Positions 1 to 35,330 of a DNA stretch of 35,330 bases are shown piece by piece (the first letter of the stretch is position 1; every line of letters starts with the position of its first letter). The DNA is from a virus. The notes under the pieces are model-generated. The model did no database searches. It was not told the origin of the DNA and worked only from the letters and a program-made list of their open reading frames with translations. The position numbers and the translations under genes are program-made. The stretch covers positions 1 to 35,330 of IMG/VR virus record IMGVR_UViG_3300037189_026082; one strand, 5' to 3'.

Positions 1-69
1 TAAGCACTCTTTGGTTGCCTCATGCTCTCCTATTCTTTGATAAACTTCCCTTGACATTTCACTTGCCAT
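1..69 (-). CDS. Partial phage tail-region gene (N-terminus only)
   Basis: Only the first 23 codons lie in the window; the gene continues off the left edge. The reading frame is open back to 114, but ATG at 69 is the only usual start codon, and its ribosome site is weak. The peptide begins MASEMSREVYQRIGEHEA and is polar. It follows the tail-assembly chaperone, where siphovirus-type phages place the tape-measure gene or a small gene before it. The identity cannot be decided from 23 residues. Confidence 0.35.
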   Translation of the reverse strand, partial: MASEMSREVYQRIGEHEATKECL

Positions 70-114
70 CTTAACTTGTGGCGAATGGGCAAGCAGGGAA
101 ATATATCTATTAAG

Positions 115-573
115 TTAATTCTGATTAGAGATCGCTTCTATCTCTTTCAATTCTCCTGCTAAAACTCCCAAGAACTTGGGATGAATTACTCCATTAGAAA
201 TAGCTTCTAGGATAAGTTTCGCTGTCGCTGGCGAAATCGGGACTCTAACCTCTTCCGTGTTTTTCTTCCCAAACGGGAGGTAACGATTAGGCTCAATGAT
301 TGATTCCCCACCAGCAGCGATCGCCACTAGGTCAGCCCCTAGCAATGCCAAGCTATAGGATTGTCGATTGATCCGTTCCCTTTCAATCTCATTGAGGTGA
401 ATGTAGGCGTTGATCACCATCTCAATTGGCAGTTCCCCATAGAACTTTGATTGAAAGCGCGGATCATTTCCCAGTGGGGATAATTGAATCTCCCAAAATA
501 TTTTCTCCCAGTTCGTTTCCCCGCTCTCAAGATACTTTGCTAGTTGCTCTGCTTGTTCTTCCGGGGAGAGAAT
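115..573 (-). CDS. Frameshifted C-terminal extension of the tail-assembly chaperone (gpT-like)
   Basis: This frame is open from 597 down to the stop at 115. An ATG at 420 would give a free-standing 101-aa protein, but the 153 bases upstream of it are also open and read as good protein (for example ILSPEEQAEQLAKYLESGE). They join the preceding gene exactly in the -1 frame at an A8 run. I therefore read it as the extension made by -1 frameshifting: 169 codons of the upstream gene plus 152 here give a fusion of 321 residues. This matches the G/GT arrangement just before the tape-measure gene in lambda-like tails and gp41 in Mu. Independent translation from 420 remains possible. Confidence 0.7.
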   Translation of the reverse strand: MLSPEEQAEQLAKYLESGETNWEKIFWEIQLSPLGNDPRFQSKFYGELPIEMVINAYIHLNEIERERINRQSYSLALLGADLVAIAAGGESIIEPNRYLPFGKKNTEEVRVPISPATAKLILEAISNGVIHPKFLGVLAGELKEIEAISNQN

Positions 574-1079
574 TTTTTTTCTGAATTTCCTGCCCTTTCA
601 TTCCTGAAGAAATCCTCTATTTGCTCAATCAACTTTGTGGAAGCGGTTGGCAGGAAGTTCTCGGTATCTTCATCTGTCCAGTCCTCTAGAGTCTTGGACG
701 TTTCTGGGTGCCAACACCTATTGCGGATTATCACCGTAAGGCGCTCGGATTTAGACCGAGATCCTGCTGATTGAATCTCCTGTAATTCATCTACTGAAAT
801 GTTTCCGTATTTGAGTAGTAATGCCGTTGGGTCTACCTCCTTCTCAATTATCTGCAAGGAGTCTTGTAGCGTTATTCCCTCCTGGCTGGCCATGTTTTTG
901 GCCATATCGTAAAAAATCGTCTGTGCCTTGGCATTCTTGAAATCTATTGATTCCAATTCCCTCTGTTCTTTTTCTCTGATATAGCCGAAGGAGAGCATTT
1001 GCAAAATGCCTGTTTCTACGGTTCCGACCTCTACTATAGTCGGCTCTTTCGGTTGAGTTGTGTACGGTAAATTACTCAT
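540..1079 (-). CDS. Tail-assembly chaperone, short form (gpG-like)
   Basis: This 179-aa acidic, mostly helical protein has no strong motif. It is assigned by position, directly after the tail tube and one small gene, and by the slippery A8 run at codons 167-169. Without a shift it ends 10 codons later in a basic tail; with a -1 shift it runs into the downstream frame. In tailed phages the short and long chaperones bind the tape measure during tail assembly and are absent from the virion. Its ATG overlaps the stop of the preceding gene by four bases, so translation is probably coupled. Confidence 0.65.
   Translation of the reverse strand: MSNLPYTTQPKEPTIVEVGTVETGILQMLSFGYIREKEQRELESIDFKNAKAQTIFYDMAKNMASQEGITLQDSLQIIEKEVDPTALLLKYGNISVDELQEIQSAGSRSKSERLTVIIRNRCWHPETSKTLEDWTDEDTENFLPTASTKLIEQIEDFFRNERAGNSEKKFSPRKNKQSN
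573..591 (-). other. -1 programmed ribosomal frameshift site
   Basis: On the minus strand the frame-0 codons are GAA AAA AAA TTC, giving the canonical heptamer A AAA AAA at 579-573. Eleven zero-frame codons later is a stop (542-540). A Shine-Dalgarno-like AGGA lies about 9 bases upstream of the heptamer, a placement that stimulates -1 shifting in bacterial dnaX. I see no strong downstream hairpin. The -1 frame continues without a stop to 115. Confidence 0.72.
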
Positions 1080-1309
1080 GCTTGATTAAAGACCACATTG
1101 TAGGCTCTGGCTCTCCCAGAGAGGTTAATTGCTTGCTTGGGCAACCTTATTCTATATTGCCCTAAATCTCCAGTTACTAGGTACTCTTTGTCCTCTAGAT
1201 TGCCATCAAAAAGGGCTAGATCCGCCTTCAATTGAGTCTCCGTAATGTCGCACCCAATTAGAACCAATCTAGACCCGCATTTTACCCACTTTTCCTTAGA
1301 TTGTGTCAC
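1076..1309 (-). CDS. Small phage protein of the tail cluster, unknown
   Basis: A 77-aa protein between the tail-tube and chaperone genes, overlapping the first by 14 bases and the second by 4, so it is probably translated as part of the same message. It contains a beta-rich segment (CGSRLVLIGCDITETQLKAD, then YRIRLPKQAINLSGRA). No family is recognised. Position alone suggests a tail-assembly or minor tail role. Confidence 0.6.
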   Translation of the reverse strand: MTQSKEKWVKCGSRLVLIGCDITETQLKADLALFDGNLEDKEYLVTGDLGQYRIRLPKQAINLSGRARAYNVVFNQA

Positions 1310-1973
1310 TTAATTTATAGAGTTTCCCAGAGATTCCAAAATCCCATTGTATTTCAACAGCCTTTTGAACTTCATTGGTTTCACGGAAGTTCTTCACATT
1401 GGCAAAACCTTTGTACCCAGTTCCGTCATCTCGGATAAATTCAAAATACAACTGAGCGGATTTTCCGATTCCCTCATCTGCGGCAAGTAGCAGGTTGTAG
1501 CCTGGGTTAGCCGAGGTAGTTAGCCCTTTACAAGATAGCTGCTTGGTTCTCCCTAAAATTAGTTCCTCGGTTGTCCCCGCCTTGGTGTTAAAGGTAGCAA
1601 AGGATTCGATTTGATCGCTCCCTTGACGGTTGAAGGATTGAACAGCATAAATCGGTACGAGAACATAGGTTGTTGCAGTTGCCGCACTCGCAATTTCCGT
1701 TGGAACAGAAGTGACGGAAATGGAAGTTGCCGTAGCCGCAGCGTCCGCATTCACTCGTACCTTTACCGCTCCAAATTTCAGGATCTGTCCCTCATAGACG
1801 GGCTCTGATAGGGCTGTAACTGCAATGTTAACCGGAGTTGCTGATACCGCCCTGGTTGCCGAAGTGGTGATGGTCATGCTGTCTGGGACGCTCAATCCAT
1901 CCCCATAAGCAGCTAAGAAACAATCTGCATTATTGATGATTAAATAATCTGCGGCAGTTAAGGTTCTAGACAT
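1296..1973 (-). CDS. Major tail tube protein
   Basis: A 225-aa beta-rich protein. The C-terminal third (about residues 185-222, with YFEFIRDDGTGYKGFANVKN and then VEIQWDFGISGKLYKL) has the look of siphovirus tail-tube subunits. Residues 41-105 form an Ala/Thr/Val-rich module that also occurs in the decoration protein at 4638-5249. A GGAGG ribosome site lies 5 bases before ATG 1973. Order supports the call: after the tail-terminator-like gene and before the chaperone. No tail-sheath gene is adjacent, which argues for a non-contractile tail. Confidence 0.7.
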   Translation of the reverse strand: MSRTLTAADYLIINNADCFLAAYGDGLSVPDSMTITTSATRAVSATPVNIAVTALSEPVYEGQILKFGAVKVRVNADAAATATSISVTSVPTEIASAATATTYVLVPIYAVQSFNRQGSDQIESFATFNTKAGTTEELILGRTKQLSCKGLTTSANPGYNLLLAADEGIGKSAQLYFEFIRDDGTGYKGFANVKNFRETNEVQKAVEIQWDFGISGKLYKLSDTI

Positions 1974-1982
1974 CGTATCCTC

Positions 1983-2399
1983 CTAAAGAAAAACTCTTTT
2001 TTTGCGTTTGGGAAATTCTTTAATTTCCAGTTTTGTCTGCTCTCGAGCGCGATCGCTTGAGGGCAATTCCGTCACCTTTGCCTGGGGATAAAGGGAGAGC
2101 AGCCTTTTAACCGCCGTCTCAGTCGAACCCAAAGGATCGTGCTGAATCAAGAAGAGGACGAAACTCCTTGACCGCGCCAAATCTCCCCCAGACAAAGGAA
2201 ACTGTTCGTACTTGGTTGGACTTCTGTTTATCAGAATCTCCAAGCCAGATACTTGGCGGTCTTGAGGTAATTGCGGGGGGAAAATATGCAGGGCAGGACA
2301 GGTCACAGTATTAGTTAGGGTCTTAAAGGAATAAGTCCCCAACAAATCCCCTAGCTTGTCTGTGATTGTCTGCCGTAGCTCCTGCCATACTTCCGTCAT
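1983..2399 (-). CDS. Tail terminator-like / minor tail protein
   Basis: A 138-aa protein that follows the HK97 gp10-like gene with an ATGA overlap and precedes the tail tube, the slot of the tail-terminator (lambda gpU-like) protein that caps the tube. Composition fits an alpha/beta fold with an N-terminal helix (VWQELRQTITDKLGDLLG) and later strands. The C-terminus is very basic (KEFPKRKKRVFL). I see no diagnostic motif, so the call rests on gene order. Confidence 0.45.
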   Translation of the reverse strand: MTEVWQELRQTITDKLGDLLGTYSFKTLTNTVTCPALHIFPPQLPQDRQVSGLEILINRSPTKYEQFPLSGGDLARSRSFVLFLIQHDPLGSTETAVKRLLSLYPQAKVTELPSSDRAREQTKLEIKEFPKRKKRVFL

Positions 2400-2758
2400 T
2401 GCAATTCCTCAAAAGCTTGGTTAAAAACTGCCTCTACATTCAGATTCTCCGCAGCCTTTTCAGTCCAGGGACGGCCAATGATCACCCGTCCGTTTTTCAT
2501 GGTGTAGCCCTCATGGACATAGAGAGCGTATTCCGTGGGATAGGAAAAATCCGACTGAAAATCGGAAACTTTATTTACGGTTTGGGATGCTCTTAATTGG
2601 CCCGTGTCCACGATGTCTGAATCAGGGTGACTTGGGAAAGCCCCTGGCTCAGACATCACTTGGGTTAGCTCTCGCTCAAAAAGTAAAGCTGTTTCGGCAA
2701 AAGCTTCCTTGGCTGTCTCTGAGATTCGATCTAGGTTTAGCCTTAACTCAAAACTCAT
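2396..2758 (-). CDS. HK97 gp10-like head-tail/neck protein
   Basis: A 120-aa protein with the typical gp10-like pattern: an N-terminal helix, then DTGQLRASQ near residue 50, YALYVHEG near residue 77 and GRPWTEKA near residue 95, ending in a helix. This family sits between head-closure and tail-terminator genes and helps join head and tail. Start and stop overlap both neighbours by four bases. Confidence 0.68.
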   Translation of the reverse strand: MSFELRLNLDRISETAKEAFAETALLFERELTQVMSEPGAFPSHPDSDIVDTGQLRASQTVNKVSDFQSDFSYPTEYALYVHEGYTMKNGRVIIGRPWTEKAAENLNVEAVFNQAFEELQ

Positions 2759-3144
2759 GCTTCCCCCTGAACTTGGAACCAGCCATAGATTTTCGTTCCG
2801 GTAATTGCTTCAACACCGAAAGCTGATGCGATCGCTATCCCCAACTCCAGAGAACCCGTTTGTGTCCCTGTCGCTAGATCGACCGTGGCTGTAATCCGAT
2901 TCGGAAACTCAAATCCTTGAGGAAAACTCATAGGATCTACCAAATACCCCGATAGAAAGACTGAACTAGCGTCTAAGCCTTCCTTGGGCGTAACTGTAGG
3001 GCGACTGGGCTTTAAATAGACCTTGTAGTCAATCAAAGTCGCATTGCTCTCGTAGTTCCCCGTAGTGGCATTTAGAGTTACCGAAGACGCTTGAGACGGA
3101 ATCTTAAGAATCCCATTATGGAAATCCCCAAAAGGACTAGCCAT
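2755..3144 (-). CDS. Head-tail connector (head closure-like) protein
   Basis: The chosen start is ATG 3144 (MASPFGDF), which has GGAGG six bases upstream; a start at 3177 lacks one. The 129-aa product is beta-rich and has the stopper/head-closure pattern (YKVYLKPSRPTVTPKEGLD, then PNRITATVDLATGT). It overlaps the stop of the preceding gene by 8 bases. Position between the adaptor-like and gp10-like genes supports a role in closing the portal after DNA packaging. Confidence 0.5.
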   Translation of the reverse strand: MASPFGDFHNGILKIPSQASSVTLNATTGNYESNATLIDYKVYLKPSRPTVTPKEGLDASSVFLSGYLVDPMSFPQGFEFPNRITATVDLATGTQTGSLELGIAIASAFGVEAITGTKIYGWFQVQGEA

Positions 3145-3502
3145 GCCACACCTCCACTTGGGAAGAAGCCGAACCACCGCCCCTAGCTGAAATCCACTCC
3201 AAGCCCAAGAAATTCGCCAATTCCCTTTGCCTTAGCCAGTATTCCTCCTCAATCCCTTGCAGCCGACGACCTGCTTCCCACTCCAAAACATCAGCTTTGA
3301 TTAGGGAAGCATTTACATCGCCGCGATTGGTAGCCAGAGATGCTCTCAGATTGTCCAGAGTCGTCAAAATCGCTTTGACTTCTGTTTCCAATCCTGCCTC
3401 TGACTCAGCCGCTTGCAGTTGGAGTAAGACCGTTGCCTTGAAGGCTATTGTCAACTCCAAATGTTTTAGCACTCTGATCCAATCGCCACTAGCAAAGGCC
3501 AT
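3137..3502 (-). CDS. Head-tail adaptor-like protein
   Basis: A 121-aa, largely helical protein immediately downstream of the major capsid gene, with start and stop overlapping at 3502. A heptad-like stretch covers about residues 25-95, and the tail is Gly/Ser-rich. Phages place the small helical adaptor (gp6/gp15-like) that docks on the portal here. No diagnostic motif is visible, so this is a positional call. Confidence 0.42.
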   Translation of the reverse strand: MAFASGDWIRVLKHLELTIAFKATVLLQLQAAESEAGLETEVKAILTTLDNLRASLATNRGDVNASLIKADVLEWEAGRRLQGIEEEYWLRQRELANFLGLEWISARGGGSASSQVEVWHG

Positions 3503-4611
3503 TACGAAATCTCCTTAATTACTCCAATGGCTTCAGGTTCTTGGATTACTGGCAGTCCGCAAAGGTAGCCTTCTCCCTCTAGGCGGGGTGGCTTAGAGGT
3601 ATGGGATTCCACTTGAATTACGGCGCCTGGATTCGGTTGACCAGCCGATTTACCAACCCCGTAGTAGCCTAGGGTATCAACCAAAATCAACGGGTTTACA
3701 TCGCCGATGTCGATTTCCTGAGTTCTGCCAGTGGAGGCTATCATCACAAAAACATCATCTGGCAAAAAGCGTCCTGTCCCTGTTTGCGTTCGATATTGTA
3801 AGTCGTACAGGGTGATAGGGGGCAATCCATCAGCACTTAAACTCTGGTTGATCGCTGCGATATCAGCCCGTCCGCTTGTCCCTTGGATTTGTCCAGAAGC
3901 GTCGACAATTGCGCGGCCAACTCTGGCGCGAACCTTGGCATTTTTCCCTAACTTGGATGCTACCTTGCGGCTGGTAAAAGTCTTGTCTACTACATAACCT
4001 TTGTCCCAAAGGACTTGAGCCATATCGAAGATATCTTCAAAAGGATCAAAGGCATCATCGCTCCAAGTATCAGACGCTGCCACCCGATGGCCTGCTGGAT
4101 TGGAATACTTGACGATTTCGTTGTAGCCATTGTCACCAGCCCTTGTTACTTGAGCCGAAACAATTGCTTCCCATCGCTGTTTCTCCTGCTTCTCTTTGAG
4201 TGCTAAATTTAGCACCGTATCAGTCCATCTGATAATACGGGCTACGGCCGCAATGTCGTTATTGGTATTGCCGTCCGCTAAAAGCTTGACAATTGCATCA
4301 TACTTTTCTGCGGTCAATTCCCGCTTGATGTCAATATCCCCAAAGTGAACGTCCAAATAGCCGAACAAATCGCCGTCTTTCTTTTGGGTAGGGCTATAGT
4401 GAGATCCATCATTGGCTATGATGGTGCGGAATCTAATATCCGTTTCCCGGTACATATTACTTTCCTTCATCATTTCAGGAAGTAATTCAGCCCCGTAGTA
4501 GCGACGAGTGGCCTGCTGTGGATCTCTAAACTGAGCTAAAGGATTGGTGGCAATTAGTTTAAATTTTCCCTCATCCTGTAGTTTTTGAACCAAACTAGAT
4601 AAATCTGCCAT
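3502..4611 (-). CDS. Major capsid protein
   Basis: A 369-aa protein following scaffold and decoration genes, as usual for the capsid gene. It has the length and texture of the gpE-like/HK97-fold major head proteins: an N-terminal helix, a charged middle with many short helices, and a beta-rich C-terminus rich in Gly/Pro and ending with GYLCGLPVIQEPEAI. The ribosome site is GGAGA about 8 bases before ATG 4611. There is no sign of an internal protease domain or a long cleaved delta domain; the separate coiled-coil gene upstream probably serves as scaffold. Confidence 0.68.
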   Translation of the reverse strand: MADLSSLVQKLQDEGKFKLIATNPLAQFRDPQQATRRYYGAELLPEMMKESNMYRETDIRFRTIIANDGSHYSPTQKKDGDLFGYLDVHFGDIDIKRELTAEKYDAIVKLLADGNTNNDIAAVARIIRWTDTVLNLALKEKQEKQRWEAIVSAQVTRAGDNGYNEIVKYSNPAGHRVAASDTWSDDAFDPFEDIFDMAQVLWDKGYVVDKTFTSRKVASKLGKNAKVRARVGRAIVDASGQIQGTSGRADIAAINQSLSADGLPPITLYDLQYRTQTGTGRFLPDDVFVMIASTGRTQEIDIGDVNPLILVDTLGYYGVGKSAGQPNPGAVIQVESHTSKPPRLEGEGYLCGLPVIQEPEAIGVIKEIS

Positions 4612-4637
4612 AGAATCTGTCTCCTAGCTTACGCTAC

Positions 4638-5249
4638 TTACGCTACGCCTAAAATTGATTGATATAAAGCCCTTACCTTTGCCTTTTCCTCATTGGTGAA
4701 ACTTCCCCATTGAGGTAGGAAATTCTCCTTAACAAGGGATTCATGGCGATAAAGCTCACAGCTAGGATCGAAGTCCGCATCTGGCACATCGAAAGCCAAA
4801 AGGTATATCTCATCGTCACTAGCAACTACTGCGGGTCCGAATCCTGTTCCTGCCGCTCGTTCCGCAAAAGTCCGTCCGATTAAGGTCCCAGAAACCACAG
4901 GCTTCCGATTAGAGCCAGGGAAAGTGAATGTTGCGTTATCAGCGACGTTTGCTGGTAGAGGTAGCGTAGTTAAGGTCGTTGCTCCGATCGCCGCAGCAAT
5001 AGCCACGGTCACAATAGACGCTCCAAAGAGTCTTGCTCCGGCAGGAATAGCCACCGTCAAAGCATCAACCGTTAAGGTGGTAGCCGCCGCAGTAGCCGCA
5101 CCATTAGCGGTCACGGTTTGCACATCCTCAAACGGAAATAGAGCCGCATTCAATTGAGCACCACCTGGAATCAAGCTCATTGAATCCAAGGGATCTCCCG
5201 CCCATGCCGGGGAAGTGAGACTATGTAAACTAAAAGCCATTTTTGCCAT
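4638..5249 (-). CDS. Head decoration-like protein
   Basis: A 203-aa protein between scaffold and major capsid, the normal slot for a decoration or head-fibre protein. Residues 45-110 are an Ala/Thr-rich beta module (AATAAATTLTVDALTVAIPA, later ATTLTTLPLPANVADNATF) that resembles residues 41-105 of the tail-tube protein. The C-terminal part, from about residue 118, is acidic and contains many aromatic residues. ATG 5240 is an alternative start. Confidence 0.55.
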   Translation of the reverse strand: MAKMAFSLHSLTSPAWAGDPLDSMSLIPGGAQLNAALFPFEDVQTVTANGAATAAATTLTVDALTVAIPAGARLFGASIVTVAIAAAIGATTLTTLPLPANVADNATFTFPGSNRKPVVSGTLIGRTFAERAAGTGFGPAVVASDDEIYLLAFDVPDADFDPSCELYRHESLVKENFLPQWGSFTNEEKAKVRALYQSILGVA

Positions 5250-5253
5250 TGTT

Positions 5254-5853
5254 TTAAACCTTCAAGTAATCAGGAATTGCATAATTTGTAGAAAGATAGG
5301 TACTGACGGTATCCTCCTTCGTTGTTGGTTGTCCCTTTGCCCCACCCCCTGGTAGGCTTGGCGGCCTAGAAACACCTTCGGGCTTGGTTGCCTCTGTAGG
5401 GAAAAGAGCGGGAATAAAAGGCTTCCAGTTCGTTTCTGCGTATTCCTTGATGTCCTTGCCCTCAATTTTTCCATCCTCATCCAACTCTTTGTTGGCAAGG
5501 AGTTGCGTTAGGACTTCAAAATTTGCGCCCTTTTCCGAAGCCAAGCTCTGAACCTTACTCGCTCGTTTGAGGCTAGTTAGTTCTGCCTTCGTGTCCTGCA
5601 AACTTTTTTCATAAGTTTTTTGAGCTTCATTTAGGGAGCCGATTTTAGCCTGGGCCGATTCAAGGCGCTTGGATAAATCATCTCCTTCAGCCCCAGAAGC
5701 TTCCAGAATTGCATTAATGCTTTGCTCTAAAGATTGATTCTTCTGTTCAATCGCGGTAAATTCTTTCGCCCTAGAGTTTAGAGCCTTGAGGATTTCATCT
5801 TTATTCTCCAGTTCCAGAGTTCCAATTGCGGCGATCGCTTCTGCAAATTTCAT
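5254..5853 (-). CDS. Capsid scaffolding protein (gp20-like)
   Basis: A 199-aa protein with a long predicted coiled coil (about residues 15-105, rich in E/K/Q/L/A), a helical middle containing DEDGKIEGKDIKEY, a Pro/Gly linker (PEGVSRPPSLPGGG) and a short C-terminal segment that may bind capsid. This is the usual layout of phage scaffold proteins. It is the first gene of the minus-strand structural operon and directly precedes the decoration and capsid genes. Confidence 0.65.
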   Translation of the reverse strand: MKFAEAIAAIGTLELENKDEILKALNSRAKEFTAIEQKNQSLEQSINAILEASGAEGDDLSKRLESAQAKIGSLNEAQKTYEKSLQDTKAELTSLKRASKVQSLASEKGANFEVLTQLLANKELDEDGKIEGKDIKEYAETNWKPFIPALFPTEATKPEGVSRPPSLPGGGAKGQPTTKEDTVSTYLSTNYAIPDYLKV

Positions 5854-5945
5854 AGGAAAAGTCTTTGATTAATCCTTTCTAGTCTCAATAAAAACCGCAA
5901 GTCCTGTCAGGCTCTTTAAAATAGAGATAGGAAATTTGAGGCAAA

Positions 5946-8168
5946 ATGCTTACCATTGGAACTGTATCTAGCACTGCCAAGCCAGGAGGCACAATAACTG
6001 TTCGGCTTCCCAATGGCAAGACCGTCTCTGCTCGTGCTGCCACAGAAATAAACACAACCCAGGTAGTCGTTTATCGGGATGAAAATTCAGGAACTTATTA
6101 CTGTCACAGTGGCACGACGAATCAATCCATCCAATCAAATAGAAGAATAACCAGGGTCGCTCCCAAGAAAACTCCCCAGTTGACTTATCCCATCAAGGTA
6201 TTATTTAGCATCGAATTTGATGATAGATTTGAATTTTATATCGGAGGGGATAGGTTTGCCCCTAAAAAGATATGGGAACTAGAGAAGATTAATCAATATA
6301 GCGACGGTGTGATCCTCTCTAGCAGAACAAAAATAATATCAGCCGCCATAAACAGTACGGGGAACAAACTCAATGATTGGATCGTAATGATCCAGTATTC
6401 AAGCCCCGATCTAGAGATTGTAGTGCCGGGTGAATACTCTCTGAGTGGGAGTTACACAGTTACCGATAGGGACGAATTAGAAGCCTCTGTCATCCTACAA
6501 AATGGCATCGCCCCAATAATTCATGTTGGGGCCAACGGAGTAGATCCAATTGGCAACAAACATTTTGCGCCCAGGAATCCCTATTCCTGGTATTTCTTCA
6601 AGGATTTAGGCGACCTAGCGACGGGAGAAGAGGATAGGGAATACCTATTTACGTCGGAGCGTAATACTAGAACTACATTGACAACCGGTGACTACGCGCC
6701 AGAGCAACTCGCTCCCCATCGACCTTTTAGGTACGATGAGTCATTCCAGGGGCTAACAACTAACAGCTACGCAAATATACTTTTATACGATTATTTCAAT
6801 AACTACCTAGACTACGGTGCACAGGTAGGTAGTGTTACCAACTTTAGCTACTTGGATGCAGTTTACGCAGGACTTACTGGACGTTTAAACGTTGAAGGTT
6901 CAGTTTTAATAAGCAATGTTCTTGCTCCATCGGAGGATGCCGATTCTTTACTATTCCCTCTTTACTGGGATGAAGTTCGAGTCCTAGACCATTCCTCAAT
7001 GAGCAATACATTAGATGTGATCGCAGTCGGATTTCACGATGCGATCATGGGAGGGTCCCTGACTCTGCCAGCATCTAACCTAGAATCGGGAAATTATATA
7101 GCGGAGGTGCCAGGCGCTAATCAGGCTTTTGATCTTTCATCGCTAAGAGTTCTGAATATTTACAGACGAGGGTTGGGGACTGCAACTAATTACTTCTCCA
7201 CAGAAACTTATACATGGGTATTTGAGACTGGGCTATATCATCACAAGCATCCCAATATAAAAAATGAGGCAACCTTAAATTGCACGGGAACTTTTTCCCC
7301 CGCCAATACGGAATATTCTTTCCTTATGTCAAGCCAAAAAGCAATAGGAGGAGACTTTAATTATGTCGTAGTAAATGATTCTGGCATACAAAGAATCTCC
7401 ATCCCCTATGAAGAGACTAAAACAACCTATCGGCGCTCTTACGACAATATCTATATATTTGGGGCTGGCGTTACTAATACCGCAATAGCTAAAAAAGTAT
7501 CTACAACTGGAAACATTGAGGTTATGGGAGTCAGCTTCGGCGTTAACATAAATAAAACCCTCCTAGCGGTTGCCGCCCCTATCTTTTCGGATGCTAATTG
7601 GCTTTACAGTGGCTCTGGAGAAGCCATAAAACAAAGAGGATTAGACAATAGTGCAATTGCTCATCGTGTAGAGTATGGATGGGAAGCAGCGCGGACAGGT
7701 GTAAGTAATCAGACGGTTACTTTTCCGTCAGAGCCTACCTTTTCAGAGACAAGCTTTTATTACAAAAATGGTACGAGGTATCCTCTTACTACAAGCAACC
7801 AGGACTTTAGGCAATCCGTCACGTTCTATGTTGATATTCCCCAAAAACAAGAATTGAACCTCGGATTCAATATTGTCAATTGTTCAGGATTTAGAATAAT
7901 TCCTCTTTTTAATGCAGAAGACATCCTAGAAAATGACAAAATAAGTCGAGTTGCTTGGTCTTATGACGACGGACAAGACCTAAAGCAAAAAGATGTGAGG
8001 TTAGACGTAAAAACCTATACAATCACTGTAGATAATGGTATTGCAACAATACCAGATAGCTCTAAGATAAAAGCCTTTAAAGTTAAAAAAATATCCCCAG
8101 CATTAAACCAATTAGATCCAGAAAATATAGATGTAATCATTCATAGCATGAGTTGCTACTTTAATTAG
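5946..8168 (+). CDS. Large beta-rich protein, unknown; possible virion or host-contact protein
   Basis: A 740-aa protein on the strand opposite to the structural operon, starting 92 bases from the divergent scaffold gene. No family is recognised. Residues 1-70 look like a small beta barrel (ITVRLPNGKTVSARAATEI, then VVVYRDENSGTYYC). The rest is rich in Tyr, Asn, Ser and Thr with many short strands, like phage fibres and surface proteins. No signal peptide, membrane segment or enzyme motif is visible. It is AT-richer than its neighbours and lacks GCGATCGC sites, which hints at separate acquisition. Confidence 0.6.
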   Translation: MLTIGTVSSTAKPGGTITVRLPNGKTVSARAATEINTTQVVVYRDENSGTYYCHSGTTNQSIQSNRRITRVAPKKTPQLTYPIKVLFSIEFDDRFEFYIGGDRFAPKKIWELEKINQYSDGVILSSRTKIISAAINSTGNKLNDWIVMIQYSSPDLEIVVPGEYSLSGSYTVTDRDELEASVILQNGIAPIIHVGANGVDPIGNKHFAPRNPYSWYFFKDLGDLATGEEDREYLFTSERNTRTTLTTGDYAPEQLAPHRPFRYDESFQGLTTNSYANILLYDYFNNYLDYGAQVGSVTNFSYLDAVYAGLTGRLNVEGSVLISNVLAPSEDADSLLFPLYWDEVRVLDHSSMSNTLDVIAVGFHDAIMGGSLTLPASNLESGNYIAEVPGANQAFDLSSLRVLNIYRRGLGTATNYFSTETYTWVFETGLYHHKHPNIKNEATLNCTGTFSPANTEYSFLMSSQKAIGGDFNYVVVNDSGIQRISIPYEETKTTYRRSYDNIYIFGAGVTNTAIAKKVSTTGNIEVMGVSFGVNINKTLLAVAAPIFSDANWLYSGSGEAIKQRGLDNSAIAHRVEYGWEAARTGVSNQTVTFPSEPTFSETSFYYKNGTRYPLTTSNQDFRQSVTFYVDIPQKQELNLGFNIVNCSGFRIIPLFNAEDILENDKISRVAWSYDDGQDLKQKDVRLDVKTYTITVDNGIATIPDSSKIKAFKVKKISPALNQLDPENIDVIIHSMSCYFN

Positions 8169-8170
8169 CC

Positions 8171-8730
8171 GTGTTGCATGTCCTCTCCCGCCGAGAAGAA
8201 ATCTTGATCGGCGCCAAGAACACCCAAAGTGTCGAAGTCACTTTTTGAGCATTCAGGGCAAAAATATAACCCTTGTAATTTCTGTCTCAGACAGACCTAT
8301 AGCGGAAGGTACAAGTTTCCATTGGCTGAATTGTGAAATCATTTCCAATCCAGAAGAAGAAAAACCTTAAGCATTTTATCCGTCGCAAATAAAGAAGCCT
8401 TTTGTGGAATAGGTGCAATTATTCGCAATACCACAGCAGCCCCTAAATCGGGGATTGTTTTTGCAGAGGCAAATCCCATAAGCCCTTCTATCAACAGCTT
8501 TTAGGACTGGCAGAGCTAATTTAGACGGGCTGGATCTCTACCTCGCTCAACCCATTAATTCCAATCAAATTAGTAGCGGCAAAAAGAAGCATTATGCCGA
8601 GCATTATCAATTCAATTTAGACACACTTTTATTCTCAAGGAAAGCTGCCAAAGTCGGTTCACTAGCCCCTACACGAAGAGGAACGCCCACCGAATATAGC
8701 CAAATTTCCTATCATCCAAAATCGCCATAA
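8171..8730 (+). pseudogene. Decayed protein gene with three frameshifts
   Basis: No intact gene lies here, but four consecutive open segments in changing frames read as one protein: 8171-8245 (HVLSRREEILIGAKNTQSVE), 8245-8367 (SIQGKNITLVISVSDRPIAE), 8370-8501 (ANKEAFCGIGAIIRNTTAAP) and 8503-8727 (TGRANLDGLDLYLAQPINSN). Each segment ends in a stop just where the next frame takes over. The chain of about 180 residues is beta-rich. It directly follows the 740-aa gene and could be a former partner or C-terminal part of it. Sequencing error is an alternative cause. Confidence 0.6.
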
Positions 8731-8794
8731 AAATTCCCCGTCAGAATTTCGGCGTAAGATAGGGAACGAAACCTTCTACTATCATTGTTGTTGT

Positions 8795-9100
8795 ATGGCT
8801 AACAAGTCAGACCTAATTAATGCGATCGCCCTGAAAACGGGCAAGAGCAAAAAGGATTGTGGGGAAATTTTAGATGCTGCAACTGATGCAATTGCAGAAT
8901 ATCTAAAGCAGGATGAATCCGTTCTATTGGTTGGGTTCGGAACCTTTTCAAAAGTAGCCCGCGCTGCTCGGCAAGGTATCAATCCCCAAACCCTACAATC
9001 AATAGAGATTCCTGCCACATTCGTTCCCAAGTTCTCCCCTGGAAAGGAGTTGAAGCGACGGATCGTCGAAAACTCCAGACAACTCTCCAAGACGGCTTAA
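8795..9100 (+). CDS. HU-family DNA-binding protein
   Basis: A 101-aa protein with the full HU/IHF signature: an N-terminal helical dimerisation part (KSDLINAIALKTGKSKKDCG), VGFGTFSK near residue 47, the arm starting ARQGINPQT, and the IPATFVPKFSPGKELK block. These proteins bend and coat DNA. Mu transposition and packaging use host HU and IHF; whether this phage copy replaces or modulates the host protein is inference. Its C-terminus continues about 10 residues beyond the usual end. Confidence 0.9.
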   Translation: MANKSDLINAIALKTGKSKKDCGEILDAATDAIAEYLKQDESVLLVGFGTFSKVARAARQGINPQTLQSIEIPATFVPKFSPGKELKRRIVENSRQLSKTA

Positions 9101-9105
9101 TAAGT

Positions 9106-9453
9106 ATGGAAATTAAATTTTCTATCACCTTAAACAGCCCCCAAATACTAACCCTTCTACAAACAATCAAGGAAACTATGGCTACCCAAGAACAAGTCGA
9201 CGCTTTAAAAACCGAACTCAACACTCGCATTGATACCCTGGAAGACGCGCAAGCCGCCGAGCGCCTAGAGTACCTGGATGCATTAGACGCTCTCAAAGCT
9301 CAAATCGCCCATCTAGAATCCCAGTTGGGTGTACCCCTAGACTTCTCTGATGTTTTGGCTAAGTTTGATAATGCGATCGCCAATACTGCTGGCATCGTCA
9401 CCACAGAAACCCCTAGCCCGACGACTCCTGACCAGGATTTAGTACCCGCCTAA
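9106..9453 (+). CDS. Small coiled-coil protein, unknown
   Basis: A 115-aa protein five bases after the HU gene, so probably cotranscribed with it. Residues 25-75 form a strong coiled coil (VDALKTELNTRIDTLEDAQA, then ALDALKAQIAHLESQLG). The tail is Thr/Pro-rich. Met-25 at 9178 is an alternative start that would leave just the coiled coil and tail. A strong terminator hairpin follows the stop. Function unknown. Confidence 0.6.
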   Translation: MEIKFSITLNSPQILTLLQTIKETMATQEQVDALKTELNTRIDTLEDAQAAERLEYLDALDALKAQIAHLESQLGVPLDFSDVLAKFDNAIANTAGIVTTETPSPTTPDQDLVPA

Positions 9454-9462
9454 TTATTCCCT

Positions 9463-9500
9463 AGGAAAAAGGGAAGCTGTGCGACCCTTCTCTTTTTCCT
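9463..9500 (+). terminator. Rho-independent terminator after the HU/coiled-coil pair
   Basis: AGGAAAAAGGGAAG (9463-9476) pairs with CTTCTCTTTTTCCT (9487-9500), with one G-T wobble and a 10-base loop. A pyrimidine-rich CAGTCTCTTTTT follows. It begins 10 bases after the stop codon at 9453. Confidence 0.7.
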
Positions 9501-9524
9501 CAGTCTCTTTTTGGTAGTGGAGCA

Positions 9525-9803
9525 GTGAATTACAAGAGATTAGAAGCATTTTGCCAAGACAATCGGTTTTCCGTCGAAGCTTGCAAAAGAACGCTATCCC
9601 TACTCGCTAATTCAACAAGCTTTGAAGTGGTCTACTACAAGGTAGTTGAAGAATCTAATCAATTAAAAGTCATCGCCCACTGCCAGCACAAGGATTTTAA
9701 CGCCCCCTACTGCAAACATAATCATGCTAAAAATACTCCCAATAGCCCTAGCCCTCTTGCTTGCTCCCACCGCAGCAAACGCAATTCAACTATTCGACAA
9801 TAG
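9525..9803 (+). CDS. Small Cys/His-containing protein, unknown
   Basis: A GTG start at 9525 with GGAG five bases upstream gives 92 residues. Residues 1-60 read well (NYKRLEAFCQDNRFSVEACK, VVYYKVVEESNQLKVIAH). A cluster HCQHKDFNAPYCKHNH could bind a metal. The last 27 codons overlap the signal-peptide region of the next gene in another frame and look constrained by it (Ser/Pro/Arg-rich), so the original end may have been lost. No family recognised. Confidence 0.45.
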   Translation: MNYKRLEAFCQDNRFSVEACKRTLSLLANSTSFEVVYYKVVEESNQLKVIAHCQHKDFNAPYCKHNHAKNTPNSPSPLACSHRSKRNSTIRQ

Positions 9804-10377
9804 ACTCGAATGGGAAAATGCTTTGGGTAGCACAAACCTAAGTAATTCCATCAATGATGATTTCTCGGAAGAGATTCCCCAAGATGAAATCTTGGATCTA
9901 GCATCAGGGATTCTTTCAATCAATTCACGCCCTGCATTATTCGACGACAATAGCGTTTATGGCGGCTTCTACTACAATGCCGTATCAGACGAAGATCGTG
10001 CTACCTCTGATGCTGTAATTTGGCAATTCCCCTTTCAGATCCAAGCCTTTGGCGTGGATTTTTACGACGGATTCGATACCCAGGATACCGACAGTTTAGC
10101 CATCTACTCAGACTTTGGCGGTGACAGATTTGCCTTGCTCTTTGACAACTCAAAACCCTTCCTAGGCTTTATTCTAGAGCCGCAAGAGAGAACCGACTAT
10201 CTTACCTTTTTCGTCAATGATGTCGGTTGGGATGTCTTTCGTTTAGATAATGTTTCCTTTCTAGGAAATGTAGAAATCCCAGGTGTTTTCGAACCCTCAA
10301 TGCTTTTAGGGCTTCTGTGTGTAGGCTTTTATCTTCCCCTCAAAGGTTATAAAGACAAAAGTGAAAAACCTAGATAG
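9724..10377 (+). CDS. Secreted protein with a PEP-CTERM-like sorting tail
   Basis: A 217-aa protein. Residues 1-20 are a clear signal peptide (MLKILPIALALLLAPTAANA). The middle is acidic and beta-rich (QAFGVDFYDGFDTQDTDSLA). The C-terminus has IPGVFEPSMLLGLLCVGF, a hydrophobic segment, then a basic end (KGYKDKSEKPR). This matches the PEP-CTERM layout recognised by exosortases, with Phe in place of the first Pro. It would be exported and processed at the host surface. It is probably cargo expressed in the lysogen rather than a virion part. It overlaps the preceding gene by 80 bases. Confidence 0.65.
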   Translation: MLKILPIALALLLAPTAANAIQLFDNRLEWENALGSTNLSNSINDDFSEEIPQDEILDLASGILSINSRPALFDDNSVYGGFYYNAVSDEDRATSDAVIWQFPFQIQAFGVDFYDGFDTQDTDSLAIYSDFGGDRFALLFDNSKPFLGFILEPQERTDYLTFFVNDVGWDVFRLDNVSFLGNVEIPGVFEPSMLLGLLCVGFYLPLKGYKDKSEKPR

Positions 10378-10627
10378 GGAATTAGTCGTTGGTTCCGTGT
10401 GGGAACATTACAGGGGTGGGCTTTACAAAATCGTGGCATTAGGGATACTTGATCCCAATGGGGAGAAATGCGTTTTGTACTGTAATAGTAACAATCAATT
10501 ATTTATCCAAACTGAAGCACGATTTTTAGCATTAACTGGCGTGGCGGAAAAAGGGAGTTTTCCCGTTTTGCTAACAATCCGTTATGCTTACCGTTTTGTA
10601 AAGGTTCTGCCTGTATCTCAAATCTAA
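10361..10627 (+). CDS. DUF1653-like protein
   Basis: GTG start at 10361, overlapping the end of the secreted-protein gene by 17 bases. The 88-aa product has the DUF1653-type opening (GSVWEHYRGGLYKIVALGIL) followed by CVLYCNSNNQLFIQTEARF and a short C-terminal strand. DUF1653 proteins are small SH3-like proteins of unknown function found on phages and plasmids. Likely cotranscribed with the upstream gene. Confidence 0.55.
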   Translation: MKNLDRELVVGSVWEHYRGGLYKIVALGILDPNGEKCVLYCNSNNQLFIQTEARFLALTGVAEKGSFPVLLTIRYAYRFVKVLPVSQI

Positions 10628-10760
10628 AAAAAACATGAAAACCATAAAAGTTGATGTTCGACTTCAGTAACGGACGATCAAAGGAATAGATCGGAACAGT
10701 CCAACCCATTCGACAATCTCAGCGCAGTAAATGCCTAATACAGCTTTACCCCACAGCACG

Positions 10761-10790
10761 AAAAGCCCCAATTATAGGGAGCTTTTTTTT
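10761..10790 (+). terminator. Terminator of the plus-strand 9.5-10.6 kb genes
   Basis: AAAAGC plus CCC pairs with GGG plus GCTTTT across an AATTATA loop, with one bulged A, followed by eight T. It lies 134 bases beyond the stop of the DUF1653-like gene. The 10628-10760 interval holds no recognisable gene. Confidence 0.65.
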
Positions 10791-10802
10791 GATCATGACA
10801 AA

Positions 10803-10822
10803 GGGTGCTAAATCTAGCACCC
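10803..10822 (-). terminator. Hairpin downstream of the antirepressor gene
   Basis: A perfect 8-bp stem, GGGTGCTA / TAGCACCC with an AATC loop, followed on the minus strand by only three T. A second hairpin (AGCTAAT / ATTAGCT, 10825-10843) lies between it and the stop at 10852. Together with the terminator at 10761-10790 they separate two convergent transcription units. Confidence 0.55.
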
Positions 10823-10851
10823 CTAGCTAATATTGAATTAGCTTATTTTGC

Positions 10852-11748
10852 CTATTCCTCCTGTCCTCGTAGGACTGAGACTGCTATATCAAGCAAGTCA
10901 CTGATGTAGCCATCCCCCTCAATCTGATCGAGGTAAGACTTACCGCTATTGCGTGCCCGTGCCTTCACGTCGTAGCTGTAGCGGTACTTCAGATGGAGGT
11001 ACAGACTGTTGTAAACATCCCGATACTGAACCCCTGAGTATTGGCAATAGGCACGAACTATGATGTTGATCTTTGCCCGTTTGCTCAACTCTTTAGCTCC
11101 CTTGCCCTCCGTAGCTGGCACAAGAGTCATTTCGTCAAGCGCTCGTAGGCGCTCTTCGTAAATGAACTCAAGCATTGCCCTTTGTTGGGACAAATCAGTC
11201 AGCCAATCCCGTTGAAACTGGTTTTGCGCCCGTTCCAGGTATTCCTGATCCTTGGCTACAGTCAATAGGTCTTTCTGGTTCTTCCGGGAGAGTTTCTCAA
11301 GCTCGGCTTTTTTCGTCTCCAGAACAACTTGCTTTTTCCGCATTTCCAGCATTACCTCCAGAGAAGCAGTCAAAGGGTCGGCATTGAACTCCGCCTTCTT
11401 CCAGCCGAGTTCTTGCTGTACCCAAGTGCGGAAACCTATTGCAGCAAAGGCAAGGAGAATCTTCTTAGCGTCCTCGGTGCGATAGCGCTCCTGACAGCCA
11501 ATGGCATAGTATTGGATGATCAGGGCGACTAAAGTATCGGGTATGTCCCCACCACTAAAGTCTATGCCTTGGAATTGGGAGAACAATTCGGGCGCTTTGG
11601 AGTCGGCTAGTTTTTCGAGGAGTTTCTGGATTGCACCGTGGTGAATGCCAGTCAACCGGGCTACACCTCGACGGGTGGCGAATGCCTCTCCCTTGTCGTT
11701 AACCCAGAGTTCTTTGCGAATATCTTCGATTTGTTGAATGCTGTTCAT
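10852..11748 (-). CDS. Phage antirepressor-like protein
   Basis: The chosen start is ATG 11748; a TTG three codons upstream is the alternative. About 298 residues. The N-terminus (LWVNDKGEAFATRRGVARLT, then GIHHGAIQKLLEKLA) looks like the DNA-binding part of cyanobacterial phage antirepressors. Residues about 135-200 are a coiled coil. The end (IIVRAYCQYSGVQYRDVYNS, YSYDVKARARNSGKSYLDQI) resembles the C-terminal domain of P22-type antirepressors. It probably inactivates a repressor, and the two XRE genes that face it at 12471-12927 are candidate targets. The 103-base gap upstream contains TGGCTACCTA twice. Confidence 0.68.
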   Translation of the reverse strand: MNSIQQIEDIRKELWVNDKGEAFATRRGVARLTGIHHGAIQKLLEKLADSKAPELFSQFQGIDFSGGDIPDTLVALIIQYYAIGCQERYRTEDAKKILLAFAAIGFRTWVQQELGWKKAEFNADPLTASLEVMLEMRKKQVVLETKKAELEKLSRKNQKDLLTVAKDQEYLERAQNQFQRDWLTDLSQQRAMLEFIYEERLRALDEMTLVPATEGKGAKELSKRAKINIIVRAYCQYSGVQYRDVYNSLYLHLKYRYSYDVKARARNSGKSYLDQIEGDGYISDLLDIAVSVLRGQEE

Positions 11749-11867
11749 AGTACACAATTTTTTTGCTTTTTGTTGGTTGGAGATGTAGGTAGCCAGATAA
11801 AACCCTGATTATCGGTCTTTCTGGCGTTTTAGGTAGCCACCCTAGGGGGTTGATTTTCCTTAGTACG

Positions 11868-12065
11868 TTACCGCCCGATCAGAGTCCGAATCTCCTTCAA
11901 TTCGGCTTCCAGGATCATCAGGGAGTTAGCTAAGTCCTGTTGAGCTTCGGCATCGTAAATGGCAACGCTCTGGAAGCAACGAACCAAGGACACCACGTTA
12001 TCGAGTCGGTCAATGGCTTCAATCGGGAATCGTCCTTTGGAAATCTCGTTAGGGAATGCGCTCAT
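11868..12065 (-). CDS. Small helical protein, unknown
   Basis: A 65-aa protein with two helical segments (FPIEAIDRLDNVVSLVRCFQ and AEAQQDLANSLMILEAELKE). No family recognised. It lies in a minus-strand run of small genes upstream of the antirepressor and may be transcribed from the promoter region near 12380. The ribosome site is weak. Confidence 0.5.
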   Translation of the reverse strand: MSAFPNEISKGRFPIEAIDRLDNVVSLVRCFQSVAIYDAEAQQDLANSLMILEAELKEIRTLIGR

Positions 12066-12131
12066 GTTGGTAATTGTTGTTAGGGTTTACTGCGAGTGAT
12101 TGAAGGCGCTGCAAGAGCAACGCCAAGGAAA

Positions 12132-12308
12132 TTAGCCTAGGCAGCGATCAATGATGTATGCCTGGGCTTTTTGGAAGTCTCGGAAAAGTTTATAACCCGA
12201 TGCCCCAAAGGATTCGTTATAGAGATTGGCTTCGGCTGCACAAGCCTTCTCGATTTTGTCCTCTAGGGCTAGGATGTACTCGACATCTGGATCTTGAGTT
12301 GTTATCAT
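12132..12308 (-). CDS. Small protein, unknown
   Basis: Start chosen at ATG 12308 (MITTQDPDVEYILALEDKIE), with AAGGTG about 9 bases upstream. A longer frame from 12386 would run through an 11-bp hairpin and promoter-like DNA, so it is rejected. The 58-aa product is helical and ends in FQKAQAYIIDRCLG. It is the first minus-strand gene next to the divergent regulatory region. A mismatched hairpin (12105-12124) follows it. Confidence 0.5.
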   Translation of the reverse strand: MITTQDPDVEYILALEDKIEKACAAEANLYNESFGASGYKLFRDFQKAQAYIIDRCLG

Positions 12309-12335
12309 GAGGATTAACACCTTTAATGTGTACAA

Positions 12336-12374
12336 AGAAAAACCGCTTAGATTCGCTGTCGTGGCGGTTTTTCT
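12336..12374. terminator. 11-bp hairpin in the divergent regulatory region
   Basis: AGAAAAACCGC (12336-12346) pairs perfectly with GCGGTTTTTCT (12364-12374). Both arms carry an A/T run, so it could terminate in either direction. It lies in the leader of the minus-strand gene at 12132-12308, so it may act as a transcription attenuator for that operon. Confidence 0.5.
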
Positions 12375-12388
12375 ATACTCATACAATA

Positions 12389-12462
12389 AAGTATCAGCTT
12401 ATACTTGTCAAGTCTCATTTTATGGTTTATACTCAAGCCACAGATGACGTTTTACACTTGAG
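12389..12462. promoter_or_regulatory. Operator cluster between antirepressor and XRE genes
   Basis: Three nested inverted repeats lie in 74 bases: AAGTAT-N6-ATACTT (12389-12406), the perfect palindrome ACTTGTCAAGT (12403-12413), and CTCAAG / CTTGAG (12432-12437 and 12457-12462). All share the half-site CTTG/CAAG. They sit upstream of the XRE gene starting at 12471 and between divergent genes, as expected for a phage regulator's own operators. Confidence 0.5.
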
Positions 12463-12470
12463 GTGTTTTT

Positions 12471-12719
12471 ATGTCTAGATCAAGAGCATCAATGAAAGTC
12501 CGTCGAATCATAGAGGTAGAAGTACCGGGCTTGGGGCAAAGAATTAAAAGGGCGAGAAAGATGGACCCTCGCCCCTTAACCTACCTTGCGGCGGCCGCAG
12601 AAATGACAACAGCGAATTGGTATGCAATAGAAGCAGAGGATATTAAGTCCTTGCCAGTCGAAACCCTGAGAAAGATCGAGCAGGTTTTGGAAATCGACTT
12701 AGGGGTGAGTCTTGGATAG
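12471..12719 (+). CDS. Small XRE-type HTH regulator
   Basis: An 82-aa basic protein. The core GQRIKRARKMDPRPLTYLAA, then AAEMTTANWYAIEAEDIKSL and ETLRKIEQVLEID, follows the five-helix Cro/C1 plan, with recognition-helix residues near TTANWY. Palindromic operators lie directly upstream. It overlaps the start of the second HTH gene by 8 bases. It probably represses the divergent promoter. Confidence 0.65.
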   Translation: MSRSRASMKVRRIIEVEVPGLGQRIKRARKMDPRPLTYLAAAAEMTTANWYAIEAEDIKSLPVETLRKIEQVLEIDLGVSLG

Positions 12720-12927
12720 TCACGACAAAAAACTGGGTTGCACAATGATCAAGCTAAGAGAAAAAGTTGGACTGACTCAGAGGCAGGTCGCATTAGCTCT
12801 GGGGCTTACCGATCAGACAATTAGTAATTGGGAGACGGGGCAGCGATCTCCTCGGCTAACCCCGTCTCAAACACTAAATTTGTGCCGCGTATTGCAATGC
12901 ACACTAGAGGATCTGGCAGGGCAGTAA
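12712..12927 (+). CDS. Second XRE-type HTH regulator
   Basis: TTG start at 12712 with AGGGGTGA just upstream; ATG 12745 is the alternative. The 71-aa product contains a textbook HTH_3 domain: KLREKVGLTQRQVALALGLT, then DQTISNWETGQRSPRLTPSQ. This is the style of small cyanobacterial Cro-like regulators. Translation is probably coupled to the previous gene. Confidence 0.72.
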   Translation: MDSHDKKLGCTMIKLREKVGLTQRQVALALGLTDQTISNWETGQRSPRLTPSQTLNLCRVLQCTLEDLAGQ

Positions 12928-12944
12928 GAATCCGCCGCCGTCAA

Positions 12945-13286
12945 CTACCGACAAAGTTGCAAGCCCTTATCTAAAACCGTCCCGATAGGAATTTTTGTCC
13001 CTGGTATAGCAGGATTATCCTTCCAGATCGGCTGCGGCGCTGGTAACTTCAGACGAGACTGAGCAATCCCATTCACCCCATACTTTTTGTTGCCAGTCGA
13101 GAAAGTTACTGCCGTCACCGAACCGTACTTGATACAGCCAAGCGTCCCCTCACTTACAGTAAAAGGCCATTCACTTCCCAATCCCTGACGAGTAATTTTC
13201 ACACTTCTTGAAATATCCTGAGCCTCAACCCCACCCGCAAATAGCAGGGATAGACCCAAGAACCCGCAAATCAAACGATCAAACAT
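12945..13286 (-). CDS. DUF2511 / YebY-like secreted protein
   Basis: Start at ATG 13286, preceded by GGTGGG and beginning with a signal peptide (MFDRLICGFLGLSLLFAGGV, cleavage likely after VEA). The 113-aa product has the family pattern ITRQGLGSEWPFTVSEGTLG, then CIKYGSVTAVTF and KYGVNGIA. YebY-type proteins are small periplasmic proteins of poorly known function. It probably travels as a cargo gene. It is convergent with the XRE pair. Confidence 0.6.
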   Translation of the reverse strand: MFDRLICGFLGLSLLFAGGVEAQDISRSVKITRQGLGSEWPFTVSEGTLGCIKYGSVTAVTFSTGNKKYGVNGIAQSRLKLPAPQPIWKDNPAIPGTKIPIGTVLDKGLQLCR

Positions 13287-13469
13287 TTTCCCACCAAATA
13301 AAATACCCCAATCAAACCACCTCGGCTGCCTCTCGTAAGCGATCGCGGAGCGCACCGAAGGTATCGCCAACCAACCACCACTGAGATAAAAATCACACAA
13401 GATAATTCAGTATATTTACGGATTGCATGGATGCTATTAAGAGTTATTCTAAGGGAATAAAAGGAAAAC

Positions 13470-13507
13470 AAAGCAAGCAAGAGAAAAACGACACACAAGC
13501 TTGCTTT
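13470..13507 (+). terminator. Inverted repeat, possible terminator or leader hairpin
   Basis: AAAGCAAGC (13470-13478) and GCTTGCTTT (13499-13507) form a perfect 9-bp stem with a 20-base loop and four T at the 3' end. It lies upstream of the gene at 13547 and within the 260-base gap 13287-13546, which otherwise holds only promoter-like AT-rich DNA and one GCGATCGC site. Confidence 0.4.
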
Positions 13508-13516
13508 TAGCCTAAC

Positions 13517-13534
13517 CACTACACATTTAAACGC
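13517..13534 (+). repeat. 18-bp direct repeat, copy 1
   Basis: CACTACACATTTAAACGC, identical to 13812-13829. Each copy lies 12-21 bases before a start codon (13547 and 13851), so it is likely a shared promoter or regulator site. Confidence 0.6.
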
Positions 13535-13546
13535 AACTCCAAAAGA

Positions 13547-13759
13547 ATGATTAACACATACATCACCCACTACGACATCGAAACAGACTGGCTCTCAGAC
13601 GTAACAATCACCAAAACCACCAAAAAGAACGCAGACGGCAGCAAATACAGACCATTGGTTACGGACCTCAGATTACCGATCAACATCCGTGAAGCCGCAG
13701 AACTCTGTGGGGATGAAGGCATCCTCGAAGAAGTAATGAAATACCACGGATTAAACTAG
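13547..13759 (+). CDS. Small protein, unknown
   Basis: A 70-aa protein (ITHYDIETDWLSDVTITKTT, then LPINIREAAELCGDEGILEE). The C-terminal half looks like a small helical domain. The start is preceded by the 18-bp repeat but has no clear ribosome site. No family recognised. Confidence 0.5.
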   Translation: MINTYITHYDIETDWLSDVTITKTTKKNADGSKYRPLVTDLRLPINIREAAELCGDEGILEEVMKYHGLN

Positions 13760-13811
13760 CAACTCGGGAGGTAGCCCCTCCCCTCCCCACCACGCCACGC
13801 CACAGCAGAAA

Positions 13812-13829
13812 CACTACACATTTAAACGC
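13812..13829 (+). repeat. 18-bp direct repeat, copy 2
   Basis: Second exact copy of CACTACACATTTAAACGC, 21 bases before the ATG of the SAP-domain gene; AGAGGA follows it as a ribosome site. Confidence 0.6.
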
Positions 13830-13850
13830 TACACAACAGAGGAAAGAACA

Positions 13851-14426
13851 ATGTTATTCAACCACCGCATCAACGAAACAACCGCAACTATCGCCAACAT
13901 CACCACCACAATCGAAGACCTACAGCGCCAAATAGACCAACTAAGGGAAGAAAAACTCAACCTCGAAACCTATTTACAACAACTGGGCAGTGCCGAAAAC
14001 GCAGCAGAATCAGCCCTTGCCCAAGTCCAAACCGCGATCAGCATGATTGAGATAATATCCCCCACTGAGATAGAAACCTTTAAGGCTGCGATAGATAGCC
14101 TGTTTAATCAACCAGCCCCACAACTCCCCAGTGCCGAACCCGACCCACAACCAGAACCACCAACAGATGACGAGCTTGTCATCGAGGACGAACTAGAACA
14201 ACTTGTAAACGATCGCACCCCAACACTATCCCAAGTGCTGATCACAGAATATAAGCACAACGGAACCAACGGACATCCAGCCTGGATCAAACGCCTAGGA
14301 TTGACAAAACTACGCTCCCTATGCAAGGAACGCGACCTAGACACAACTGGCAGCAAAAAAGACCTCATGGAGAGACTGCTAACCCACGGATTGCTAGAGT
14401 CAGACATGATCATAATTGCCCATTAA
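13851..14426 (+). CDS. Coiled-coil protein with a C-terminal SAP domain
   Basis: A 191-aa protein. Residues 10-75 form a coiled coil (TTIEDLQRQIDQLREEKLNL). A Pro/Asp/Glu-rich linker spans about 85-115. Residues about 145-185 are a SAP domain (WIKRLGLTKLRSLCKERDLD, TTGSKKDLMERLLTHGL). SAP domains bind DNA or RNA. It could organise DNA or act as a regulator; neither is shown. It follows an 18-bp repeat shared with the upstream gene. Confidence 0.6.
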   Translation: MLFNHRINETTATIANITTTIEDLQRQIDQLREEKLNLETYLQQLGSAENAAESALAQVQTAISMIEIISPTEIETFKAAIDSLFNQPAPQLPSAEPDPQPEPPTDDELVIEDELEQLVNDRTPTLSQVLITEYKHNGTNGHPAWIKRLGLTKLRSLCKERDLDTTGSKKDLMERLLTHGLLESDMIIIAH

Positions 14427-14477
14427 CAACCCCCAAATATCTGCATAGACTGAAATTGTTGCTCTCAATCTAAAACT

Positions 14478-14612
14478 ATGCACATATTCGTCATTGTGAA
14501 AGGAGACCAGATCCTCTACTCATCCGAACAAAGAGAAACTCTGGAAGCCCTACGAGAAAAGGAACCAGAGTTTTTCGAGAAAGCCGTAATCATAAAAGTC
14601 CTCAAAATATGA
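14478..14612 (+). CDS. 44-aa protein, unknown
   Basis: Small frame with balanced composition (MHIFVIVKGDQILYSSEQRE, then EPEFFEKAVIIKVLKI): a beta-helix-beta pattern. Its stop overlaps the ATG of the next tiny gene (ATGA), which argues that both are translated together. No family recognised. Confidence 0.4.
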   Translation: MHIFVIVKGDQILYSSEQRETLEALREKEPEFFEKAVIIKVLKI

Positions 14613-14749
14613 AACTTTTTCCCATCATTTGCTTTGGGATACTGTTAGCGATCGCCACCACATTCGCACTAACAGGATCTCCCGTATCCTCAGTTCTTCA
14701 GATTGCTCTTTACATTGCCCTTTCTCCCTATGTCAAAGAGAATAGGTAA
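14609..14749 (+). CDS. 46-aa membrane protein
   Basis: Two hydrophobic segments (about residues 3-19 and 25-38) separated by a short loop, then a polar end (PYVKENR). It overlaps the previous frame by four bases. Size and topology would suit a small holin-like or other membrane-active phage protein, but no sequence motif proves it. Confidence 0.4.
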   Translation: MKLFPIICFGILLAIATTFALTGSPVSSVLQIALYIALSPYVKENR

Positions 14750-14779
14750 AATAAATCAATCTGAATCTAAATCCCTTGA

Positions 14780-14992
14780 ATGCTAAAACTCGATCCCATC
14801 TCCACATCAATCAAGGAACTCAACTACAATCCGCGATCGCTCACCCTAAAAGTCACATTCAAAACAGGAAGAGCCTACGAATACTATGGAGTCCCACCCT
14901 TGGCGTGGGAAATCGCACTGTTCTCCGAATCAGTCGGGAGTTTCTACCAGAAACAAATCAAGGGGAATTATCCCAGTACAAAAATCAGTTAG
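14780..14992 (+). CDS. KTSC-domain protein
   Basis: A 70-aa protein that is essentially one KTSC domain: an N-terminal strand pair (IKELNYNPRSLTLKVTFKTG), then YEYYGVPPLAWEIALFSESV and GSFYQKQIKGNYP. KTSC domains occur alone in phages and plasmids and fused to lysyl-tRNA synthetases; their role is unknown. It is convergent with the minus-strand gene ending at 14989, overlapping it by four bases. Confidence 0.75.
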   Translation: MLKLDPISTSIKELNYNPRSLTLKVTFKTGRAYEYYGVPPLAWEIALFSESVGSFYQKQIKGNYPSTKIS

Positions 14993-15276
14993 CCATTCTC
15001 TAAGCTGTATCCATTTTGGGCAAAGTCTTTAGGCGTAAAATAATACTTCCATGGCTCGGCATTTTCGTCGTCGGAAGGAGGGTCTTTACAGTAAACCTCT
15101 TCAACAAAATTCTTCCTGCCATCTTCTATATATCCCCAGTTAGAGAATAAGTTGTAGATTCCGTAATAAGTTTTGCCGTCCTTGTATAGTTGAACCAAGT
15201 GATTGCCAATACATTTCAATTTTTTTTGTCCGTATCCCGACAGTCTGCACTCGGAATCTTCGTATGCGTGGATCAT
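14989..15276 (-). CDS. Small protein, unknown
   Basis: A 95-aa protein with a good ribosome site (GAGGATAAAG before ATG 15276). Rich in Tyr, Gly and charged residues (VQLYKDGKTYYGIYNLFSNW, then YYFTPKDFAQNGYSL). No family recognised. First of three small minus-strand genes between the accessory zone and the MuF-type gene. Confidence 0.55.
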   Translation of the reverse strand: MIHAYEDSECRLSGYGQKKLKCIGNHLVQLYKDGKTYYGIYNLFSNWGYIEDGRKNFVEEVYCKDPPSDDENAEPWKYYFTPKDFAQNGYSLENG

Positions 15277-15298
15277 TTTCTTTATCCTCAGAAATTAT

Positions 15299-15484
15299 TT
15301 ATTGTTGAGTGTAAGGTGACAAATCCCACTTAAATCCCTTTTCTTTAAATATATCCTTGTCCGCAAAATCACATTTAACTGCTAATCCGGGTTTTAGCTC
15401 ATCTCTGAAAGATTGGCGGAATTTGCCAAAGATAATATATTTATGGTTTGGAGATTCGGACTCTGCTTGATATTTGAATTTCAT
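15299..15484 (-). CDS. Small protein, unknown
   Basis: A 61-aa basic protein (KFKYQAESESPNHKYIIFGK, then VKCDFADKDIFKEKGFKWDL) with GAGGG upstream of ATG 15484. The pattern KEKGFKWD resembles small single-domain proteins on phages, but I cannot name it. Arranged in series with its neighbours. Confidence 0.5.
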   Translation of the reverse strand: MKFKYQAESESPNHKYIIFGKFRQSFRDELKPGLAVKCDFADKDIFKEKGFKWDLSPYTQQ

Positions 15485-15530
15485 TATTGTGCCCTCTTTT
15501 TCTTTGAGTTTTTAGATTATTATGTTTGCC

Positions 15531-15554
15531 GCCAGAACTATAGACAGTTCTGGC
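15531..15554. other. Perfect 9-bp hairpin between two small genes
   Basis: GCCAGAACT-atagac-AGTTCTGGC. It lies between the stop at 15573 and the start at 15484 on the minus strand. No T-run follows in either direction, so it is more likely an RNA processing or stability element than a terminator. Confidence 0.4.
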
Positions 15555-15572
15555 TTAAGCTGCACCCTGCGA

Positions 15573-15779
15573 TTACAGGCAGAGGTTTCCTCTTTTCTTT
15601 TCAAATAAAGCTCCAATCTTGTTGGGATCTTCACCATTTTCGAGCCGTTGCGCGATATCGGGAGAAAACTTATATTCGCGTCTGAAGTGATTCGCAAAAA
15701 AGTAAATGGCTATAAACGGAAACTGATTGGAATAATTTACCTTAATGCCGTATTTAGCTCCTTCATACTCTTTAATCAT
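15573..15779 (-). CDS. Small protein, unknown
   Basis: A 68-aa protein with GAGGATACC upstream of ATG 15779. Sequence YGIKVNYSNQFPFIAIYFFA, then FRREYKFSPDIAQRLENGED suggests an alpha/beta fold. No family recognised. A 99-base gap separates it from the MuF-type gene. Confidence 0.5.
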   Translation of the reverse strand: MIKEYEGAKYGIKVNYSNQFPFIAIYFFANHFRREYKFSPDIAQRLENGEDPNKIGALFEKKRGNLCL

Positions 15780-15878
15780 AGGGGTATCCTCTGTTTTTTT
15801 TTGCTTACCCCTTTATAGCATCAATCCCTGATAGGGTTCACATCAGTAGATATACTTAACTTTTGAGCGAGAGAAAAA

Positions 15879-16820
15879 TCAAACAGAAAAACCCTTAGCT
15901 GGTGTCCAGACTGGTGTAGGCGGCTCAGTCAGCCCATTGCTTTTCTCAAAAGGAGCAATCCCATAATTCGGCTTTTTCCCCGCAGCGATCAACGCATCCA
16001 ATCCCTTCTGGTGAAAGTCCCTAATCCAAGCCTCTTTAATCCGCCCATTATCAAACCACTTCCGTTGCACTGGCATCTGATAGCAACGACATCTCACATG
16101 GGCAGGAGGACGAGTAGCCTCAAGCCGATAGATGTTGCCACTCCTCGCTACACAAACCGGGCAAGTCCGATCGTCGGCGGTTGCTACCCACTGAAAAAGC
16201 TCAATCTGATTAACCCGATAATGCTCTTGAGTCGCCCCATTGAAAGCCGAAAGAGTAGCCGTCCGTGCGATCGCCTCAGCCCGAACTTTTCCCAAACCCA
16301 ATTGCTGTACTAAAATTCCCTCAACCCTTTTCACGCCCCACCCCTGGATTAATCCCTGGGTGACAACTTCCGTGGCTCTCATGGCGAAATCTTCCCCATA
16401 TCGCCGTAGATAGCGCATCTGTTCTTCGGCTGCTACCCTCACCGCTTCCAGGGGAATCTCAGCCGATATCTGATAAATAGTCCCCTCGCCCAAAACTGAA
16501 ATCAATTCCCGTGCTAAATTTTGCCCCTCCTGATTAGCTAGGATTAAAAGCTCCTCAAACTGAGCTTGGTAATCCGTCGATTGGCTAACCAGATTTAGTA
16601 AATCCTTGATTTCAGCCATTAGTAACAGCTTTCTTTGAATGGCGCTCAGTGAGCCATTAGCCACCAAAGTCGGATACTTGCTTCTTAGTTCCCTTTCCAA
16701 TTTCAAGTAAGAAGAAGCCAAAGCCCGATTGATAATAGCCAGTGCCTCATCTTCCGCGCTAGAAAGAATGGTATTGTATCGCTCTATCAGTCTTAATGCG
16801 CGGCCTTGAGGAGTGGACAT
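15879..16820 (-). CDS. Phage head morphogenesis protein (MuF / SPP1 gp7 family)
   Basis: A 313-aa protein with a helical N-terminal part and the MuF signature at about residues 175-240: ARTATLSAFNGATQEHYR, FQWVATADDRTCPVC, then PPAHVRCRC. The Cys/His set is the hallmark of the domain. MuF proteins bind the portal and are injected or packaged with minor head contents. In Mu-like genomes the gene follows terminase and portal, as here, although the portal gene is inverted. The C-terminus is Pro-rich. Confidence 0.88.
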   Translation of the reverse strand: MSTPQGRALRLIERYNTILSSAEDEALAIINRALASSYLKLERELRSKYPTLVANGSLSAIQRKLLLMAEIKDLLNLVSQSTDYQAQFEELLILANQEGQNLARELISVLGEGTIYQISAEIPLEAVRVAAEEQMRYLRRYGEDFAMRATEVVTQGLIQGWGVKRVEGILVQQLGLGKVRAEAIARTATLSAFNGATQEHYRVNQIELFQWVATADDRTCPVCVARSGNIYRLEATRPPAHVRCRCYQMPVQRKWFDNGRIKEAWIRDFHQKGLDALIAAGKKPNYGIAPFEKSNGLTEPPTPVWTPAKGFSV

Positions 16821-16824
16821 AGAT

Positions 16825-16830
16825 TATAAT
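16825..16830 (+). promoter_or_regulatory. -10 element candidate for the inverted portal gene
   Basis: TATAAT, 26 bases before the portal ATG, in a 36-base divergent gap. No good -35 box is seen at the usual distance, which would fit an activator-dependent late promoter. The hexamer is part of ATTATAAT and so could also be read on the other strand. Confidence 0.3.
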
Positions 16831-16856
16831 TTCAAATAATAGCTGACAAAATTCTA

Positions 16857-18266
16857 ATGGAAAATAATAAGAATCGGAAAAACTACGACAGCAAGACCCT
16901 GATTCAAGAAAACTGGGATTATTTCTGTGGGAATCAATTCAAATTCTGGAACGGGCCAAAGCCCCCCGTATCCCATCCCAGATATGCAGAAATAATGCTT
17001 CGGCTAAAAGAAGTTTTCCACTCTTATAATATTATCGCTGAAGTTGCAGGAAATTATCTAAACGCCCTCCTCGGCAAACAGCCCAATTGGTATCTATCAG
17101 CAAACAGTAAGCCACTGCCAGACAATAATCAGGCAGAAGAAACCCTACAAGAATGGCTCAAATTCAATAATCAATTATCAATTTCTAATGGCTATAGACC
17201 TTTACTCGAAGCTGTAAGCCAAATGCTAATTTGTGACGAGGGATTCGGGCAGGGAGTCGGATTCCTAAGAATCTACACCCCAAAACGATTAGCCCAAAAT
17301 GCAGATCCCATGAAGAGGATCGTTTTTCATTGCCCTATGCCCGGCACAATTTCCCTTGAATGCGACGATGATGGATTTGTTGCCAAGGCAAGCTATTCCA
17401 CTCAAAATGGGCTAGAAGAATACGAACTCCTAGACAGTGGGAGAACCAAAATAACGGACAAGGAAGGTACAAGAGAAATCGATCTAGATGGGAATCTGCC
17501 CCTATTAATTCTCCGGGGGAATTGCCTGATAACAAAAAGCTTGAAAGAAACCCAAAACTCCATCAACAAAACCCTAACTCTCAAGGACCAAAACCTAGAA
17601 TATGCAGGATTCCTAGAACGGGTGATAACAAACGGCCAACTCCCTGGCAATTGGGTGAAAGATACCAGTTTCCCCGAAGGAGAGCGATTCGTCCCAGATG
17701 GATCGGCTATGCAGTTTGGCGCAAATTCGATTGCTTGGATTCAAGGGATTCCCATCGGAGATCCCAAAAATCCCGCAGGGTACACCACCCCACAAATGCA
17801 GTACAGAGATCCAGTGTCCATCAGCACCTTTGCCGATTCCTTTGCCCTAGACCGTACCTGTGCCTATATGGAGGCAGGATTAGGGCATCTCCTATCCGCG
17901 GGAGACGGTAGCCTAGCAGGTATCTCCCGAAGCATTATTAAACAAGATTATGAATCCCGACTGAGCAACTACGCTCAAACGATTCAAGCAGCCTACGAAA
18001 GCTTATTAAAGATAGCAGCGTCTCTAATCAATCCCCAATGGAGAGAGTACACTCCAGTCGTGAGCATAAACCTAGCCACGGGAGATCCTACACCCGAAGA
18101 ACTCAACACCAACATTCAAGAATATTCTGCCGGGCTAATTTCCCGAACAACGGCCATGAGTCGGGCGGGGATAGAAGATCCCGACGCTGAACAAGAACTC
18201 ATCCTGCGGGAACGAGAAACCGAATTAAAAGGACTGACCTCACTGCAACCAACTAATTCCGCTTGA
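16857..18266 (+). CDS. Portal protein (SPP1 gp6-like)
   Basis: A 469-aa protein. The late segment AYMEAGLGHLLSAGDGSLAG, then ISRSIIKQDYESRL and the end region NTNIQEYSAGLISRTTAMSR plus AGIEDPDAE are typical portal features, as is the N-terminal YAEIMLRLKEVFHSYNIIAE. It forms the ring through which DNA enters the capsid. It lies between large terminase and MuF, as in Mu, yet is transcribed in the opposite direction. No clear ribosome site is seen before ATG 16857. Confidence 0.82.
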   Translation: MENNKNRKNYDSKTLIQENWDYFCGNQFKFWNGPKPPVSHPRYAEIMLRLKEVFHSYNIIAEVAGNYLNALLGKQPNWYLSANSKPLPDNNQAEETLQEWLKFNNQLSISNGYRPLLEAVSQMLICDEGFGQGVGFLRIYTPKRLAQNADPMKRIVFHCPMPGTISLECDDDGFVAKASYSTQNGLEEYELLDSGRTKITDKEGTREIDLDGNLPLLILRGNCLITKSLKETQNSINKTLTLKDQNLEYAGFLERVITNGQLPGNWVKDTSFPEGERFVPDGSAMQFGANSIAWIQGIPIGDPKNPAGYTTPQMQYRDPVSISTFADSFALDRTCAYMEAGLGHLLSAGDGSLAGISRSIIKQDYESRLSNYAQTIQAAYESLLKIAASLINPQWREYTPVVSINLATGDPTPEELNTNIQEYSAGLISRTTAMSRAGIEDPDAEQELILRERETELKGLTSLQPTNSA

Positions 18267-18272
18267 TTCCAT

Positions 18273-18437
18273 CTACTCACTTCTCCCAGTTCCGACCAGG
18301 CCTAATCCTGCCGTAGCGATCGCCCCTGCCATAGCCAAATAGGAATCACGCTGCTCTTTAGGACAGCCCTGGATACCATACGTGGCCATCACGATTGATA
18401 AAAACAAAGCAAAACACCCGATATAGGAGTTGTTCAT
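18273..18437 (-). CDS. 54-aa membrane protein, possible holin
   Basis: Small frame starting MNNSYIGCFALFLSIVMATY, then a charged loop (GCPKEQRDSYL) and a second hydrophobic Ala/Gly segment ending GTGRSE. Two short membrane segments with a polar turn suit a small holin or a membrane-anchored accessory protein. It follows the large terminase gene and converges with the portal gene, 6 bases apart. Function is inferred from topology only. Confidence 0.45.
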   Translation of the reverse strand: MNNSYIGCFALFLSIVMATYGIQGCPKEQRDSYLAMAGAIATAGLGLVGTGRSE

Positions 18438-18515
18438 AAAAAATTCTTATCGGCTCTTAATCAATTCCGCCACAATCTCAAGCCAATTATCAGAAGCAAA
18501 AAATACGGCAAGGAA

Positions 18516-19949
18516 TTACCAGCCATCAAACTCAGCCGAGCCCAAACTCGGAAAACCAATAGAAATCTGAGAACTAGCAAACCACGCCAGACACGCTGCC
18601 ACTGCTCCATCTCCATGTCTTTGTTCCCCCTTGGTTCCCTTGCTCCTTTTCTCTGAAGGCTTAGGAATCCCCCGATCCAAAATAATCATCCGGTGATCCT
18701 CCAATAAATCGGAATTGGCAGGAAGAACCACCGTCCTATCCTCATGGGCTGCCTTGTACTTCGGAAAATTCTCCAAGTACCACGGATTCGACAACATTAC
18801 TTGATGGATTCGATTCCTGCCCCATCTATCTGCCGCTTTCTCCGCCAAGCTCTGACCGTTCCCCCTCGCATCATGGGCCCCTGCAACAAATCTTGGTAGG
18901 CGATCGCCAATAAAAAATAAAATCTGTTCCTGCTGCGAGAACGGAATATTTTTAAGCTCCAGACAGATCACAGCCTTGCGGATTAAATTAGGTTGCTCTT
19001 GGAGAGCCACGAAATAAGATAAATCGCCAGACCGAGCAAAGTCCATCCCATAGGAAGTTTTGTAGGTAGGGTGCAAATTTTGGCACAATGGCGCGATCAC
19101 ATCCTCCAACCAATCAGCCACTACCCCCCGGCGATCGCATTCAGAAGCAATACTCAAATCAGCCGACATCTGATAACTGGTCACAGACAACGCTTTATCC
19201 ATATTCTGCTCAACCATCACCCTGGTAAAATATGCCCCGCCCCCCTGGGAAGGAATGCAGAATAATTCCTCATCCGCAAAATCGCCATATTCCTTGATTA
19301 GCTCCTCTCGCCACTTCTCCTGCCCAAGCTTAAAAAACTTCGTCCCTAGTTTCTGACAAATCCTGCGATAAAGCCCCTCCGACAGAGCATCATCCAAATC
19401 GGTTCGGTGAATACTGAAATTCTTTCTGCCAGCCCTGACAGACTTAATCAAATCATTGAAATCATTATCTTCGCCGAAATGGGATGAAATTATCCGTACC
19501 TTCCCACCCCACATCTTATGAGCCATTGCCGCCTTTAAAAGCCCCGGCAAATCATCATGGAAAGCCGCCTCATCAATCAGGATTATCCCCTGCCTCCCCC
19601 TTAAGTTTGTTGGCCGAGACGAAAGGGCAACCGTCGAGAAACCCGAAGCATATTCAATCCGAAAGGCCTTAATCGCCTTCCCTTCGTCCTCAAAAACAAA
19701 ATCAGCAATATCGCTTGTGGCCTCATTGAAGGTGCGAGCCCACATCGAAACATCCCCAATAAATTCCCTGGCAATCTCTTGGTTGTAGCCGATGTAAAAG
19801 GTATCGGTTCCCTGCTTTTTCGCTCCCCTAAGAACGTGATCCGCAGCTTCAGCCCAGGTCGCTCCAATCCGCCGAGACTTCTCCCAAATCTTGACATCGG
19901 ACTCATCAGCAAGCCACCTCTGTTGGTAGGGCAGGAAGATATCGCTCAC
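18516..19949 (-). CDS. Terminase large subunit (Mu gp28-like)
   Basis: A 477-aa protein with GTG start 19949, overlapping the preceding microprotein by four bases. The N-terminus FLPYQQRWLADESDVKIWEK, SRRIGATWAEAADHVL is the Mu gp28-type ATPase start. Walker B is IILIDEA (residues 122-128, D126 and E127). The RNase H-like nuclease shows three acidic sites: D303 (GMDFA), D360 (HDARGNGQ) and D447 (HGDGAVA). It would cut and pump phage DNA into capsids by headful packaging. The C-terminus stops at TGG TAA, but the same frame stays open for 22 more codons. Confidence 0.9.
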   Translation of the reverse strand: MSDIFLPYQQRWLADESDVKIWEKSRRIGATWAEAADHVLRGAKKQGTDTFYIGYNQEIAREFIGDVSMWARTFNEATSDIADFVFEDEGKAIKAFRIEYASGFSTVALSSRPTNLRGRQGIILIDEAAFHDDLPGLLKAAMAHKMWGGKVRIISSHFGEDNDFNDLIKSVRAGRKNFSIHRTDLDDALSEGLYRRICQKLGTKFFKLGQEKWREELIKEYGDFADEELFCIPSQGGGAYFTRVMVEQNMDKALSVTSYQMSADLSIASECDRRGVVADWLEDVIAPLCQNLHPTYKTSYGMDFARSGDLSYFVALQEQPNLIRKAVICLELKNIPFSQQEQILFFIGDRLPRFVAGAHDARGNGQSLAEKAADRWGRNRIHQVMLSNPWYLENFPKYKAAHEDRTVVLPANSDLLEDHRMIILDRGIPKPSEKRSKGTKGEQRHGDGAVAACLAWFASSQISIGFPSLGSAEFDGW

Positions 19950-20029
19950 TTAATCCGTCTCCCGAAGACAGCCCAAAAAAAGCCGTAGTTTAAGGCAATA
20001 ATCACCAAATAGAATAATAAAGTCGACAT
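19946..20029 (-). CDS. 27-aa membrane microprotein between the terminase genes
   Basis: Sequence MSTLLFYLVIIALNYGFFWA then VFGRRIK: one membrane segment with a basic end. The ATG is preceded by GGTGGG, which is also the last codons of the small terminase, and the stop overlaps the GTG start of the large terminase. Both features suggest real, coupled translation. Function unknown. Confidence 0.45.
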   Translation of the reverse strand: MSTLLFYLVIIALNYGFFWAVFGRRIK

Positions 20030-20030
20030 T

Positions 20031-20549
20031 TTACCCACCTATTCCTAAAATCTTATTTTTAATCTCGCTAATGGCTTCCGAAGATAGCCCACCAGCCTTA
20101 GCTTTTTTCTCCACTTCTCCCGCCGCCAATTCTGCCTTAGCCTTTACTTCCACGCGATACTTCTGCAAAGAGATAGAGGATCTATTCAAGTCCGAAATCG
20201 CTCTTGCCGCCTTGGTAATGTCAATTTCCCCATCCTCAGAGAGGTTTTTCACTCCTTGGTAGAGTTTATGGATTATCAACTTAGTCGTAGCCAATTCGAT
20301 AGCATTAGCCTCATCAGGGCAAGCCTCCACAATCGCCTGAGCCTCTTCCCTAGCAGCCTCAATCTCTTGAATCTGTTGTTCCAAAGCCTTGCCATAGCGT
20401 TGCAGACAGCTTTTAGATATTTCATAGCCCTGCTCTGAAAGCCAAGCTGAAAGCTCCAAATAATCGCCAAAACCACGTGACTTTAGCCGAGAGTCCAATT
20501 CCTTGCGAATCTCTTCCGGTAAACCTTTGACCTTAGACCGCAACGGCAC
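20031..20549 (-). CDS. Terminase small subunit (Mu gp27-like, DUF3486)
   Basis: GTG start at 20549, seven bases after AGGAGG. 172 residues. The N-terminus PLRSKVKGLPEEIRKELDSR, LKSRGFGDYLELSAWLSEQG, YEISKSCLQRYG is the DUF3486 DNA-binding domain (HTH). A long helix follows (QIQEIEAAREEAQAIVEA), then RAISDLNRSSISLQKYRVEV. It would recognise the phage packaging start. Its start overlaps the end of the Mor-type gene by 17 bases. Confidence 0.85.
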   Translation of the reverse strand: MPLRSKVKGLPEEIRKELDSRLKSRGFGDYLELSAWLSEQGYEISKSCLQRYGKALEQQIQEIEAAREEAQAIVEACPDEANAIELATTKLIIHKLYQGVKNLSEDGEIDITKAARAISDLNRSSISLQKYRVEVKAKAELAAGEVEKKAKAGGLSSEAISEIKNKILGIGG

Positions 20550-20937
20550 AACTATACCTCCTAACAATTTCCCTAACAGCCGATTCGCTTAAGCCCTGCT
20601 CTCTAGCGATCGCCCGATAACCCTTTCCCCCTTCTATTCGCTCCCGCAGAACATTGATCCGCCGAACCTCTCGATTGCAGGAAGGAAAAACAAAGGAAAG
20701 CCCCCCATAGTTGTAGGAGAAAATAGCAGCTTTCTCCAAGCCGATAGCCTCAACCAACCAGTGATCTCCTTCTCGCTGAGACCTTGGAGGATTGGGCTTT
20801 TCTGGAATGTATTGGCGGGTGCCGTGATATCTCTCCAAGAGAATCAGCACCGCATCTAAACCAATCAACTCGCAAAGATTTTGCATCGAACTAGGAAGAT
20901 CGTCCAAGGTCAGGAGTTTCCACGCATTAAATTCCAT
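20533..20937 (-). CDS. Mor-type transcription activator
   Basis: Start taken as ATG 20937 (MEFNAWKLLTLDDLPSSMQN); TTG 20991 is possible. 134 residues. Mor/C features: LPSSMQNLCELIGLDAVLIL, YHGTRQYIPEKP, then YNYGGLSFVFPSCNREVRR and the HTH GYRAIAREQGLSESAVREIV. In Mu, Mor turns on middle and C turns on late transcription. Here a single gene of this family stands at the early/late boundary and probably activates the packaging and structural genes. Confidence 0.85.
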   Translation of the reverse strand: MEFNAWKLLTLDDLPSSMQNLCELIGLDAVLILLERYHGTRQYIPEKPNPPRSQREGDHWLVEAIGLEKAAIFSYNYGGLSFVFPSCNREVRRINVLRERIEGGKGYRAIAREQGLSESAVREIVRRYSCAVAV

Positions 20938-21003
20938 AAAATCCAAAGAGACTACAACTACTCCCTTAATTCTCGCTAAATCCCGCAACAACTTAAGTCA
21001 CTG

Positions 21004-21032
21004 TTTTCTGTACCTAGTACAAACACAGAAAA
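21004..21032. promoter_or_regulatory. Nested palindromes upstream of the Mor-type gene
   Basis: TTTTCTGT (21004-21011) is matched by ACAGAAAA (21025-21032), and inside lies the palindrome GTAC-CTA-GTAC (21010-21020). They lie just upstream of the activator gene and directly after the early-operon terminator, the expected place for the middle promoter's operator. Confidence 0.5.
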
Positions 21033-21052
21033 AGGGAGCCTTTAAGACTCCC
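21029..21052 (-). terminator. Early operon terminator
   Basis: On the minus strand, GGGAG (21052-21048) pairs with CTCCC (21038-21034) across a 9-base loop, followed by five T. It lies 34 bases after the stop at 21086 and before the Mor-type gene. Confidence 0.65.
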
Positions 21053-21085
21053 ATAAACCTATGAAAATAAGTAGGAATACTATTG

Positions 21086-21766
21086 TCAAAACGCCAACTC
21101 TACTGACAATGGCAAACCAGCAGCATCCCGATCTACAACTTCAAACCGAGAATCTGCCTCAACTTTAGCAGCCAAGTCCTTGCGAAGAATCGGATCTGCT
21201 AAATCCTGATTTAATTGCGCCAAGCGATCTAATATCGGCTTGGCATCTTGAGCAATCTTAGGCATACCAAAAGCCGCGCTTAAGTTCTTTGTCGCCTCTG
21301 CGATTTGCTTTAATGCCTCGTCTGGAGGTAAGAACTCTGAGGTAGAAGCAGGAAGGCATTCCATTGTGACTGTCACCTTACATTGCTTCAAAGGATCTGG
21401 CACTGGCTCCAATGCCCTTACCCGAAAAGCTAAAAGCTGTTGTTCTTCGGGATCTATCTCCACGCCAGCCTTTAATCTCATCTGAGCTTTTTCGTATCGC
21501 TCTTTGGTTTCTGAGTGGTAAGCCTCCCACCAAGTAAATAACCTTTCCCCATTGTTCTGGAAGTAGCTAGTTACGTTGGCTCGGCATTCATGGTGGTTAG
21601 CTCCCCACCCCTTCTTAAGCCATTGGGCGGCAAGCCAATCCACAAAGGCTGAATCTAATCTCCCCTCAACCTTCCACGGACCATCAGGGTAAAGGCGATC
21701 GCCCCGATATTGCTGTACAGAACGCCGATAGGATGGGTCAAACCTCGCTCTAGTGGGATCGTACAT
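21086..21766 (-). CDS. Phage protein, unknown (last early gene)
   Basis: A 226-aa protein. The N-terminal half is aromatic (WKVEGRLDSAFVDWLAAQWL, then VTSYFQNNGERLFTWWEAYH); the C-terminal half is helical (ALKQIAEATKNLSAAFGMPK). No family recognised. It shares one base with the stop of the preceding gene and is followed by a terminator. Position at the end of the early operon suggests a role in replication or host takeover, but nothing specific is visible. Confidence 0.55.
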   Translation of the reverse strand: MYDPTRARFDPSYRRSVQQYRGDRLYPDGPWKVEGRLDSAFVDWLAAQWLKKGWGANHHECRANVTSYFQNNGERLFTWWEAYHSETKERYEKAQMRLKAGVEIDPEEQQLLAFRVRALEPVPDPLKQCKVTVTMECLPASTSEFLPPDEALKQIAEATKNLSAAFGMPKIAQDAKPILDRLAQLNQDLADPILRKDLAAKVEADSRFEVVDRDAAGLPLSVELAF

Positions 21767-22239
21767 TATTCATCCTCTACTTCTTGCGCCCAAATAGTCG
21801 GGTAGACAAAAACACTTTTTTTACTTTCACGATCGTAGATCCAATCAACAAAATATCCATGATCTTCCCAGAATTGAAAGAATTTTTCTCGATCAACCTC
21901 ATAAAAAAGTTCGATTGACTTAATCCCTCCAGTTTCATCATTCAGAGAAACCTTTTTTGTCAGCTTATAAAAAGCCTCTTGCCAGTTCGATGGCACATCA
22001 ATAGTTCGGTTTGCACAATCAAGAAACAAACCCGACAATCGGGCTTCTTCTTCCGTCAAAGCTATCTGAAGACAACAATCAGCGACTTGAGAATCTACCG
22101 TCGAAGAAATGAGTAAAGGATTTAGATTTGGAACCTGTAACTCTTTCCGTATTTCATCCAAAAGTTCAAGCCCAGGATAATAGTCTATTTGAGTTGGAAG
22201 ACAATGGTACTTCTTGTTTAATTTTAAAATGAATTTCAT
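21766..22239 (-). CDS. Early phage protein, unknown
   Basis: A 157-aa protein with a good site (GAGG seven bases before ATG 22239). Alpha/beta composition: KFILKLNKKYHCLPTQIDYY, then LQIALTEEEARLSGLFLDCA and DREKFFQFWEDHGYFVDWIY. No family recognised. A 70-base gap with a 13-base palindrome (22303-22315) separates it from the previous gene. Confidence 0.55.
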   Translation of the reverse strand: MKFILKLNKKYHCLPTQIDYYPGLELLDEIRKELQVPNLNPLLISSTVDSQVADCCLQIALTEEEARLSGLFLDCANRTIDVPSNWQEAFYKLTKKVSLNDETGGIKSIELFYEVDREKFFQFWEDHGYFVDWIYDRESKKSVFVYPTIWAQEVEDE

Positions 22240-22309
22240 TTGAAACCTCTTAGTTGTTGTATATTTTTCTTTGAGCCTTTTTCCGTCATGCTCACAGGAC
22301 AGACCTAGG

Positions 22310-22615
22310 CTAGGTTGCCATAGTTTTTTTAGACTTATTCGACTTCCACTGCTTATTTACCTTCTCCAATAATGTTGGGAATAAAAACGGCCATTGAATA
22401 CCCGCGATCGCAAAGGCTATGCTCACAGCTTTCGTGGTGTAGTCTGATTGAAAGAGAAATCCACCATTAAGCTTAATGTCTTTATTGCGAAAATAGATTA
22501 CGTCGTTTTCGCAAAAAACCTGACCACGAATAACTTTAGATAGCCAATCAACAAAGGTTTTTTTGTCGGGACAAAAAACCATCTCAAGGATTCTATCCTC
22601 CATCTGGTCATTCAT
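22310..22615 (-). CDS. Early phage protein, unknown
   Basis: A 101-aa protein with an acidic N-terminus (NDQMEDRILEMVFCPDKKTF), a central strand region, a hydrophobic stretch (KAVSIAFAIAGIQWPFLFPT) and a basic C-terminus (VNKQWKSNKSKKTMAT). One membrane segment is possible. Starts within the end of the preceding gene (8-base overlap). No family recognised. Confidence 0.5.
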   Translation of the reverse strand: MNDQMEDRILEMVFCPDKKTFVDWLSKVIRGQVFCENDVIYFRNKDIKLNGGFLFQSDYTTKAVSIAFAIAGIQWPFLFPTLLEKVNKQWKSNKSKKTMAT

Positions 22616-22862
22616 TTTCTTTCTCCCCCCGAATATCTAAAGTAGAAATTAGCTGCACGATAAAAGCCTTGATCAGAACCATCAAATCAATAGAAAGACA
22701 ATCCTGTGTACGATTAAAACGGTTCCCGACAAAATGGACTCGCTCAAGATAAACAGTCAGGGAAGATAGGTGAAATCCATCTATCCTGTAGATATGTTTA
22801 TCTTGCTGCCCACCCATCGCAATCAAAAAGACTATTTCCTTTTTTGACTTCACTTCAATCAT
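22608..22862 (-). CDS. Early phage protein, unknown
   Basis: An 84-aa protein (VKSKKEIVFLIAMGGQQDKH, then HLSSLTVYLERVHFVGNRFN and DLMVLIKAFIVQLISTLDIR). Beta strands then a hydrophobic helix. Its ATG overlaps the stop of the decayed gene upstream, which shows the operon was once tightly coupled. No family recognised. Confidence 0.5.
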   Translation of the reverse strand: MIEVKSKKEIVFLIAMGGQQDKHIYRIDGFHLSSLTVYLERVHFVGNRFNRTQDCLSIDLMVLIKAFIVQLISTLDIRGEKENE

Positions 22863-23033
22863 TTCATTCTCTCCAAAATACTTTTATATTCCTGAACTTT
22901 TTGCAAAAGTTCCTGTGCCTGTCTAAGTTGGCAGCAGCCTTGAGTTCGTGCTTAATGCCACGATTATAAGCATCTGTCGCATCTCGCTCAAAGCATTCAA
23001 TAGCTGCCCTTAGATTGTCCTTGCCTCACTCAT
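22859..23033 (-). pseudogene. Frameshifted small gene in the early operon
   Basis: The start (ATG 23033) and stop (22861-22859) overlap both neighbours by four bases, exactly as intact operon genes do, yet the 175-base interval is not a multiple of three. The first frame stops after seven codons, but the next frames read on as protein: LRAAIECFERDATDAYNRG, IKHELKAAA, then RQAQELLQKVQEYKSILERM. Two indels disrupt a helical protein of about 57 residues. Sequencing error would be the alternative. Confidence 0.55.
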
Positions 23034-23347
23034 TTAAGCTCAAACAAAGAACAAGAGAGACAGGAAGATACTGGATTAACGGCACACTTCAAACTAACGT
23101 CCCCAGAGTAATAACTACTAATCCTCATCTTGCTTTCCTCATCCGCCATCTCATAGCAGGAAACAGCAGGAGGAGGAACATCTTTCTGGGTAACAACAGG
23201 GGCAGTTGCCATCTCAAAATACAAACAAAAACCAAACAAGTAGAGATCAAAGCCGACAACAGGATAGCCATCATTAGCATCGTGAATGTGCAGGTACGGC
23301 ATCCAATAGAACTCCTTGAAATAATTTAACAAAAAATCGAATCTCAT
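23030..23347 (-). CDS. Early phage protein, unknown
   Basis: A 105-aa, aromatic-rich protein (FDFLLNYFKEFYWMPYLHIH, then GFDLYLFGFCLYFEMATAPV) with several Cys near the C-terminus (CLSCSLFELK). Both ends overlap neighbours by four bases. No family recognised. Confidence 0.5.
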   Translation of the reverse strand: MRFDFLLNYFKEFYWMPYLHIHDANDGYPVVGFDLYLFGFCLYFEMATAPVVTQKDVPPPAVSCYEMADEESKMRISSYYSGDVSLKCAVNPVSSCLSCSLFELK

Positions 23348-23895
23348 TGCATACCTCCATCTTTAATCCAATCAATAACCTCTTGATCCAATTCCCGAAG
23401 GAAAGGATACAACTCACTATCCTTAAATTGCTGGTAAAATCTGACCGCGCTTTTAGCCCGGACGACATACAAAGAGCCATAGCGATCCCCTCTTCGTTTT
23501 GCCTTCAAGTGGCCAGACTTGACTGCCTTAACCAATGAATGAAACGAACATCCAAATAATCGAGCCAATGGACACAGGGGGAAGCAATCAAAAACAGTCT
23601 TGAGACTCAGCCCCAAATCGCTGGCACGACGATAGATCGCTTTTTCGCTTCTGCCCAACCTTTTAGCAATCCGAGGAACAGTCCAGAAGCCCGCCTTCTC
23701 AACCAGAAACGATTCTTGGTCTTCGGACCAGAGAGGATTAACCCGATTAGCTCGAATCCTGAATCGAGTACAAGCCTGACGAACAGCCAGAGGCGTTGTC
23801 CCAAGGCTTTTGGCGATTTCCTCATGGGGAGTTCGTTTCCCCCTCAGATCGCTCAAAATCTGTCTTCTTTCCTCATTCCAGAACATTTTAGGCAT
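23344..23895 (-). CDS. Multi-HTH DNA-binding protein
   Basis: Start taken at ATG 23895 (MPKMFWNEERRQILSDL), overlapping the stop of the ParB-like gene by 8 bases; a longer start would run through that gene. 183 residues. Two successive Myb/SANT- or GcrA-like units: FWNEERRQILSDLRGK...EEIAKSLGTTPLAVRQA, then WSEDQESFLVEKAGFWTVPR, IAKRLGRSEKAIYRRASDLG. A third HTH-like part follows (CPLARLFGCSFHSLVKAVKS). It probably binds DNA, perhaps with the ParB-like product. Confidence 0.6.
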   Translation of the reverse strand: MPKMFWNEERRQILSDLRGKRTPHEEIAKSLGTTPLAVRQACTRFRIRANRVNPLWSEDQESFLVEKAGFWTVPRIAKRLGRSEKAIYRRASDLGLSLKTVFDCFPLCPLARLFGCSFHSLVKAVKSGHLKAKRRGDRYGSLYVVRAKSAVRFYQQFKDSELYPFLRELDQEVIDWIKDGGMQ

Positions 23896-26443
23896 CAGCT
23901 TCACGCTCCCAGGCTCCAAGGATTTGATCATCCGTACTTTCCTTGTGCCAGGCATCCCACGCAGCCTCAAACTCCTCAGTAGTAGCAAAATCATCTGGGT
24001 CTGGCGGCTCATTAAATTCCTTCTCAATAGTCAGTTGCCCATCAGCCTCTTCTTTGTGCTTAGTCTCGAAATACTTAGCATTCCAAGAAGTTTTTAGCTT
24101 CTGGTAATTCCTCCAAAGCTCCAGGGTCAATTCCATCTGGTTCGTAGAGTTTTCCCAAGTCTCTTGAAACTCAGTATTACTCGTACATTCAGACAAAGTT
24201 TTTTGCTTCTTCTTCAACCACGAAGAGAAAACACAATGCAAATCTGGATCGTGATCAAATTGCACACTGGCACAAGTCCGAGCGATCGCCTTAATCACCC
24301 CAGTCTTGCCACTCAACTGAGTGCAGGATAAGGGTAGAGGAGCCTCTCGTTTAATTTCAACGGAGTCGCCAACTTTTAGCCCTAATCCGAAAGGTTGTAA
24401 TAGGGTTAACCGCTCATCCTTAAAGCTTGAAGTGTGTTCATCCCCCTCAAACTGGATTTTAAACTCACCCTTATCAAAGCCTTTGATTGTGCCAAATTTA
24501 GCACGGTAATAGTTGGGGGCAACCAGATCCCCGGTCTTCAGGTAACGCAAGCATTTAGGCGGCTTTTTAGGGTCAAGGGAAACCTTTTTCACCTTGTCAT
24601 ACACGGGATCTGAGAAACGGATTATCCCATGCCCTTCCAAGGGGGCTAAACATTCCCCAATTCCCAAGTAATGGACTGATAGGCTTTTCTCTTGCTCTTG
24701 GACAAACTCAATAATTGCCCAGGAATTTCCATCAGAAATCCAATCACCAGCCTTGAATTTGCAGGCAAATTTCTTATTAGGATTGCGCTCCAAATGAGAT
24801 TCATGGATCGTCTCCTTCTTCCCATCATCCCTCAAGACTTTGCACATCCAACCATTATCAGAAGGAACAACCTCTTGGATGAAACCTGACGACTTATCCC
24901 GAAAAGCGAAAATTACCTCATCTCCTTCCAGAAAATGCGGAGGATACTCGACATCTTCTGCCTGTACAGGAACCTCCTGGCGGGTATCCTCTTCACGGAC
25001 AACCCAATGGGTATCCTTCCACATTAAAAGGGTGCCCCGCTTGTGTGGTGCTGCAATCCAACAGATTTTCTCAAGGGGCTTAAACTTCCCTTTCAAGCCA
25101 TCATCAACAGGAGTCAATAGCTTAAGGTCGCAGAAAACCTCAATACCATCAGCCCATCGGATTTTAGCCCGTTTGTTTTCGACAGAAACAATCGTGGCAA
25201 CCCCCCTGTGACCCTTGACCCTTTGCCCCACAGAGAACTTAGTCTCAGGAACAGCGACGGCAGGGCTTTCCTTGGATTTCTCAATAGCCCTTGGAGTCTC
25301 CTTGACTTCAACTTCAGGGAGAATTTGAATAGATTGATCCTCGCCAATAATCTCCAGATATTTGCGCTCAAGAGAAATATAAGATTTCTCCTGCCCTCGG
25401 ACACGCATAATCATCTCCATCGGGTTTTCCACATGGCTGGCACGGGCGACAACCAACTCAGTCCCCTCTACCACAGGGAATCTGTAGTAGTCCTCTGTTG
25501 GCGGTCCAACATAGCGATAAACGAATCTCAGCTTAGATTCAATTTGGCGCATCTCCTTAAACGCTTGATCAATAGACTTATTATTGAGGACATCCTTCAA
25601 GAAGTCCGCAGACATCGGATGAGCCGCACAAAAATCTAGGACTTGCTTGGCTTTATCGTAGGAATATCCAGATCCGATCCCCACCTTTTGAGCGAGAATC
25701 TCTCTTGCCTTAAGCTCGTTCTTTTTAGATTTTCCAGTTTTGTTCAGGATGGTTCTTTGTTTCTGCAACCAGCCGGGAATGTTGGCGTAAACTTCTGCCT
25801 CCCGACATTTTTGTTCCACATTTTTTTCCCGACTCGCATTATCGAGTACCAATCTTTGGATCTCGTCTTCGGGGGAAAGCCGAAGAATTTCAACGGGGAC
25901 AGGCTCCTTCCAATCCAATTCCCGAAGGGCTAAAAGTCGACGGTTGCCGCCGATAACTTCCCCTTTGAGATTAATGGTCAAGCGCTTGATCCACCGACTT
26001 TCAGATATCAAAGAAACTAAATCGCCAACATCCTCGGAATCTCCATAGATTAAAGCGTTGTACGGGTGAACTTTAAGAGCCCACAAGGGTACAGAACTAG
26101 GCTCCTGGACGAGAAAACCCAAGGTATCGCTCAAGCGACGAATAGACCCACCAGAAGGAATATCAAAACTAACGTCTTTTTCTTCTGGCAAAAAGCGTAA
26201 CCCCAACAAATCAAACAGTTCCTCGACATCATCCAACAAATAAAACTGTTCCTTAAACCGAGCCTGAATCCATTCCATCTGAATCAAAATCTTTTCGAGC
26301 CGACGATCAGCATCGACAAACAAAAGGCTTCGACGGATACCCTCTAACTTAATCCATTCCGTAGCAAGAACTTCCTGATCCGCGATCTCAAGACCAGTCT
26401 TGCTATCAATCAAACAATCGTCATCATTCCAAATTAAATCCAT
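23888..26443 (-). CDS. ParB-like protein with an array of SH3/KOW-like barrels
   Basis: Start ATG 26443 is favoured (AGGAGAG 8 bases upstream); ATG 26464 is possible. 851 residues. Residues 124-190 form a ParB/Srx fold with LKVHPYNALIYGD, then GEVIGGNRRLLALREL (box II GGNRR at 165-169). Residues 245-272 look like the ParB HTH (REILAQKVGIGSGYSYDKAK). From residue 402 on there are about five SH3-like units, each opening with a hydrophobic-x-GD/GQ-V pattern: FSVGQRVKGHRGVATIVSV, FLEGDEVIFAF, FKAGDWISDG, LKTGDLVAP and LKVGDSVEIK. The C-terminus is acidic. Its role (DNA loading, CTP-dependent clamp, nuclease or translocation control) is unknown. Confidence 0.7.
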   Translation of the reverse strand: MDLIWNDDDCLIDSKTGLEIADQEVLATEWIKLEGIRRSLLFVDADRRLEKILIQMEWIQARFKEQFYLLDDVEELFDLLGLRFLPEEKDVSFDIPSGGSIRRLSDTLGFLVQEPSSVPLWALKVHPYNALIYGDSEDVGDLVSLISESRWIKRLTINLKGEVIGGNRRLLALRELDWKEPVPVEILRLSPEDEIQRLVLDNASREKNVEQKCREAEVYANIPGWLQKQRTILNKTGKSKKNELKAREILAQKVGIGSGYSYDKAKQVLDFCAAHPMSADFLKDVLNNKSIDQAFKEMRQIESKLRFVYRYVGPPTEDYYRFPVVEGTELVVARASHVENPMEMIMRVRGQEKSYISLERKYLEIIGEDQSIQILPEVEVKETPRAIEKSKESPAVAVPETKFSVGQRVKGHRGVATIVSVENKRAKIRWADGIEVFCDLKLLTPVDDGLKGKFKPLEKICWIAAPHKRGTLLMWKDTHWVVREEDTRQEVPVQAEDVEYPPHFLEGDEVIFAFRDKSSGFIQEVVPSDNGWMCKVLRDDGKKETIHESHLERNPNKKFACKFKAGDWISDGNSWAIIEFVQEQEKSLSVHYLGIGECLAPLEGHGIIRFSDPVYDKVKKVSLDPKKPPKCLRYLKTGDLVAPNYYRAKFGTIKGFDKGEFKIQFEGDEHTSSFKDERLTLLQPFGLGLKVGDSVEIKREAPLPLSCTQLSGKTGVIKAIARTCASVQFDHDPDLHCVFSSWLKKKQKTLSECTSNTEFQETWENSTNQMELTLELWRNYQKLKTSWNAKYFETKHKEEADGQLTIEKEFNEPPDPDDFATTEEFEAAWDAWHKESTDDQILGAWEREADA

Positions 26444-26445
26444 AG

Positions 26446-26973
26446 TTATTTCTCTCCTGGCCATTTTTGACCGCCACGAGCCGCCGAAATTAGCAACCCA
26501 GTAATAGAACGAAAACAGAACGAATCTCGCAGACTCAAGTGAGTTGGGGTCAAATTCTCACACTGAAAGCTACGGCAAAAGGCAGCCTCCATTGACTTGG
26601 AAAACTCATCCAAAGCGGGAAGTGCCCAAGACTTAAACTCAATCAAATCTGGGTACTTATCCGAAATATCCGAACGAGATAGAGCATCTAATTTCCGTAG
26701 AGCTTTGTAAGCCCCTGGCTCCTCAGAGAACTGAGAATAAGCGCCATAGGTCAACTCCAAATAAGCCGCCATTGCCGCCACACGGATAGACACCTCTTGA
26801 GCCAAATAACAAACATCCACAGAAAGCTTTATATTTCGAGGAGTATCAAGACCGACAGCGATGATAGAAAAATCGCCATCTTTGGGAGTCCAAGAAGGAA
26901 AACCCCCAATCGCTACAACTGGAACATCAACAGGGATAGACCCAACCTTTTTAGTAATTAGAAACTCAGCCAT
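26446..26973 (-). CDS. Early phage protein, unknown
   Basis: A 175-aa protein with GAGG seven bases before ATG 26973. Beta-rich start (FLITKKVGSIPVDVPVVAIG), helical middle (AQEVSIRVAAMAAYLELTYG, ALPALDEFSKSMEAAFCRSF). No family recognised. Directly upstream of the ParB-like gene, and probably its operon partner. Confidence 0.55.
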   Translation of the reverse strand: MAEFLITKKVGSIPVDVPVVAIGGFPSWTPKDGDFSIIAVGLDTPRNIKLSVDVCYLAQEVSIRVAAMAAYLELTYGAYSQFSEEPGAYKALRKLDALSRSDISDKYPDLIEFKSWALPALDEFSKSMEAAFCRSFQCENLTPTHLSLRDSFCFRSITGLLISAARGGQKWPGEK

Positions 26974-27007
26974 ATACCTCTAGAAGGTGGGTTTCCCCAC
27001 CGAACAA

Positions 27008-27406
27008 CTACCGTGAAACTTCAATTTGTTCGCGGACGAACTTAATGCCATCTCCTAAAGCCATTTGTGCCGTAAGATGGCAGCCAAAAAACTGGCTTTG
27101 GGTCACGGGATTGAAACCCGCAATAGAACATAAAGAATAGGAAAAGCAAAACAACTGGGGAATAAACGAATGCTTCCACACAGAAACTTGCCAACCATTT
27201 CCCTTCGTAATTCCACAAGCCGTTAGCAGTGGACGTGGGGACAATAACCTTTCCCCATAGGCAGCCTTGGGATTAATGTCTAATCCATCTAGGTAGTAAT
27301 AAGGGATATCGGGTTTCCCTTTTCTTTCCAAGGTTCCCGTACTGGTAACAGTGCCGAACAACCCACTAATAGAAACAACAACTACATCCCCGATTTGATA
27401 GCGCAT
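27008..27406 (-). CDS. Small SH3/KOW-like protein
   Basis: Start at ATG 27406 (MRYQIGDVVVVSISGLFG), with GGAGAG upstream; a frame from 27538 is rejected because it overlaps the preceding gene without a ribosome site. 132 residues. The first 60 residues look like one SH3/KOW barrel (GTVTSTGTLERKGKPDIPYY), echoing the units in the ParB-like protein. The rest contains several Cys and aromatic residues. Function unknown. Confidence 0.5.
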   Translation of the reverse strand: MRYQIGDVVVVSISGLFGTVTSTGTLERKGKPDIPYYYLDGLDINPKAAYGERLLSPRPLLTACGITKGNGWQVSVWKHSFIPQLFCFSYSLCSIAGFNPVTQSQFFGCHLTAQMALGDGIKFVREQIEVSR

Positions 27407-27524
27407 TTTGCCTTTCTCTCCTTTTTGACAATAAATTGTGGGTATTTTGCAAGCTGCATTGACTGCCGCTTTTTCCGATGAATTGCGGACGCATAGAAAA
27501 GAGAAATATTTTTCACAAATCCTC

Positions 27525-28349
27525 CTAAAAAGGAACATCGGGATCGTAATCTGGCGGCACTAACAAGGATTTCAAGTGCTTAAGGAGATCCATCACTTCC
27601 AGATCGTCCAATTGATTGAAAGCCTTATTGGAATACCGTTGGGAGATTAATAACTTAACTTGTTCCTTGCTGTAACCCAACTGACTCCGAATATCAGTCA
27701 ATTCGGCGACTAAAGCCTGAAACTTAACAGGCTCAGGAACAGCAGGAACAGACGGAGCATTGAAATCCTTCAAAGTTCTGAAAGTGGCTATTTTCTTTTG
27801 AGCCTCAGCCTCAGCCGAGAACAGCCGTACATTTAATCGTTTCAGCAAAGATAAAGGATCAATATCCTTATTCCACTCAGCAAAAACACTACTGCCGTCA
27901 TCTCTTAGCAACCGATTAAAAACCACATCAGAATCTTTTCCGTCACTCACCTTGGGAGACAAATAAACTGGCCTGGTGGAGAAATCGTAACACTCATCCG
28001 CAAGGAGATTTAAGCACAGAGCAAACCCACGGGAAAAGATAGAAGTAACTCCCGATTGAATAACAAAATCCTCACCAGCATCCAAAAGAATTTGTAGCTT
28101 AACAACAGGAGCCCCTTTAAACTCCGCATCCGCAAATTTTAACCCTTTCAGATAACCGCAAAGAGCCTTTTCCTTGCAGGGTTCATCCTTAGAGAAAGTC
28201 CAGGGATACCCCTCTTTAGTCGCAACAATAAAAAGAAATCGCTCTCCTGGGGGCTGGCAAAAGCCTAATCCCGATGGAGGTTTAGGATCTTCAAACCCGA
28301 CCATTCTACTTGCCCTCTCCCTTCCAAGTTTTTCCGTGGATTGCGACAT
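27525..28349 (-). CDS. Early phage protein, possible ssDNA-binding type
   Basis: A 274-aa protein. Residues 35-125 are beta-rich (GERFLFIVATKEGYPWTFSK, VVKLQILLDAGEDFVIQSGV, TSIFSRGFALCLNLL), recalling OB-fold or recombination proteins. Residues about 210-262 form a helical C-terminal unit (ELTDIRSQLGYSKEQVKLLI). The last residues are acidic (PPDYDPDVPF), as in ssDNA-binding proteins. Position after MuB would suit a replication helper. This is inference; no diagnostic motif is seen. Confidence 0.5.
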   Translation of the reverse strand: MSQSTEKLGRERASRMVGFEDPKPPSGLGFCQPPGERFLFIVATKEGYPWTFSKDEPCKEKALCGYLKGLKFADAEFKGAPVVKLQILLDAGEDFVIQSGVTSIFSRGFALCLNLLADECYDFSTRPVYLSPKVSDGKDSDVVFNRLLRDDGSSVFAEWNKDIDPLSLLKRLNVRLFSAEAEAQKKIATFRTLKDFNAPSVPAVPEPVKFQALVAELTDIRSQLGYSKEQVKLLISQRYSNKAFNQLDDLEVMDLLKHLKSLLVPPDYDPDVPF

Positions 28350-28464
28350 ACTCTCGGTGAGTACGAGCCATAACCTCTCGGCGCTGGCGAATCATTTCCA
28401 TCTCATAACCCAACTGACCGCAAATGATCTGGTTATAATTGCTGTTTCGTCTTTTTGTCGACAT
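28306..28464 (-). CDS. 52-aa basic protein overlapping the next gene
   Basis: ATG 28464 has GAGGT seven bases upstream. The product (STKRRNSNYNQIICGQLGYE, then MEMIRQRREVMARTHREYVA) is strongly basic and helical. It overlaps the start of the 274-aa gene by 44 bases in another frame. Small basic proteins after MuB occur in Mu-like phages, but I cannot assign this one. Confidence 0.5.
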   Translation of the reverse strand: MSTKRRNSNYNQIICGQLGYEMEMIRQRREVMARTHREYVAIHGKTWKGEGK

Positions 28465-28477
28465 AATAATTACCTCA

Positions 28478-28897
28478 CTAAAATTTCAAAGGTGGTTCAT
28501 TTTTTAGCCGTTGCTTTAATCGCACGATTGCGGTAACAGAAATACAGCATTTTTCGGCAATCTGAATGTTGGAATATCCCTGGCTTAGGTAATAGCGAAT
28601 TTTTGCAATGATAGGAGCGGTCAACGAGCCGCGTAGACGCTCGATTTGAAAGACTTTTCCACAACCAGAAGCACAAAGATATTTTTGAATGCCAAGCCTG
28701 GTTTTTCCCTGTTTACGAGAGGGTCCAGAGCAGTAAATACAAGGAGGATTCGGAGCCGAAAGATCCGCCATTATGATCGATACTTTCGCCTTGGGTTCGT
28801 TTCGGGTGATCCACCGATACCAATAACGTGCCTTCGCCAGATCGTCTACCGTAAATCTCACCTCCCCGTCTTGGAGAATCTGATACTTACTAGGCAT
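28478..28897 (-). CDS. Zinc-ribbon plus HTH protein
   Basis: Start ATG 28897 (MPSKYQILQDGEVRFTVDDL), overlapping the MuB stop by 8 bases. 139 residues. A treble-clef or ribbon with CIYC near residue 53 and CASGC near residue 76, then an HTH (GYSNIQIAEKCCISVTAIVR). This architecture resembles InsA-type DNA-binding proteins and small phage regulators. It probably binds DNA; target unknown. Confidence 0.6.
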   Translation of the reverse strand: MPSKYQILQDGEVRFTVDDLAKARYWYRWITRNEPKAKVSIIMADLSAPNPPCIYCSGPSRKQGKTRLGIQKYLCASGCGKVFQIERLRGSLTAPIIAKIRYYLSQGYSNIQIAEKCCISVTAIVRLKQRLKNEPPLKF

Positions 28898-29624
28898 AGC
28901 GGCGCATCCCCACAACTTTACTAGGAGGTTCTGAGCCTTCAGGAAGAAGGCGCCCATTGCCCAAGTCCTTAAGAGAAATGGAAGGCAATCCATGATCAAG
29001 CGCCCAATTCTCCAAGTGAGAGATCATGCGCCAAACCAGCCGAGCCTTACCTTTCGACTCCTTAAAGATTCTTTCAATCAGATCGCTCTCAATTTGCACA
29101 TCAGCAATTGATTCGATCAAAAGCTGGCAATCCGACAAGGACATCGGAGCGATTTCCAAAAAGTATTGAATCCGATCCACTAACAAGGGAATCTGAGAAA
29201 ATTTCTCGTAGATGCCCGTCATGCCGCAAAAAACGACAGGGATTCGTGCCTGATCGTGAAGCACACGGATCAAGTCCAACAATTCACGTCTGGCAAATAG
29301 GAAATCAGCCTCATCTATGAGCAAAGGCTTCCTTACAGAGGCAAGCCCCTCAGCTAAAAGATCCAGCCCATTAGCAATAGAGCGAGGAGATTCGATAGAA
29401 TAAAGAGAGCAAAGCCGAGAAATCAAAAAGAATTTACTCATTGAAGGGTAGCAGGAAAAGTAAAGTGCCCCATACTGTTGAGCCAAAAGGGTAAGTGCCG
29501 TCGTTTTCCCAACCCCTGACGGGCCAATGATCAGCCCCATTTGCTCCTTAGTGGAGTTCAGCAAAAATTTAAAGCACTGTAAGGAATCTGTAATCCCCTT
29601 GATTGGTACTGTTTCGTTTTTCAT
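28890..29624 (-). CDS. MuB-like AAA+ transposition ATPase
   Basis: Start ATG 29624 (MKNETVPIKGITDSLQCFKF); longer frames cross a strong hairpin. 244 residues. Walker A GPSGVGKTT (34-42), Walker B LLIDEAD (101-107), and a sensor-like VFCGMTG (131-137). The C-terminal part is helical. MuB-type ATPases bind target DNA and stimulate the transposase; family members also give target immunity. It lacks an obvious N-terminal HTH like that of Mu B. Gene order A then B is conserved. Confidence 0.85.
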   Translation of the reverse strand: MKNETVPIKGITDSLQCFKFLLNSTKEQMGLIIGPSGVGKTTALTLLAQQYGALYFSCYPSMSKFFLISRLCSLYSIESPRSIANGLDLLAEGLASVRKPLLIDEADFLFARRELLDLIRVLHDQARIPVVFCGMTGIYEKFSQIPLLVDRIQYFLEIAPMSLSDCQLLIESIADVQIESDLIERIFKESKGKARLVWRMISHLENWALDHGLPSISLKDLGNGRLLPEGSEPPSKVVGMRRYA

Positions 29625-29652
29625 GTTTAAGTAAAGGTAGATTATGTTTGCG

Positions 29653-29676
29653 CCCCCTAACTGGGGGTTTTCTTTT
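29653..29676 (+). terminator. Plus-strand terminator between transposase A and B genes
   Basis: CCCCC-TAACT-GGGGG followed by TTTTCTTTT on the plus strand. On the minus strand (the A-B transcript) there is no T-run, so there it is just a stable hairpin. It may block antisense transcription or tune B expression. Confidence 0.5.
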
Positions 29677-29730
29677 AGTCTTTCCCGCCGCGACATGACA
29701 GGAAAGATCAAGATTAGTGTTAAAGCACTT

Positions 29731-31956
29731 TTAGCCAGTCTCCCTGCGAACCAGCCGAGGCTTATGCAGGAAAGATTCAGCCAAAAACATGCCAGCCTCA
29801 AGCAGGATATCTCGGCGGAGCAAAGGAACCATATCTTCAGGCCAATTGCGCTCTGAATATTCCAAAAGCTTAAATTCTTGATCCGATAATTCCCCTCCAA
29901 TTAGATAGGTGTGTAAAATTTTGGCCTTGCGAACTCGTAGAGCCAGTTCTTGTTCAGCCTTGCCTTTCAGTTCCCGATTTTTCGTTTCCTCAGCCTGAGC
30001 TAAGAACTTTTCCCGATTTTCTAAATTTTCCCGCTTTTTCTGTTGGGAGGCCAGATCGATCACATTATCTGGATTCCCCATTTCCGAATTTTTAATGATT
30101 TGTGGCAAGCTTTCAATCGCCACCGCAGTTTCTAAAACATCCACTTCCACAGTGAGCGCCTTGGCTGGATCTGCCTTGATCTCTTTCTGCTTCTGCCTTG
30201 CCTTTCTCAAGGTATCTTTGGACATACGCTCAATCTCCTTAAAGTTTTGAGCTTGCGCCATAGCGATAGATTGAAGCTGTTCAGGAGGTAGGGCATCTCG
30301 CCAGTAAGCCTTACCCAGAGATTCCGATAAAGAAGAATCCTTATAAAGGTTGATTTGATAAGGATCTTCCGAGTCATAGCGGACATGAACCTTTGATCCG
30401 ACCTCAATACCCACAGCCACATAGAGCCGAGAGTTCAATTCAATCCCCTGCCGACGAACGAGTCGATCCGCACTTTTGAGAGAAATCAAATCGAGGTACT
30501 CAAATTTCTCAATGCGCCTAGGCATCCACCCCTGAGCCATCGAATCAGAAAGCTTGCGGATAGGAGAGCAATCAATACCACTATGTTCCCGATTGTGGTA
30601 GTCCGCACACCACTGGTCTGACCATTCCTGGAATTGATCCGAGGTCATCTCCAAATCCACTTCCTTCTCGTTCTCCCAGCGATCGCGTATTTTTGTTCGC
30701 TGCTCAATCGAGCATCCGATATAGCCTGGTAGCACCTCTACGAGATCATGCTGATAAGTCCCGAAGAAACGCTCGATAAAGGGCTTTTCCTTTGGAGAAT
30801 AAGGGTTACAGGCATGAATATCGACGTTAAGGAAATCCAAGAACTCGGTAACTTGCTTGCTCTTAAAGGGTTTCCCGTTATCCCTTCTAAGCTTTTCGGG
30901 TATTCCCCAATCCTGAATCGCGGCTTTGAGCAAAGCAAGGACTGAATCAGTGCGATCGCGTTCGGCTATGAGCACCTTAGCCCGACGGGTATACACATCA
31001 ATCAAGGCAAGAGCGGTGTACCGCTTCTTCTTCCAGATTCCATCTTGCTCGAATTTCAGCATGATGTCAGTCGGAGAAGCGTCGACTTCCCACACCTGAT
31101 TCGGTCGGCTTACATCCTGATCCCTCTTGCCAAAAGCAGGAGAGGTATCGAGCCCCTTGTAAATCCCGTACTCTTGAGGATTGCTTTGGGCAAAATTTTG
31201 CACCCAATAGCGAATCTGCCGAGCAGTGGGAAGTACGATTAATTCGTGGTAATTCTTGAGCATATAGAGGATCTTCCCTGCGGAAAAAATCCCTTGAGCC
31301 AGACAAATCTTGACAGCCTCGGCTATTTCAGGGAGCATATCTATCAAGGATTTGCCCTTGCGTGTGGACAGCGATCGCCCATCACAAATAGCGAAGATGG
31401 AATTTTTCTCCCTGAGCGCTTGCCTTTTAGCCAAAAGCGTTGATCGGCTTAGACTAGGAATCAAACCATAGGTTTCTGAGGAGATAGAATCAAAAGCCTT
31501 GCCATTATATAGAGTGCAGAAATTGATCTGAGCCTGTATTTTAGGGAGATCACAGCCCAGAACATAGGACTCATAAGCTTTCTGTATCTCTAGATGAGCC
31601 TGAAAACGGGGAACGAACCAATCCCCAAAGCTTGAACTATTTGGAGCGGATTCAGGCAATCCCTCAAACTCAGCTTTCCAATATTTCTCCTGCATTTGCC
31701 GCACCGATAAAGGGGCAGGATTCAGGTATGGATCGTTGGCGATCGCTTGAGCAAGCCGATCTTTTTCAAGGGTTCTCAGATGAGCCTGAGTCCCAGGTGG
31801 CAAAGAATCAAAATGATACTCTAAAGTTTCGCCGCCAATCCCCTTAGCAGATCGGGATACCCAATCTTCTCTCTTGCCCTTTTGGATCAATCCTTGGCGA
31901 GTAGAAGGCATTCCAGGCAAATTCAATAATTCCGAAGATTTGTACCAAAGCTGCAT
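29731..31956 (-). CDS. MuA-like DDE transposase
   Basis: A 741-aa protein. The N-terminus (QLWYKSSELLNLPGMPSTRQ, then QGLIQKGKREDWVSRSAKG) is the Mu-type winged HTH. The integrase core has D292 (VWEVDASP), D359 (RRDNGKPF) and E395 (KEKPFIERFFG). The D-E distance is 36, close to D,D-35-E and shorter than in MuA. A C-terminal SH3-like part and a basic coiled region follow (RKARQKQKEIKADP). It cuts the phage ends and joins them to target DNA in integration and replication. Confidence 0.92.
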   Translation of the reverse strand: MQLWYKSSELLNLPGMPSTRQGLIQKGKREDWVSRSAKGIGGETLEYHFDSLPPGTQAHLRTLEKDRLAQAIANDPYLNPAPLSVRQMQEKYWKAEFEGLPESAPNSSSFGDWFVPRFQAHLEIQKAYESYVLGCDLPKIQAQINFCTLYNGKAFDSISSETYGLIPSLSRSTLLAKRQALREKNSIFAICDGRSLSTRKGKSLIDMLPEIAEAVKICLAQGIFSAGKILYMLKNYHELIVLPTARQIRYWVQNFAQSNPQEYGIYKGLDTSPAFGKRDQDVSRPNQVWEVDASPTDIMLKFEQDGIWKKKRYTALALIDVYTRRAKVLIAERDRTDSVLALLKAAIQDWGIPEKLRRDNGKPFKSKQVTEFLDFLNVDIHACNPYSPKEKPFIERFFGTYQHDLVEVLPGYIGCSIEQRTKIRDRWENEKEVDLEMTSDQFQEWSDQWCADYHNREHSGIDCSPIRKLSDSMAQGWMPRRIEKFEYLDLISLKSADRLVRRQGIELNSRLYVAVGIEVGSKVHVRYDSEDPYQINLYKDSSLSESLGKAYWRDALPPEQLQSIAMAQAQNFKEIERMSKDTLRKARQKQKEIKADPAKALTVEVDVLETAVAIESLPQIIKNSEMGNPDNVIDLASQQKKRENLENREKFLAQAEETKNRELKGKAEQELALRVRKAKILHTYLIGGELSDQEFKLLEYSERNWPEDMVPLLRRDILLEAGMFLAESFLHKPRLVRRETG

Positions 31957-31958
31957 AG

Positions 31959-32195
31959 CTACTGATCTCCATCCTGAATAAATTGAACCGTATATTCAGA
32001 GAAAATCCTTCTGAATGTGGGATATCTAGAAGAAAGATCAATCAAAAGCAATCCATTAGAAACGGACTCCTCCAAAACCGCATTTTTCTTTACGCCTCTA
32101 TTTTCGGCAATCGCACAAATTCTATGGTGAAGGTCGCTCCCCAACCGCACCAGAGGCTTAGATCGAACTGGCTCCGATTTCTTAGAAACAATCAT
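31959..32195 (-). CDS. RHH-like early regulator
   Basis: Start ATG 32195 fits the promoter (start point near 32219); a frame from 32264 would cross the -10 box. 78 residues. The segment VRLGSDLHHRICAIAENRGV, then KKNAVLEESVSNGLLLI reads like a ribbon-helix-helix domain. It lies two bases from the transposase start, in the position of ner in Mu. Likely an early DNA-binding regulator. Confidence 0.6.
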   Translation of the reverse strand: MIVSKKSEPVRSKPLVRLGSDLHHRICAIAENRGVKKNAVLEESVSNGLLLIDLSSRYPTFRRIFSEYTVQFIQDGDQ

Positions 32196-32225
32196 ACATT
32201 GTGAATCCCACTCTACAATATTGCC

Positions 32226-32270
32226 AATATACCCCATCATTGGGAATTGTGCAACAGGTTTCACAATTCC
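32226..32270. promoter_or_regulatory. Early promoter with overlapping operator
   Basis: On the minus strand TTGCAC (32254-32249) and TATATT (32231-32226) are 17 bases apart. Inverted repeat GGAATTGTG (32243-32251) / CACAATTCC (32262-32270) covers the -35 box. A related half-site ATTGTGAATCC lies closer to the gene (near 32214-32224). Bound repressor would block early transcription. Confidence 0.65.
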
Positions 32271-32347
32271 ATGACAATAAATCTTTACAAGCAGATGACA
32301 GCCGCCTAATTTCAGACTATAGTTAAAGCACTATACCCTATTAAGAA

Positions 32348-32929
32348 ATGTGCTACACAGTACCCCAAAAAGCAGAACCAGTACAGCTTAAAGCAAAAGT
32401 CTGGACAAAAAGAGGACTAATTTTCCTTGGTGTTCTTGTACGCCAATCAAGAGAAGCCCTTAAAATCAGCTTGGATGGAGCCAGCGATTTAATTTTTGAC
32501 AGAACTGGAGAAAGGATCTCCAAAAAGACCATAGGGAATGTTGAAAACAGTTCTGGAATGCCGACCTGGAACACCTTCGCAGTAATTTCAGCCGCAAGAA
32601 TGGTAACGAATCCAGAGAACGGAAAATTTCTCGACGAGCAAGATTTTCTAAATATTGCCAGCGAATTTTACCGCCCAAAAATCATGGAACTAGCAAAAAT
32701 GATCGATTTGGCGATCGCGCTCAACAACTTAGACAAAAGCCAAGTCTATAATAAATCACAGATATTGCGCCTAGGAGAAATGAGCAGAGAACGGTTTGAC
32801 GCAATACTAGAAGGAAGCCAGACGGTCACTGACGATGAAGTCCGTATCATCCGAGAATTGGTAGATCCAGACGAGCAAGCATTTTCAGAAACCGAATGGC
32901 TAGAAGCAGCAGGACTAATAGAACAGTAG
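32348..32929 (+). CDS. Phage repressor-like HTH protein
   Basis: A 193-aa protein divergent from the early operon. Residues about 20-85 form an XRE-like HTH (RGLIFLGVLVRQSREALKIS, ERISKKTIGNVENSSGMPTW). A second helical part (NKSQILRLGEMSRERFDAIL, then TVTDDEVRIIRELVDPDEQA) may dimerise or bind a ligand. No LexA-type Ser/Lys protease pair is seen, so induction may not follow the RecA route. A candidate promoter lies at about 32293 (TTTACA). Confidence 0.65.
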   Translation: MCYTVPQKAEPVQLKAKVWTKRGLIFLGVLVRQSREALKISLDGASDLIFDRTGERISKKTIGNVENSSGMPTWNTFAVISAARMVTNPENGKFLDEQDFLNIASEFYRPKIMELAKMIDLAIALNNLDKSQVYNKSQILRLGEMSRERFDAILEGSQTVTDDEVRIIRELVDPDEQAFSETEWLEAAGLIEQ

Positions 32930-32930
32930 A

Positions 32931-33197
32931 TCAGCCACGGTGAGAAGTACGACCGAAGCGATCCGTACCTACCATGAAAATAATAGTAGAGCCAATCCCC
33001 AAAGTAAAAATAGCGGATAAAAGGTTACTACGGGAAGCCCAAAATTTTCGAGCCAGTTCCATAGAGAGAAAATCTATATAGAGGATCGAGGCGCCATTCT
33101 CAAAAGCTGGCCACATTTTTAGACCAAACAACTCCGGGGATTCCGCAACCCATGCAACCACTTGATCTAAAGACAAAGGTTCTAAAGTTGAACGCAT
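32931..33197 (-). CDS. Small protein with one membrane segment
   Basis: An 88-aa protein convergent with the repressor gene, one base apart. The N-terminus is polar (STLEPLSLDQVVAWVAESPE); residues about 58-76 are hydrophobic (NLLSAIFTLGIGSTIIFMVG), and the end is basic (RFGRTSHRG). Possible lysogeny-expressed membrane protein such as superinfection exclusion, by analogy only. Confidence 0.5.
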   Translation of the reverse strand: MRSTLEPLSLDQVVAWVAESPELFGLKMWPAFENGASILYIDFLSMELARKFWASRSNLLSAIFTLGIGSTIIFMVGTDRFGRTSHRG

Positions 33198-33326
33198 AAC
33201 AGGAAAAAAGACGCAGCTACGGGGAAAACATACTAATCATATAATACAGAAGCTTTATTACATAGGAACTGATCTAGATCACAAGTCCCTTAAATGATTA
33301 GCTCTAGAAACAAGCCTAAAACCTTT

Positions 33327-33385
33327 TAACTGTAAACAGATTTAGTTGCTAACTGTAAACAGATTTAGTTGCTAACTGTAAACAG
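33327..33385 (+). repeat. Tandem 23-bp repeat (2.6 copies)
   Basis: Units start at 33327, 33350 and 33373. The core TAACTGTAAACAG is perfect in all three, and the remaining 10 bases (ATTTAGTTGC) in the first two. The period of 23 bp (about two helical turns) suits protein-binding sites. It lies in the 376-base gene-poor gap 33198-33573. The core recurs inverted at 35145-35157 with one change. Candidates: transposase end sites, an internal enhancer or iterons. Confidence 0.7.
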
Positions 33386-33573
33386 GCTGTATACTCTGAT
33401 TGTACAAGCTATTCGCGCCTAAACATTTTATTTTTACACAAGTTTTGCTTATACTCTCAGATGCACCACAAAGATTATACGAGCCACTCATCAAAAGTCA
33501 GCATCTAACAAACGATTTTGATTTACACTCTTTTCGTCTGCGAGAGCAAAACCTTATTGCAAATGACTATCAA

Positions 33574-33870
33574 CTATTCTGGACTTTTCTCCAACATTTC
33601 AACGCGATCGCTAACCGACTCAAGCCGACCATTGAGGATCTGCTGTTGTAATTCGGCCTCTTTCCGTGGGTACGAATTTTGCTCAATAGAATGCTTGAGG
33701 TCTGATACCCCTACTTCGACACTAACAACCCGCCGATCAAGGTAAACCACGCCAGCAACGAACGTCAGAGCAAGCCCAATAACAGCGATCACAGCCTCAA
33801 CCCTATCCCAAATAGAAAAGACAGACTTAGGCTCAGGCGGAGGAGGTGGAGGAGGAGAAAAGAACCACAT
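33574..33870 (-). CDS. Membrane-anchored coiled-coil protein (lysis region)
   Basis: Start ATG 33870 (GAGG 8 bases upstream). 98 residues: FFSPPPPPPPEPKS, a membrane segment (AVIAVIGLALTFVAGVVYL), then a coiled coil (VEVGVSDLKHSIEQNS, LNGRLESVSDRVEMLEKS). This topology fits small phage lysis proteins such as holin- or spanin-like factors. It lies next to the endolysin gene, although in the opposite direction. Confidence 0.5.
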   Translation of the reverse strand: MWFFSPPPPPPPEPKSVFSIWDRVEAVIAVIGLALTFVAGVVYLDRRVVSVEVGVSDLKHSIEQNSYPRKEAELQQQILNGRLESVSDRVEMLEKSPE

Positions 33871-33995
33871 AATACAAGCCTCAGAACCCCTTAAATCTAG
33901 CCAGAAAGCCATTACACAGTCAGGGGCTAAAATTAGCACATCAAACTAAAAGCCCTGAGAAATCCCCCAAATCCCGAAAACAATAGGAGAGGAAA

Positions 33996-34032
33996 GTAGG
34001 GGTCATAGCCCCGCGCTACAAAGGGGCTTTTT
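33996..34032 (+). promoter_or_regulatory. Switch-like leader: alternative hairpins before endolysin
   Basis: Hairpin 1 is GTAGGGG-tcatag-CCCC-gcgc-TAC (33996-34019). Hairpin 2 is AGCCCC (34007-34012) with GGGGCT (34023-34028) followed by TTTT, an intrinsic terminator. Both use CCCC 34009-34012, so they exclude each other. AAGGGG in the 3' arm of hairpin 2 is the only Shine-Dalgarno-like sequence before ATG 34035. Confidence 0.6.
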
Positions 34033-34034
34033 AT

Positions 34035-34790
34035 ATGATTGACAGAGCATTAAAACTGACGGAACTAAGCAAAGAACAATTAACAGCCCTACAAACTAAC
34101 CTCAAAGGAATAGGACTATACCAATCCGCAATAGACGGCTTATTAGGACCAGGAACTATAAACGCCTGGAAAACCTTCAAACAACAAAATCACTTAGCAG
34201 ACCCCCATCTAATTGGTCCTAGCAGCTACAAACAGCTAGAGAGCCAAAATAACAACCGATTAATTTCACGGGAAGACTTCAATAGAATATTCAAATATAC
34301 CAGCGAACGCGATCGCCAAAAATATTACGAGCCCATAAACCAAACCCTGAAAGAATTTCAGATAAATACTCCTGCCAGGATTGCCGCTTTTCTAGCACAG
34401 TTAGCCCATGAAAGCGGATCACTAAGGTACAGCGAAGAAATCGCTTCTGGAGCCGCCTACGAAGGGCGAAAAGACCTAGGCAATGTCAAAGTCGGAGACG
34501 GAAAACGGTATAAAGGCAGGGGCTTAATACAAGTCACCGGGCGACATAACTACACCAAATACGGCAAAATCCTAGGATTGCCCCTAGCAGAGAATCCAAA
34601 ACTAGCAGAAAACCCAACAAACTCCGCCAGAATAGCAGGAGCATACTGGCAAGCCTGTGGACTGAACAAATTGGCAGATAAAAATACCTTAGAAAGCTTC
34701 AAGCTAATATCCCGGCGCATCAACGGCGGGTACAACGGTCTAAGCGATCGCATAAACTACTGGAACCTCGCCAAATCAATCCTAACTTGA
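34035..34790 (+). CDS. Endolysin: peptidoglycan-binding plus GH19 domain
   Basis: A 251-aa protein. Residues 12-70 are a peptidoglycan-binding domain (LTALQTNLKGIGLYQSAIDG, LLGPGTINAWKTFKQQN). Residues 80-250 are a GH19 domain: IAAFLAQLAHESGSLRYSEE with catalytic E126, then GRGLIQVTGRHNY and GLSDRINYW near the end. GH19 phage enzymes cut the cell wall for release. No signal peptide is present, so a holin is needed. The start codon follows a terminator hairpin directly. Confidence 0.88.
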   Translation: MIDRALKLTELSKEQLTALQTNLKGIGLYQSAIDGLLGPGTINAWKTFKQQNHLADPHLIGPSSYKQLESQNNNRLISREDFNRIFKYTSERDRQKYYEPINQTLKEFQINTPARIAAFLAQLAHESGSLRYSEEIASGAAYEGRKDLGNVKVGDGKRYKGRGLIQVTGRHNYTKYGKILGLPLAENPKLAENPTNSARIAGAYWQACGLNKLADKNTLESFKLISRRINGGYNGLSDRINYWNLAKSILT

Positions 34791-35330
34791 TTCGTAGAAC
34801 CATCCTTATAAACCCATCTTTGGCGTAGAAACCCAAGATCGACCATTTTCTTGCTGTCGAGGAAATGGTCAGCGATACTGCCTTATTATCGCAATGACCT
34901 ATTTACTAAAATAAGCGCCGAAAACTTAGTCACTATTAAAGCGAACGATAACATGAGCATTGGTTTACTCGCATATGCAAGTCAACCATACTGGATTTTT
35001 TAGCGGCTTTAGTCAACTAGGGCGTAACGTATCAAGCAACAATGCTCAGAGACAACCCCAAAGTTACCAGTTCCTTTTTGCAGCCTTAATAAGAATCTCT
35101 CGCAATTGTAAAAAAAATCGGGGAAAAAAGTCATTTGTCATTTTCTGCTTACAGTTACAAAGAGTGTAAACAGCCCTCAAACCCAGATAGACTCGACACT
35201 TCCCGCATCTTCCCACATCACACCTTAGATCCGAGATGATTTGTCATCTTACATGCAGTTCAACAAATTAGACGCCTAGAGTCTATGGGAGTTTTTCCTC
35301 CTGGGATTGAACCCCCAAAAAGTATCATTA
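34791..35330. other. Gene-poor right end with site-like repeats and protein-like fragments
   Basis: No convincing gene in 540 bases. One frame (34828-35001) reads as protein (SAENLVTIKANDNMSIGLLA) and ends in a stop, and another takes over (34960-35169, NHTGFFSGFSQLGRNVSSNN), which may be the remains of one gene. TTTGTCAT occurs at 35134-35141 and again near 35240. The last 50 bases show no further structure. This may be the phage end or flanking DNA. Confidence 0.35.
35136..35173 (+). repeat. Cluster of transposase-site-like sequences
   Basis: TGTCATTTTCTG at 35136 opens like Mu/Tn7/Tn402-type element ends. Directly inside, CTGCTTACAGTTA (35145-35157) is the reverse complement of the 33327 repeat core with one change, and TGTAAACAG (35165-35173) matches the core again in direct orientation. 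Confidence 0.4.

Follow-up and report, generated by a model that had tools for sequence, protein, structure and literature searches.

Is the RNA hairpin that stands directly in front of the endolysin gene of a cyanobacterial prophage a switch or a simple brake on lysis? To our knowledge, the means by which transposable prophages of cyanobacteria keep lysis from coming too early are little understood. The endolysin leader considered here belongs to a virus record from IMG/VR that is 35,330 bases long (the window, that is, the whole stretch of DNA that was analysed), and a preliminary description had read it as an RNA switch built of two hairpins. That a hairpin of the terminator type overlaps the ribosome-binding site in this leader and restrains endolysin expression is the reading to which we give about an even chance, with the hairpin probably being a plain device against lysis that comes too early, and not an RNA switch that senses a ligand.

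The endolysin gene and its carrier

Judged by its sequence, the carrier of the endolysin is a cyanobacterial Mu-like prophage. Besides the MuA- and MuB-like genes (Table 1), major head, minor head, portal and terminase genes are present in the window, and the cyanobacterial HIP1 motif is abundant with 25 copies of GCGATCGC. Three copies of TAACTGTAAACAG with 23-nt spacing at 33327-33385 and an inverted near-copy 1.8 kb away at 35144-35173 are probable MuA end sites.

The endolysin combines a peptidoglycan-binding domain, the PG_binding_1 match of which scored below the family cut-off, with a GH19 domain, and its nearest full-length counterparts are those of the Microcystis phage Ma-LMM01 and relatives with 48-50% identity. 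The ATG at 34035 is supported as the start by the alignment of the N-terminus, M-I-D-R-A, with M-L-R-N-I-D-R-A of the Ma-LMM01 endolysin.

Upstream, the gene at 32348-32929 had no family match, but is, by its position divergent from the MuA operon, probably the repressor gene. The small divergent open reading frame between this gene and the endolysin, likewise without a match in Pfam, PHROG or phages, weakly suggests a spanin-like or holin-like protein. The divergent intergenic region also contains the inverted repeat TCAGGGGCT..AGCCCTGA at 33920-33958, one arm of which is shared with the segment 33948-33956.

Table 1. Features of the window and of the analogous endolysin leaders
Feature	Position	Strand	Remarks
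MuB-like gene	28890-29747	minus	
MuA-like gene	29731-31956	minus	
Putative prophage repressor gene	32348-32929	plus	Reads toward endolysin; divergent from MuA/MuB operon
Small divergent open reading frame	33574-33870	minus	Proline run, one TM-like segment, then coiled-coil-like tail (sequence inspection)
AAAAGCCCU	33948-33956	plus	Long-range partner of 34023-34031 (GGGGCUUUU); encloses hairpin A, closes Shine-Dalgarno sequence and U-run
AGGAGAGG, second Shine-Dalgarno-like stretch	33985-33992	plus	About 42 nt from ATG; anti-Shine-Dalgarno duplex −7.3 kcal/mol
Hairpin A, GGGGU CAUA GCCCC	33999-34012	plus	−7.0 kcal/mol alone
Hairpin T, terminator-type stem AGCCCC/GGGGCT	34007-34028	plus	6 bp, 10-nt loop; −11.2 kcal/mol alone
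AAGGGG, Shine-Dalgarno-like	34021-34026	plus	8 nt before ATG, within T 3′ arm; anti-Shine-Dalgarno duplex −7.2 kcal/mol
U5 run after T stem	34028-34032	plus	Ends 2 nt before ATG
Endolysin gene, PG-binding domain and GH19 (chitinase class I)	34035-34790	plus	PF00182 4.5e-7; phrog_181 endolysin 3.2e-67
Hairpin of the L023 group	L023:4900-4940; L212/L213/L215/L221 ~1460-1503		

Competing hairpins in the endolysin leader

The blocks on which the preliminary description had relied, GGGG at 33999-34002, CCCC at 34009-34012, GGGG at 34023-34026, TTTTT at 34028-34032 and ATG at 34035-34037, are all found in the sequence where it had placed them. Hairpin T, five of the six base pairs of which are G-C, has the G+C-rich stem of an intrinsic terminator with the U-run immediately after it. 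Efficient terminators usually have loops shorter than the 10 nt of T, and a simple terminator scan, the loop limit of which was 8 nt, missed T for this reason. Hairpins A and T compete for CCCC 34009-34012; the proposed pair of hairpins sharing this block is predicted to fold as described, but is an incomplete picture, as six C4/G4 blocks occur within 165 nt of the leader and the segment 33948-33956 is also predicted to pair with 34023-34031 in transcripts starting near 33940.

So many blocks bring chance into consideration, in which case AAGGGG would simply be a Shine-Dalgarno sequence and the T-run simply a spacer in a leader with C/G-rich blocks. The folding energy of the whole leader is indeed not unusual (z −0.3 to −1.2), the cost of opening the ribosome site (−18 to +9, within −60 to +40) is with 6.6 kcal/mol ordinary when compared with the 3.6-16.9 kcal/mol of the other genes of the phage, and whole-window shuffles put the expected number of terminators that have a competing hairpin at about 0.1 per strand and about 0.2 per window. 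On the other hand, any terminator arises in only 0.3% of the dinucleotide shuffles of the 167-nt leader, and one preceded by a competing hairpin in 0.03%, and another phage group, described below, shows the same position at an endolysin ATG; we consider chance unlikely.

Exposure of the ribosome-binding site

Cyanophages use Shine-Dalgarno sequences as their hosts do (PMC6847405). The description of AAGGGG as the sole Shine-Dalgarno-like sequence is correct within range of the ATG, but AGGAGAGG at 33985-33992 pairs with the anti-Shine-Dalgarno sequence as well as AAAGGGGCU does. This second stretch is too distant from the endolysin ATG to act without folding. An upstream start at AGGAGAGG was judged unlikely, as no ATG, GTG or TTG lies at a usable distance; from 33987 onward no stop codon interrupts the frame, which contains ATA at 34005.

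The predicted cost of opening the ribosome site depends on where the transcript begins. It is 8-11 kcal/mol for 5′ ends up to 33948 and 4.8-5.6 kcal/mol (−14 to +3) for 5′ ends at 33966-33996, amounts to 9.8-9.9 kcal/mol for transcripts that begin too late to include the first GGGG and hence hairpin A, and is 3.6-4.3 kcal/mol for 5′ ends at 34014 or later, where the 5′ arm of T is absent. T is predicted to prevail (0.90) in transcripts starting at 33960-33970, while A and T are even for a start at 33920 and both minor for a start at 33900. With the 5′ end at 33940, AAAAGCCCU is predicted to pair with GGGGCUUUU around A, which is formed (0.98), leaving the Shine-Dalgarno sequence buried with an unpaired probability of 0.01-0.14 over GGGG. 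The energy model does not give a clean two-state switch, as the balance of A and T and the burial of the Shine-Dalgarno sequence vary with the 5′ end.

These predictions bear directly on a switch in which A is the antiterminator and anti-sequesterer, and a binder at 33990-34012 toggles A and T. In transcripts starting at 33985-33996, A and T are near-isoenergetic (−12.3 versus −11.2), and opening the site costs about 4.9 kcal/mol with A, compared with 9.9 kcal/mol in its absence. The antiterminator GGGG block is, moreover, present at none of 123 AGCCCC..GGGGCTTTTT..ATG sites in IMG/VR and is therefore not a routine companion of such terminators. The earlier proposal that the alternative hairpin frees the Shine-Dalgarno sequence holds, in the energy model, only for transcripts starting at about 33966-33996 (4.8-5.6 versus 9.8-9.9 kcal/mol), but fails for longer ones, where 33948-33956 covers it again; with the 5′ end at 33940, it is buried in both states.

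A scan of all IMG/VR for the three-block pattern delivered only 116 stretches. In one of them, GGGG-CCCC-GGGGCTTTTT directly precedes the ATG of an unrelated peptidoglycan-binding endolysin (L363:8480-8522, minus strand), which speaks for the switch, but no close kin of L363 was found and the case is isolated. A second in-frame ATG lies upstream inside the L363 hairpin, a possible dual start. A riboswitch class was rejected for the leader of the window since Rfam gave no match at the gathering threshold and no credible one at E ≤ 10, in agreement with the preliminary description, which had recognised no known class. Upon inspection, no competing upstream hairpin was seen in the group of analogous leaders treated below; altogether, we regard the two-state switch as quite unlikely.

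Sequestration of the Shine-Dalgarno sequence and the AUG in long transcripts, as in T4 gene e, is found in the energy-model prediction, and a purely translational delay has to be weighed as well. The U-run would then not be a terminator; long early or lysogenic transcripts would hide the site, while a late promoter located in the hairpin or directly 5′ to it would make a short, open mRNA. The fall of the opening cost with the 5′ end, from 8-11 over 4.8-5.6 to 3.6-4.3 kcal/mol, the same trend in the analogous leaders and the T4 gene e precedent (PMC3014915) are in line with such a delay. However, a scan for sigma-70-like promoter sites found none scoring at least 9/12 on the plus strand at 33870-34035, a result that weighs little either way. 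To this explanation, also, we assign a rather low probability.

Analogous leaders in another phage group

With respect to relatives of the leader itself, blastn against phages and plasmids gave chance-level matches only, and neither these two collections nor IMG/VR yielded a relative. Single-sequence searches of IMG/VR found no relatives of the endolysin, MuA or the major head protein, while the GTDB genomes contain one distant endolysin relative (Roseovarius).

Leaders of homologous endolysins were gathered by profile search. In the majority, no hairpin of this kind is present. A group with homologous GH19 endolysins, named here after L023 (L023/L025, L059 (=L212), L213, L215-L220 and L221-L223), possesses a hairpin with a U-run that reaches the endolysin ATG or nearly so, and with GGTGA or AGGA in its 3′ arm at Shine-Dalgarno distance. 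The endolysins of the main lineages of the group share about 53-60% identity, those of L212 and L213 79%. The stem arms are CACCAG/CTGGTG, CACCG/CGGTG, CCTAG/TTAGG and CCTAGT/ACTAGG, and positions 7-10 of the stem change compensatorily (A-T/C-G, C-G/T-A, C-G/A-T, A-T/G-C), whereby the correspondence was set by hand along the stem and is biased toward structure. With the 5′ arm, the opening cost is 9-17 kcal/mol, without it 2-5 kcal/mol.

The endolysin is the sole gene start with such a layout in the G003 and G005 contigs and one of few in the G006 contig, where the remaining cases appear weak or seem to be wrongly called starts. As ordinary terminators of the same CTAAAA..TTTT type occur elsewhere in the contigs of the group, the element probably serves, on sequence grounds, both as a terminator and as a hairpin over the ribosome site. 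GTATA stands in the hairpin loop region in three of four lineages of the group, a possible embedded late −10 element.

The leader of the window and those of the L023 group are alike in the homologous GH19 endolysin, the hairpin, the Shine-Dalgarno sequence in the 3′ arm and the U-run abutting the ATG. The leaders of the group differ by an A-tract stem and by the lack of a competing upstream hairpin, and are not evidently homologous to that of the window.

Endolysin starts in general

A general enrichment of terminators or start-region hairpins at endolysins was considered and rejected once the L023 group was removed. Terminators near GH19 endolysin starts (4 of 64, versus 22 of 733 other genes) belong partly to one clade and are unconvincing, and a second set yielded one among 61 distinct leaders before GH19 endolysins. 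Among the 733 other genes on the contigs that carry homologous endolysins, only 3 have a terminator within 12 nt of the start, which speaks for the brake treated below. Start-region hairpins were found at 13 of 127 endolysins (10%) versus 35 of 948 other phage genes (3.7%; p 0.002), with about half of the endolysin cases stemming from the single L023 group and some of the automatic starts being mis-picked.

In the Ma-LMM01-type phages (L004:1465-1498, L012-L014 and L325-L329), the endolysin ATG itself sits in the 3′ arm of a hairpin, with arms TTAGCATACT/AGTATGCTAA in LMM01 and a core of 7-8 bp in the MaMV phages. AAGGAG lies about 28 nt upstream of the endolysin ATG in these phages, and several MaMV phages also have an upstream open reading frame of five codons.

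A probable terminator-type brake on premature lysis

The leader would, in the reading we prefer, fuse an intrinsic-terminator-type hairpin to the ribosome-binding site of the endolysin. Plus-strand transcripts from upstream, e.g. from the putative repressor gene in lysogeny, would mostly be stopped at the U-run; they could reach T since T is the only plus-strand terminator-like site between the repressor candidate and the endolysin (32900-34040, relaxed rules). Transcripts that read through would keep AAGGGG paired, either by T or by the longer 33948-33956/34023-34031 helix, and T at the endolysin start would in this way keep repressor-side transcription from causing lysis in the lysogen. Termination at T, the arrival of the repressor transcript and the manner in which lysis is released are inferred.

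The space from the U-run to the ATG is too small for a promoter, and the endolysin mRNA must therefore read through T or start within T. Release of lysis would presumably need a late event, either antitermination by a phage factor or a late transcript whose start, within the hairpin or immediately 5′ to it, leaves out the 5′ strand of T. The brake does not require hairpin A, which may modulate read-through.

Sequence and energy model both contain the pairings, and a second phage group has an analogous element that covaries, in our analysis the best independent support for the brake. T and U5 nearly abutting the ATG, the lack of another terminator-like site on the plus strand, and the T4 gene e and Xp10 P7 precedents also argue for it. 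The brake is weakened by the ordinary opening cost and a hairpin as strong as this at 3.7% of other phage gene starts, by the absence of covariation at the locus, as no relative of the leader was found, by the L023 leaders not being evidently homologous and endolysin starts not being generally enriched without them, by the long loop, and as neither a late promoter nor an antiterminator was identified for the endolysin of the window. The earlier claim that one structure could block both transcription and translation is plausible and has a covarying analogue, while its other half, A as the releasing switch, is weak. That several unrelated phage lineages have converged on a terminator-fused endolysin start, which with the Shine-Dalgarno sequence in the 3′ arm gates transcription and translation and is made switchable here by a competing hairpin, appears quite unlikely to us.

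Comparison with known systems

In the case of the T4 lysozyme gene e, an RNA helix over the ribosome site silences long early transcripts, while late promoters yield mRNA without the 5′ strand of the helix, which is expressed; related phages have similar leaders (PMC3014915). The leader of the window likewise has an RNA helix predicted to hide the endolysin ribosome site, closed in long and open in shorter transcripts. However, the T4 hairpin has late promoters in its 5′ strand and is not described as a terminator (PMC3014915), whereas the leader of the window has a U-run after the stem and no promoter-like site in the scan.

Transcriptional attenuators and riboswitch expression platforms similarly have a competing 5′ hairpin and a terminator sharing one strand, but for the leader of the window neither an Rfam match nor an aptamer, a ligand or a sign of conservation was found. 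Lambda Q is a phage antiterminator that bypasses a late-gene intrinsic terminator. Xp10 P7 lets the polymerase pass intrinsic terminators before late genes, lysis genes included (PMC6624301). Common to these two systems and the window is an intrinsic terminator ahead of late genes including lysis genes; in contrast to them, the terminator of the window overlaps the Shine-Dalgarno sequence, and neither an antiterminator gene nor a loading site was identified.

The timing of endolysin by RNA structure, which the preliminary description had called unusual, is already known, T4 gene e being the textbook case (PMC3014915), and an endolysin start at which the terminator is joined to the ribosome site represents no more than a variant of it. 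If recurrent, such a fusion would constitute a compact dual-level lysis timer, and the T4 gene e principle would extend to phages that are not T4-like.
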